A DNA stretch of 64,000 nucleotides from Pseudopyrenochaeta lycopersici (taxonomy: Eukaryota > Ascomycota > Dothideomycetes > Pleosporales > Pseudopyrenochaetaceae), in the NCBI GenBank assembly GCA_003313425.1, contig NHZP01000005.1, forward strand, positions 372,001-436,000. The letters are read 5' to 3'. Made by a program: the position numbers and the translations under genes. Below are positions 1 through 64,000 of this stretch, piece by piece; the stretch's first letter is position 1, and every line of letters begins with the position of its first letter. Below the pieces are notes generated by a model. It had not been told where the DNA came from. It was given only the letters and a program-made list of their open reading frames with translations, and made no database searches.

Positions 1-264
1 ATTGCTAAAGAAAATGACGTTTCACCTGCCACGATCCTTATCAGCTATCATGTCAACAAAGGCGTTGTGGTGCTTCCCAAATCCGTTACCGAGAAACGAA
101 TTTCCAGTAATAAAGATGTAATTTCGCTCACAACAAAGCATTTGGATGCACTCGACAGTCTAGCAGCCAGCGGCAGAGCGACACGTCTGAACACTCCTCT
201 GTGGGGATTCGATCTCGGCTTTGCTGACTGGTATGGCCCTGCGGAGCCTCGATCGATAGGCTAA
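1..264 (+). CDS. Aldo/keto reductase, C-terminal part (cut by window start)
   Basis: The frame is open from the first base and ends at TAA 262-264. The visible 87 residues match the last part of an aldo/keto reductase: a helix with the pattern VSPATILISYHVNKG, then VVVLPKSVTEKRI, which in this family is the segment that contacts the NADPH phosphate (KS...R), and then the variable C-terminal loop. The enzymes reduce aldehydes or ketones with NADPH in the cytosol. The catalytic Asp-Tyr-Lys-His residues lie upstream of the window, so substrate and completeness cannot be judged. The family call is firm, the role unknown. Confidence 0.85.
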   Translation: MAKENDVSPATILISYHVNKGVVVLPKSVTEKRISSNKDVISLTTKHLDALDSLAASGRATRLNTPLWGFDLGFADWYGPAEPRSIG

Positions 265-955
265 TAGAGACTCAAAAGTACGAAGTGTGCGAATTTGTCT
301 CCATTCTAGCAATTCAACTTTTTCTTTACAGTAGTCAATACTTTCGTGTTTGTTGTGCTGGCCATACACGGTGATTACAGGTGCAGTTATTTGATTACGC
401 ATTATGTCAGAGTGAGATTGCCCGTCCCTTACACAGTACGTGCGGACGCGAGTGGTACTCATGGAACCCCTTGGGCTTCAAAGTATATGATACATTCAAA
501 ATAGGCCTTTACATCAGGTTCCAGATGTTCCACTTGTTGTTCCCCAGTGTCCTATTGCGAAGTCGTGGGCTGCGTTACCGTGATTGCGAGGTGAATGATA
601 TCGTAGATATGAGCCGCTGGTCAGAACTCTAGTAGTTTGCCGGCCAGCGAACGCATTGAAGGCCCAGGAACATCATTTGGCACACGTAGTCCCACCAAAA
701 GCTTGCATGGCTGTTTAAGCTTCGATTATCTATCTGTAACATCGCGAAATCTGAGTGGGGCTTGATAAGCGAGCAATGAAGCAAGCTATTCATAAATCTG
801 GTGTCCAGGAACCTAGTGATATCACCATCAGCCAAGCGAGCACTGCAGATATCACTTCTCTATCTCGTAAACACGATTAATTGGAGATTGTTTGTTAATC
901 CTAAGAGTTGCTATTGTAGTCTATGCGCTCTCATGACATTACCATTCTTCGATAC
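265..955. other. Intergenic, no gene seen
   Basis: This lies between the 3' end of the reductase and the 3' end of the monooxygenase, so the two genes converge here. Short open frames are present but none has an ATG, splice signals and a recognisable product. I see no repeat. Confidence 0.5.
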
Positions 956-2987
956 CTACGCCTTATAAGGAGCTGGAGCAATACCCTCGGACAAAGCCTT
1001 TATCCGCATAGCAAGTAACTTGGAGTGAAAGCGAGTATAAGGAAGATAGCCTACCATTATCCATAGGTTGGGTACTCCAGTCTCCCGGTAGGCGGTCTTG
1101 AATTCGCCCTCTTCATCAATACCCCAAATTGGGCCACAATTGTCGGCAATTTTGTCGCCCAAAGTTTCCCGAACAGAGTCAATGGTACTAGAGAAGCCAG
1201 TGGCGAAGACTATCAGGTCAAATTCGCGCTCACGGCCATCGTTGAGAATTACCTTATTCTCCGTGAACCTCTCAATATAACCAGGCTCTACTTTAATTCT
1301 GCCATTGATGATATGCTCACAAGCGCCAGCGTCGAAATAAAAACCGCCATTACGGGTTTGGCCTAGGGTTGCATTCCCAGTGCCACGTTGGCCTCTCCAA
1401 GTTCGGAGACCACGAGCGTTGAGTGCAGTGAGCATGGGCCTATCGAGGTCCTCAAGGACCCTGGCATTACGCCGAGCGAGCTCTTCTCCGGGACCAACCG
1501 GCGTAGCAAAGAAAAGACGGTCCTCCTGCTCCAGGGAAGGGCGGTTGCCGTTTTCGTCGGGGCCATAGTTGCCAATGATACGGGGAACGGAGTGTGTGAG
1601 CGACATTATATATGTTGGTGAGCGCTGCAAGAGGGTGACGTCAATGCCACGACGTGAGCAATCGAAAGCAGTATCAAAGCCAGAAGACGAGGTGCCCACC
1701 ACGCATACCTTCTTACCAACAAAGTCACGAGAGCTGTCGTGCATGGTCGAGTGGCGAATCAAGCCACCCTTGAATTCGGCCATTCCGGGAATGGCGGGGA
1801 CCATGGGGAGGCCACATAGGGAGGTGGCCATGACGACCTGCTTTGGGTGCAGTGTTCGGATCTCTCTGCCATTCTTATCGATCACTACAGTCCAGTTGCC
1901 CCGGTTGTCCTGCTCTGCCCTGACAACCGATGACCCACACCAGACGTTAAGCTCAAGAGCCGAGGCATACCACTCCATATATATACCCTGCTTCTGGGCA
2001 GGAGTGTATGTAGGCCAGTGCTTGGGGTACGGAAAGTACGGCAGGTCGTCGGCCCAATGGGGGAAGTGAAGCGACAGGTACTCGTAACGTTTTTTCCAGA
2101 CGTCCCCAATCTCCGCGCTACGATCGATGATAAGACTGTCGATGCCGAGCGCCTTGCACCGAGCGGCTAGTGCCAGACCACTACTGAAATGTGAACATTT
2201 TACTCGAGATTGGGAGATAGACACTCACTTCTGGCCACCACCAACAATTAAGATTTCGGGATTCGCAGCATTGATATCTATGGCTCTTTGCTTCTCCCAG
2301 CTTATAGGGCCGGTCATATGACCATCAGCGGGGGAAATCTCAGGAAACTGCTTAAGCTGCTCGGCGACGGTGTGCATAGTGTAGATCTTCCAACCCTGCT
2401 TAGTGAGGACCGAGTTGATCACAGCTGAAGCAACCACGAGCTCAGTCTCGAAAGACACGATGAATTGCAGCTGGGAAAAATCAGAATAGAGGCGGGCAAC
2501 AGTGGGTTCTGGTTCAAGAAACTGAAAATTGGTGGCCGTGGTCTTAGGAAGAAGGTCTTTCGCAGCTTTCAGGATTGCTGGTTGGAAGTTGAAGGTACGA
2601 TAATCCCAAGTGAAAGCCAGCTTGTCGCGCCAAACTCCTGCAAACTACATCAGTCATATTCAAGGACTATCTATAATGAGTGGACTCACCATATTCGAGG
2701 AAGATGTCGGTAAATGCATGCGCATCACCTTTGCCCATGATCTCAGATAGGCGGGCCACAACCGCCTCGGCCTCCTTTTGAGCATCACAGTCGGCAGGGA
2801 TCTCGATTCCTAGGACGTCCGATGTGGGAAGAGCGTGATTGTATTTGAAGTCGTACATGTAGCCATCAGCGAGATGGGGTTTGGGGGCGACCTCTAGCTC
2901 GATCTGATTAATGCCTATTTTGGCTTTCAAGTCGGCAAAGCCAAACTTGTTGTCAACAAGAGACTCGTCAACAGCATGGGGGGCCAT
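956..2987 (-). CDS. Flavin-containing monooxygenase (YUCCA/FMO-like), three exons
   Basis: Exons are 2690-2987, 2229-2637 and 956-2183, giving 644 residues. Introns of 52 and 45 bases have GTGAGT donors and CAG acceptors. The N-terminal third is an NTF2/SnoaL-like domain ending in a GVWRDKLAFTWDYRTF-type segment. Then come the FAD-binding GGGQNSG motif at about residues 230-237 (split by intron 2), the FMO signature FKGGLIRHS, the NADPH-binding VVGTSSSG near residue 400, and ATGFSS near the C-terminus. Such proteins oxygenate N, S or carbonyl groups of small molecules. An in-frame ATG at 3065 would add 26 residues; I prefer 2987 because the extension looks like untranslated leader. The gene is head to head with the dehydrogenase at 3567, which suggests joint control. 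Substrate is unknown. Confidence 0.9.
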
Positions 2988-3566
2988 CTTGTGTATGCGA
3001 AGGTGATGAAAGGTCTTTGTCTCACAGCTCCTAGACGGGCAACAAAGCTGTTTTTCAATTGACATGGCAGGTTACGTTACGTCCGGTCTATGGAAGTGCC
3101 ATGATCTAGCTACTGACGAACCATGGCTTGTTATTGCGTAAGTGCGACTTTGGGCGTGATCTGCGTCCCCAACTCGCCAGGAACTCTGAGGAAATGGCAG
3201 AAATGGTTTTGCTCTAGATCAGCGCAACGGACCGGACTGTTTTCCAGTTGCCATTGGAACAGCGTTTGTGCCTTTTTGGTTTCGCCCGATCGGACATAAA
3301 ATATATCCGAACATACTTCTGTACGGGCAAAGCTATGACGGTGCATTAGGTGTAGCGCTGAGCATCGGTCGTAGTAACTATAAGCCCCGATCAGATATTG
3401 AATAAGGAACGTTTTGATCCGAAGCTCCGGACCGGAGCGTCCGTGAACAACGCAGCATGTACGCTGTAGAAAGGCTCGAGGAAGTACAGAAGAAACCGTG
3501 CTCTCAAGTTCTTCCATCTCCTCGTCGGTCATCTTACCCAACTGATAACGACTATTACGTCTCAAG
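2988..3566. promoter_or_regulatory. Shared divergent promoter region (FMO / Gfo-Idh-MocA)
   Basis: These 579 bases separate the start codons of two oxidoreductase genes transcribed in opposite directions, so both promoters must lie here. A 147-codon open frame on the minus strand crosses the region, but it has no domain I recognise and overlaps both leaders, so I treat it as chance. I could not pick out a specific operator. Confidence 0.5.
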
Positions 3567-4873
3567 ATGGCCACTCAGCGTCGTCTTAAGCTCGCCCTGA
3601 TCGGGCTCGGCCGTCTTGGTGCCATCCGTTCTCGCATTCTCACTCTTCAACAGCCTCGTATCGAGCTTGTCGCGGCCTGTGACACCAAGCCTGGTTCTGC
3701 CGAGTGGGCCACCGCAAATCTCCCACCTTCTGTCAAGTTCTTCGCAGATCCTGAGGATTGCATGAAGAATAGTGGCGCAGAGGCTATCCTCATCTCCACT
3801 GCGACTGCCACTCATGCTTCTCTGATTTGCCAGGGTCTTGACCTCGGCTTAGTGAGTTTGTCAATGATGTTCTAGCACTCTTATGAGCCCCCAAAGCTGA
3901 TAACTACTAGCATGTCATGTGTGAGAAGCCCATCTCCGTGGATGTGATCACTACCGAGGAGGTTCTCGTCAAAGCTGCATCCCACCCCCATCTAAAGTTC
4001 TTAGTTCCATTCTGCAGACGATGTGAGTATCTTCCATGCCTTTAAATGACTATCTGAAACTGACATGCGCCAGACGATGACTCATACAATGCTGCGAAGA
4101 TGCTGGTCGAAAACGGCTCGCTCGGTGAAATCCACGCTGTCGAGACCACCTGTCTTGATCAGCAAGACCCTACTGGTACGAATTCTCTTCAGCTAATGTT
4201 TAGGCCCGGCTAATCCCCTCATAGGATTTTTCGTCACATTCTCTGCGCAATCCGGAGGTATCTTTGTTGATATGGGTGTCCATGATGTTGGTTGTCCCCC
4301 TAAAATTTGAGGTCGCTTGCTGAAATAACACAGATTGACATTGGCCGTTACTTCCTGGATGTGAAGTCAGGCCTTGCTAACCCCAGAAAGCAGGTGAACA
4401 GAGTCATTGCCATGGGCCAGCAAGCTGTCTACGGCAGTCTCGTCAAGTATGGTGACTGTGACAATGGATGGGGACTAGTTGAATTTGCTAATGGGAAGAT
4501 CTTGACCACCCACTTGGGCCGCACTCTCACCAATGGCTTTGAAAGTACAACCCGCGTGTGCGGTACCAAGGGACATTCTGTCGTCAACGGTAACTCCACG
4601 CTGAATCGAGTCGAGATTCGCGATTCGTACGGTGTCCGCACAGCGACTACGCCCGATGCATTCGTTCTTTACGACAGATCGTTTCTCAACGATCTTGCCG
4701 AATTCGCTGATGCTATTCTCGACCAGAAACCCCTTACTTGCACCCCAGATGATGCCTACGAGGCGGCCAAAATTGCTACTGCTCTGCAGTACTCGTTTCG
4801 CAATGGTGTACCTGTCTACTTTGATGAAAATGGCCAGCCAGTCATGGAGACTGCCAATGGAAAATGTCCCTAA
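3567..4873 (+). CDS. Gfo/Idh/MocA-family dehydrogenase, inositol 2-dehydrogenase-like, five exons
   Basis: Exons are 3567-3851, 3911-4022, 4074-4175, 4225-4286 and 4334-4873, giving 366 residues with frame kept at every junction. The N-terminal Rossmann fold shows the dinucleotide motif GLGRLG at residues 13-18, then the family's CEKP motif (the Lys is catalytic), formed just after intron 1. GVHDIDIGRYF, formed across intron 4, is the conserved catalytic Asp/His region. The C-terminal alpha/beta domain is complete. The family oxidises sugar or inositol hydroxyls with NAD(P). Similarity is best with inositol 2-dehydrogenase, but substrate cannot be read from sequence. It is divergent from the FMO and converges on the Zn2Cys6 regulator. 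Confidence 0.9.
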
Positions 4874-5002
4874 ACTTTGGCGAGGTTATCATCTCAGTAC
4901 TCGAATGATTTGAGCTATAAATACTAGTAACATCCTGCTATTCGGCCAATTTCTTTTATGGATTTCAAAGCTCAATCATGGCCATATAGATGTTTCACCT
5001 TA

Positions 5003-8000
5003 TTACATCTGCGCTTCAGGGATATTCGAGGTCGTTGCTGTATCTTCCCACCAGGCGGGCCCGCTGAGGGACTTCACCAATTCTTAGCTATTGGAAGACC
5101 GAAATTTCAATATTGACTCACCGTTGCGTTGTCGTTTCCGAAAATATCCTGCAGAAGCATTGGATCCCAGAAATCGTGTAACTGACGCATGTCAGTTCTG
5201 GCTATCAACATTATGGGTGGTAGTCTCACAAGTTCGTCAGTTAAGCTGGAAGTTGCTAATGGTAGTGGCGTGCTTGTCGACATCACCTCTGTCACCCTCA
5301 GTGAACCTTGGGGGCCTCTATAATCACGTCGGTCTGGTGGAGGATCTGACATGTTTGAAATATGCGAATCAGTTGGTGTCCCAGCAAAGTGAATAGTCTT
5401 GATAGTCCGACGAGCCTGACCCGCCCGCTCGATTAGCCTCGTTCGCCAGCCGAGCAGCTCTAGATCTTCGCCGTCCTCCTGTTCTTCGCTTGGCCCTCGC
5501 CGACCCAGAGCAGTATCGTGCTGTGAGTCAGCCGCTTGGGCGGTAGACGCCGCGGAGATCTTAGCAGATGCTCGAGTACGTAATTTCACAAGCCACTCCA
5601 GATTACGGCGGTAACGAGGAGTGCCAGCGCCGTGTTGAATCAGTGAAGTAAATAAGTCGATAGAGGCATCAATCTGTGAAAGAACAAAGGTAGACATGGC
5701 ATGGCCCGGATGGCGTAGTAACAACGTTCCTAAGCATAAAACTGAGCCGAAGACATGAAACTGGGAAAAAATCCTGAGCTTTCGAGGTATCAAGTGGAAG
5801 ACGTCCATGATCTTACCCACAAATGCCACTGCCTAGTACTAACAGTGGGAAAGCGAATATGGATGTCAGTGACAATACTAATGATGATCTGTCTTAATTA
5901 GTGCATAGTGGCAGGAGGATTCAGTGATAAACTTACTGCGCAACGTTCTATCACAGTCAAGAATGAAGGCTGGTACATAAAGTTGATGCGATCATCAATG
6001 TCTTCATAGAGTGCTTTTGCGTAATAAGGCCTATGAAGATTAATGATTGTCTCCGAGATATTTAGCGCAAGACTCATTTGCTCGTTGTTGTCAGCTAGAA
6101 CTGAAGATTTACGCTTGAGACAGACAAACTTGGAAAGAAATGATCATCGATCTGCGCGATGGCTCTGGAGATGCTTCGTATGCAGCTTCAACATGTGGGT
6201 ATCGAGAGGGCATGGACAGAAAGGCTGCCCGGCTACGGAGGGAGAACGGAAGGTTGCGCTCGAATTCGCAGCTAGAACGTCTCAACTTGTGTCCCAGCTT
6301 GTAGATAGGTTCTTCCGTGCAAAAACGTACAGCTTAACATTTAATTCAATAACTTGGGAATAAGCCGGCTTCCGCACTTTCATCGCCATGTTGAGGATTC
6401 TGAAACTTCATTAGCTCTGATCTGTATTCCTAATGAAAATACAAACTCAGCCGAAAGTTGAGATAGCTCAAATCGAAGTATTGTATAACTCTTCTCTCCG
6501 CTCAGATTCAACGGTTCAGAGGGAAATTCCGTATCGCAATGCTCAGGGTTAATAGCGCACCTGCCCACATTAAGTTTTATTGCAGTCAAGGGAGATGATA
6601 TTCGTACGGCCTCGAAAAGCAATGCGCTTGGAAGGTATCAGCAGCATTGCACTCCCAGAACACTTTGCGTCTTTCCTCAACAACCTCTTGCGGTAAATTC
6701 CATCGTGTACCATCTCGATGCATACCCATCTATGGAGTCCGTCAGCTGCATTATCATACTCTAGGAGGGCTACGCTTACCGCTTGAGCTAAACGCATGAC
6801 CAGACCCCATAGCGGCCAGGCATTGTCGCCACGTCGACCTTTGTCTAGCTGCCTACTCATATTTCAGCAGAGTAACATACTCTTGATAGTCAAGTTACGC
6901 ACAGATGCAGGTGTGCCATTAGATGCTAACTACAATCAATGGATGGACATGGGCGCTGGGCGGGGAACTCACTAGAGTTTGCAGTCCAGCGAGAGTGTTA
7001 TTCGAAAGAAAGTTTCCTTTGACCAATGCCCGTTCCGAAAGGTTTAACCAATCTTCGGCAGATGGGTCGTAATTGGGGGTTTCAATGTTGAACATGGTTC
7101 CCTGCGCCATGATGATGAAAACGAGCGCGATCTCTTGAGCATTTACTTGAGAAGGGATAGATACCCCACCCGCAAGCTTGTAGACACGATCAAATGTCTT
7201 TTCGAATTGAGCCTTGGGAGCGACGTCATGACTGTGTATTGTCAGGTGTTTCTCTAGATATTTGGTCATCAACACTCACTGCCAAGCACAGTATCGATAG
7301 TACGATTCGGCCAATGTCCAGGCCTCATCTCTCGGAGGCAGGTGTGAGAGCAGATTTCGAGTAGTAGTGCGAGCCGCTGAGTTGTTGAAAGGAAAGCATA
7401 TGGGTATGGTACCGGAACTCAGAAGATCAAGCTGAGAGTGAACTGGCTCTTGGGCTATTTCTGGAGAAGGGGCACGTGTGGGCACTGGAGAGTCTGATAC
7501 ATCTTGCGTTTCTGACTAGAATTTATTTAGTTGATTCAGCGCGGTTGAAGCCATCTGACATACGTCTTTCAGCCATTCACTGCCTGCGGTTGGGCCTAGA
7601 TACTTGGATCGACCACCCTTGCTAAGCATCAATGTACCAAAGGAGCCGTTTTGTTCGCCATCTTCAACAGAGTGAACAATAGGATTACTTGAAGAGCTAA
7701 CCCCTGTCGGGAACATGTTCGGGTGTCCTAAACCAGAACTATGTGGCAGATGGCTTCGAGTACCACATAGCTCCTGCGCCGGAGTAAGAAGGGTGACTCG
7801 CTCATCCGGATTGTCAAGTTGCATTACAGTTTGATGATGATTGTCCTCGGTCCTTGAGGAGAACGCCGTTGTCTGTTGTTGTGGCTGCTCCAGCTGAGCA
7901 TCTTGATTGCCGAGAGCAGGGGAATCAGGGGAAATATCCTGCATATGTTCAAGCGACGGGCGCGGCTGTGGAGATCTTCTACCTTCCTGATCTTGGGTGG

Positions 8001-8456
8001 ATTGTGTATCCGAGTTTCGACTGCCATTGTTAATCTAGTCCAAAATATGGCTGTTGTAAACATGAACAGACCGAGCGAGTGTTTGTCCTTTCGTTGCCCC
8101 AGTACAAACATCAGCCCGATGTCGGCGGACACAGTTTGAGCATGGCACTGCATAATTTCTAGCTGACGAAAGATGTTCAAAGATAACATTACATACCCTG
8201 CCGGTTGCACCTCATCTTGAGTCTGCGACATTCTGGCATTGAATATCAGCCATTTGTCCCGCACGCACTTGTTTATCGTCTCACCTTCACAGCTGTAGCA
8301 CGGTCTTTGTTTTCTTTGCTTTTTGTGACGTCTTGGTGTTTCATTGGCCTCGCCCTGGGTGGATAGATGCTCCATGGCTTCGTTGAATACCGTTCTCATC
8401 CAGTCCTGACTAGCTAGTTGATGAGGACTAATGATCGGAGATGTGGAGGATGACAT
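5003..8456 (-). CDS. Zn2Cys6 fungal-specific transcription factor, about 16 exons
   Basis: My model has exons 8285-8456, 8197-8232, 8072-8147, 7564-8020, 7280-7515, 6973-7231, 6903-6925, 6780-6852, 6608-6729, 6447-6560, 6331-6399, 6130-6271, 5937-6080, 5817-5888, 5122-5760 and 5003-5071. They sum to 901 codons. The zinc cluster is rebuilt by the first three introns as C-EE-C-RRLKMR-C-NRQVP-C-SN-C-(8)-C at about residues 56-84. A fungal_trans domain follows (NAWPLWGLVMRLAQAMGMHRDG, then VFWECNAADTFQAHCFSRPC). It is a nuclear DNA-binding activator. The intron at 8021-8071 and the last intron, 5072-5121, are the least certain; without the last one the protein ends at 5107. A regulator beside the FMO/dehydrogenase pair may control them (inference). 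Confidence 0.8.
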
Positions 8457-9688
8457 CGGCCACTGAAACGGCGGGATCGGCTTGTTGACAAGACGGCATC
8501 GGGGATAGATATGTCCGGCATTAGATTAGCTCAGCAAGTCAACCTTTGGCGCGCATCATCAATCAATGTAGACATATGTCAAAATGTGACGCTGTTTAGC
8601 TTACCTTTTCATTATTTATTAGATTAAGTACAGCTGGGATATTAGCATTTCTGCTCATGCACGCTAGCGAGGTATCAAAAATATTATAACAATGTATAGT
8701 TATAGTCTCATAAATATAATCTGTGCTAAAAATGAATACAATAAGTAAATGTAAATTCCGGAAAGATGATCTACACAATGCACATCAGCAGTATCAAGGA
8801 TGGGCATTTCATTTGAGTGCTCCTCGACTATTACCTAGGTTCAATGTAGGTGATGCGAGTTGGGTAAACATGTCCACATAGAATGAGAGTGATAGATTCC
8901 AGCGTAGGAAGTTTGAGATAGCATGATTTAAAGTTCAGAAGCTTACAGGGTATTGACCAATAGTGAAGGATAGTAGATGAGAGTGGTCTTTCTATAGGCT
9001 TTAAGGGAAAGCTTTGGGAATTAGTAAGGTAGGAAACGGGCATAAAATTAAAAGAAAAATACAAAGAGATGCTTGGTTTAAGCGCCTAATGTTGTTACAA
9101 ATTAGGAATACTCAGGTCAATGACGTGGGTCAGCCACCTTATAAAAGCTGGTCCTGGGACCTTGCGTATTGAAGGGAGATATGCCGAGGTACGACATCAC
9201 GTGAGTAGTCACGAGTCTCAAAACTCTATCCACTTTCCCGGGTCTTATCCTGCATTTGCAATGAGCCCCCTGAAATTGTATGAGACGCCCATGTCAATTC
9301 ATCTCCTAGAATAGACCCTTATGCTTCCTTGTCTTCAACACAATATTCTATTGAATAGTGAGAGCAATTGAACTCTCTGCCTCTACTATATCGATCTCCC
9401 ACTCGCGCGATTAAACCCCCAGTCCTGTAGTCCCATTGCAATTTTGACTAGCCCTACCTATCTTCATAGTACGTCACTCGCTTATGTAGAGTAAGCTTAG
9501 CCAAGGCGGCCCACCCATCGCGTATCACCTGTTGCGTGCCCCACCAATCTTCACAGATCAACTCTGTAAGTGCTGTTATTACGTCCACTATTGTATTTAT
9601 CAATCTTGTCCAGGGTGGTGCTTTAACTTATCTATCGCGTCATCGCGTTGACTCCCCAGGCCGCGGAGTCAATCGTCGCCCGCTGGCG
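8457..9688. other. Intergenic, AT-rich middle part
   Basis: This holds the divergent upstream regions of the Zn2Cys6 regulator and the NLR gene. About 8590-9100 is visibly AT-rich. No inverted repeat ends or gene were recognised. The NLR frame stays open upstream to 9536, but without an ATG until 9689. Confidence 0.45.
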
Positions 9689-12487
9689 ATGCGGCTCTTG
9701 CAACTGCAGGATAACGATGAATTCACTCCCGTTGAATATTCGAGCAGCCAGATCCCACGGTACGCAATTCTTTCACATACCTGGGGAGCAGATCACGAGG
9801 AAGTGACCTTTAAAGACTTGATAGACTGTACAGGCATGCAAAAGCTAGGTTACCAAAAACTCCGCTTCTGTGGAAAGCAAGCTGCCAACGATGGATTGGA
9901 GATTTTCTGGGTGGATACCTGCTGCATCGATAAATCAAGCAGTGCAGAGCTTTCCGAAGCTATCAACTCAATGTTCCAGTGGTACTGCAAGGCAGACAAG
10001 TGCTACGTATACCTATCCGACGTATCGAGTGACAGCGACACAATCCAGGAGGAGCTATCATCTAACAAGACGTGGAAGCAGGCATTTCGAAATAGTAGAT
10101 GGTTTACGCGAGGCTGGACTCTTCAAGAGTTGCTCGCTCCGCGGTCTGTGGAATTCTTTTCTGCTGAAGGCAATAAACTTGGGAACCGAGCTTCACTCAT
10201 ACAGGAGGTACATGAAGCTACAGGAATTGCTGTTAAGGCTCTTGAAGGAACACCTTTATCTCAGTTCAGCGTTAATGAGCGGCTTTCCTGGGCGCAAAAG
10301 CGTACAACGAAACGTGATGAGGATGCAGCATATTGTTTACTGGGCATTTTTGACATTCAAATGCCGCTTCTATACGGCGAAGGCCAAAAGAAGGCGTTTT
10401 CTCGACTGCGCAAAGAGATAGAGGGACCGACCAACACCATTTCATCTTCGATGATACCTGGGGCTACTTGTTGGAGTGTTCCCTTTGGGAGAAATCAACA
10501 ATTCGTAGGTCGACAATATCACCTTGATCGACTTGAGAACGCTCTCTTTCTAGGAAAAGATCAACCACCTAGAATAGCAATTACTGGCCTTGGTGGTGTT
10601 GGTAAGACTCAAATCGTTCTTGAGCTGGCATACCGCACAAAAGAAAAGTATCCAGACTGTACTATTCTCTGGATACCGGCTACTAACGTAGAAAGCCTCC
10701 AAAAGGCTTTCAGAGTCGTAGGCCAGCAACTTAGGATACCTGGAACCGAGGAGACGCAAGCTGACGTAATGGAGCTGGTTCAAAACTACTTGAGCCAAGA
10801 GAGCGCTGGCCAGTGGCTACTTATAGTTGACAATATTGACGACATGAATATATGGACTTCTGAGTTGAGAGACTATATGCCTAAGAGCCAACGAGGGTCT
10901 GTAGTTTGCACTACTCGAAGCAGAAAGGCAGCTGTCAAGATTGCTACAGCACAGAACATATTCGAAGTGCGAGAAATGGATAAAGAGATGGCTGTGCAGC
11001 TACTAGCCAGATCACTGATCGACCAGAAACTCATGGAGTTCGACCAGGACGCACTTACTTTAATTACGCAACTCACATTCCTTCCTCTTGCCATCACACA
11101 GGCAGCAGCATACATCAACGAGAATGGGATCAGACTCTCCGACTACCTCTCGCTCTTAGAGGAACAGGAGCAAGATGTGATAGATCTTCTTAGCGAAGAC
11201 TTTGAAGATAACTGGAGATACCACGATATTAAGAATCCTGTAGCCACAACGTGGTTAATTTCGTTTCAACAAATCCACCAAATTGACCCTCTTGCAGCAG
11301 AGTATCTATCTTTTATGTCGTGCCTAGACCCTAAGGAGATTCCGCTATCACTTCTCCCGCCTGGACCATCCCGAAAGAAGGAAATGGATGCAATCGGACT
11401 GCTCGACGCATACTCGGTCATCCGTAGAAGACCAGACAATAACGCCCTTGACATCCATCGGCTAGTACACCTTGTGATGCGGAGCTGGTTACGGAGGCAG
11501 AACTCGCTAGATAAATGGAAGGCAAAGGTAATGCAGCGATTAGGAGAGGTGTTCCCAAAAAGCGATCCCGAGAATCGAAGTATATGGAGACTGTACCTTT
11601 CGCAAACCCATTATTTCCTTATATCCGACGACGCGGATACGTACACCGATGAGAGTATAGAGCTCGCGAGAAAATTTGCGTTGTGCCTGGCTAGTGACGG
11701 AAGATATAACGAAGCGGAGGAATGGTTTATGCAAGTAATTAATGCATTGAAGGGTGTTATTGGCGAAGAGCATCCGAATATGCTTATATGTATGAGCAAC
11801 CTCGCTGCAACATATGCAGACCAGGGCCGATTGAAAGAGGCTGAACAACTGGCGTTGCACGTGTTGGAAATAAGCAAAAGGGTATTTGGCGGGGAACATC
11901 CTGATACGCTGATATGCATGAACAATCTCGCCTCAACTTTTGCAGATCAGGGTCGGTGGCAAGAGGCAGAGGAGCTTCACGAACAAACCTTGCAGGTGAG
12001 AAAGAGGATGCTCGGCGAGGAACACCCTGATACGCTGATAAGCATGAACAACCTCGCCTCAACGTATGCAGTCCAAGGGCGGTGGAATGATGCTCAGGAG
12101 ATCTACCTTCAGACTTTAGAGGTAAGAAAGAGGGAGCTTGGTAAAGAACACCCCAATACGCTCATGAGCATGAACAACCTCGCCTCAACGTATGTCAACC
12201 AGGAGCGGTGGCAAGAGGCAGAAGAGCTTTACGTACAAACCTACAATGTTAGAAAGAAAGTGCTTGGTGAGAAGCACCCTGATACGCTGATTACGATGCA
12301 CAACCTCAGTTGTACTTTGGATGGTGGTAGTCATCGATATAAGGCAATATCACTGATGGAAAAATGCTGTCAACTACGGGAAGACGCTCTTGGCCTTCAC
12401 CACCCCCTCACGTTAGCATCTCTGCAGACTCTGGATAAATGGCGCCTGGAAGCCTTACATATCCGGGAATGGACGGGATCCGATTGA
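9689..12487 (+). CDS. NLR-type receptor: HET - NB-ARC - TPR, intronless
   Basis: This encodes 932 residues from the ATG at 9689. The MRLLQL start is typical for HET proteins; the frame is open further upstream but lacks an ATG. The HET domain opens with YAILSHTWG at residue 25 and continues with FWVDTCCIDK. The NB-ARC ATPase shows FVGR, a P-loop GLGGVGKT from residue 300, a Walker B-like LLIVDNIDD and an LPLAI motif. The C-terminus has five kinesin-light-chain-type TPR units of 42 residues (126 bases each from 11765). Fungal proteins of this design are intracellular receptors for non-self recognition, with HET as cell-death effector (family knowledge). All motifs look intact, so I expect a working receptor. 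Its ligand is unknown. Confidence 0.92.
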   Translation: MRLLQLQDNDEFTPVEYSSSQIPRYAILSHTWGADHEEVTFKDLIDCTGMQKLGYQKLRFCGKQAANDGLEIFWVDTCCIDKSSSAELSEAINSMFQWYCKADKCYVYLSDVSSDSDTIQEELSSNKTWKQAFRNSRWFTRGWTLQELLAPRSVEFFSAEGNKLGNRASLIQEVHEATGIAVKALEGTPLSQFSVNERLSWAQKRTTKRDEDAAYCLLGIFDIQMPLLYGEGQKKAFSRLRKEIEGPTNTISSSMIPGATCWSVPFGRNQQFVGRQYHLDRLENALFLGKDQPPRIAITGLGGVGKTQIVLELAYRTKEKYPDCTILWIPATNVESLQKAFRVVGQQLRIPGTEETQADVMELVQNYLSQESAGQWLLIVDNIDDMNIWTSELRDYMPKSQRGSVVCTTRSRKAAVKIATAQNIFEVREMDKEMAVQLLARSLIDQKLMEFDQDALTLITQLTFLPLAITQAAAYINENGIRLSDYLSLLEEQEQDVIDLLSEDFEDNWRYHDIKNPVATTWLISFQQIHQIDPLAAEYLSFMSCLDPKEIPLSLLPPGPSRKKEMDAIGLLDAYSVIRRRPDNNALDIHRLVHLVMRSWLRRQNSLDKWKAKVMQRLGEVFPKSDPENRSIWRLYLSQTHYFLISDDADTYTDESIELARKFALCLASDGRYNEAEEWFMQVINALKGVIGEEHPNMLICMSNLAATYADQGRLKEAEQLALHVLEISKRVFGGEHPDTLICMNNLASTFADQGRWQEAEELHEQTLQVRKRMLGEEHPDTLISMNNLASTYAVQGRWNDAQEIYLQTLEVRKRELGKEHPNTLMSMNNLASTYVNQERWQEAEELYVQTYNVRKKVLGEKHPDTLITMHNLSCTLDGGSHRYKAISLMEKCCQLREDALGLHHPLTLASLQTLDKWRLEALHIREWTGSD
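11765..12394 (+). repeat. Five 126-base TPR-coding tandem repeats in the NLR gene
   Basis: Units start at 11765, 11891, 12017, 12143 and 12269, exactly 126 bases apart. Each encodes a (E/G/K)(E/K)HP-(D/N)TL-x-x-MNNLA unit. The middle three are close to identical over long stretches of DNA, the first and last more diverged. This is the pattern expected of repeats that exchange sequence or change copy number. Confidence 0.85.
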
Positions 12488-12991
12488 CCTGTCTATACTT
12501 AGCATTGCTCGCAAACCTTCAACCATGCTGACATATTACGCAATCGAAAGCTACTTTGAGCGTTCCCCGCCCTCTATGATGATTTTCTGTTCATAGAGCC
12601 ATGCAAATGGTCTCGTCATTTAGTTATGAACGAGAAATTTGTACAGAAGTCTCGAAGGATGATTGATGGCGAGACTTGTGCAAAGATATGGAAATGAAAA
12701 GAAACAAGTGTTCAGGGCACTTCAGAATCTGGCCACGCAACGAAAAGGCACAGAGCGAGAAAGAACCCCAAGGGATTAAGGAATAGGTCACAAGGTATGC
12801 GTGAACTTCGAGTAGTTCCCGAGTCGCTGTTGAGCACTAACAGGCTGAGAGATGGCCGAAGTAAGCATCGTTACCCGCTTTCTCTGCTTGAGAGTTCAGA
12901 AATGCTCGGGTCGTGATCTCGAAGACTCTTTGTTCACTGCTAGAACACTATCTGTGTTGGCTAAAAGGTTGTTAATCATTCTACTTGTTGA
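12488..12991. other. Intergenic between two convergent genes
   Basis: About 500 bases hold the 3' ends of the NLR gene and of the NDUFS7-like sequence. No gene or repeat was recognised. Confidence 0.5.
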
Positions 12992-13453
12992 TTACTTTCG
13001 ATACCACATTCTAGTTACTTTGGTATGCCTCATCTTCTTCTGCAGTTGGAAGATGCCGTACAGTAATGCTTCAGCTGTAGGTGGGCAGCCTGGTACATAA
13101 ATATCGACGGGAATGATCCTGTCGACGCCTCTTACTACGCTATAGCTGTAGTGGTAATACCCACCTCCGTTTGCGCAGCTTCCCATGCTAATCACCCATT
13201 TCGGGTCTGGCATCTGGTCATAGCATAGCCGCACTGCGGAGGCAATTTTATTTGTCACCGTGCCAGCAACAATCATCACATCCGCCTGGCGAGGTGAGGC
13301 ACGGAATATGATTCCCAGACGGTCTTGATCGTAGCGAGGCATGGATAGGTGCATCATTTCGATGGCGCAGCAAGCCAGGCCAAAGCTCAGAGGCCAGAGA
13401 GAACCTTGTCGAGCCCAATTGACAAGTTTGTCAGAGGTTGTCCTGGTTTTCTT
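12992..13453 (-). pseudogene. 5'-truncated paralogue of complex I subunit NDUFS7/PSST (NuoB)
   Basis: The frame is open from just below a TGA at 13454-13456 to TAA at 12992-12994. Its product matches the conserved core of the 20-kDa complex I subunit, from [20 protein letters not shown] to the usual MWYRK end. All four N2 iron-sulphur ligands are present: the CC pair (about 13368-13373), GSCANGGG and PGCPPT. What is missing is the 5' part: no ATG precedes the CC pair (first ATG at 13357), and I see no mitochondrial presequence or upstream exon. Several otherwise conserved positions differ ([15 protein letters not shown]). I call it a truncated duplicate. An unseen upstream exon joined at the AG near 13441 remains possible. 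Confidence 0.7.
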
Positions 13454-14034
13454 TCAGCCTAAGTGCTCTTTCTCAGAGGAATCATGCCTTACAATACGTG
13501 TTCAACCACACTTGTACTTTTGAGGGTGGTTGAGGAAAGGTTATGACCTTGCTGACGTCCGGACGTGGAACCCTTTCGAAAATGTGAAGAACTTGAGAAT
13601 TCATAGCATGATGCATACTTGGGATGATAATGTTGGACTAAAGGTCTTAAAGTAGAAGAGCACCAACTTCGATGTGTAGTGACTCCAAGGTTTTGTTAGT
13701 GTCGCTTCAAGAAAGATTCAGCAAACATACAGTGGAGGTAGTGAAAATTGCGACGCAGGGAGTCTCGGACTTTCAACATGAGTATAGCTAGGGTACAAGT
13801 ACATAAAAGTACTTTTGAAACAGAGTTGTCGGGACGAGAATATATGGAGTAAAGGGACCAACTATGATCACGTGGACTTCCCTTTTCGGAAAGAGAGCGG
13901 CTAATTCTACTCTCCGAACCGATAAAGCCCACATCGAAAGCCCACATTGAAAGCCCACATCATGCCGGAAAAGCCCACGACCGAGTTCACGCTTAACAAT
14001 ACACTGCTTCTATTATCACCATATATTCCATCCA
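13454..14034. other. Intergenic upstream of the C2H2 regulator
   Basis: This holds the presumed promoter of the regulator starting at 14035 and a short tandem repeat (13924-13978). I searched the minus strand for an upstream exon of the NDUFS7 copy and found none. Confidence 0.45.
13924..13978. repeat. 13-base tandem repeat, unit aaagcccacat + 2
   Basis: Three copies of aaagcccacat stand 13 bases apart (13924, 13937, 13950), and a fourth, partial copy follows near 13970. The repeat lies about 60-110 bases upstream of the regulator start codon, within its likely promoter or leader. Confidence 0.7.
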
Positions 14035-16575
14035 ATGCCAGACCGTGACGTACAGTCACATGAATAAAGTTTCTTCCGCCAAGTTTTTTCCCCACCAGAC
14101 TACACCAAAAAGTTATTAATTATAAGATAACCCTAACTTCTTAGATTTTCAATAAATTATATTAAAATTAAAAAGCAACATAGATAATATCTTATTATTT
14201 TATTTAAAATTATAAATATTAGAATATATACTTATAAGCGTAGTATATATAGTTATTTATAAAAAAAGGTAGAAAAAAAGTAGAAAAAGTCGCTTTTTAC
14301 ATACAAATTTAAGGAAAATTAATTTTTCTTATCTTTAAAGATATATTATATAATTAAAGAATTTTATTTTTATTTTTACTCTTAACTAAACTAAAGTTTT
14401 AGTAAAGTTTTATTAATATTATTACTTTTAAAAGGATTAAATATGTAGATAGCGAGTAATTTTAGTATAAAAAGTGGTTGTTTTGGTGTAAAATCGCTTA
14501 GCGGAAGAAACTTTTTTCATGTGACTGTACCAGAGATTGTAGCTACGTCACATCGATGCCTTAGATGCAGCAAATCATTTTCAAGTAATAGTCACTTGCG
14601 AAGGCATGAAGCTGTCCGTAAGCTTGCACTTGAAATACAATTATACACAACCTGACTGCATCCAGATTCTCGAGATCGATTGAATTGGTGCGCATTCTGC
14701 AACCGCGCGTTCGTTCGCCAGTAGGTCTTCCGCACAAATATATGAGTCCGATATCGATCTTGTTGCAGTGATGTCCTCAGAAGACACTCAAAGTTATGTC
14801 CACGAAGAGGAGAACGCGACCCAATAGCCTCAGCAAAACCAGGGCGGCGACCACATGCAGAAGAATCTTGCCGCTACAGGAGGGTTCGATGTAATAAAAG
14901 AGGCTCCTGCGACCACTGCTCAAAGAGCCAAGCTCGAATCTCCCGTTCCTCCACTCACAATACCGATCACAGCGCCTCAAGAACTTCTTCAAATTGTGCG
15001 TCGGATAATGATTGCGATTCTATCTTTAATGGAAAAGGCGTTCAGGGCCTTCATCGCTATCCACTGCCTTTCTTGTACCACTATACAGATCCTTTTCGCG
15101 AATCAGTTGTGAATGCGTTCGCCATTGTGGGAGCGCACGTACAGCTTCCTAATATTCAAGAAGGTCACTACCAAGACAGCTATCTCTGTGAAGGAGACAT
15201 GACTGGTCTGTTTGGCATGTTCTCAGATCGTTTCATGGAAACAAGCGTTGAAACCTGTGTTTCTAGGCCAACGACACTCACGCCATCTCAAATACCTTCC
15301 CTTCAAAGTAGAGTTGACAGGCTTCGTTCTCAGCTATTCTATCACCATCAAAAGGGTCGAGCAACCTGTTCTTTACTAGGCGTTGACTTTCCTGTGGACC
15401 TAGCAACAGCCGTATTCACCGCCAAGAACTTTGAGGAATGTGTCTGGGCTTATTTTACTGTTTTTCATCCTCATCATCCTTTCATTCATTGGCCGACCTT
15501 TGATATTCACAAAGTATGCTTACCTTTGTTGCTCTCTGTTGTTTTTGCTGGATCTGTTCACTGCACGCCAAGAGACGCTGCATTGTCTACCCGCTCCTTT
15601 TTTGATCTGGGGGAGGATTTGATCTTTGAGCAATTGCGGGATACTGTCGCCAATGCCGATCGCCAAGATGACTGCGCACTACATATAGTTCAAGCCGCTC
15701 TGCTTGTTCTGGCCGTGCAGGGTAGCTTCAACGATGAAACGGTCCGCCGCAGAATTCGGATCTCGAGGCATCCAGAACTTGTGGCTTCAATGAGATCCCT
15801 TGGCTTCACTGAAACCACTTATGCGAGAACTCCCAACGTATGTGAGTGGAGAACGTTCATCGCTGAAGAGTCAAGGGTAAGGTAACGTCATCTGTAGACC
15901 ATAAAATCATGGAGAGGAAGCTAACTCGAACAGATGCATACACATTGTATTTCTCGTCGACTGCATGAGTGCTTTTTTCTTCAACATGCTTCCGCAAATG
16001 GCCGTATCCGAAATGCAACAGCATCTTCCCTGCAATGATGCGCTTTTTGAGGCCTCCACACCGGAAAAGTTTGCGTGTTTGTCCATGGAATCGCTTCATT
16101 CTGCATACAGAGTCACAAGTATCAAACAATTGATTTCATTTTTAATGAATGAAGATTGGTCTGGACCAAATGATCCGATTGTCGATGTGATCGAGTCAAG
16201 ACATCTAATGATTTGCATATTTGGTATGTAACGAACCCAACCAGATGAACTGTAGACTTTACTAATCCGCTTGAAGTTCTTCATTCTATTGTCCTTGTAT
16301 CACGAGCCGCACTTCTGTTACCATCGTCGTATCGTTGTCTGCTGCGTGCAATGAATCGCTGGAAAGAGATTTGGGGTGAGTGGCATGTTAGACGTGAGGG
16401 AGAGCAAAGAAATTCTATAGGATTTATAAAACATGGCATGGAGCTATGGTGGGTTGCGCGCAAAGTTCTCGACTTAGCACTCTCCCGCGACGGAGAGAGT
16501 CGCTACATTACCGGAAATCCAACAGACTCGCTTTTAGACTTACATGAATTCATTAAGACGTATGCAAAATATTAG
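14035..16575 (+). pseudogene. C2H2 (+ degenerate zinc-cluster) transcription factor, split by a MITE at codon 6
   Basis: The gene runs ATG 14035-14052, then the MITE (14053-14527) with its duplicated TA, then 14530-14617, 14666-14720, 14769-15881, 15934-16223 and 16277-16575. Leaving out the insert gives exactly 621 codons with no stop. As it stands the reading frame stops inside the insert after about ten codons. Downstream, no in-frame ATG precedes the zinc fingers. Finger 1 is C-LR-C-(12)-H-EAV-H (second His made by splicing). Finger 2 is C-AF-C-(12)-H-SKL-C. After them comes a zinc-cluster-like segment with the right spacing but Glu and Ile in place of the first and last Cys. A fungal_trans domain follows (YFTVFHPHHPFIHWPTFD). 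All introns look functional, so damage is recent. The first in-frame ATG beyond, 15073, would give a protein without DNA-binding fingers. Confidence 0.85.
14053..14527. mobile_element. MITE, Tc1/mariner-type (TA target), 475 bases
   Basis: Terminal inverted repeats of 31 bases (14053-14083 and 14497-14527) match at 29 positions and begin CAGTCACATGAA. The element is flanked by TA on both sides (14051-14052 and 14528-14529), the target duplication of Tc1/mariner elements. The inside is extremely AT-rich and has no coding capacity. It interrupts the coding region of the C2H2 regulator. It is unrelated in its ends to the transposon at 35003. Confidence 0.93.
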
Positions 16576-17735
16576 GTCAAGCAAAAGTCGTACACATTTC
16601 GGTTACTGTAATCCTACATATGCATGAATTAATATGTATAGAGATCTAGATCATTCTATCTGCGGTGGAGGCTTCAACGCTACTAAGGCAGGCTAGACTA
16701 GGGTAAATACTTTCACTTTGGAATTTAATGTAAAAAGGCAATATTCAGGAATAGAAGAGCCCGACCATCACTCAAGCTGCGCATTTGACTTCATGCTTGA
16801 GAAATGTGCTGACTTGGAGATGATTTCACATCAATTGATGACCTTAAAAAGCGTTCGCATTTGAACAGAATGGCGATAAAACACATCAAACAAGAAAGCT
16901 TTCTTTGCGATTGACCTCTCCCTGCAGTTATTTCTACTTCTCGGCCAGTGTGGCTCAACCGTGCAGTTCTCACCACTCTGGAGTGGTATCCGAACGACAT
17001 GTAGCGGGTTGGAGTATCATCGTCGTTGATTCAAGTGGCTGGCCCCAGCTCACAATTTAGACCAATTATGGCTGTATTCGAGGAACAAAGAATGATAAAC
17101 TGTGGCCAAGCGGACACAGGGAAATCTCTCCCGAGCGGGGTAAGAATTACTTGAAGAAGTGTAAAGCAATTGTATGCTCGTATCTTTAATGCAAAACTGA
17201 AGTACACTTCTTCAGATTGGACGTGTTTAGTAGCTTTGCTTCCACTAAGTTTTCTCAAGCCAGGCAAGAACTGTACCTACTATCGAAGTAAGTTGCGAAT
17301 CTAAGAGCAACACTATGGGTATTTGCCTTATATCTTCAGAGTCGATGGAGATTATTTAGTCTGTGCACATCAGCTCTTTACATGCACGAACTATCATCTA
17401 TATTGAGTTTATGTCGAAGTTTTGAAGAGATAAATCTTCCGATGAGGATCGCTATGAAGTCAACGTTATGTTAGTCACCCACTTCACGACTTGATGTAAG
17501 TCGATATCGTTAAAATATTGAAGTGATCATTACTTCTCAATTATTTCGTCTCTCGAAGTTTTTCTATGTACAGGTAGATATTTCGGTTCGTGACTTCTAA
17601 AATACAAATGACGCAAAGCAAGGAATGGAAAACGAAGAGCGGAATACTATTAGGTGCAACTTATAGACCAACTTGTGCCATCTTTCCGGCCGTTATCAAA
17701 TCGTTAAACAGGCCTCGTCGATCTATCGGAGACAA
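16576..17735. other. Intergenic, no gene seen
   Basis: About 1.2 kb lies between the 3' ends of the C2H2 regulator and the PhiA-like gene, which converge. Some stretches are AT-rich. No conserved protein, tRNA or terminal repeats were recognised. Confidence 0.5.
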
Positions 17736-18320
17736 TTACGAGGTGTAAGAGCAAGAGACTGGGTTGTCCTCCTTGAGAGCCCTAGCAATGAAGCCAACAC
17801 AACCCGAGTTGCCACCAGGGTTCTCGTTTCCACTGAGCCAGATAGAGTAACCGCCTGATAGCGCACCGGGGCAAGCCTGGAAGCCAAGGTTCGGTCCATT
17901 ACCGCCATTGAAGACCAAGTTGCTGTCCTCGTCGATGGAGAAGGTAGTTCGTTCGCTGTTGCGCGAGGGTGGCTGGACACCAGTGGTGTACTGGATAACA
18001 CCCTGGCCCATACCGGAGCGGTCGACGAAGAGCTGCTGAGGCGGGTTTTCGGTGTTCAGGTAGAGTGCGCCGGATGACAGACGGAAGGAAGCGTAGTTCA
18101 CATCTGCGCTGCAGGAAGCGTTCTGCTTAGGGGCGTTGATAAGAAGACCGCTGTTGGCAGCTTGTACGCTACCGTACTGGATGTCTGAACCGGAACGAAT
18201 GGTCATGATGCGGAAGACGTCGCCATCATTGATCTTTGAAGTATCGGGGTTGGTGCCACAGGGGGAGGCAGAGACGAGAGCCATAGAGGCGGCGGCAATG
18301 GTTGCAGTGGTGAACTTCAT
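17736..18320 (-). CDS. phiA: PhiA-like secreted cell-wall protein
   Basis: This single exon encodes 194 residues. The first 19 or so (MKFTTATIAAASMALVSAS) are a signal peptide. Family marks are FRIMTIRSGSDIQYGSVQA near the N-terminus, the central DRSGMGQGVIQYTTG, and the C-terminal NPGGNSGCVGF with a final Cys pair member in PVSCSY. In Aspergillus the homologue is a cell-wall protein needed for phialide and conidium formation and is often among the abundant secreted proteins (family knowledge). Length is normal. The ATG is 18318-18320. Role in this fungus is inferred from the family only. Confidence 0.88.
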   Translation of the reverse strand: MKFTTATIAAASMALVSASPCGTNPDTSKINDGDVFRIMTIRSGSDIQYGSVQAANSGLLINAPKQNASCSADVNYASFRLSSGALYLNTENPPQQLFVDRSGMGQGVIQYTTGVQPPSRNSERTTFSIDEDSNLVFNGGNGPNLGFQACPGALSGGYSIWLSGNENPGGNSGCVGFIARALKEDNPVSCSYTS

Positions 18321-19101
18321 TTTGGCTGAGACGAATGTTGGATCGCTGGATTACTTGAGAGTGTTGTACTTTCAATTAAACGAGTGAGTTTTCGAGTTGA
18401 GGTGTGAATTAATCGTGGTGTGATGATGACTTGGGGACGAAGGAAAGCCAGCTCTTATGTATGTCCAGCCTCCTACGCAGAGGTACCAGCGCTACTCGAA
18501 CACTTTCAGCTCGAGTCGGCACAACGAGGCTGGTGAACCTCGGCGGTGTAACATAATGAAGTCATCCGGAGCAATACGAACACCAAACTTCCGTATTCCC
18601 CATAATTCAGCCCTAGCTTGATTCGTCGGCTGTGGCGCGCTCCACTCTAAGATAGGAGAGTCCAGTTGCCCCGAGAACCCGCGCATGGGTGGCCCACGTC
18701 CATGAGGAGTGTTTGGGCATTGTCAAATGAAGAGTGGCAGAAGTGACGTTACAGTTTGCCACGCTAAAGGCCCGATTGGACTATTTCAGCTTGGCGTTTT
18801 GGACGGGGCTGGCTAGCTCAGCTCCCAATTAGGGCCGGGAGGCTCACCCGATGACTTTAAGTGGCCGTTATTATGGATCTACTGGTTAAGAATAGATCAA
18901 TGGCCTTGACACTTCTTTACCGACATCATGTGGTTGACGAAAACGAGAAAACAATGGTATGGACCACACTTGTTGTCATTGCTCGTATTTGCAAGCTTCA
19001 TGTCCTCGGACAATGCTCCGCGACGATGCTCCAGAACGAGGTTGGTCGAAAGCCGATGTAACAGAGCCTCACGAGAATAGGGCAAGATTGAGGGAAGGGA
19101 A

Positions 19102-19119
19102 GGGGGGGGGGGGGGGGGG
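19102..19119 (+). repeat. Poly-G tract, 18 bases
   Basis: An uninterrupted run of 18 G follows a purine-rich lead (gggaaggga) and precedes ttggtgg. Such a run can form G-quadruplexes and is slippage-prone. Confidence 0.9.
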
Positions 19120-20284
19120 TTGGTGGCACATAAACGGAGTGGCCAGTGCAAGCACGATGTTAATTGCGCGAACAACTTTGTTCCTGTCCTCAATGCGGTG
19201 GGACGGCTCCGGAGAATTGCCAACGACAGCGAGTCATGCATGCGCTGCTCGAGCGCTCGAAATTTCAGGACGCCGCATAGGTATCATTTTCAGGGAGGAC
19301 AATTATCTATACTTGCAGAGGTTCTCCGTAGAGTACTCTTATTTCGTTCTCACAGCGATATATCTGAGCGATTCACCAATACCGGAGATACACATCCTAC
19401 CGAAGAAATGCCGCAGTTGCTCAACCTTGTGCGCCCCTAAGCTACGGTACCGAGGGGGTAGATCGGCATGGGAGGCCCACTAGGTTAATATAATTTTACG
19501 TACAGGAAGCGGTATTATGATGATGATGCATAGCGATGATGCTGCGCCACTTCTCTAGCCTCGAGTGAATCAGATACTCGGGTGTCCTCTCAAGTGAAGA
19601 CTGCGAATTCTTGAGGATCCGAAGACGGCCCTTCGGCGAAGTTGGATTTTAGCCTCAAGCTCTTGACCTTGAAAGTGGATTGATACAGAAGGGAGGAAGT
19701 ATGCTTCAAACCCGCCTACCTATGAAACTGCGTCCACGAAACTATGGTTATTTCGATATCGGAGTGTATGACTATTTATTGGAGCATCTTCGATGTATGT
19801 GTTAACCAATTTACCTGGTTGATGATCTCGGAGAATGTTTGTCAAAATGCGCAACGTCAGACTATTCACGGACATGTTTTGTTGTAAGCACATACAAGGC
19901 CCACCTCGCACATGCCCTGGCCTCCAAGACATGGGTCAAAACACATCGTGCAACTCCAGTGCGCGCGCTTCCGGGGAACAACGACCAGAACTGAAGAACC
20001 CTTCCAGTTGTGTCACCAATATCCATAAAGCTAGCGAGTCGAACAAGGCGACTTTGACAGGTTACTATTAGCGACAAAGGTCTGACTCGATTTCAACCGT
20101 ATTCAAATCCACAATTCAAATTGCAAGAAATCAAATTATGGATATAGATGCCGTCATAATTCATTCTCGGTGCGAAGCTGTAACGCGAAATGGCAACCCA
20201 AACAAGCCGTCAACATTGAGACCGAATGATGCTTAACACCAGGCTATGCATAAGAATACCCAATCTGAAATGCCCAGAACGCCT

Positions 20285-20303
20285 CCCCCCCCCCCCCCCC
20301 CCC
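20285..20303 (+). repeat. Poly-C tract, 19 bases
   Basis: An uninterrupted run of 19 C is followed by a pyrimidine-rich tctctct stretch. It lies just below the stop codon of the Pcp1-like gene (20359), so it is G-rich in that gene's 3' UTR or downstream flank. Confidence 0.9.
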
Positions 20304-20358
20304 TCTCTCTTATCACTGAGCACACTGTTCTTCAACTGGCTCGTTGACACTGCTGAAT

Positions 20359-23300
20359 CTACCGCGCAATTCTCAATCCGCCAGTCTTGCGCCCGCTCGT
20401 CCTCCTCATACTTTCTAATTTCTGTTTGAGTTGATCATGGATTTTACGATTCTGCGACCATCCATCTGCCAACTTCTGCATGCGAATCGTCGCGATGACA
20501 GCTAGAGCTGCAGCCTTCAAAGTTGGTCGACGTTCATGAACGGTGATGTCCGGCGTGATGCCCATCTGGGATATGAGATTGAGGTCTTGTTTGTTACTAT
20601 TTGCACGTTAGTCTAATCTCGTCATCAGTAGACTGAATAGCAACTTACCATTCGCTATAGACTTGTATCTGCATAAGGAAGAATCGTTTTTGATACCCAA
20701 GTGCATCTCTGAATGCCTCAGCACGCGAGCACCGCGCGCGGAGAAACTGTATCTGTTTTGCGAGGCCGTTGATCTCTTTGATATGTCGTTTCGTCAAAAT
20801 CTGTGCTTGCTCATCAAGGTCGAGAGCATCCTGGTTGGCTTTTTGCTGTATGGCCTTCGCTGAAGCCTCAAGGAGACGGAGTTGCGACTCCTTCTCGCGA
20901 AGCTGGGACTCCAGGCCCCGAAGCTGTCTTTCCACCGTAGAGTGTTGATTGCGCTGGTTGGCCTTGGTTTCGGACTGGAGTTTGCGGTGCTGAGAATCCT
21001 TCTCGCGAATGCGAGATTCTAGTTCGCGGATCTTGGTCTCGAGGACGGCTTTCTGTTCGCGTTGGGTAGCCCGTGATTCAGATTGGATAGCACCGTTCTG
21101 TGTCTCCTTCTCACGAATCATCGCTTCGAGGACGGTGATCTTCTCCTCAAGAGAGGCCTTTTCCTCGGCAGCTTCGTCGGCATCTTCTTGCAAAACTTCG
21201 ATTTCTGCTTCGAAGTCATCTTTTTCCCGGCGCGTGGCATCTCTAAGATCTTCCAATGCCTCGAGACGCTCTTCCGCCACTCGTTGTAGTGAGTCAACCT
21301 GGCTTCTCTGCAAATTCAACTCCTGACGCAGGTCCTCCAGCTCATCATCTCGCTTGCGGACAAGATCTTGCATGATGTCGATCTGCGTGTCGGGTTCGTC
21401 AGTGTGATTCCGCAATGCATCAAGTTCGGCATCGCGGTCGGTGATCGATTGTCGTGCGGTTTCCAGCTCTCGGGTCCGATCGCTTAGGTCGCTTTTGAGT
21501 TGTCTAAGCTCGTTGAGTGTAGCTTCCTGTGCTTCAATCTTCTTTTGTAGATGTGAGACCTCACGCTCACGGGCTTGCTGAGATGATTGTAGGGTAGACA
21601 GGTCTCGTGAGAGCACATCTCTCTCCCGTGTGACCTTTTGTAGGGCTTCAATCTGCGTATCCTTGCCAGATACGGTGGAGCGCAGGCTGCGCATATCGCT
21701 CTCGATGTCATTGCGTTCTTGTCGCAGCGTTGCGACCAAGGAGTCACGATCGTTGTTGCCTATTCGTAGAGCCTCAACCTGCTCGTCCTTATTCGACAGC
21801 TTCAACAATAGATTGTCACGCTCATGATGAAGGTCTGAAACCTCACGCTTGAGGGTGTCGCGTTCTCGTGTGGCCTTGTTTAGGGCCTGTACTTGGGCGT
21901 CCTTACTTGAAAGTGACGATCGAAGGCCATTGATTTCTGTCGTGGCATCGTCCCGCTCACGACGAATTCGGTCGAAACCTTCAAGATCACGATCTTTCTG
22001 GCCAATATCTCGGTGTAGCTGCTGCAACTTCTGTTCATATGCGGACACTTCTTGTTGTAGACGTGTGATTTGTTGCATGGCATCCTGAAACTGTTTGCGA
22101 TAGTTATCAAGCTCATCGGCTTTTGCTTCCGCAGTATCAACCCTCGATTGGAGGAGCTCAATCTCGAAGCTCTTCTCACGGGACATATCAACTACCTTTT
22201 GTTGAGCGTCACGAACAGCCTGCTGGGCAAGCAGCGCTTGGCCGTCACCCTTGGACTCTGCAAGATGCAGGCGCTCTCGCAAAGCGTCCATCTCAGCGTC
22301 CTTTTCGCTCTGTAGTGTTTGCATGCGCCGCTGGAGTTCCTTGAGGTCAGTGCCCTTCTCACGTTCTATAGCACGGAACCGCTCTTCAAAATCGGAGAGC
22401 TCAAGTCGCTTCTGGTTCTCAGCTGCTTCTAATCTCCTCTCGGCCTCATCAAGCTGCTCTTCCAAGTCGCGTAGGTCTTGGTCCTTTCCATTCCCGATAG
22501 AATCGAGTTTTTCCTGCAAAGCATCGATTTCAGCGACTTTCGAACGCTCAATTGAGCGGAGTTGGTCCTCCAACTCTTCAATCCTTTCAGCTTGTTCGTC
22601 AAAACGACGTTCCTTCTCGACTATGTGCGCTTCTTGAGACTCTTTGAATGACTGAAGTTGTTCTTCCAACTTGACGATCTGCTCAGCTTGCTTCTTTATT
22701 TGACGTTCCTTCTCTTCGAGATCAACGGATTGCGAGTTTTCTGCGACCCTCAGTTGGCTCTCAAGCTCTTCTATCTTTTGTTCATGGTCGTCCAGCAAAT
22801 GATCTCGCCGCGAGACCTCGGCCTGTGCGCTCTCCAGCTCAGCGCTGATTTTCTCGAGCTCGTCCTCGGCACTCCTAGCCTCTTCCAGTTTCTCCTCTAG
22901 GCGCTCAATCTCGGCCGAGCGCTCTTCAGACAACTGTCGGAGCTCCTCCATCTCTTCCCGCATACCCGCATCAGCATGCCGCCGCTTGACCTTCTCGGCG
23001 TATTCTTTGAGTTGCTGCTTGTACGTCTCAAGTTCCTTCTCAGCGGCTTTCAGGTCTTTCGAGTATTGCTTGATATCTCGTGACATTGTGACTTTTTCCG
23101 ACTTGAGATTGATATTCTCTTCTAACGCTTTGATGTTGAACTCTGGCCCCATCTTCTTGAGGTTCTCTTCGAGGAAGTGAATCTTGAGCTTGAGGCCAAA
23201 GTTTTCTTTGTCGATCTGTTCGAGGCGCTATGATATGCGTCAGTCTTGTTCCCACCCTTCAGCGCCTTCGCGACGCGTCTGCACCCCAGGGCTACACTTG

Positions 23301-23819
23301 ATTACATCCAGGTGTACTTACAGCTTCCTGCTCCCTCAGTGTGAGAACATTTCCGTTGCCAGTATCTAGTTCGCCCTCTGCCCTTCTCGGCAGAGCCATT
23401 GGCGTGCTCATCGCACTCGAGCTAGGGTCTGGTACTGGTGTTCGACCATCGACTGATCTGCTGAATGAGCTCATTTCTGCGTCGAACATGCTGGCCTCGG
23501 GCAAAGGCGTGTTGCTCATCACGAAGCCGGGCTTCATTGCAGCGGGTGTGGTGATCTTGCCATCCAGTAGGCCGTTGACCTGGCGCGTCCGGTTCGCAGT
23601 TGCGCTCTTCAACATAGGCGTAAATTCGTTCTTCGCGTTTGGGTTACGCAACGCAGCCAGGGGGTTTCGAGGTGTTCGTGCGCCGCTCATCTGCTTGAAG
23701 AGGTTGTCGCGGCCCGCTGGCGCTTGAAATGAGGCTTCCATGCTGAACGAAGCATCGTTCGAGGTAAAGCGCGTCATGTCGCCAACCTCGGTGCGAGGTG
23801 TTTCAAGAAGGTGCGCCAT
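20359..23819 (-). CDS. pcpA: Pericentrin/Pcp1-like spindle pole body protein, three exons
   Basis: Exons are 23322-23819, 20649-23227 and 20359-20596, giving 1104 residues. After a Ser/Thr/Pro-rich N-terminus (about 150 residues), intron 1 joins LREQEA to RLEQIDKENFGLKLKIHFLEE. This is the centrosomin N-terminal motif 1, which in this family recruits the gamma-tubulin complex. About 800 residues of coiled coil follow (heptads rich in E, K, R, Q, L). The C-terminus is a PACT-type targeting domain: FLRARCSRAEAFRDALGYQKRFFLMQI, then, across intron 2, a segment with RPTLKAAALAVIATIRMQKLA. The protein should anchor microtubule nucleation at the spindle pole body. The ATG at 23817-23819 gives MAHLLETPRTEVGDMTRF; an open frame upstream has no better start. 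Gene symbol is by similarity to Aspergillus PcpA. Confidence 0.88.
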
Positions 23820-24390
23820 TGTATGTATGTATCCCCTTAGCGCATGAGTGGGAGGAATATAGGGTGGTTCGACGCGCACACCTTGATGATGGCAGGTGGT
23901 GCTTATGCGTTGCTGTGATTGTGGGTGTGTCAATGTTTGTTGTGATTGAAGCTCGGGCCACACCCGACGGTGGAAGACCGCCGCGCACTAGCCAGGGAAG
24001 GAAAGAACCGGCAATCATCGCTCCAGCCAGTCACGTTTCGATTTCGCCGCCTCCAGCCTACAAATCTTCGTTTTTCACTGCGGACTTTATCAAAGAAACC
24101 CAGAGCTTCTCGCATTTTGCTAGCGCGACTTTGGCAATGAAATCCATATCCTCGCTGGTATAGCCACGTAAAGTAATTCGATCTTCATCTAGCAAATCAT
24201 CAGATACAGCTCGCTCAAGCTGGACCAAATAAGAGGCACGAAAGCAGGATTGCCGGCCACCTCACGATCCACTGCTCCATAGATATCTTAGTAAAGAGAT
24301 TCCAGAGACAGGATTCAATTGTAGCACTCTTTCTAGCTGGACTATTTACCTTCTGGTTCATCTCCGATCTCTTTTCCACTGCTAGTTCCT
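23820..24390. promoter_or_regulatory. Divergent promoter region (Pcp1-like / ECD-like)
   Basis: These 571 bases lie between start codons of two housekeeping-type genes facing away from each other, and so must carry both promoters. No specific motif is claimed. Confidence 0.5.
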
Positions 24391-26346
24391 ATGGACGACC
24401 ACCACGACCACCTCAAATGGTTCGGCGAAGGCTTCGATGGTTTCCCAAAGAAGCTGCCCAACGATGTGGTCGAATATATTATCTTTGTTATCGATAACAA
24501 GCTTTCGGATATCCAAACCAGGGAACGTTTACAGGCCTTTCAGCGTGCGCTCCAAACATTGGAGAAGAAATTTTTAAAAGAGTACATCTGGCAGCGCGAC
24601 GCCATCGACTTAGAATTAGTCCGAGAAGGTCAAAGATGGTTACTCAGAGGAAGGACAAACTACGGCGATAGCGTAGCAGATGAATGGCTCATCGTGTACT
24701 TCCTGCGCGAGTTGAGTAAGGAGTTCAAAGACGCGTGGATACGCGTATATGATAGCGATGGCGAATTTCTACTCATTGAAGCTGCGAACACCCTACCAAG
24801 ATGGCTGAATCCTGAAGTAGCCGAGAACAGGGTCTGGATCAACAATCATCGCCTGCTCATTACACCACTAGGAAAAGAGGACCAGCCAGCACCCCTAGAG
24901 CAAGACCAAGCGCTACAAATCATAGAGCTTACGCCCGCAAGGCCCCAGCACTACCCGAAGATTGAGAAGGAGGCTTTCCATCGTTTGAACGGCTACCCAG
25001 CTGCGATAACAGAAAACCAGCATCATGCCACGCTTCCACTGCCGAGAAAAGTCGCCTACATCCTCCATCTCAACCCAGCATATGTTGCTCCAGTGGTTGA
25101 GGCTTTCTACCTCCGCGACCCAATCGCACTACGCCTTTTGCAGTCTGAGAAGTCCAAGCAGCCCTTGATCTTCCCACCGGAGGACTTCACAGATGTCAGC
25201 GTCCGCTTCACAAAAGTACTTTATGCACAACTTCTTGGACAACAATGGACCCCACCTGCTTTGTGGAACGCCTCTCTAGAGAAACTCGTTCAGTCTGGAA
25301 AGCCAACGGAGAAGTCTGAAATCAGCATCAAGCTTACTGCAGGCATGCAAATGTTGGTTAGCCATAAAATCTTTAATGATAAAAAGGCAGCTCGAGAGAT
25401 CAATCTACTACTAGAAGACTTGGAGAGTGGTGACGATACGTTACCTACAGATGCCGAGATTGCCATTTGGCCGAAGCGTGAGGACGATGAAGGGTGGCTG
25501 AATATCGATTTTTCTGAGTTTGAAAGGGAGTTAGAAGGCAAAGGGAGTGCCGGGAAAGAGGCCTTTGGGGACAAAAACGCGCAAGAGAATCTGAAGAAGA
25601 TGGTCGAACGCTTTAACTCGTTCCTCGCCGACGATGAAGCTGGTATTGAGGGCGCTAATGGAGGGCTGGACCCTATGGATGAGGATGACGACTCCGATGT
25701 AGAAGGAAGGGGGTGGGATGATCCGGAAGACAGCGACTCGGAGGATGGCAAAATATTCAAAGATAAGGATACGGGTACTGCAGCTGACACTAAACCCAAA
25801 CCTGAACCCACCAGGCATGGCGTTTTGGATGGGGGAAGGGACGATATGACTGATTCTGACGCCGACGACGAGTTCGCTGAGTACGAAGCCGCCTACTCAA
25901 AATACATGACCCTCTCCGCTGCTGAGAAAGCACTTTTGACTGATGAAGCGCGCCAACTCGCGATTGCACAAGACGCCGAAAAAGAAGAAGACGAAGAAAT
26001 CAAAAAGTTGGCAGAAATGATGGAAGCGGAGCTGTTCGGTTACGGAGCCCTGAATGTGAATCCGAAGACTGGTAAACAAGGCTGGGAAAGCTTACTGATC
26101 GATACTAAAGGCAAAGGAAAGGCAAGACTTGAAGATGTGGAGGAAGAAAATAGTAGAGATGATAGCCAAGAGGATGACGAAGAGCTGCTGGATGAAAACT
26201 ATAACCTCGCGGATAATATGCTCAAGGCTTTCAAAGGGCAGGCTGGCTTGACGGGCCCAGCAGGTAACATGATGAAGCTGATGGGCGTGCAGTTCCCACA
26301 GGACAAGGATGATGAAGTAAAGGGTGGCAATCGGCTAAGTCGATGA
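24391..26346 (+). CDS. ECD/SGT1-family protein (ecdysoneless homologue)
   Basis: This single exon encodes 651 residues. The first 400 match the ecdysoneless/SGT1 family: VVEYIIFVIDNK at the start, RTNYGDSVADEWLIVYFLRELSKEF, WIRVYDSDGEFLLIEAANTLPRWL, and HRLLITPL. The last 250 residues are strongly acidic (many D/E runs) with alternating Lys-rich pieces, as usual for the family. Homologues act in pre-mRNA splicing and transcription of glycolytic genes, with partners such as PRP8 and the R2TP co-chaperone (family knowledge). It has normal length and looks intact. It is not the unrelated HSP90 co-chaperone also called SGT1. Confidence 0.92.
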   Translation: MDDHHDHLKWFGEGFDGFPKKLPNDVVEYIIFVIDNKLSDIQTRERLQAFQRALQTLEKKFLKEYIWQRDAIDLELVREGQRWLLRGRTNYGDSVADEWLIVYFLRELSKEFKDAWIRVYDSDGEFLLIEAANTLPRWLNPEVAENRVWINNHRLLITPLGKEDQPAPLEQDQALQIIELTPARPQHYPKIEKEAFHRLNGYPAAITENQHHATLPLPRKVAYILHLNPAYVAPVVEAFYLRDPIALRLLQSEKSKQPLIFPPEDFTDVSVRFTKVLYAQLLGQQWTPPALWNASLEKLVQSGKPTEKSEISIKLTAGMQMLVSHKIFNDKKAAREINLLLEDLESGDDTLPTDAEIAIWPKREDDEGWLNIDFSEFERELEGKGSAGKEAFGDKNAQENLKKMVERFNSFLADDEAGIEGANGGLDPMDEDDDSDVEGRGWDDPEDSDSEDGKIFKDKDTGTAADTKPKPEPTRHGVLDGGRDDMTDSDADDEFAEYEAAYSKYMTLSAAEKALLTDEARQLAIAQDAEKEEDEEIKKLAEMMEAELFGYGALNVNPKTGKQGWESLLIDTKGKGKARLEDVEEENSRDDSQEDDEELLDENYNLADNMLKAFKGQAGLTGPAGNMMKLMGVQFPQDKDDEVKGGNRLSR

Positions 26347-27597
26347 AAAGCCCTGCGGCTTTAGGATCCCTTGGACCTGGCCTCGTTGAGAACGGTATCA
26401 CCCGATAGTATCTTCTCAATCTACGCGGCTCTTTCCTGGCATTACCAGTCCGCACCAATTTCGTGGTCAAGAAAGAAGAACATCTCCGTTCGTACGTCTG
26501 CTGTCAAGTTTATCCACCATCTTCACAATGCCTCCCACAATCCAAGAAATTCACCTGCATCGCATAGCCGCAATGTCTCAAATATATGTCTAGACTCATC
26601 TTTCGACCGCGCAGACTGGAATCGTCGCGCAGCATTGGACTCCTCATCAGCGCAACGCCCGCAGTTTCCCTCTCGATAGCTGATTTCCTCAATGAAGTCA
26701 GCTTATTCAGCGTCATCATGATCTGGATATGGAATTCTACATTCTTTAGTTGGCGCGACCGCTTTTATAGCCTTTAAATCCCTGTTGATTTTGAGAGTTT
26801 ACTTGCATTTCCAGACCTCACTGTGTTGACTTGTTCCTGATCTAAAGTGCCTGCAAGGGCTACCCGTCTTCTCTCCAACAGCTCGGAGTAACGAGTTTGC
26901 AGGGCACTTGTAAAGGCACTGGGTTTCTACTTCATTTCTATCGGCATATTATCTCATGCCGTGTCATTTAGTATCTCTCACTTCAACTATAGGAGGATAT
27001 TGCGCGGTAGGACCTATTTGGTGAGAAGTCACTGCTCAATGCTGATGATTTCCAATATTACAGTCTAACAGAATACATGACAGGATAGATTGTTGAAGTA
27101 TTCGAGAATGGCATATGGGATCTTTTACTGTGGCATTAATTTCGAGTTGAAACTCGTAGTACGTACTTGCTGAACCTATAGTTTGACGAAGATAGCCGGG
27201 TGGTGTGAAGACATTTGGGTAGCGTTGAGGAGCAACCATGGTTATGACTTTCACAGACTATGTATCCGTGATTCTGCCTTGACCTAGATCATTTGCCTCG
27301 CACACACTTCACGTAACGAACTTTTACTTGAGACCTGATTCCCCGAAGTGCTTTTTTATTACCTTGGAGACCATTATCTAAAGTCAAGCGTCACCTTTCG
27401 ATTATTTTAGGGATACCCGTTTCGTGACTTCCACAATAGCGATACCTCCCTTCCAATACCTGTATAGAATTGTTAACCTCGGTTTCCATCTTCCAAGTGC
27501 CTTCTTAGCTAGAGAACGCCATTTTACCACCTTGAAGGAGCATCTCACCTCGCTATCTGTTTTCTTATATGAAACAAGTGCATTCTTGGACCGCAAT
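26347..27597. other. Intergenic, no gene seen
   Basis: This 1.25-kb stretch lies between two genes on the plus strand. The frame of the next gene is open back to 27424, without an ATG, so a short 5' exon joined by splicing could lie here. No repeat was noticed. Confidence 0.4.
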
Positions 27598-28314
27598 ATG
27601 AATCTTTCCCATTCCTCAAAAACATCAGAGCTACCTATTTATCTTCATCTGGACTGTTCCAAAGTTCGCCGTAACCGCGCCGCGAACGAGAAAGCCCCCA
27701 GTGAAAAAACGATTGGGGGACACACGAAGAGCCACGGAAATTATGTGGCTGTAGAACACGATGAGAGGTTCCATCTTTCGTACTTTAATGTCCATGTGTC
27801 CGATTTCGATCCCAATACTATAAACTACGATAAAATCGGCATCCTATACGAACTTTTGGGCCACTACTACACAGTCTACGAGACGGTACATCCGCAATCG
27901 GGCCAGCCGGTCATGCGTCGCGCGTGGATAACGCAACAACTAGTCGGCGCGTATCTCAAGCATGAGTGGCTAGCACTTCCCAAGGACAAGGTTGGCCAAT
28001 ATGGCGAAGGGGCACCCTCAAGCGATGGATGGTGGAACAATCACAGTGTCGTGATACAACGGCTGCGAATAGCGTGTCTTATCACGGCTAAAGAAGTTGA
28101 AGCAGATGCGTGGAAACAGAAGGAGAAGACTGGCCAAGGAGTGAGCATCCGGCGTTACGTAAACATGCTGGAAGTGCAATTTGCTCGCGTTGTTGATGCT
28201 TTGTATGGTATCATGAAGATCCAGGAGGCTAGACAGGAAAAAATGGCGGACAAGTTCATGGAGGACTTTATGGTCTTCGATGACGATATAGCGCCCACAA
28301 CAATACCTAAATAG
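27598..28314 (+). CDS. Hypothetical protein, 238 residues
   Basis: I do not recognise this protein. From the first ATG (27598) it gives 238 residues with ordinary composition, no signal peptide and no membrane segment. Features are a His/Tyr-rich middle (YNVHVSDFDPNTINYDK-like, then LLGHYYTVYETVHPQ), a WWNNHSVVIQRLRIACL helix, and an acidic end (EDFMVFDDDIAP). The open frame extends 58 codons upstream without an ATG, so the true start may be in a spliced upstream exon. Length and composition favour a real gene; function is unknown. Confidence 0.6.
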   Translation: MNLSHSSKTSELPIYLHLDCSKVRRNRAANEKAPSEKTIGGHTKSHGNYVAVEHDERFHLSYFNVHVSDFDPNTINYDKIGILYELLGHYYTVYETVHPQSGQPVMRRAWITQQLVGAYLKHEWLALPKDKVGQYGEGAPSSDGWWNNHSVVIQRLRIACLITAKEVEADAWKQKEKTGQGVSIRRYVNMLEVQFARVVDALYGIMKIQEARQEKMADKFMEDFMVFDDDIAPTTIPK

Positions 28315-29351
28315 GCTTTAGTAGCTTTAGCAAGTACTGTTTGAATGTATTGAGAGGACACTGCGGCCTCTAAGTCTAGATACCCCAAAACTGCTATCCC
28401 TCAAACTATTTAATCCGCTTCCGTGAATTGATCTTGACTTCTTTTTTGTTCCAGTTATTCTTGTCCTCGCAGGCTCGCCCACGTTCTGTGAAATACCAAA
28501 GTTTAATCTCCTGCCGAATGCTTCATTAAGGCTTGGGCTTCTCACGAGAGACTCGTACGCTCTAGTGAGTATGCTATTACGCGCGCAGATTTTATAGTGT
28601 CACTTCTCTTCTCAGTGACAAGATATTCATGTTGTTCCACTTAGGTGTTACAAATAGCCCAGCTACAAATAGCCCAAAAAGTAGCCCTCTTTAATCGGTG
28701 TGCATTTCACGGCGATGTCGGACTTTTGGTGACGGAGGTAATTGCGTTGGCTGCCTCAATAAGCAAACTGCGCCAAGCAGCTAATTGGGTGAGGTTCTCG
28801 CCTGCTACGAGCGGAGATACTTTACTGCATCCTTTTGAGATGTTGATGACTTTCTTTCAAGATCTCTTACAATGCATGCATGAAGAAGGCAAGGTGTTCT
28901 GGTTGTGCGCACGAAGACGTGCTGACGATTTTGTTGCGATTTCAGCTTACCTTCACGTTGCAGCCTTTCAGAAGATCGCGTCATGTATGAGGACCTCAGT
29001 TCATGCAGTGACCTAGCAGCCACGGCAAGACCAGGCATATTAGCAGAGCTCAAAGTATCTTCACAGCGCGCCGCTGTCATCCGCATTCTACTACCTCTAC
29101 CGCGAATGCACGTGAGTACAACATTTGGTACGGACCTGTGCTGTACTGTTGATATGAGACAACTTTCAAGTCACAATGGCTGATTGGGATGCGATAATCT
29201 GGAGAATAAGTAGCGGCTCTTGTCGCTGAGTTACACATTTGAGCTTTGCTTCAGCACGGTGCAGATCCATACGGTTAACGCATCAAAGCTAGCTCAGCTA
29301 CGCTATCTACCATCCCCATCTTAAGTCATGCTCTTGTTCAACTAACTATTA
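28315..29351. other. Intergenic, no supported gene
   Basis: One kb lies between convergent genes. A 123-codon plus-strand frame at 28645-29016 has no ATG start and no recognisable domain, so I leave it out. A short direct repeat (acaaatagccca, twice within 28650-28678) is present. Confidence 0.4.
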
Positions 29352-29954
29352 CTATGGCTGTTCAAGCGCTCCGTTCAGCGCATCGGCTTTGTTTTCTATC
29401 CTAGCACTAATACCGAGCATCCTCAGGTAAATAGGTGATGGTCCATGGACGAGCTGAGAACGTCTCTCTCGAATATTAGCTTGTGATTTGCCTTTGAAAT
29501 TGACCATACGAACAAGCTCGTCATCGTCCCTCATCTGTATCCAAATCTTAAGGATTGCCTCATCTTCCTCGGGCGTGAACACGACCTTTCCCTTGCGCCG
29601 CCAGATGGCAAGGACATCGTCTGGGACTACTTTCTCGCGCTGCAGCGTGCGCCACCGTTCTGCAACAGCTTCTTTCTGGAGTTCCATTTCGTCAGCGATG
29701 TCCTTGATCGCGAGGCCGCGGCGTCGTCCATCAATAATGTAGTGGTCGTTCTCTGCCGTCCAATCCACGAAAGAGCTCCGAAGTCTCTGCTTGATGCCAG
29801 CGTAGCGAGCCTGAGTAGCTTTGGGGCTGCGGCTTAGAATGACACCGATCTCTCTAAACGTTTTATTGTCTTGGTCATGGAGGGCTATCAGCTGTTCATC
29901 CTCATCTGCGGTCCAGCGGCGGAGCTCGATGCGGGCTCGGGGTTGAGAAATCAT
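29352..29954 (-). CDS. Myb/SANT-like DNA-binding domain protein
   Basis: This encodes 200 residues from the ATG at 29952-29954. The frame is open upstream to 30110 but has no earlier ATG. Three SANT-like units can be seen. The first is RRWTADEDEQLIALHDQDNKTFREIGVILSRSPKATQARYAGI (residues 11 to about 55). The second runs from FVDWTAENDHYIIDGRRRGLAIKDIADEM to RWRTL. The third, weaker one is VVFTPEEDEAILKIWIQMRDDDELVRMVNFKGKSQANIRERRSQL. The spaced Trp/aromatic positions fit Myb-like helix-turn-helix repeats. It is probably nuclear; targets are unknown. Confidence 0.75.
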   Translation of the reverse strand: MISQPRARIELRRWTADEDEQLIALHDQDNKTFREIGVILSRSPKATQARYAGIKQRLRSSFVDWTAENDHYIIDGRRRGLAIKDIADEMELQKEAVAERWRTLQREKVVPDDVLAIWRRKGKVVFTPEEDEAILKIWIQMRDDDELVRMVNFKGKSQANIRERRSQLVHGPSPIYLRMLGISARIENKADALNGALEQP

Positions 29955-30674
29955 TGCCAATAGAGAATAGCAGTGTAATTCGAAGTTGAAGGCAAATAGA
30001 TGTGGATGGTGCGGTGTTAAATAAGAGTCATTCGGAAGAAGGGAGCATATATGCGGAAGGGGGAGAAATTGGGCCTCCGTTGAGTGAAATACTCCATCTT
30101 CAATGATCACATACAGTTATACGGTGAAAAGAGTACTGAATTAACAAATTGATAGATTCACCTCGAAGTAAAGACTACCCTCTGTTGCTTTGATACCATA
30201 TGCTAGCGAGGCTTGACACAACTCGTAGGCCTTCGGTGCACCACAATACTTTTACTTCTGTCCTACAAAAGTATACAGTGCGTCTCGAAGTCCCGGGGAT
30301 TTAAACTTCGCCTTGAAGGACGTTGATATCCTACATTGGTTCCTGCCATTTAGCGCGTCATTGTAATGCATTGGAAGGTGAGCCATACACGTACCTTCAC
30401 GCCTTGTTAATACCTGTACTTGTGGGTCTTGGCATGGTGGAATGCCCAGTAGCCGCACCAAAAGGGGAAAGGCAATGACGTCACTTCATTGGTTCCCTCG
30501 CATTTTCCCTGTTGTAAATTTTCGTGTGCAAAATCATACGCTTAAGCCAAAAATAAAGCAGTGTTATGGTAGGTCGAAGCTGGGATTACTCAGATGGCTC
30601 TACATTGAAATGTATGCATACTTGGCTATCTTCATTTGCATGCATGTGTATCCGTATCCTTCTATGGCCTGTGT
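29955..30674. other. Intergenic, no gene seen
   Basis: This holds the upstream region of the SANT-like gene and the 3' flank of the P450 gene. No other gene or repeat was recognised. Confidence 0.5.
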
Positions 30675-32557
30675 TCAAGCCTTGTACCGTGGCTCAAGGT
30701 GGACATCCAATTTGCCGAAATTTGTTGTGAAGCAATCCTGACTTTCTTTCTCAATTGCATTGCCGTTTTCGCCATCCGCAAAGGTCATGTCGAACAATCG
30801 AATCAAATTCGCCACCACAGACCTTACTTCCATCATAGCCAACTTCTGGCCGACACAGTTGTATGCACCTGTGCTGAAAGGCATGAATGCACGTTTGTCC
30901 ATGATTGCACCAGGCTTTTCCTTGGTCCAACGCTCAGGCATGAAGGTGAGAGGCTCTTGGAAGTAACGGGGATCTCGGTGAAGGCAGTGGATTGGCATCC
31001 AGACGATGACGCTCCCAGGAATGTAAGTGCCATCGGGAAGGGTGAGGCCTTCTGGTGGCGTTTCGCGTTGGACGCCTGATGGAACCTAAATAAGGATATT
31101 AGCGAAAGGGACTGCAGAGCGTGAGCAAGGATAGGCATACAGCAGGATGGAGCCGTAGAGCCTCATTGATTACTCCGTCAAGATATGGGCAGTTCGCGAC
31201 GTCATCGACTTCGAGATGCGATTTTTTAGGCTCAATAACGTCGATCTCTTTTCGGAGCTTCGCTTGAACATCTGGATTCTTACACAGCTCGTATGCGACA
31301 AAGGCCAAAGTCGCGGCAGTAGTATCACTGCGCTACGTGTCAGTAAACATGTCGACATTCGTAACACCTAGACCTCGAAGAGAAATTCTTACCTTCCGGC
31401 TACGATCAGAAGCCGTGAGTCGGCGTTCAGGTCCGGGGTAACCTTGGGGTCATCCGGATCCAGTAGCCACGAAAAGATATCGTTCTCCTTTGGTGTAATC
31501 TACACCTCATTAGCTAGTCTTCAGCATATGATATACACGCCCTCGTACCTTGCACCGCTCCTTGAGAACTTCTCCTGTCCACTCGATATGCTCGAGCAAA
31601 GCCTTCGCACCAGCGTTCGTTCGTGTGGCCAAATTCAGTCCCCAATTCACGTGACCAAAGACGCTCAGCGGCGCCATACTCGCGTGCAGAAGCTTGATAA
31701 TGTCGGCTTCCTCGCCCTTCTCTAGCATACCAAAGCTGCGACTGAAGCCAATATCTCCCATGACATCAAAGCTGTAAAAATTGACCCAGTTTGTGATTCG
31801 CACGGTTGGTTCCTTCGCCGCTTCTTTTAATCTTGTCATAAGTGCAAGTGCATGTCGGTTCAGTCGAGGCTCGTACTCCCGAAGCGCCTTTGCGTTGAAG
31901 GCATGGTCCCAAGCTTTGCGTCGGCGCTTGTGTTCTTCCTTGTCGCGCGTAGTGTGGGTTGATGCACCGCCAATATGCGAGGAACCAGCATACCAAGGTC
32001 CCTTCCTACATCTCGACATGGCGCCGTGGATAAGGGGAACAGCTTCGGCGCTGTAGACAGTAACTTCCCGAGGTCCGGTGCGAATAACATCTGTCTTGTA
32101 TTCATCATGCAATTTCTCGCTCCACTTGTAGTATTGGTAACTTGGGAGGACGCCAGCAAAAATACCGTATAACTTGGAGAAACGTGCTGGAAATGGGCCT
32201 GGGATCTTTGATAAATTAGCCCTTGTGTTTCGTGCTCGAAAAGCTACAATTAGTACATACTCTTCTTAGGCGATGAAAGAACCCTCGATGAAGAAGAATG
32301 CTCGTAATCAAGGTGCCGAAATAAACCGCTGCCACACCAGCTGTAATTGAGATCACGCCGCCAATTGTTTTGACGCGTGCATCGTACAGGTACTCAGCAG
32401 CAGCAACGCCGCCAAATGCGACCATCCAAACCCCGAGGAAGATGTGAAACGAATTGTCCCATTCGCCGTTATGAAGGATGTAGTGGGTTACCAGCGCAAG
32501 TACTGCGAAGAATGGCTTGTTGCTAGCCAGCTCGGCCGGCCGTATGAGTTGGGTCAT
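30675..32557 (-). CDS. Cytochrome P450 monooxygenase, five exons
   Basis: Exons are 32261-32557, 31549-32205, 31393-31499, 31141-31327 and 30675-31085, giving 552 residues. The N-terminus carries about three hydrophobic segments in the first 95 residues, then the hinge RIPGPFPARF, so it should be an ER-membrane protein. Family marks are the I-helix AGSDTTAATLAF (made across intron 3), the ExxR helix EALRLHP, the PERW motif and the haem-binding FSTGAYNCVGQKL with its axial Cys. The position before Asn in the haem loop is Tyr rather than the commoner Arg, as in some fungal P450s. The multi-helix N-terminus resembles secondary-metabolism P450s such as FtmC-type hydroxylases, but no backbone enzyme lies nearby, so its pathway is unknown. 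Confidence 0.92.
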
Positions 32558-33698
32558 ACTGTCCTGGATTCGGGAGCTGCCTCAAGGTATGCGGCAACTA
32601 AGATCTTTTATAAGAAAGTCATGCACAGGTGGTGGGGCACTAAACGGCCGCTCTAAGATCCAATTTGCGCCGAAAGGTGGACCGTGTAGCTAGCTGAGCG
32701 GACCCTTATATACAGACGCGATCATACAACCATTTTACCGACCAGGAAGTAGCCGCGCGGCGGACATCATCGTAGATAGCCTACCACGCATGGAAAGAGC
32801 TTGTCGCGAGCTCCAATCAGTTGCATTCTTTGTTTGCGCCAAGCGAGACACCAAAACCCGAGGTTCAACGCGATCGCGATAGATGAGGGGAAATCGAAAC
32901 GCCTCTAACGTGGAACCAATTACATTCATGTCGAACGCAGACTTGGTCGGGTCTAGCATGCGGGGCACGCGTTGGTTACACCTTGCATGCTGGAATGCTG
33001 TATAGAGGTAATGACGGGGCCAGAACAAGAAGTACAGGAAGTCCATACATCCCCTTCACCTTGAAACTACCTTGTCATCTCATGATATTTCTCCACATCA
33101 ATTCCTGGTTGGGAGGCGGGTTCGGTTCCAATTGGTGTGTGTCTGTGGTTGCGTGAGGAGCCAGTGCGGAACGAATCAAAACACGTGTATTATCCAACGG
33201 GCCTCCTTCGGTGCTATTCCGGCAAGCTACGCACTAGTGGGGTGGGATAAATTTGGGGACACGGACTGAATTCGGCGGTGTTACTGCCAGTTTGAGAACG
33301 TTGGCTGTCCATTTCGAGGATGGAGTACCCTTCGAACTGCAGCATAACGTCCCGGCAGGACGGTCAGCTCTAGTGCGACTCCTTTGAAGGATCTCGTGAA
33401 ACAAGCTGCACGTGGCATGCAGTGAGTCGACTAAGGCGAGTCGACTTTTTTGAACTGAATCATTTGGAAAGAGTAAGAATCCGGGCTTTTCCAAAACTTG
33501 GTGTGGAATGAGGTAGCAAGACTTCTAGATTAGGAAATTCGCATCATTTGTATAGTAGTCGATGCGTCGGTGAAACTGTGTGGAGTTGTAAAAGCCGCGA
33601 GAATCGGTTGATCGAATATTGAAATCTCACATGAAAACATCATCAGTTACACCTTGCAAAAGTCGACGTATAACCGCCGCCTGATAAAGCTTTCAAAG
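32558..33698. other. Intergenic, no gene seen
   Basis: About 1.1 kb lies upstream of the P450 gene. Open frames on both strands are short and featureless. A P450 promoter is expected near 32560-32800. Confidence 0.45.
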
Positions 33699-34892
33699 CT
33701 AAGCACCGTGCAACTCGCACCAGCAGATGTACAACCCTTTGGACACGGTCAGTATATCTTGTATATGCCGATGCTGCGCAGTTATTTCTTTATATGTCTG
33801 GAAGCCGTCCGTGTCTTTCACTGTTTGATAATCCATGCAGTGATGGCTCCAATAGAGAGTTTTTATAAGCGGAGCGTGTTGTACATAGCCTTCGCCATCA
33901 TCATCGTTATTTCTTCCGCGGAGCATGCGGAATGAAAAGTCCGGCTCAAGCAAAGAATCCTTTCGGTGATATCCCTGTTTTTGCTTTCGGTCAAGCATGT
34001 GCTGTCGCATTACGGACACAGTGTCCAACATCCTCCGTAAACGAGGTTGGTCGAAGATCCAGTATATCGACATAGATATGAGGCCCTCTACTTTCAGCAA
34101 CGGTTCAACCCAGGAAGCGATCCAAGGCCGCACACAACTCATTTTCTCTTTCTCTCAGGTCAAGTATTGGTCTAGAGAGCCCGATCCGGTATCATTCGAC
34201 ATAGCAACTGTATCGACTGTTAAAAGGAGCGTTTGTAGCTGCATGCGTGAAGTGGACATCAATGTACAGAGGTCGGCAAAATGGTGATACGCGTATTGCA
34301 ACACCAAGGAGTCTGTGCATCTACGTGTGGCTGGATAATGAGCCTCGGCGGTCCCTCTCATGTTGTTGGCTTCGGTTAAGGCCAACTGCAAAGTTCGAAT
34401 CAAAAGGAGTGATGTCGCCGGTCTGTCACAGAGAAAAGCGAAAGCAGTCGGAATACGGTAATCCGCCGTGAAACTGAAGATGTTTCTGTTGTAAAAAGTA
34501 TCCCTCGCCTCATAGTAGATCTGCTTGCACACCTGTAACAAGCAAACCTGAATTTTACAGGCCAGAGAACTTGCATGTGAGTATGCAAGCTGATAGGTCA
34601 TGTGGACAGTGTCAGGCTTGTTCATAGGGTCGCTGTTAGATAAGACCAAGTCGATGTCGAAGGCAGGCACAGACCAGATTCGCCGGTGAATTCGAGTGCG
34701 CCGTGACGGATACATGTTGTAGATTTCTTTGCAGGAACTGTGTGTGTGACTTGATCCATGACGAATTGGAACATTGACGACCGCACATTCAATGGATTTG
34801 ATGTCGCGTACGAGGACATGTTCGTAGATGAGATCGCGAATCTCTCGGGGGAGTTGCAGGATTCGCGAGGATTGATCAAAGTTGATTTCCAT
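33699..34892 (-). pseudogene. DUF7730/F-box-like protein with an in-frame TGA
   Basis: The ATG at 34890-34892 opens a frame whose product begins with an F-box-like segment, LPREIRDLIYEHVL (residues 14-27). It continues with a Cys/Leu-rich middle (LLQVCKQIYYEARDTFYNRNIFSF) as in fungal DUF7730-type proteins. After 245 codons it meets TGA (34155-34157). Beyond the stop the same frame continues for 151 more codons without interruption and keeps a plausible protein (CVRPWIASWVEPLLKVEG). No GT donor lies near the TGA that could splice it out. I read this as one gene of about 400 codons carrying a nonsense mutation. Alternatives are a sequencing error or a truncated but functional form. A transposon sits 110 bases upstream of the start. 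Confidence 0.65.
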
Positions 34893-35002
34893 TGGAATAC
34901 TAAAGGCCTTGATTCTTCGGAAATCCTGTCGTCAACCATCAGAAGCTTCAGAGATGGATGGAGGGGAACTATGATGCTTGTTAGCCGTAGCGCCTTGCTA
35001 TA

Positions 35003-35047
35003 CCGAGGCTCACCTCGTAACGCCCGGCCCCTCGTAACGCCCGCTCC
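35003..35047 (+). repeat. Left terminal inverted repeat
   Basis: These 45 bases are identical to the reverse complement of 37082-37126. They are GC-rich, with an internal 13-base direct repeat (ctcgtaacgcccg). Confidence 0.95.
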
Positions 35048-35091
35048 TTAACAATTGCACGGTTTTTTCAACACTACGTATCTCAACCAAT

Positions 35092-36975
35092 ATGGACCCA
35101 GTTATAGATGCGCTTACAGCTATCAACTCCTTAGAGTCTGGAGAAGATATTAATTACACAAAATTAGCGAATACCTATGGCGTTGACCGTAGAACGATCG
35201 CAAGGCGGCACCATCTCATTTCAACCTCGCGAGAAGTCAAAGCTCAAAATTAACAAAATCTCCATCCACACCAAGAAAAGGAGCTCATCCAGTACATCAT
35301 CCAGCTCACTAAGCGAGGCCTGCCACCTAGCAGGGCTATAATTCGAAACTTTGCGTCTCAAATAGCTAAAAAAGAGATTAGAAAGAACTAGGTTAATCGC
35401 TTTGTCAAGCAGCACATTATCCATCTTATCTCTTAATATGCAGTTAGTATGGATAACAGCCGCCACAAGGCTAATTCCTTCAATAAGTATAGCCTCTATT
35501 TTAAGCTTTTAGATGATAAGATCAAGCAATATAAGATAGAAGCTCAGCATATATATAATATAGATAAAAAGGGGTTCCTATTAGGAGTAATAGGCAGGTT
35601 AAAGAGGATATTCAGCAGGACCTTATATAAGCGGGGGAACTATAGATCCTTTATCCAGGGTAGTAACAGAGAGTAGATTACCTTAATAGCCTGCATCTGC
35701 GCGGATGGATCATCTCTAGAGCCTGCCCTAATATTTCAGTCAGCCTCATGCTCAATCCAGGACAGCTGGCTGCAAGAGTTTGATCCTAAGGATGATCAAG
35801 CTCGCTTTACCTCATCTCCCTCAGGATGGACAAACAACGATATAGGCCTAGCATGGCTGAAACAGGTGTTTGATCGCAACACTAAGGCAAAAGCTCGATC
35901 CTCCTATCGATTACTCATCCTTAATAGCCATGGATCTCATGTTTCTATAGATTTTATTAACTATTACGACTAAAACAAGATCCTCCTAGCTATCTATCCT
36001 CCTCACTCAACCCATAGCTTACAGCTACTTGACGTGAGCATGTTCAAGCCTCTCTCACTCGCGTACTCAGAGGAGATCTCACAGTTCATGGAGAGAAGCC
36101 AGGGGCTAGTCTCTATCAGCAAAAGAGACTTCTATCCTTTCTTCAAAGCAGCCTAGGCAGCTTCATTTAAAAAGGAGACCATCCTTAAGGCCTTTAAGGC
36201 AACTAGCCTATCGCCCTTTAATCCTAAGGTTATCCTTAAAAAGTTCAACACCAGGCTAGCTATGCAGGGGAATATAAGCGATAGTGAGTCCTTAGAGCTG
36301 AGTGCTAGGAATTAGAGGGAGCTAGAGGCGCTAGTACGCCACGTTGTCACGCATCGCGAGGATAAAGGGGCTAGAAAGCTCAGCAGGATCTTTCACCACA
36401 TCTGCACTAAAAAGGCTATCCTTAAGCATAAAGTAACAGCTATAAGAGGCGCTCTTATCTATGAGAGGAAGCGCAGGAAGCAGAGCAAGGTCCTCCCATT
36501 ACAGCCAGATGAGGACTATCATGGTAGTGCTGTATTCTGGTCACCTAAGAAAGTAAAGGAGGCACGTGACCGACAGGAGGCTAGAGCTCGCAAGGAGGAG
36601 GAGCAGCAACGTCAAAAGCTTAAAGCAGCTAAGCATCGTAAGGAGCAAAAGCAGGCCAAGGCTGAGATGGTTCAAGCAAGGCGAGTAGCTAGGGCTGAGG
36701 CTAGGTTACTGAGGCAGAGGGAAAAGGCAGATCGAGCTGCTGATCAGGCCGCCAGGCGGGCTGCTCGCAAGGCTGCAAAACGACTCAAACAAGCTCTCAA
36801 ATTGTCCCAAAAAGGAAAAAAGAGCAGCCTTAAAACTGCTGCAAAGGCTGTTACTAGAAAAAGGCAGGTTGTGAGGCCTCGCAGTGTTGAGAAGGCCGCA
36901 GGTGCAGAATCAGGCCTACCGCCTGTTTTGTCACGTGGCGGCCGCGAAATCAAAGCTCCTATCAAGTACCAGTAG
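35092..36975 (+). pseudogene. CENP-B/DDE (pogo-type) transposase with seven in-frame stops
   Basis: From the ATG at 35092 one frame of 628 codons runs to TAG 36973-36975, broken only by stops at 35251, 35389, 35434, 35674, 35971, 36154 and 36313. There is no frameshift. The N-terminus has a psq-type helix-turn-helix (YTKLANTYGVDRRTIARRHH). The DDE core shows YNIDKKGFLLG (first Asp), a second motif that reads NSHGSH where the family has DGHGSH, and HSLQLLDVSMFKPL (third Asp). A long basic coiled tail follows. Every stop is TAA or TAG, as produced by CAA/CAG or TGG codons through C-to-T changes in CpA context, the RIP preference. The element cannot make its own transposase. Confidence 0.9.
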
Positions 36976-37081
36976 CTCTAGATAGCTATTAGCCTTATGA
37001 ATCGATCCACCAGAAAAAATCGCGATAATAGCTATAGTATGAGGCTCAATAGCCTCAAGTTTGTTGATGGGTTTGATGTTC

Positions 37082-37126
37082 GGAGCGGGCGTTACGAGGG
37101 GCCGGGCGTTACGAGGTGAGCCTCGG
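37082..37126 (-). repeat. Right terminal inverted repeat
   Basis: This is the exact inverted copy of the left end, followed by the duplicated TA target. Confidence 0.95.
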
Positions 37127-37845
37127 TATTCGGTCCTAGTCTGCTCACTGGGATGGCCCAAGCTTTGTCGCTCGTTCGCACTTCAGTTTCCTCCCGCTTA
37201 GTTGTCAATATCCCCTACTTTTTTTCGGCGGTATGCGTATGCGACCACATCATTGAAGATAACTTTGGAAGGTCTCCAGATGTATCTGGTCGATCACGTG
37301 TAGCATCGAAGCCTAATCGGAGAGCTTCAAGCGACTTTAATGAATGCTGCCATACCAGACCAAGATCTCCAGCTATCTATTGACCTCGCTTCCTAATTGT
37401 GCTTACACAACTGCATAGACACCCTGACGCCACCTTATAACATCCTTGGCGTAGCGTGGCGTGGGGGTAGCCTATCTCTTAATTAGTTACATGTGAATAC
37501 TCTTTGGAAAACTTCTGCTCTGGTAACCCAAGCACCTGAGTAAGCCCCCGAGTAGAAGGTGAGGCCTCTTCTTAAGAAAAAACCGGCTCTATCATCAATA
37601 AACAGCACATGAAATTGGTGCTTCCGAACGGGCTTGAGAATCCCTGATTCCAAAAATTCTGCAGAGAAGGTTATTTGCAGAATGGTTGGACCATAAGAAA
37701 AGTGTGATGCAGTCAAATTGAGGGAGGGAGAGACAACGCTTTTGGTGGGGAGATATCCTTATATAGGTATGATCATGATCTATTCGTAAACAAATATAAC
37801 CCTAAAAAACACAATCATTGCTCGAATAAATCTGTCATGGGTCAC
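37127..37845. other. Intergenic, no gene seen
   Basis: This lies between the right end of the transposon and the 3' end of the GH27 gene. A 76-codon frame begins at 37153, but nothing supports it as a gene. Confidence 0.45.
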
Positions 37846-39416
37846 TTAAAGCTCATCTCTCTTCCTCAATGCAGCCTCCCTAGACCTCAGCCTGTATACA
37901 CCAACTGAATGCCTGGCAATCTCCGCAGTAAAAGTACCACTTGGTTCCAGCGTGCCAACCTGGCTACCGATCAAAGCCGGGTGGGCGTTCTTGATACCCT
38001 CCGCATAGCTCGTGTGTGTAGCATTGAACCTGGTGGTGCTATTCGCTGGAACCTCTCCAATGGTGCCATTGAGAATGGCCGCAGCTTCAGCCTCGTTCAT
38101 ACGGTTTGCCCACAAGTCGTAGACGTCCCAGGTCTGTGAAAGTTCGGGAGGAGCACGGTATGCGCCTGCTGTGCGCTCGTCGAAGAAGACCTCATTCATA
38201 GTGACATTCATGTTCATTGTGGTGTTTGCGGCATTGAGGAGGGCTACAATGCGATCACCATTGCTGAGCGAACGGGTCCAGAGAGAAATTTCACCTTCAC
38301 CCGTCTCATCGGGGTCAGTGAAGTAACGCCATACACGTTTGGCTGCGCCAGCTGACGTATCCTGGTTGATCGCAATGATGGCAGGGTTGGAATAGATGGC
38401 CAGGTTTGCAGGTGACAAAGTGCCGACGTTTGTGCCGATGAGCAGGGGTGAGGAATTGATGGCCCACATGCTGAAGTGAACAACGTATTCGGAGTCAGAT
38501 TGTCCACCGTTGCCAATTTCCAACATATCCATGTCATTGAAGTACCCAGACATTGTGCGAGAAGTAATCGCGGGCATCTTGTTTAAAATGTTCATAACCG
38601 AGCAATGGAAGCCAGGCCATGCGCACCCAACCGCCTCCGTGCACGGGCAGCGATCATCAGGTCGATTAAATGAATCGTAGATATCGCCCGACATTCTTCC
38701 GGAATTCGCGATTCTATATGCCCAATCGTACGGATCGTCGTTGCCCCAATTGCACATTGCGTATACCATTTCCCGTCCGGTCTGGTTCAGGGCATCAGAC
38801 ATGACCTTATAGCGGTCAAAGGAGAGCTTTGGCGTTCCGGATTGGCCTTGGTTGAAGCAGTTGTCATATTTGAGATAGTCAACACCCCACTCAGCCCAGA
38901 GGTCTGCATCTTTCTTCTCATAATCAAGCGATCCAGGGAATCTCCCGCAGGTTAAGACACCAGCGGAAGAATAAATGCCAAATTTGAAGCCCAGAGCGTG
39001 GATTTTGTCGACAACAGATTTAATACCACTGGGAAATTTGTTCTCTGAACATGTATAAGCATGCATTCTCTCTAGTTATGAAAATGGAACTTACCGTCTG
39101 CGATCAAGTAGCCGCTCTCATTTCTGCCAACAGCCCAGCAGTCGTCCAGGACGATGTAATTGTAGCCAGAGTCTCGAAGGCCATAATCGACCATGTCTTG
39201 CGCCGTGGTGAGCAACAAGCTCTCGTTGACATCACAGTGGAAAGCGTTCCAATTGTTCCATCCCATTTGCGGGACTAAGTTGAGGCCATTGTATGAGGAT
39301 GCCCCAGGAATGACAACAACAGGATTTTCGTTGCCAGTTTGCCTGCGCACTTGGTGGTATGCGGATGAGGTCCCAAGTAGAAGAGCCGTCGCAGCTGCGA
39401 ACTTGAGAGCGACCAT
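37846..39416 (-). CDS. Secreted alpha-galactosidase, glycoside hydrolase family 27, two exons
   Basis: Exons are 39095-39416 and 37846-39044, giving 506 residues. The intron of 50 bases has a GTAAGT donor and TTCAG acceptor. A signal peptide (MVALKFAAATALLLGTSSA) precedes the GH27 start NLVPQMGWNNWNAFHC. The nucleophile is Asp168 in YLKYDNC, and the acid/base is most likely Asp228 in GRMSGDI. The barrel is followed by a C-terminal beta domain (VGVYRLR). The enzyme removes terminal alpha-1,6-galactose from raffinose sugars and galactomannan outside the cell, so it belongs to plant-material use. Many N-glycosylation sequons (NNT, NST, NAT) fit secretion. It looks intact and of normal length. 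Confidence 0.93.
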
Positions 39417-40019
39417 TGTAACGATATCGTTGTGTAATGATAACGGAAGAGTTTTGAGTGTTGAAGCTGCCGTGCTGATCGATCTGGATGTGGCCACCGT
39501 CCCGGTCTTATATCAAGATCTCAGGCTCATCTTCACCTCCGGACCTTACCCATCTTGCACCTCTCCGCAACATCACAGCGACCGTCCGCGGCGGAGGACG
39601 GAAGCACCTTGCATTTCCCGAATGAGAAGACTGCCCGCAACATCGTCATGGAATCGAAAAGTCTTGTGGTCGGACCGAGAAACTTCGCGATGATCTGCAT
39701 GGAAAGAGCGGGGAAAGGTCGTGGGCACCATGGCGATCCAATCAGACCACTTCTAGCACTATGCATCTACTCCACATGCAGCTTAACCCCACAAAGCGAT
39801 AACTGTTGGGCTTGCCAAGGGAAAAATGCTCAGTATTTGGGTGAGGGTTGAGGCTCAGAGCCTCATAACGGTCCGTAGAAGGAGCGATGAACGGAGACTA
39901 GGCTGCTTTGGGAGGTACACCCGCTACCCGCACGCCTTGTAAACCTCCGATGCGCACTTGACTCTTCGCTGGTGAAGCCACTCCCGCGTGTCTAGTCCAT
40001 ATTTGCCTGTGCTGCCGCT
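39417..40019. promoter_or_regulatory. Divergent promoter region (GH27 / F-box-like)
   Basis: About 600 bases lie between the start codons of two divergent genes. The frame upstream of the GH27 ATG is open but without another ATG. No defined motif is claimed. Confidence 0.45.
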
Positions 40020-41248
40020 ATGGAGACCTTACCGCCTGAGCTTCGCGAAAAGATCTGTTCGTACTTGCTTCATCGCATCGACCGCTCGGCGGTCGTCACA
40101 GCTCCCATCTCCTCCAAGGCAGAACGGTCCGACATCTATCATCTGCGTCTGACAAGCAACCGCATCAACGCAGGTGCCTCAAAGGCATTCGTTCAGATAG
40201 TGGGAGACATTCCTACAGCATTAAGAGAAGAGAGTCTTTACAGCTTGGCAAGACTTGTTGAGTTGGCGGAAGTTGGCAAGACCGTGACATGCCTGACGTT
40301 CGATGCATGTAAGCTGTACATCACAGAGAGACAGACACTGAAAGAACTCAATGCACAATGTCACCATCGCGAGCAGTGGGTCCGGGCCAATCTACGCAGT
40401 AACTTATCCGCTATTATGCGCAAGACTCCGCGGCTCCGTCACCTGATATGTACATTGGACGCTATGCAAGAATCTAGATTGCTGCGGTTCGGAGGCCAGC
40501 AGATGTTCGCTTTGGAAAGAAACGTGAAGCATATGTTTGATCCCATGCAAGTGAGTGCTTTAGATCACGAACACCGGCGGAGGTCTGATGATGGTTGTAG
40601 TACATTCAGCCCGCACTTGAAATGTCGAATCTCGACAAGACGCTTGAGACAATGGCAATCCTACACGTATCATTCGAAGGGTTACAAAAAGGAGGGCCCT
40701 CGAAGAAAGTCACACCGCTCATAGATTGTCCGATGCTAACGCACCTAACACTCAGCCTTTCGGGTTTCGAGATCTCCAACTTTCTGGTCCGCTGTCCAAA
40801 TCTCACTTCGCTGCACCTCGTTCTCTGTGATGAAGGCAAAACATTTTATATGGGATCAGAGATTCTCAACATTCAGTCAGGCCTTCGCTCCTACATCTTG
40901 AGCGCTAAAGGGCAACACGTCAACACTTCCCTTCTGCTGCAACGCATCGTTCTGGTATCAATCAAATTTGTATCTCTACCATTGCTTACGATTCGCGACA
41001 TGACTATTATACTGGACACCAAATATCGCATCCCTCCCCTACCTGGCGATGGTCGATTCAAGGAGTTGGTGTTTGAAAACGTGAAGTATTGCTTCACGGA
41101 CAAGATGGCATCAAATGGTCTGAGTAAACCGATAGAACTGGACCGAAAATGGAAGGCCCTCCCGCGGTTGTGTGAACGGGCAGATTGTGTTCGTCTGATA
41201 TCCGCCGAAGAACAAAGACTCCTGCAGCCATCAGATTGGGAAGGCTAG
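40020..41248 (+). CDS. F-box-like / leucine-rich protein, two exons
   Basis: Exons are 40020-40550 and 40601-41248, giving 392 residues. The 50-base intron has a GTGAGT donor and TAG acceptor. The first residues, METLPPELREKICSYLL, are an F-box-like helix. The second exon shows leucine-rich units: MLTHLTLSLSGFEISNFLVRCPNLTSLHLVL. Fungal proteins of this design are candidate SCF ubiquitin-ligase adaptors that bind SKP1 through the F-box (family knowledge), but this one has no recognisable substrate domain. No signal peptide or membrane segment is seen. Confidence 0.8.
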
Positions 41249-41588
41249 ACATGATCCATGAGTGTGCACTGTCTGAGTAGGTGAGTCTGATGGAAACCCA
41301 GGAGATCACATATTTGATATAGTTTATCATCCGTTGATCTTGCATAAACTGATGCATTTACGAGCTATAAATCTATTTTGCTAAATCAATCTTGCTAAAT
41401 CAATCTGTGCTCAAGGCACGTTCTACGCTTGCGGATCGATTCCGTATGTATCCGAACCGCGAGACAAATCGGATATAATATATGAATAAACAAGAAGATG
41501 ATTTTGAGAATCCAATCGAAGTATACACTCTTTATCTCCTTATCGTACAATTCTTATCATCCACCGCCATATGATTCTGTCCCTTCCA
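41249..41588. other. Intergenic, no gene seen
   Basis: 340 bases lie between convergent genes. A short direct repeat (tttgctaaatcaatct-like, twice at 41377-41405) is the only structure noted. Confidence 0.5.
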
Positions 41589-41864
41589 CTACCTGCTGCT
41601 TGTCTCCGCCTCATCTGCCTTTGCTGATTGCCCTTTAACTTCATCCATCTCAATGATCTCCATGCCCCAACGTTCAAGCTGCGCGCGGCAATCCGCCCAT
41701 GCCTCATCGTTGCCTTTGAAAGAGAAGATGTACGGCGCATTGTTCGGCCCTTCTTGCGTAGCGTTGTACACGTCGGCGCGGGAATATAGTGCTTGGCGTT
41801 GTGCGCGGCAATGGCCGATTGTGTGGTCGATAGGGTTTGTGATTGCGGTGGTGATTGGCGTCAT
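41589..41864 (-). CDS. Small hypothetical protein, 91 residues
   Basis: This runs from ATG 41862-41864 to the stop at 41589. I do not recognise it. The sequence looks protein-like: two amphipathic stretches (TIGHCRAQRQALYSRADVYNAT and a second with NDEAWADCRAQLERWGMEIIEMDE) with a repeated CRAQ(L)ER/RQAL theme, then a Ser/Glu-rich tail. There is no signal peptide. The frame is open upstream to 41981 without another ATG. It could be a small conserved protein or an exon of a longer gene. Confidence 0.5.
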   Translation of the reverse strand: MTPITTAITNPIDHTIGHCRAQRQALYSRADVYNATQEGPNNAPYIFSFKGNDEAWADCRAQLERWGMEIIEMDEVKGQSAKADEAETSSR

Positions 41865-42407
41865 TTGGAGATTTTCGAGTCCTTCGGTTGTATTGTATTT
41901 GATATCGGTATGGAAGTACAAATATAGTTGATGTGTGTAGTGTTTGTAGTTTCGTAATAAGATGAGAGCTGCGAAGTACACGGCAATTTATAGGATTGAG
42001 AAATTAGCAAAACGTGCGGGCCTCAATATTTTGTCGCACTCGAATCTTCCTTACGAGGTGCCATGACAGGGTACTGCCACTGTGGTGTTGCGTTGTTTAT
42101 TGTTAGGAGAAAGTGGTGAGATCTGGTGGTGCCATCATTTGTCTCAGCCTCATCAACACGCGACGCAGGAACGCAACGCCGAAACAACGTTGCAATGGCA
42201 CCGCAACTCGCACCGGAAGTCAATTCCGGTAAAAAATAATAATAGTAAATTCGAACTGAATTCTGACGCAAATACTGAGTAGCGTGTAGCTATGGGTATC
42301 CCTGAATATTGACACAAGACTGACATTGACCCAAGAAGAAAAACAGAGCATGAGAGCAAGAAGAGAGGATGATGATGAAGCGAGAAACTGCCGGATATCT
42401 CCACATA
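41865..42407. other. Intergenic, no gene seen
   Basis: This lies upstream of the 91-residue gene and downstream of the caspase-like gene. No gene or repeat was recognised. Confidence 0.45.
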
Positions 42408-43976
42408 TTAAATTTCGTAATCGACATGAGATGAATTCGATACTGGTGGCGAAAGCGGTTGCGACGCCTCTAGGTTCCGCCTCTTCGCAAATGGCATGGG
42501 CTCGTCGCCTTCGTAAACACGCTTCTGCGGCGAGCTGGTCGAATCGATCTGCATCATCTCAGAAGGCGAGGCGTCATCCATCCTCTGTGACAGTATCCGA
42601 CTCTTCCTCCTCTCTTCCTTTTTCTTGACTGTGAACTTCTTCCATTGTGTGATCACGAACATGAACAAAGCAACATTTTCGAAATACCGTCTCGGCGGTG
42701 CAGGCTTGATACCTAACCATTCGATCGTTTTCAAGCCCACCAATGGCTTATTCTGGAATGCTTTTGCCAAAGTGTGGATCATGCACTCAATTTGATCCTT
42801 CTCAAGCACCTTATCTCGAAGACCGAAACGCAAGGTCAGATATGCATTCGGTGAGAGCTTATGTGTTGATTCCTGCAGTGCCCTGGCCTTCTCAATATCA
42901 GTTTTCAGTGGTGCAAGAAAGATATGAGATTCCGTGTTCTGCGTGGACTGGATACGAGACCAGACATGAGAGGGTGTGTCGGAGCGGCGTTTGTCGACAA
43001 GGATGCGTTGGTTAAGACTATCGGTGGAAAAGGGTCGATCGCCGTACTCTTGGAGAAGCTCGGCCAGGGCATCTATGAGCGCTCGTGTGAACGAGTATTC
43101 GCCAGGTGATGCGGTTGTCTGGTCAATTGAACAGGCACTTAGCAATTCGAATTTCTTCATATCCGCCTTGCTGGATTTGACGAGGTTGCTGGAGTAGCAC
43201 GTGTCAAGGATAGTCAGGACATCGCTCTCGACTTCCTCCTCTTTGAGCTTCTCTTCGACCTTGTTCCAGTTGCAGCGCGCAGCTTGATTCCCATCTCCGA
43301 TAGACGGGTTCCGGCTCGCTGTAAGCTCCAAACATCTCTTTTCGTCATGGAAGATACCATGGCCAGTGTAGTACAGGATGAGAAGGTTACGTCGGCCGTC
43401 GTTGTCTCGAATAAAATCACTAACGTGACTGTTCAGCTGGTGCTGGGGCTTTCTATCGTTATTCAACTCGACGGTTTTGGTGTGAAAGTGGAAGCGGTCT
43501 CTGAATAGAGTCTCTAGTTCTTGTGCCTAGTAGACTAATTAGCAGGCCGCAGTGTGAGTGCCGTGTCCTTGTGGACGGACCTCCTTCCCAGTCTTGAGCT
43601 CGTCTAGATCGTCTGCCCATTTGATCAAAAGCACTGCAACTTGGGAGTATTCATCCCACACGTTCCAGCTTTTGGGGCTGGCTTTTTCCCACCACTCTTG
43701 CATCTGAACCGCGCTCTCCTGGTATGTGACATCCTCTGGGCTCAACTTGCTTTGCACAGGAGATTCGCCGTTCTGCGAGCAAGACACTTCATGGTCTGAT
43801 TTGCCTTCGATGGACTGAATTCGTAAAATATCAGTGTGGACCAGTTTGTTTGTGGAAGGGTTCGAGTTCGAGTTCGAGTTCGAGTTCGAGTTCGAGTTCG
43901 AATCATGTTTGGGAGCAAGCTCGGCTGCCATCGCTGCCTCAACTATGCGAGCCGCAGCGCTTGCCGAAGCCGCCAT
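42408..43976 (-). CDS. Caspase-like (peptidase C14) protein, two exons
   Basis: Exons are 43581-43976 and 42408-43526, giving 504 residues. The 54-base intron has a GTCCGT donor, a GCTAAT branch-like site and TAG acceptor. The caspase-like core has its catalytic His188 in LILYYTGHG and Cys242 in ILDTCYSS, with the expected beta-strand contexts. The N-terminus (residues 1-60) is Ala-rich and then carries seven Ser-Asn pairs coded by a hexanucleotide repeat. The C-terminus is basic then Ser/Pro-rich (KKKEERRKSR, KRVYEGDEPMPFAKRR), possibly nuclear. Fungal C14 proteins take part in stress response and regulated cell death (family knowledge). There is no metacaspase zinc-finger prodomain. Substrate is unknown. 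Confidence 0.83.
43861..43901. repeat. Hexanucleotide microsatellite (ttcgag)x6.8, coding
   Basis: Nearly seven perfect copies of ttcgag lie in exon 1 of the caspase-like gene, where on the minus strand they encode alternating Ser-Asn. Length changes by whole units keep the frame. Confidence 0.95.
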
Positions 43977-44550
43977 TGGTCAAAAAGTACTCAAACCTGC
44001 GAGACCGCTGGTGTTTGCAGGAAGAGCCCATGACGCTAGAAGTAGTTCACTACCTGCTGCTTTCAGCCCCCATATTGGAGCGGAACGCGACAAGGCTGAG
44101 GCAGGACGGAGTTAACAATCGAGTTCGATACAGCCAATCAACGCTGAGCAAACTCCGAATCTCACGCTTTGGGGCCCACACTTGGCCTCCACAATCAACT
44201 CGAACTTTCCCCTATCGGAATTACTAGCGCTTTATGTGAAGCGCCCCGTTATGGTGAACACATCACTCTGGATGACTTGCTTTTCGACCCCGGGTAGCTG
44301 CGAGGCGGGCCGCTGCGTGGTCTTCCTCAACATTTAAGCACGCAACTTTTCAATTGCGGCTGTGCAGGCGTATGAGCCCCCACCAGGATTGCACCGGGCA
44401 CGATTGAGCCTGCCTGGGGCTTGCATCACCTGCATTGTCTAAGAGGCCTACAACAGCAGGCTTCTTTATAATAGCAACAGCCTTCTCGTCCTCAAGGGCC
44501 CCATCCAGAAGGCTGTCAAATCACACCTGCACTTTTTATCGCTTCATACA
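43977..44550. promoter_or_regulatory. Divergent promoter region (caspase-like / 112-residue gene)
   Basis: 574 bases lie between the two opposite start codons. Nothing else was recognised. Confidence 0.45.
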
Positions 44551-44996
44551 ATGTCCGTTAACGACCTCGAGACCAAGCTCGCTTTAGAGGGTAACGTGAG
44601 TGGTGCCAAGCTGAGACTTCTGCCACACAGGGCTGACGAAGAGCCATAGAACGAGTTCATGGACGCGCCCCCAGAAGACGTAACTCCAAGCGTAAAGTCA
44701 ACCGTGAACGTTGACCCCAACGCACCTCTCGTAAGCCTCTCATTCACTCTTGTCTTCCTCATCCAAATTCTGAAAGTGAACAGCAAAATGCACGCTTCTC
44801 AAAAAACGACCTTGTGCACATGTCGCAAATCATGAACGGACAAAGAATCAAGGGCGTCTTTACGATCGAGGCATTACAATACAATAGCATAGGCGATTAT
44901 GTGGAGTATCAGCTGCTTGATCCGCTTACGGAAAAGTTGCATCGAAATGGTGCCTGGATCCGGGAAAGGGACTTGAAGATAGAGAGACGGGGCTGA
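44551..44996 (+). CDS. Small hypothetical protein, 112 residues, three exons
   Basis: Exons are 44551-44595, 44650-44730 and 44784-44996. All three are whole numbers of codons. Introns of 54 and 53 bases have GTGAGT/GTAAGC donors and TAG/CAG acceptors. The product starts MSVNDLETKLALEG, has an acidic linker (EFMDAPPEDVTPSVKS), and ends with a compact basic part (DLVHMSQIMNGQRIKGV, then EYQLLDP and WIRERDLK). It has no signal peptide or membrane helix. I do not recognise the family. The last exon has the look of a small beta-rich fold (alternating hydrophobics), a guess only. Consistent splicing makes a real gene likely. Confidence 0.65.
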
Positions 44997-45297
44997 AGAG
45001 TGCTACATAATCTGTGGCGGGGTTGACCGGAAGTCACAGGCAGACACATAATGACCAATAAGTGGAGGGCGCATAGATATTGGGGGCTGAAGTCTCGGAG
45101 CACAGCGATCCTTTCCTTTCACACCTCACTTTCCGATGCTACATAGAAGGCACATCCGCCACAGCTTGTTTAGCCACAGTTCTTTCTTAACGTTAATGTG
45201 ATCGATTATTCCATTTGCGCAAGAAACCTTCCTGCTCTTTCCTCTTGTCTCTAGTCATTGCAAGGTGCGGGTCGCATCCCTTTGGCTGCCTTCAAAA
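44997..45297. other. Intergenic, no gene seen
   Basis: 301 bases between two plus-strand genes hold the promoter of the DUF6594-type gene. Confidence 0.5.
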
Positions 45298-46925
45298 ATG
45301 GCCCCTCCCCCCGCTTTGACTGGCGATACTCACGCAGATGAGAGAAACCCCCAGTCGCCAGTATCACCTACAAACACGGATACTACATTGACAGAAGACC
45401 CTATCAATGAAATTAGACACAGTGAACCTTCAGCAGCAAGGCCGTCATCGGTTAATTACCCAATCGATGTTGAATGTGCACAGCCCTGTAAGTCGTCCTA
45501 AGAATCCATTTCACACCCCAAACTAGGCCAGTCTCGCATCAATGGCGACAGTTTCAACCTACTCATCTCAACAACGTGATTGGGTTCGTCAATGGCAGAA
45601 ATATAATCGTGAATGCCGTGGCACACTGGGCGGAAATGCCATCAGGATCAAGTTGAATCAAAATTAAGACAAGACAGATAGCGAAAAGAAACGACCTAAG
45701 TTGCTACGGAGAATCACAAGTTCCTTCAGATCCGAGCCAGATCCCCAGGCTGTAACCGAAAATAAGACACGGAAGTGTAGGTTTCTCACAACCTTAGCCT
45801 ATATACAAGCTCACGGTTCGCCAGTGGAAAACACACCCAACGGCTTCCCACGTCTTGCAGCCTTTCAATCCAGCGAGACAAACTTCTCGTTATACAGATC
45901 ATTTAGCTATTTGCACTCGCGTGTCTTGCTTGACTTACAGGACGAGATCACGAGTCTAGAATCAGAGCTTGATAATGCAGACTGGGATGATTACGATGAA
46001 GATCCAGATCTACTTAGGAGCAGAGGGGTTGACGTCAATACAGTCGGAGATGGGGAAAGCACCCGCAATCGAAGAGTGATACTGAATGAGGTTCGACAGA
46101 AATTGATAGATTATGGTAAGCTTGTTCCTATGCTCGCCTGATATTGCTCTCAATCTGGAATCGCTAGGGTTGATAGCAGTATAGACGAAGTTCTCATCAA
46201 GGCAAGAACCCTTGAATCATTTCAAAAGCCATCAGATCGCAATTATCGCAGCGTTCGTCGATATCATCACAACACCAAGCCGCTCGGGGACGCTGAGATG
46301 GACTCGATACGCAGCAAAGAAGACATTGTCAGCTTACACAACGGCCGCGAATGGGCGACTTTCGACGGTGGCGTAGAGACCATGATCGGCCAAGTTGACC
46401 ACTTGTTGCAGAAGGTGTTTGGGTGTGAGACACCGCCGCTACAGGTAATCGCACGTATGTGGTGTGGAACATCGATGATGCTAACTACCTTCTTAGAAAT
46501 ATTTCCGAACACCTGAACTACGGGATAAGACATCAAATTCCTACATCTCCTTCTACAGCAGTAGTCGCATAGACAAACTGGTCAACATTCTCATAACATT
46601 TGTCATATTCATTCTACTCATCATCCCAGTCGTCACCATGTACCACCTTACCAGCACGGCCACACACGCCGAAAGTTCTGAGTCTTCTTCAAATAACAGC
46701 ACGTCCGCAAGCAAACCCAACGGTGTCGGTTCCATTGGTACAGTGGATATCAACAACAGGGATACCTTTAATGCAGTGGGTGTGCTGATAGTCTTCACGT
46801 TATTGTTTAGTGCAGCGATGAGTATGTTGACAAAAGCAGCAAGGCATGAATTATTTGCTGCTAGTGCCGCGTATTGTGCAATCTTGGTGGTTTTCATTGG
46901 AAATTTTACAGGGCCAGGCAGCTAG
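45298..46925 (+). CDS. DUF6594-type fungal membrane protein, four exons
   Basis: Exons are 45298-45487, 45669-46115, 46185-46444 and 46497-46925, giving 441 residues. Intron 1 (181 bases) is long for this window and could hide a small exon. The N-terminal 80 residues are Pro/Ser/Thr-rich. The core matches the family: YIQAHGSPVENTPNGFPRLAAFQSSETNFSLYRSF, then LHSRVLLDLQDEI, DEVLIKARTLESFQKPSDRNYRSVRRY and GREWATFDGGVETM. The C-terminus has about three membrane helices (LVNILITFVIFILLIIPVV, FNAVGVLIVFTLLFSAAMSML, ELFAASAAYCAILVVFIG). The family occurs widely in fungi without a known function, often in accessory regions with HET-type genes. Confidence 0.85.
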
Positions 46926-48001
46926 CATTGGTGTACAAGAACGATATAATGATTATGACCTTCATGACATGCAAAGTATAGACTAAAGTATCTCTCTGAT
47001 CTGAATGGATGCTACTGCTTGTCTATTAGTAATGGCTGCCACTGTCAGGTGGTGCAGTAATTGGTGAGCTCTCTTGATGGAGCTCCTGGTCAGAATTGAT
47101 GGCTTAGAGATTTTGAAAGGACTTTTTCAGTATTGAATGCAATATCGAAATGATCTGATACTTATAAACTCCCATATTTTAGCATCTAAACACGCAATGT
47201 CTGTGGTTTAAGGTTGGGAGATTTTTGCTGGGCCTTTTTCCGGCTTGTGTGATGATGTTACATCGCTGCACGAGTGAATTCTTCAATAACTCGATGAATC
47301 CTTCAAGCCAATCCTCACCGATAATTCAGATTAATTGAAGCCAACAGAGCACAGATGAGACGCTTGCTGCATAATATTGTGCCAAATACGCGCCGCGAGA
47401 ATGCACGTGAGATGTAAGCGCTAGTACGGAGGCATCGATCCGTTTCAATCGCAGAACAAGCTCCTCGGAGTACTACCTGGGACGAAAAAGAATGTTTCGA
47501 TTCACGGCTTCTATAGAATTTGTGAACCAACAGCTTGTATACAAGTCGTGCTTGAATGTAAGAGGCGCAGGAGGGGCACAGGAAAGTCGCACAAATGGCA
47601 GGTCCGCTGCTGCGCAATGCAACCAGTCTGAGAGAATGAACGAGGGTAGACGAAGCTCGGCCATTTGACGAGGATGAGGATGTTCTTAGACCCGGCTCCA
47701 ACATAATTCTCCAACATGTACTTTGATGTCGTTGAATATATAAAGGGCAATCAGAGGGCCCAAGGTCACTCCTTACCCGGCGTTCTTGGTCCACTCTCAG
47801 CACACATTGGGCATCCCGCATTGATCCTTTCCGCATGTGGGAAAAAGTGACCACTAGATTTACAATCATAATGTCCCAACCATAAGTCGGTGATTAACTT
47901 TAGGTGTCAGCACAATGTAGTATATCTTGACGCGTTCCGTCCACAACAGCGTACAACTATGTAGCTCGAGAATTCCCCCATTGTATACTTATATAGTCAC
48001 T
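46926..48001. other. Intergenic, no supported gene
   Basis: About 1.1 kb. A 184-codon minus-strand frame (47315-47869) begins with ATG, but its Ser/Arg/Cys-heavy sequence has no domain or intron support, so I leave it out. Confidence 0.4.
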
Positions 48002-49609
48002 ATGGCTTTCCTATTCAAGTGGTTCACAAGTATACCAACGGTTCCTGAACGTATACCAACAGACACAGTAATACCACTTCACCGCTATGATGATTCTCGA
48101 GCCAATAGAAATCTATCCTTGGAGTTCACATTACTGTTTGACGATGCTCTGGATGCGGAAAAGCTCTCCAGCGCTCTGTGGAGACTGCTTGAAAGACCAG
48201 GATGGAGAAAATTAGGTGCAAGATTGAGGCTCAACGTACATATCTTCGCTAGTTGACCATGAAGCCAGAGCTGAATGTATAACCAGGATGAGAATAGACT
48301 CGAGTACCACATTCCAGCTCAGTACACAAATGAGCGCCCACCAATCAACTACACCCATGAAACGCATGACATACCACTTTCGCAACACCCCATTGGCGCA
48401 AAATTCCCCCGTACAAATGGATCACTGCAAGTCCTCGAGGCTCAGGGTTCCCTCCGCGATATCACTATACCGAATAACAATACTACTGTGCTTGCTGATT
48501 GGATATACACTGACAAAGCGCAGTTAGGTCTGCACATTGTAAACTTTACAGATGCGACATTGGTAACTCTGACATGGATGCACACGCTGCTTGATGCCAT
48601 GGGAAGGCATACATTGTTAAAAGCATGGGAAGCGGTACTAGATGGAAGGGAGGACGACGTACCGGAGTTCTGGGGCTATGACTTTGATCCTCTTGAGAAC
48701 CTGGGGGCATCGGGAGATGCAAAGCCAGAAGATGCCAATGCGACACCCAAAGAAGAGAAGTATATCCTGAAAGATTTACAAGTCAAAGGATGGAACTTGT
48801 ACAAATTCATATTCAACTACAAGTGGGAAACATTCTTCTACCCAAGCGAAGAAACGTGTATCCTCGTCATGCCCGCATCATACTTTGCTGCCCTAAAGAA
48901 GCGCGCGTTCCAGGATCTAGAATCCGCAGACGCTTCGTTACTCACGATGAGTTTCAAGGATCCAGAGAATCCTAAACCTTTTATATCCGACGGCGACATC
49001 CTTTGCGCATGGCTCACACGCCTCATGGCAACTTCGAACCCTAGCATTTTGGCCTCGTCACCATCCCGTACAATACACATTCTCAATGCCTTTGGCATGC
49101 GGGACCTATTGAGCAATACGTCCCCGCAGCTTATTCCTAAGGGGACTGCATACATAGGAAACTGCGTGATTGCAATGCACACGCTCTTGACGCAACAGGA
49201 CTTCCTCTCCCTCCCTCTCGGTCACCTCGCTGCACACATCCGCCGCGATCTCGTCCGTCAAGGAACGCGTGCGCAAGTCGAAGCCAATCAGGCCTTGGCC
49301 AGGGCAAACGGTGGCCAGCAACTTCTATACGGCAGTAGCGACATGTGCATGATGGTATTCTCCAACTGGCTCAAAGCCAAATTCTTCGAAACGGACTTTT
49401 CACCTGCTCTCGTAAGAGACAATGGGAAAGGTGGTGGGCGAGGTAAACCGGTGTATGTTCACGTGAATGGAACGGCGGGGAAGGGGGCTGCTGTGAGAGG
49501 CACAGGGAGTTGCGTGGGGAAGGATGGGAAGGGCAATTTGTGGCTTGGAGCAGTTTTGCGGAAGGAGTGCGTCGAAGAGATTGTGAAGACTGTTGAGGGG
49601 ATGCAATAA
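48002..49609 (+). CDS. BAHD-type acyltransferase-like protein, two exons
   Basis: Exons are 48002-48235 and 48287-49609, giving 518 residues. The start MAFLFKWFTSIPTVPERIPTDTVIPLHRYDD precedes the first half of the fold (LLERPGWRKLGARLRLN joined to DENRLEYHIPAQYT). The catalytic HxxxD motif is HTLLD (about residue 175) in LTWMHTLLDAMGRH. The second half has NAFGMRDLL and YIGNCVIAMHTLL, as in fungal transferases of this superfamily. The DFGWG motif of plant BAHD enzymes is not visible; the corresponding region reads SCVGKDGKGNLWLGAVL. The likely role is transfer of an acyl group from CoA to a small-molecule alcohol or amine in the cytosol. Substrate is unknown, and no pathway genes stand next to it. 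Confidence 0.82.
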
Positions 49610-50004
49610 ATTCCATCTACTAGCTGCGGAACGATGTAGGATATTTAATATCACTGTCAGTTATCCAGGTGGTTAGAAGACAGGGCATGTATGGGATGAT
49701 ATGATGGTTATTGACGTAGGCTCTCGACTTCAATCACCGAATCCATTGACCCCCTGGAGACTTAAAAGCAGGGTAGGGCAAGGTGAAGAGAAGAGAAGAG
49801 AAATTAGACTAGATCATGTCTATAGTGAACGAAGTAAAGGACGATCTGTTCCTAGGAGATGTTTTAGGAAAACCATGCACCAAACCCCTTTTACCAAGCC
49901 ATTACCATTTTTCAATCCTCAGAACATTCTGTGGGCGTGAACAGAGCCTACATGAACCACATTGCCATCTGAGAACCCCCCGTCAGTGACACTTGCTTCA
50001 GCCC
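49610..50004. other. Short convergent intergenic
   Basis: This lies between the acyltransferase stop and the end of the Ser/Thr-rich gene. If a last intron of that gene is used (donor at 50025, acceptor near 49969), its CDS would end at 49948 within this stretch. Confidence 0.4.
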
Positions 50005-51796
50005 TTAGCGCAGCAAAGTACTCACCATATCCCTCTTCTCCAACTGCTCCTTATCACCAGCAAGCAGGTCGTTCGTCGGCACCGGCGGTACTCCGTAGCC
50101 CCCAGTCTCTATGCTGCTCGTTTTGCTCGTGCTAGTCTTGAATGTAGTCCGGTTGTGGCTCCAGCTACTAGTAGGGTAAATCGTACTGGGATCAAAACTA
50201 AAACTAGTAGCATCGGTAAAAGTATTGGGAATATCTGTCGAGGACTTGGGGGCTTCATAGTAACCGGAAGTAGTGGGAGAAATTATGGAGGTTGGCGGCG
50301 GAGGATTAGAATCCCAAGAAGATTGAGTGGCATCGGTGCTTGTGCTGCGAGAGCTTTTAATACTGCTGCTTGGGATGACATGTGACGTTGTCGGCTTGAG
50401 TGTCAATGATGAAGGGGTGTAGGATAATGAGGAAAGCTTTGAGGAAGAGATACTTGAGGAGCGACTGGAGGAAGATGAAATCCTCGTACTAGAAGAGCGA
50501 GGGCTTGAGGAAGCCGTGGTGCTGGATGAAAGGGCCAGACGGGAGCTGGTAGTGGAGGGTTTGCTACTGGACGACCGGGTTCTCGAAGATGAGAACAAAG
50601 TGTAAGTAACTGAAGGTAGCGTAGTAGTCGAGAGCAAAGTACTCCAATAAGTGTAGCTTGTGACTGATTTCGTGGGGAAGGTGAAAGTCGTTCCAGTAGC
50701 ACTCTTACGGGATACTGAACTTGTAGAGTATGTAACGCGACTTGTCGAATTAGTATAGCTTGGAGGCGGAACATATTGCCTGGATGACGTTCTGAGAACG
50801 GTTGAAGTTGTATTGAAGCTCTTCGACGTAGCGGTGGGATTAATGGCAGTCTGGGTGATGGTAGTTGAGTTCGAAGGAAACAGCGGCTTAGAAGAGGCTG
50901 TAAGAATGGACCTGGACACACTTGTGGTACGGAATATCGAGGTCCTTGAACTCGGACTGAAGCTCCATAGCGTGGTGTTGTGAATATGTGAAGTTGTGGA
51001 AGACCAGGTCGATGGCACTGGTGTAGAGCCAGTACTCTGAGTAGACTTAGACGAGCTCGTGCGGTTGCCATAGGGTGGGGAGCTATGCGTTGTTGGTGGA
51101 CCTGAGTAAAATCCCGTACCGGAAGACTGCACGCCGGTGGACAATGGTGCGCGTGCTGACGATGGCGGGTTGGGGTCCCAGCTACTCTGTGTAGCATCAG
51201 TATTAGTGTCTGTGGCGATTCCCTTCGACGAGTTCGGACTGCGCATTGGAATGTTAGTACATCTGACAACATCTTCATGGTTAAGATTGCAAGTGGTGGC
51301 AACTAACGTGACAGTTGTGGTAATGAGGATGCTCGTGGCTCGACTCAGCGTCTCAGATATTGTAATAACTATGACACTTGTGTCGATGACGGTGCTTGGG
51401 ACCTTGCTTGTCGAGTTAAGCTTCACAATCGAAGTCGGCAGAGTAATGCTCGATGGGGCGCGCGTGGATAGCGATACCCCCGTGTCATGAGAACGAGTGT
51501 TGGACACGCCACCTCCACTTGTGCGGGCGGAAGGCGGCGGAAGATAAGACGGGGGTGGAGAGTAATAACGAGGCCTGGCATGTTGTGGAAACTGGACTAG
51601 ATTGTATCTATTAGTAAATGAAGCCACCAAGAAGCCTTCGTAGGCTGGATGAAAATCGGTCGACGCCAATAGCTAATAACAGTACCAGTCGTGTGAAAAG
51701 GACCCACGTGATAGTAAGTGAGAACTTACATACTGCCCGCTCCGCAGTAACGAGCGTGAAGACAGCTGCCAAGGAGAGGTAGATGGCGGGCTTCAT
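50005..51796 (-). CDS. Secreted Ser/Thr-rich, mucin-like wall protein, two exons
   Basis: Exons are 51734-51796 and 50005-51672, giving 576 residues. Exon 1 encodes a signal peptide (MKPAIYLSLAAVFTLVTAE). After a short ordered part (FHPAYEGFLVASFTNRYNLVQF) the protein is over 400 residues of Ser/Thr/Pro-rich sequence. A recurrent DATQSSWD(P/S)NPP motif occurs at least twice, and stretches of SSSSR and STT repeat. Such proteins are heavily O-mannosylated and sit in the wall or on the cell surface. There is no clear GPI signal at the C-terminus (EKRDMVSTLLR); alternative splicing would end it DMMAMWFM. Function is unknown. The signal peptide and composition make the location credible. Confidence 0.75.
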
Positions 51797-54036
51797 GTCT
51801 TACTCCGTAGTGGATTGTATCTTCTAGTGCCGAGGAACGTGAAAACACACCCAAATATAAAGGTAGTCAACTATCGAGGCAGCTTAAACCTCAAGAGAAG
51901 CAGCGTGATCTCCTTTTATGTGACCCTAACTGTGCCACTGTAATAGTACCTTTCCGAGCTCTGGTTTATTGCCAATTCTCAAAACGAGCAGTCATCCATT
52001 GGTAGCAAACACAGGAGTGCAGCACGGAATCCTGCCTCCCATCGAAGATTATCCACCCTTCCAAACCTCTGGAACTCTTGCTCTTTCAGCGTAGTTGGTG
52101 TGCACTTCCAGGTTGCTGGTACGAGTATCGAGTTAGGGGTCGGTCAAAGACACGGGAAGTCGGACTAGGAAAGCCTCCATTGAAGAAGAGAGTACTGTCA
52201 CAATGGTTGGTAAATATGGTCCAAAATTTCGTGAAGCATTTTCAGAAGCGTTTCTTCCTGGTGCTATGTGATAGATTGATGATGTAACGAAAAAGCCGTG
52301 TTTGGGCAGTGAAGTGGGAATTTTTGCAGGAACAAGAATGGTTTTCGGCTACTAATGTTGCGTAACAGCGCATTTGCTGCCACAAGTCGTGCAGATGAAG
52401 ACGAAGGTAGAAAATCTTGACGGCAACATTGGAACAAGTGATGAAGTGACATAGTCTACCGTAGTTGAGGTGAACAAGGTCCCCATCTTTTTTGTTCTAG
52501 GGAAAGTGACGTTGCGAGCCAATGAACTGAAGTTGTTCAGATCTAAACAAATATCTCTGATATCGTTACGCTTGACTGCATCCTGTATCTCAGGTGCACT
52601 ATGACAGTGGTACGAAAGATCAAGGTAGACTGACAAAGTGCGTTGCAGACGACTTTCTACGCCCCCTCTCTACAGACAATTATTCAATATGAGCAGGATA
52701 ATAGCTGACGAGACGTACTTCTCAAGTCGGATTAATCGATCTCTTGAACCAAGCACGGAACGCCTCTCGGATAGCGGCAGACATATTAATTTCCTGGAAA
52801 ATAGTCCATCATCCAAAGCTGCCAAGTGAATTTATTTACGACAACACAAGTCGTCCTGAAATATCATAGAGTAATCTAGATACCATGCAGTAAGGAATCT
52901 GGATCGTCGAAAGTGCTCGAGCAAGATGTGGGCTTGCAGCCATCTCCCGTTCCTCTCCTCTCAAACGAGCTGATCCATGTACGGAGTTAATAAAATTCCA
53001 AATGTCACCGGCCATGCTGCACAGACGCAGGAACCGGCCTCAAGATCGGGTTACTGTACTACATCGGCAGATTGCGATAGGATAAAAGCGGCCTAGGATA
53101 TCGCCCGCCATTTCCAGGACTTGGGTAAGCCTTCGTAAAGATTGTGATACAGCTTGTATCGAATGGGGTTTTGTGCCGCAGCATATAGCCGGCGGGACAC
53201 GGATAGGTGCAGAGGCTGGCTGTGTATCGATGAGGATAGATGGATTGTGGGATGTTGCAGTGATGCAGGTGACGGCGCTTGTATCGGTGTTCTACTAGTG
53301 TTGTCACGTGTAAACGTGACTATACTATCTAGGTACTTTATCGTTGAACAAGCACTCGAGGAGAGTTGTCTGTCACAGGCGTGTAATTTGTTGCGCGGGC
53401 AAGGCAGCGAGTGATTGGCGGTTAACCACTGTGTGTCGCATCTTGAGTTCTATGTCTCCTCTCACTCGACGACGGCCCGTTCGGTCGTCACTCTAAACGA
53501 CGTTCAACGTAGTTAACGTTGCTAACTTGGCTGTGCTTGTACAATGGGCAGGTCTGTCGAAGTAACCCCCATTAAGTGCATCGATCCTTGGGGCGTGGAA
53601 CTGCGTCTTGACGCCGATGTACGCCCTGATCAAGAATAATCCCATATCACATCATTATCTTGGTAGCAGCAGGTCAATGCTTGAGAGCAGGAGGCCAGCC
53701 CAAGTGGCCACTGAGATTATATTTTATACAGCTTATATCTCAGTCCACAAAAACTGGAGGGGAGATGTCGCCCTAGAAGCGGCCCAAAGCGCCAATATAG
53801 TGGATACCGTTGTGTATCATTAATCCATCAAAGGTTTTCCCTACCGCGCCAAACATATCCCGCACAACGCCACCAGTCGTAAGAACGTGAACAAGATGAG
53901 GCAGCAGAAGTGCGCGCAGACCAAGGACAAACCGTGAAACCGAAAATATTTTCAACGTATCCAAGAAAGTGTCAAGTTTAGAAACGAGAAAGCGCGAGCA
54001 CTAATTGAAGGCGCGCAAAAAAAAATCCAGTTAAGC
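51797..54036. other. Intergenic 2.2 kb, no gene seen
   Basis: I see no convincing gene. A small hyphenated palindrome, GTCACG-6-CGTGAC with a CACGTG core, lies at 53303-53320, and a gttaacgttgctaac-type stretch near 53512-53527. Neither could be tied to a gene. Confidence 0.4.
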
Positions 54037-55442
54037 CTAGTCCCAGTTTACAAAATTCGAACCATCAAGTGGCTCGCCAGTGCCCTGTTCTTCGCCGGGA
54101 GGCGCGAGATCTCCGCTTTGGAAGTCGAAAAACGCGTTATAGTCACCATTTCCAGGTGTGAGGAACGCGTCATTAGGGAAGAAACTCTCAGAAATCGACG
54201 CTGTGGCATCAGAGCCGCCTTCCATCTTCATACTCAGTCCTGACGACAGAGTCTGAGCTGAGCCTGAGAGAGTCTCTGTGCCGTTTCCGGCGTTCATTGT
54301 CCTCGGTGCCTTCGACAGGTTGGGATTGTATGTGTAGGATGGAGCGAAGGGTTGAGGAATATTGTTACTTCCTGACATGAAGATGGCGGTACGCGGGTCG
54401 TTGGGGTCTAGTGCCGAACCAATAAACTGCTGTGACTCTGGGGGAAGAGACAGGGTGAGGGGACTGGTGTTCAATACTTGCGAACTCATGGGGTAAGTCG
54501 TCGTCGGGCTGTACGTGTACGAAGTTGGCGTGTCGGAATCGTTTTGCGTGAACGAGGTCTCCTTTGTCGAATCTGATATTGGGGATACGCCCTGAGGTGA
54601 GTGAACGGATGGGGATTGGGAGAAAGACGGACGAGACTGTCCGTCCGACCCAGCCTGAACTGTTTGCTCAAACGCTTTGGGTGGTAAAGACAGTCTCCGG
54701 CTGACGCCGCCTTGCGGTGTGGTGACACTGCCAATGGTTTGCTGTGCAGACGGATCAAAATTCGTCGTCGGCGCATGAGGAAGTTGGATAGAAAGTGAGC
54801 GTTGGTGAGTCTGCGGACGCTGGGGAATGTGGTACGGTGACTGTCGGAAACCTTGTTGCTGAGGAGTGGTAGGACTGTAAGGCTGCGCCTGCTGGAAACC
54901 TTGTGGCGTAGAAGGACTGAACTGTTGAGGTGGAAGCATCGACGTGTTCAACCAGGTGTTCGTTTGTGGGAAAGTGGTAGCATTGGCTGGGAATTGGCCA
55001 CCATACTGTGAGTAAGATGGGTTCTGATACTGCGACATGAACATGTTTCTTACCCCATGCTGCGTCGCAATGTAGTCGTGGAGTTTTTTGTTGAACATGA
55101 CAGAAGTAGTGTGCAAATGGGCATTCAGTCGCTGGTACTGCGTTGGCAAGTCATCGTCCTCCTCCTCGTACATTTCTTCATTGATGACATCTTGCTCAGT
55201 CACACGCAGGGCACGACCTGTTCGCTTCTTGTGGATTTCAGAAGCCCTTCGCGCCGACTCAATGCGCGCCTCAAGACTCCTGTCACTTCGCCGCGATGCA
55301 GCGATGTAAGCACTAGATAGCATCAGCATACAAGATCACTTGGAGACGATAAGAAGGTGACGCACCGCTCCTGGTTCTCTTCGTGAGTGCGCTCGGTCTT
55401 GACAGGCCTGGCTGCAGTGAATGTTCGTCGTTCTGCAGGCAT
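54037..55442 (-). CDS. Conserved Gln/Ser/Pro-rich protein, probably nuclear, two exons
   Basis: Exons are 55366-55442 and 54037-55312, giving 450 residues. The intron (53 bases) splits an Arg codon. The N-terminus is strongly charged and orderly: RTFTAARPVKTERTHEENQ, AYIAASRRSDRSLEARIES, then RRASEIHKKRTGRALRVTEQDV and MYEEEDDDLPTQYQRLNAHL. It looks like a conserved helical domain of about 110 residues. The rest is low-complexity Q/S/P/T with an acidic end, in the style of transcription activators or coactivators. I recall similar N-termini in other filamentous fungi but know no function for them. No DNA-binding motif is evident. The long upstream gap (55443-57690) may contain an extended promoter. 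Confidence 0.8.
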
Positions 55443-57690
55443 GGTGAGATGCAGAGGTGAGTGGCAAAGCAGTGTGGCAGTTGCACGGGTGGCGGTGGGG
55501 TAGCTGACCAGAGGTAGCAGCAGGGCGCGACGCGGGAATTGAGTTCGTCTGAAACAGCTCTCAGTCGTCTAGCAACGACAGGCAGTTACAATAACAAAAT
55601 CGCCCGATGGAAGCAGAGCAGGCGAGGAGGATAAAAAAGGGAATGCAAAGAGGGGAAGAGTGGCGACTGTCCGTTGCGCGACATCAGGGCCTAGAGATGG
55701 GCCGAAAGAAACGGAGCTAGATGTGCTCACGTCTCGCGGAGCCAGGGCCAGCGCCAGATGCAGATACGCGATCGAGTGACGTGAGGAACAGGTGAACACC
55801 AGGCAGTGCCGTAGGCCCAAAGAGTCGCAAGCCTCGTGCGGTGTGTGCGTTGGGTGGGAACTGCTGCTGGGGACGACGATCGAACAGCGGTTGGAGGCAT
55901 CCGATGCACACAAATCAGCGATGCGGGCCGGAAGTTAGACCCGACTGGAATCGGCGGGTTATTGTGGATGGAGGCTGGGCAATTCGATCGCAGCAACCTC
56001 CCTGCGCATCGAACACTACCAGCGGAGGCCGAAGATGCCGGCTGGAGGATCAAAGGTTGCTGGAATCGGGCGTAGGCCTTGGCACGAATTCCGCTGCCTG
56101 GTCTGAAGCTACAAGAAAAAGCAATAATGTGCAACTTCAAGTTTGCGGCAGTTGAACGATGCGAAAGACACGCAAGACAGGAACCCCGATCGCAAGCGGG
56201 AGGATGCGGTTCTCCCGTTCACAGCCAACGAGAGGTCGCGTTTCTAACTCCGACTACGTAGAAGCCTTGGTGTGGGCGGGCTGCTGGTCCAGACTAGCTC
56301 CCTCGGTGGCTCAATAGCTTCACGCCTCGGCCTTTGTGACCAGTGCCTGCACATGTGCAGACACAACACCCTGTGCACTGCCTGGCTAGCATCGTTGTCG
56401 AAGCACGCTAGGATCTTGCGGCACCTTCCCAGCGATAGACGAGACGCGTGGTACAAAGAGATTTAGACCCTACTGACGTGGTGCAAACATCATTGCCCGC
56501 CTCCTTGACACAGCCGTGCTACGGGTTTAACATACCCATGCCACTGGTTGACAAAAGGCAACCCTAGATGCGACAATCTCACCCTATATCTCTACCCCTA
56601 GCAAAAGAAACCACTGTCCGCGGGCTCATCTCTTTTGTGCCTCTGGGCGACAAGAAGCCACGATGATTCCTTTGTACCACCCCTGAGAAAAGCAAATAGG
56701 GACATTGTGCGCATCAATTCTCATGTGCTCATGCATCCGATTCCGTGGGACCTCATGGCACCAAACAGATCCCGGCAAGCAGATATTCCGTTGGGCTAAC
56801 GTTAACCCGCTTCTCAATCTACCTCATGGCTACAGCTGACAGAACTCCTGGCGGACTAGCGCTTACACTTAAAGAGTTAAACCCGCGACCAGCAATCGAG
56901 GCTGAGCATCTTCGGCTAACGCACCTCACTGCATACGTGCAAGCGTCGCACACCAGCGTAGAGAGCTTTCGACAGTCTTGCCTACAAAAGCAGTAGGTTT
57001 CATCGTCGCAAAACATGTTCATCAGTCGATCGTTTCCAACCGATCTGTGTGCGAGCAGGGAGGCCCCGATCAATATGTTCAAAATTCAGATACGCGAGCG
57101 TCGAATCTGGCCTAGTTCGATCTCATCCAAACTCTGTTGTCAGCTGGGAGTCATGGAAAATTGGGGCTTGTCGGGTGTGCGTTGTTCAATATCGCTAACT
57201 CTACGATTGTTTCTTTTGCTCTCAAATCCGAAAGTTACTGCGAGTCGCACAGGGGCTGCTAGGGATTCGCTTTTTTGACTCTCAAGAGACAAAGCGGTCT
57301 TACAACACTGATCTTAATTGATGCCTGTTCTTAGGATTAGGACAACAACCGTCATGGGATTTGAGAAATTCGGCAGTTTGGCTTTGTCGCTATTTCGCAT
57401 CAACGGTCCACCGACGTCACACAGAGCGACCCCGCCCCACTGTCCGTGCGTTCCGCTTCTGTCCCAGATCGCCGGGCCGCTAGCCGTCTCCTGTCAAACA
57501 CTTCGACTGGCAACCCAATAGATTCCGACCGACAACGGGCTTCAGATCTAAGATAATGTCAGAATGATAGATGGGTTCCATTGTGAGTCTTCTCGACTCT
57601 TGCACCCGCCCCAAACTGTCATGATGAGTTTGTACCACTCAACTAGACGCCGATCTCAGGGCTCACCGTCGCGGCAAAATCCAAACGGAA
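55443..57690. other. Intergenic 2.2 kb, no supported gene
   Basis: This is the divergent upstream region of the Q/S/P-rich gene and the 172-residue gene. Overlapping short frames occur at 55569-56155 on both strands, none with recognisable protein. No repeat was noticed. Confidence 0.4.
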
Positions 57691-58209
57691 ATGTCTGTGG
57701 CCCTAGAGAATGTAAGCTTATCGAACAGGGTCACACAGCAATTCGTAGAAATATTCCCAAACCGCATTGAAATTCTGTACAGGAATTTGCCAGTATACTC
57801 GTGGGTATCGAAAGAAACGCTTCAGGTTGTCACGAAAATTGCAGACGGCTTGTCCGATCTCTCAAGGCGTTGCGACGCCCTGGAATATTCGAGTGTCACC
57901 CTTGTACAAGATCTAGATTTCGGCAGGGTCCCTGTTCCGCAATGGCATCAACTAATCGTTCAGGGCCAATATACCACGCTCTGCATCACACCACATCCGA
58001 GTGACGTAGAAGCAAGATTGGCTATAATCACCGCGGCCATGTGCGCAAAGCCTCCGAATGGAACGAAGCACGCAAGAGCTAGCCTCAAATTTGTGCCTAG
58101 CTACATGATCGTGCAGCTGGTGCGGGACCACTGTGGCTACCATCATCCTCTGCGGCACATGTTTCATATGGCAGTAACCTCTGAATGGCCTACCCATTGG
58201 CAACCGTAA
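57691..58209 (+). CDS. Hypothetical protein, 172 residues
   Basis: This is a single ATG-initiated frame. I do not recognise it. The sequence alternates helices and strands (FPNRIEILYRNLPVYSWVSKETLQVVTKIADGL, then SVTLVQDLDFGRVPVPQWHQLIVQGQY and RLAIITAAMCAKPP). It ends His/Trp-rich (HHPLRHMFHMAVTSEWPTHWQP). There is no signal peptide or membrane helix. No introns are visible and it stands alone in a gene-poor stretch, so it could be an orphan gene or chance; composition leans towards a real protein. Confidence 0.45.
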   Translation: MSVALENVSLSNRVTQQFVEIFPNRIEILYRNLPVYSWVSKETLQVVTKIADGLSDLSRRCDALEYSSVTLVQDLDFGRVPVPQWHQLIVQGQYTTLCITPHPSDVEARLAIITAAMCAKPPNGTKHARASLKFVPSYMIVQLVRDHCGYHHPLRHMFHMAVTSEWPTHWQP

Positions 58210-60778
58210 CATGTTTTTTGGACTCCAACTGCCGTTTCTTCACGACACCATACTCTTTAGCCCTTCAAAGCTGATTGTGTGAGCACAATTCGATAAACAC
58301 CACATTTTTGTCATGCAACAAGTAACTTAGTCGCACTGTAGGAGCGGAAACCCAGCTATCACACTGCTTAATTTGTCGACCGCTCGACAGATACGGTGTA
58401 TTCAATCTGACCTCTCCAAGCGAGCACTGATTGATCTTTTCTTGATTAGGCAGGTCCTTGGATTTGCGCAAAGCTGGGGGTGCCCTGGTACTATCGCTAG
58501 GCGAGCGCGCCGTAAGGCACTTTGCGACTCGTGTCACACTTCGTTTACCTGCAATGCTCTCATCTCAATTATCCTCACTCCGCGGAGTCGAGTAGTTTCA
58601 AGCATCCTGCATCTAACATCCAATCATCTGTTGCATGCAGCCCCGGCGATTTTCTCCTATCCAACCAATTACCGATCCATCAAAGCCGTGCAGCGGCGAT
58701 CTGCTCCTATCCAACCAAAAGTCGATCTCAGAATCCCATGCCATGAGATTTATCGGTATGCTGATCCATCTACTCCAGTTTACCCCTTTCGAATCTCCAC
58801 ATGGACAGGTTCAATACAAACTATGTTACCGCCTGCATAGCCATAAGCTGGCCCCCGCCCCATTTTGTGGTTCGCCGCTCGGTGAGGTATTGCCGCGTAA
58901 TTTGACTGACTCTATAGGTGCGGTATCTTGATCCATGCCGTTTGAAAACTGGAGAACTTACTGTAGTACTCACGCGATTTCATCGGCTCTGCAGCTTAAC
59001 TCCGAGATGGTGGCGCCGCGCTTCGTTTGCTATTATGCAGGATCAGTTAATTTACGGTGCGTGAGTTTTGCTGACGATTTTGTCTCCAAATGAGTAGTAA
59101 ATACATTTCCATAGCCAGCTACGGCATATTTCTTATTACCACGTACGCATTGTAGACTTAGACCATCGTTCCCATCCAATTTCTTCTTCGTCGTTGGACA
59201 TGCTGCTAGTGCTCTCTGGTCCTTCTATCGCTTCTGTATGTGACAGGAGCTGTATTGTGCATCGGCGATTATGCATCAGCGTTAGATAGTGTGACAACAA
59301 CTTACTACAACGAGAAAAAACATGCCATTTTGCCAGGTGATCCTCCCGTTTCCACCTTAGCTACGAATAGATGTAAGACCTGTCAGATAGCCTTTGAGCT
59401 ACCAACCGCGCCGTTGGATCTCTGCTAGCCATAGTCGCGGCACCTATTCCACCCAATGACAGCCGTTGCATTCATCCGCTACTAGATCGAAAACTTAAGG
59501 TGTGGTGGAAGTCTACGTCCTGTGATTTAGGAAGCTAGAATCAAGTTCTTATCTGCAGCACTGGGATTCAATCCTGATCCAATGGGTGTGTTGATGTTGT
59601 CGAAGCCAGAGCCGTAGATGACACTATGACGTTTTGCGTGATATTGAACCGGCTTGTTTGACCTGTAAAATGGTAATGAGACACCGTAATAACCTACCAC
59701 CATTAACAGAATGTCTTATTTGTGATAATTGCAGTGAAAATCTCTTTCGATTGCTTACTGGCATCCTTTGGAGAAACATTTGTGTTAGCAAGACATGTAA
59801 TAATTTCCGCAACTTTCTGACAGCCATCCGACAAAGATACATTTTCGATGAATCTTGCATCTGTTGTTAGACTATTCGCTTCAGGCTCCGCATTTCTAAT
59901 GCTGACCATGTTGGTCATTTCGTTATAATAATTTATTCATTTGCTCCGCTTGCTTTTTTGGCATGCTCAAATGTTGTCCCAGTAGCAGCGCGCGAGCGTC
60001 GAGAAGACCGCGTATACATCTATCAATTTTCTACAGCACTTTGGGATAGCTATGAGCGAAGTGCGCTTTCTATGGACCTCTGTGGCGCTGCAGATTGAAG
60101 CGTTGTGGCCGTCTGCGTGAGGTAAACACGGTGAACAGTTGTTCGTAGGATGGAGTATTGGCTAGAGACCTCCAGGCTTCTACGCTTCTGCAGTATTTGA
60201 TGATGGAATTGAGCGCCCCAATAATTATATTACGCCAAATTTCCCTGTAAGGAAGGATGCGTGATGCCACTATTACAGATTTCGCGACTACTGGTATGGA
60301 AGTCTTTCAACTACTGTACTGATGTTCTCGTCAACAATACTTCATAAGATGCTGGGAACAAGCAAAGGCTTTAAGGTAAAAGTAAAGTTGTGGACGTGGA
60401 GGGCTCGCTTTCGATAATGCAACAAAACAATGTGTATATGCCTATGCCGGACCTGCAAGCTTGCATCAAGATTAATATGAACTGAAGGCAGCAATCAGAA
60501 GATTAAACAATGATCCTATAAGGTTCTTCTCATCTGCGTGTGTTTACTCGTCTAAAAGTGGAAAGAGCAGAAAAGAGCACTTCACCTTCACCTTCATGGA
60601 GAGCGTGTTCTATTTGAATCCATGGAGTTCTAACCTACATCACTGTTTCCTCTGTTTACTTAAAACTTCAACTTTGCTCCCTCTTTCTCTCTATTGCCCA
60701 TCCCTCTTTACTCGACCGACCTATCACACTGAACCAGAGGAGCAGTAACAACTCGAATACAATATTGCGACCGCCACA
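58210..60778. other. Intergenic 2.6 kb, no supported gene
   Basis: This is gene-poor. It contains a 50-base imperfect duplication (58637-58736). Open frames at 58373-58931 and 59624-59918 have no ATG-plus-domain support. The part just before 60779 is the promoter of the cysteine-rich repeat gene; the last 100 bases are pyrimidine-rich (ctccctctttctctct), common in leaders of well expressed fungal genes. Confidence 0.4.
58637..58736. repeat. Two imperfect 50-base direct repeats
   Basis: The two units share ggcgat(t/c)t(t/g)ctcctatccaacca in register, exactly 50 bases apart. It is a simple local duplication with no known function. Confidence 0.7.
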
Positions 60779-62014
60779 ATGATTGTGAACAAGCTCCTCA
60801 AGATACTCACCTTGTTCTTCTTTGCCGGCTTCGTCGCCGCCGCTTCTTCATTCGACGTCGATGGTTCCGGCGAAGGACAATGCCAAACTGACTGCCAGCT
60901 CGACTTCATCAGCTGCGTCGGTCACCATCAGGTAGATAGCTTCTGTCGCGATCTTGTGTGTAATTACTATGGCAATAAGGTATGTTTTCTCGTCTGTCTT
61001 GCAATTCAGTGGAGAATCCTCGCTGGAGCAAGGTGGCTGACGAATGCACAGTGTCAGGCTTGCCAGGCATGCGGAAAGGCTGTGGCTACCTCGTACAAGT
61101 TTACGGCCGTCGTTGATGTCGCTGATAAGGGCTCAACCAAGATCATTAAGCGCGAGCCTCAGACAGATCCATCCAAGCAGCAGTGTATCATCGTCTGCCA
61201 TCATGCTAGCTGCCACCGTCGCTGCTTCTCCAAAGATTCCGAGCTACCTAACGACCTCGACGATGCGCTGGTCATTAATGAGGCAAGTCTGCAGAATGGT
61301 ACCGTTTCGATCAAGATAGAGAACTTGGATGAGCGTTCGCAAGGGCCACGTTGCATCCATTGGGTGTGCGTCTTCCGCAACTGCAACTATGTCAAGTGCA
61401 ATGACCAGGTCAGCACCGAAGCAGTCGCCTACCTCGCAACTCTTGACATGCTGGCTGAGCAGGGTGATGTCCAGGCCTCGCCAGAGGGGTGCCGTAAGGT
61501 TTGCAAAGAGAATACGGACCATGCTATGTGTATTGAGCTGTGCACCCCCGGCGACATAGGAAAACGCTCGGTAAACCTAACCGTTAGGGGTAGATGCCAG
61601 CGCCATTGCATGGGAAAGACATGCTGGACTGTTTGTTACCCGCCTTACGGCGCGGAGGACTCTGTTAAGAAGCGTTCTTCTGAGCTGGCTCCACCTGGTC
61701 AATGCCAGCGCCATTGCTGGGGTAAGACATGCTGGGCTGTTTGCTACCCTCCCTATGGCGCCGACGACAACATGGGCGAGGAGGCTGTTCGGACACCCTC
61801 AGACACTTGCAGTAAAGTCTGCAACGAGAAAGACCCGGTCCAAGCTATGTGTATCATGATCTGCGCCCCTCCGGATCTCCGCGTTGATGAGGTTGAGAAG
61901 CGAAATGTTGACTTGGCTCCACGCGGTCAATGCCAGCGTCACTGCTGGGGTAAGACATGCTGGGCGGTCTGCTACCCTCCTTTCCGTGCTGAGGAGGACG
62001 GCGTGAGCATCTAG
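60779..62014 (+). CDS. Secreted cysteine-rich repeat precursor with Lys-Arg (Kex2-type) sites
   Basis: Exons are 60779-60979 and 61052-62014, giving 387 residues. The 72-base intron is in frame, so retention would give 411. A signal peptide (cut near residue 21) leads into a Cys-rich segment (residues 35-74). Seven four-Cys modules follow, at about residues 112-125, 168-183, 214-231, 249-262, 285-298, 320-338 and 361-374. Six have CxxxC...CxxxC spacing; the second has x4 spacing. Modules 4, 5 and 7 are nearly identical (CQRHCWGKTCWAVC with YPP after). Modules 3 and 6 form a second type (CxKVC...AMCIxxC). Lys-Arg pairs at 100-101, 238-239, 274-275 and 350-351 separate them and would let Kex2 release peptides. 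I know no family with this layout. Effector, antimicrobial or RiPP-like precursor are the options. Confidence 0.85.
   Translation: MIVNKLLKILTLFFFAGFVAAASSFDVDGSGEGQCQTDCQLDFISCVGHHQVDSFCRDLVCNYYGNKVCFLVCLAIQWRILAGARWLTNAQCQACQACGKAVATSYKFTAVVDVADKGSTKIIKREPQTDPSKQQCIIVCHHASCHRRCFSKDSELPNDLDDALVINEASLQNGTVSIKIENLDERSQGPRCIHWVCVFRNCNYVKCNDQVSTEAVAYLATLDMLAEQGDVQASPEGCRKVCKENTDHAMCIELCTPGDIGKRSVNLTVRGRCQRHCMGKTCWTVCYPPYGAEDSVKKRSSELAPPGQCQRHCWGKTCWAVCYPPYGADDNMGEEAVRTPSDTCSKVCNEKDPVQAMCIMICAPPDLRVDEVEKRNVDLAPRGQCQRHCWGKTCWAVCYPPFRAEEDGVSI
61595..61972 (+). repeat. Three near-identical CQRHC-type coding repeats
   Basis: The copies 61595-61636, 61703-61744 and 61931-61972 encode the same four-Cys core and share long runs of identical bases, including third codon positions. 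The surrounding residues (LAPxGQ before, YPPYGA after) repeat too. This points to recent duplication or gene conversion. Confidence 0.85.
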
Positions 62015-62665
62015 CTCTGCCAAAGTGAGTCTCCCCAACAATCTACCAAACAATTTCTCATTACAGTGCAGTTGAGAGCCACTTGCCCGGATCCAACGTG
62101 ACTTTAGATGGGGGATTACGGCTGCATTCTAGACTCTCACAACTCTGTCTAGCCAGCCTAAAAGCGAATAGACTTGCCCAAACAAAGATGGTAAGGTTCT
62201 GGTTCGGTGGATGGCTATATGGAGGATGAAATATTCTGCGTGGCACTGAGATGTGTTCTAAGTCAGGAGGATATGGACATGGGTCTTCCGATAGTCCATA
62301 TATAATGATTAACTCGTGCTCTTCTTTCCTTCCGCTTTGATGATGTAACGTTTGACTATTAAAAATGCAAGGTGTAGTGTCTTTATATTTATGGGCAATC
62401 TTTAAACGCCGCTCGTAATCTTGAAGAGGGTTCATTGCTGCCTATCATAGCTCTTACACAAATAGTACATGTTGATCGTGGCTTCGACCACGCCTTTTTC
62501 ATCTTCGCAATATAATGCTCCTCTCATGCCTCTTATCGCATTCAACGCACGCTTGCTCTGGAGGACGTATGTAATCAGATGTAGCTCGTATACATATAAT
62601 ACATAAACACTCTTCGCTCCTCCCCTCCTTAACCGTATAATTTCCATCTACCCATAGACGCGCCT
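62015..62665. other. Intergenic, no gene seen
   Basis: 650 bases between two convergent genes hold both 3' UTRs. No repeat or further exon was recognised. Confidence 0.5.
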
Positions 62666-63443
62666 CTACATCCCCCGCGCCTTTAAGAACTCTGCGATTT
62701 CAGATGTGTGGTGGCCTTTGACAATTACATGTCCTGTCAAACTATTGATCTTGACGTCTTCATTCTTCTTGTTCAGGAACACGCGCAGCTCGTCCCTTAG
62801 CGCTGACAGATCCCCAGTGATCTTCCGCACGGTCGTCAGATGCAGATTCCCGCCTCGCTTGTAGTCGGTGTATACGGGCAGGTTCTTGCTTGCGGACCGT
62901 GAGACGTGGTATTTTGGCGGTGGCAGGGATATCGATTGGGCGGGTGCGGGGTTGCGAGAGGCTTTTGCTGCGTTCTTGAGGCGTAGCTCTTTCTGTGTGC
63001 GGGACTCGGGCTTGAACTTGTTGGTCTGGAAGGCGCTCTTGGGTGTGCTGGGTGCGGTGGGCTCGACTGGCTTCGGTTGCGACACGTCTGATCGCTCTGA
63101 GGGTAGCGTGGGCTTTGGCTTTGGCGGCTGCGCACTGTCACTTTCGGTGACGGCTTCTGCGGCTGCTAGGTCTGCGGCGCGTTGCGCTTCTTGGGGTGTT
63201 GATGGTGCATTAGGGGATGCGTTTGGCGGTAACGAGGGCTTCGACGAGGCCTTGAGAGGCTTGGATATGTTTGAAGATGGCTCTGTATGCTGTGAGATTC
63301 TACGCATAAATCGATTAGACTAGAAGCATACGCTCAGACTGGAATCGTGTTGCGGTCGAGAAGCGCAAGTGTTGGCGACATGGGACGGCTCTGGGGGCTG
63401 CCAGCGGCCTCAACAGCGGCATCAAAGGTTGTATGCGAGGCAT
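62666..63443 (-). CDS. IMG2: Mitochondrial large-subunit ribosomal protein mL49 (Img2 family), two exons
   Basis: Exons are 63340-63443 and 62666-63299, giving 245 residues. The intron is only 40 bases (GTCTGA donor, TAG acceptor), which makes this junction the weak point of the model. The N-terminus is an Arg/Leu/Ala-rich mitochondrial presequence (MPRIQPLMPLLRPLAAPRAV). A disordered Pro/Ser/Lys linker follows. The C-terminal 85 residues are the mL49/Img2 domain: YHVSRSASKNLPVYTDYKRGG, LTTVRKITGDLSALRDEL, then INSLTGHVIVKGHHTSEIAEFL at the end. It is part of the mitoribosome. It lies head to head with eIF3e, 286 bases apart. Confidence 0.9.
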
Positions 63444-63729
63444 TGGGACACTGGACGGGCAATTTAACGCAACAACAGCGAACTGAAAGGGCGCAAGACG
63501 GCTGCAGCGATGATGTCGATGCAAGCTTCTGCACGAGGTTTGCGGCTCAACACCAAAAGTTTAGCGTTGCAGGGGTGCTCGCTACGCACAGTCATTTTTC
63601 ATTCACCTCCGCGAACCCCACCACCGCCGCCGACAATTACGAATTTCGCGCCCGTCGCACCTACACCCACCCGCTGCCACCGCCCGCACCCACGACGTCA
63701 ACACCAGCCCTCGGCGACAACCACCCACC
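63444..63729. promoter_or_regulatory. Compact divergent promoter (mL49 / eIF3e)
   Basis: 286 bases separate the start codons of two translation-related genes. A C/A-rich leader (cacccacccgctgccaccg) precedes the eIF3e start. Sharing would coordinate cytosolic and mitochondrial translation genes (inference). Confidence 0.55.
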
Positions 63730-64000
63730 ATGGCCGACTCAGCGACCGAAGGCGTCAACATCGCCGAGAAGTACAGTCTCCTGCCCAAGCTCATGCCCCA
63801 TCTCGACAGGCACCTCGTCTACCCGCTCCTCAACTTCTCCAGCGACGAAGATGAAGAGCAGAGCCCCGACCAGAAAAAGCTCCTCCTCGAGCTCCTCAAG
63901 ACCACCAACATGACCGACTTCGTGGGCCAGCTGTACCAGGAAGTCCACGGCCTCGACGACATGCCCGAAGAGTACAAGCAGAAACGCGACGCGGTCCTGC
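63730..64000 (+). CDS. eIF3e: Translation initiation factor eIF3 subunit e (Int6), N-terminal part
   Basis: The frame opens at ATG 63730 and is cut by the window end after 90 codons. The start, AEKYSLLPKLMPHLDRHLVYPLLNF, is the hallmark N-terminus of eIF3e/Int6, followed by the acidic SSDEDEE and LLELLKTTNMTDFVGQLY, as in the family. The PCI domain that binds other eIF3 subunits lies beyond the window. The factor works in the cytosol in 43S complex assembly. It is divergent from mL49. Confidence 0.92.
   Translation, partial: MADSATEGVNIAEKYSLLPKLMPHLDRHLVYPLLNFSSDEDEEQSPDQKKLLLELLKTTNMTDFVGQLYQEVHGLDDMPEEYKQKRDAVL

Follow-up and report, generated by a model that had tools for sequence, protein, structure and literature searches.

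A predicted Kex2-type polyprotein of four-cysteine modules in Pseudopyrenochaeta lycopersici and related fungi

RESULTS

The locus and its surroundings

We analyzed 64,000 nucleotides (the window) of contig C5 from the genome assembly of Pseudopyrenochaeta lycopersici, which holds 62,731,430 bases in 188 contigs. In NCBI taxonomy the species belongs to Pseudopyrenochaetaceae (Pleosporineae) and includes strain CRA-PAV_ER 1211; we take Pyrenochaeta lycopersici to be the same species. Pyrenochaeta lycopersici is described as a tomato pathogen (PMC6034849).

Near the end of the window, an open reading frame of 411 open codons occupies 60779-62014 on the + strand, as do all features of this gene given below. 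Removal of a 72-base intron leaves a predicted protein of 387 aa in two exons. Exon 1 (60779..60979, residues 1-67) begins at a start common to the relatives P0001 to P0003, and residues 1-22 (60779-60844) form a predicted signal peptide, judged by eye; a signal-peptide-like start is clear by eye in the window protein and is present in P0001 to P0003 as well, as their alignment indicates. Exon 2 (61052..62014), set by the open reading frame and the intron model, carries residues 68-387 and the stop. The intron between them (60980-61051, phase 0, no stop, GT...CTGAC...CAG) was placed from the sequence and from the relatives. Its 24 coded residues are missing from P0001 and P0003, which are annotated in other fungi, and P0002 has 24 extra residues exactly at this place, as expected of an unspliced call, so that the exon structure, including the 72-base intron of the initial annotation, is supported. 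The intron's length is divisible by three and it contains no stop; its retention would add 24 residues and an extra CX3C, and it is conceivable that splicing and retention give two isoforms.

As far as genome searches reach, the gene is single copy. Downstream of it, on the opposite strand, lies the mitochondrial ribosomal gene Img2. One Kex2-type gene, with a subtilase and a P-domain, was found in the genome. UstYa (PF11807) has at least 28 matches in the genome, and among the matches listed only one is on contig C5, at 1557152, with the precursor gene at 432779. The initial annotation had seen no UstYa/DUF3328 gene in the window, and this holds at a larger scale, as none was found within 1.1 Mb of the precursor gene on the contig among the matches listed. 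Elsewhere in the window, a single open frame at 9536-12487 (+) combines a HET domain, NB-ARC, and TPR repeats in the manner of an NLR-like incompatibility gene. A Peptidase_C14 (caspase-domain) match at 42408-43466 (-), weak and under the cut-off (E 0.0011), marks a possible metacaspase-like gene, and an ORF of 194 residues at 17736-18320 (-) opens with a signal-peptide-like segment and matches no Pfam family.

Four-cysteine modules and a repeated unit

The window protein contains 36 Cys in total. The alignment and the Cys count delimit an N-terminal eight-Cys region (residues 35-74, 60881..61072), split by the intron, which is an addition to the features first listed. After it come seven four-Cys modules, six of the form CX3C-Xn-CX3C (n = 4, 8, 4, 4, 9, 4) and one CX4C-X4-CX4C. 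Module 2 (CX3CX4CX3C, residues 112-125, 61184..61225) and module 4 (CX3CX8CX3C, residues 214-231, 61490..61543) were recognized from their Cys pattern, as was module 7 (CX3CX9CX3C, residues 320-338, 61808..61864); module 3 (CX4CX4CX4C, residues 168-183, 61352..61399) was drawn from the Cys pattern and the alignment. Modules 5 (residues 249-262, 61595..61636), 6 (residues 285-298, 61703..61744), and 8 (residues 361-374, 61931..61972) share the form CX3CX4CX3C and are three near-identical end modules. Such a pattern is rare in shuffled sequence: the sequence beyond residue 22 contains 13 CX3C pairs, against a shuffle mean of 3.4 (13 reached in 0/20000 shuffles), and six CX3C-X(2-14)-CX3C modules, against a shuffle mean of 0.11 (six reached in 0/20000). 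The signal peptide by eye, the seven modules, six of them CX3C-spaced, and the four Lys-Arg pairs between module groups are thus as initially annotated.

DNA comparison shows that the three end modules lie in a direct repeat of 104 bases (copies at 61556-61659, 61664-61767, and 61892-61995; span 61556..61995), and that the outer copies share 67% and 80% identity with the middle copy. All three copies start at a predicted Kex2 site. Comparison of the end-module cores finds change mainly at synonymous sites, with 6.0/10 synonymous and 1.0/44 nonsynonymous sites changed between modules 6 and 8, 5.0/10 and 3.0/44 between 5 and 6, and 7.0/10 and 4.0/44 between 5 and 8. These counts indicate module duplication with purifying selection.

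Alignment also identified a conserved central stretch with an N-G-T sequon between modules 2 and 3 (residues 131-162, 61241..61336). It is strongly conserved in 7/7 family members, with an N-x-T sequon in 6/7, and D135, L140, L147, T151, V152, I154, and D160 are invariant. It may serve as a carrier or as a chaperone-like pro-part.

An orphan family with members in Pleosporineae

A search of 5.8 billion proteins, with shared five-residue words required, yielded six relatives, giving an orphan family of seven with the window protein; remoter relatives may exist. Four of the six are from Pyrenochaeta sp. MPI-SDFR-AT-0127, Neocucurbitaria sp. VM-36, Neocucurbitaria cava, and Cucurbitaria berberidis, and NCBI taxonomy assigns the first, third, and fourth of these to Cucurbitariaceae, Pleosporineae. 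In P0004, P0005, and P0006 at least exon 1 is missing, probably because their gene models are incomplete. A Pfam scan of five of the seven proteins gave three weak matches only (E 0.034 to 0.17), all under the cut-off; the six relatives carry no precomputed Pfam domain, and no relative of the family was found in the PDB.

Conservation centers on the modules. Aligned Cys are kept at 36/36 positions in P0001, 32/32 in P0002, 28/28 in P0003, 21/21 in P0004, and 27/29 in P0005 (P0006 was not counted), and modules are more similar than linkers in 5/5 relatives (P0001 to P0005), with identities of 115/161 in modules versus 112/203 in linkers for P0001 and of 44/87 versus 64/140 for P0004. The number of units changes across the family, since P0002 is one unit short and P0004 has a repeated unit of its own, EKR-module-EKR.

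Predicted Kex2 sites between and before modules

Each of the four Lys-Arg pairs (residues 100, 238, 274, and 350) falls between modules, and an Arg-Arg at residue 123 falls within module 2. By motif, and by alignment for the first, the four pairs define predicted Kex2 site 1 (IIKR, residues 98-101, 61142..61153), site 2 (IGKR, residues 236-239, 61556..61567), site 3 (VKKR, residues 272-275, 61664..61675), and site 4 (VEKR, residues 348-351, 61892..61903). Kex2 motifs in use for searches are KR, RR, and LxxR (PMC8528282, PMC10942635, PMC12141369). Extended sites of the last kind are predicted by motif before module 5 (LTVR, residues 243-246, 61577..61588) and before module 8 (LAPR, residues 355-358, 61913..61924). 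Module 6 is preceded by LAPP; the extended site is missing there, and the module is predicted to stay joined to module 7.

One reading of the protein is that it is an uncut, beads-on-a-string Cys-rich surface or wall protein in which the Lys-Arg pairs are incidental. Their number alone is only mildly unusual, with four or more KR in 399/20000 shuffles, and individual sites turn over among relatives: of the members having the place, 3/7 are dibasic at site 2, 3/6 at site 3, and 3/4 at site 4, and some relatives' sites are gone altogether (EKH, EKS, EKA). Others have lost Lys-Arg and kept P4 and P1, as in VEER (P0001), VDMR (P0003), and IVSR (P0002). Against an incidental origin stands the context of the sites. 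An aliphatic P4 is a reported Kex2 preference (PMC8528282), and P4 is V, I, or L at 18/24 linker KR/RR in the seven proteins versus 20/56 in 13 unrelated window ORFs (Fisher p 0.0016, a value overstated, as is the shuffle test of site placement, by the relatedness of the seven proteins). P4 is one of these three residues at all four KR sites of the window protein, and when sites are collapsed to alignment columns, P4 is mostly aliphatic in 7/11 linker dibasic columns.

The placement of single-arginine motifs also argues against an uncut protein. We widened LxxR to [LIV]xxR, based on the Kex2 motifs in use, and found the widened motif ending 0-5 residues before Cys1 in 15/18 end modules versus 1/20 other modules; the strict LxxR precedes 12 of the 18. 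Four of those 15 also have a dibasic and 11 are without any, so that this test and the P4 test overlap in four sites. Shuffles, run with 19 modules, one of them assigned to the wrong type, gave a mean of 1.3 and reached 15 in 0/5000, and as a control, any P1 letter except Arg gives at most 4 and an aliphatic residue anywhere except P4 at most 7. By eye, no GPI or transmembrane tail is apparent at the C-terminus. Taken together, we consider the uncut reading unlikely.

A second possibility is a single cut at site 1 that takes off the N-terminal part, by pro-domain processing as in K2PP effectors, and leaves the remainder as one multi-module protein. Site 1 is the best-kept site, with [IV]xxR in 5/5 family members covering the position and a dibasic in four of the five, and pro-domain removal by Kex2 is reported as shown for several fungal effectors (PMC8528282). 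The K2PP criterion describes a disordered N-terminal pro-domain before a KR, RR, or LxxR in the first half of the protein (PMC8528282), whereas the part before site 1 here holds the eight-Cys region and by eye is unlike a disordered pro-domain. A single cut would also leave unexplained both the [LIV]xxR motifs before 15/18 end modules versus 1/20 others and the EKR-flanked units of P0004, making this reading fairly unlikely.

Processing at sites between modules, as first proposed for the window protein, is instead strengthened, on the sequence evidence, by the aliphatic P4 at dibasics and by the [LIV]xxR motifs before end modules. With in silico cuts at [LIV]xxR and KR/RR, 14 of the 18 end modules would each come out alone, as a four-Cys peptide that measures 22-36 residues once trimmed. 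Four end modules are exceptions: module 6 of the window protein would remain attached to module 7, in P0002 the first end module would remain attached to the one after it, and in P0004 and P0005 the first end modules fall in predicted fragments of more than 100 residues.

Predicted fold and charge of the end modules

For module 8, AlphaFold2 was given the 36 residues that follow the last Lys-Arg, and 8 alignment rows. The model has a mean pLDDT of 68.5 and a pTM of 0.31, with ten residues at 90 or above and a mean pLDDT of 93 over residues 11-20. Strands span residues 9-15 and 18-24, and the register read from the strand limits sets Cys10 opposite Cys23 and Cys14 opposite Cys19, with a Gly-Lys turn between. 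The end module is accordingly modeled as a beta-hairpin, with Cys1 predicted to face Cys4, Cys2 to face Cys3, and a two-residue turn. By eye, the turn of the end modules looks more variable across species than do their second strand and Tyr-Pro-Pro tail. The fold in a low-confidence model of exon 2 (mean pLDDT 36) is also beta. No solved-structure match to the module 8 model was found, which is unsurprising for a fold so small.

These models bear on the analogy to plant alpha-hairpinins drawn in the initial annotation, and on the reading that the products are alpha-hairpinin-like helix-loop-helix peptides from a modular precursor. Six of the seven window modules fit the CX3C-Xn-CX3C spacing, for which a 2024 plant survey accepts n of 4-20 and reports n = 4 in 92/869 predicted 4C peptides (PMC11591084), and plant modular precursors are reported to reach 12 modules. 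However, alpha-hairpinins are defined by the helix-loop-helix (PMC11591084), and AlphaFold2 gives beta for module 8 and likewise in the low-confidence exon 2 model. Where activity is proven, n is 11-13 (PMC11591084), a range outside which the n = 4 of the end modules lies, and no alpha-hairpinin came up in sequence and fold searches. We regard this reading as highly improbable.

A different kinship is with the beta-hairpin antimicrobial peptides, and an antimicrobial product had been among those first suggested. In its two predicted strands and its two pairs of Cys in facing positions, the hairpin recalls tachyplesin and gomesin, and CX3CX4CX3C is their spacing. Released hairpins could then be membrane-active peptides of this type, and acidic tails could mask a basic core. 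Core charge, taken from Cys1 through four residues beyond Cys4, weakens the case: it runs from -2 to +2 over the 18 end modules, with a mean of +0.7 and none at +3 or above. Tachyplesins and polyphemusins are reported to carry +6 or +7 (PMC4410394), and against such values the near-neutral cores make pore formation unlikely. An antimicrobial role of this type is, in our view, decidedly unlikely. The window modules further differ from these peptides in being fungal and in having a multi-copy precursor, although beta-hairpin antimicrobial peptides, too, are said to be commonly freed from proproteins (PMC13001179).

DISCUSSION

The explanation that we favor, and hold on balance to be probable, is a Kex2-type polyprotein whose repeated C-terminal modules would become free two-disulfide beta-hairpins of ~22-36 residues outside the cell. 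The sequences themselves show conserved modules that were duplicated with purifying selection, and they place Kex2-type motifs directly before end modules. Building on these, the precursor would fold and form its disulfides in the ER and would then be cleaved in the Golgi at [IV]xKR. Most end modules would then be cut again, at an LxxR located a few residues ahead of Cys1, which would remove a short spacer, and a Kex1-type carboxypeptidase would trim the C-terminal Lys and Arg. The N-terminal eight-Cys region and the central stretch may serve as a carrier or pro-part, or may be products of their own. The weakest steps are the last: outside the hypha, the free and near-neutral hairpins might serve as ligands for another organism, a plant root or a competing microbe, with contact perhaps made through the conserved Cys-Trp-x-Val-Cys-Tyr-Pro-Pro face and the variable turn.

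Among known systems, Kex2-processed repeat proteins (KEPs) offer a close comparison. KEPs are reported to be common, with 7878 in 1345/1461 strains, and a UstYa gene lies near 22% of them (PMC7329392). The window gene resembles them in its signal-peptide-like start, its near-identical repeats with Kex2-type sites between, and the lack of UstYa nearby. It is unlike them in that its units are predicted four-Cys hairpins mixed with non-repeated Cys domains and that many of the predicted cuts are at LxxR. As described, both KEP surveys cut at dibasic sites only and take as their criterion at least three similar repeats between such sites (PMC6339444, PMC7329392). The window protein has three similar fragments (modules 5, 6 with 7, and 8), the last being C-terminal and as such initially excluded by the first survey (PMC6339444). 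Two KEP types of the 2020 survey, one spread across 18 genera and the other across 14, include Pyrenochaeta (PMC7329392), and the window gene or its kin might be listed unremarked in the supplementary lists of that survey. The word "disulfide" is missing from the main texts of both surveys (PMC6339444, PMC7329392). Judged by title and start of abstract, none of the open-access papers listed in literature searches describes this family.

Two further groups share parts of the design. K2PP effectors such as SnTox3 and the SIX proteins have KR, RR, or LxxR motifs in secreted Cys-rich proteins (PMC10942635, PMC8528282), but the motifs of the window protein recur between several modules and not once after an N-terminal pro-domain. 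The dikaritin RiPPs ustiloxin and phomopsin derive from a Kex2 multi-copy precursor, as is proposed here; in contrast, no UstYa match lies within 1.1 Mb of the window gene on the contig among the matches listed, and the units are long and Cys-rich. Kex2-processed repeat proteins as such are already known, and what appears to differ here is the four-Cys unit, predicted to be a hairpin, together with the LxxR sites.

More broadly, and with some hesitation, we put forward as a tentative proposal a fungal disulfide beta-hairpin family, made as a polyprotein from which pairs of Kex2-type cuts, one at [IV]xKR and one, beyond a short spacer, at LxxR, would free the end units, with unit number and turn sequence varying between species. 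Such a family would represent a multi-copy scaffold outside animals and plants that dibasic-only surveys may have largely missed. A 2026 review holds natural beta-hairpin antimicrobial peptides to be restricted, to its authors' knowledge, to animals and plants (PMC13001179). If our proposal is true, fungi make disulfide hairpin peptides, a fold class restricted in that review to animals and plants, from multi-copy precursors, and many of these hairpins may be cut at the single-arginine LxxR, invisible to the dibasic rules of both KEP surveys. The products would be short, easily synthesized peptides with a testable fold and target.
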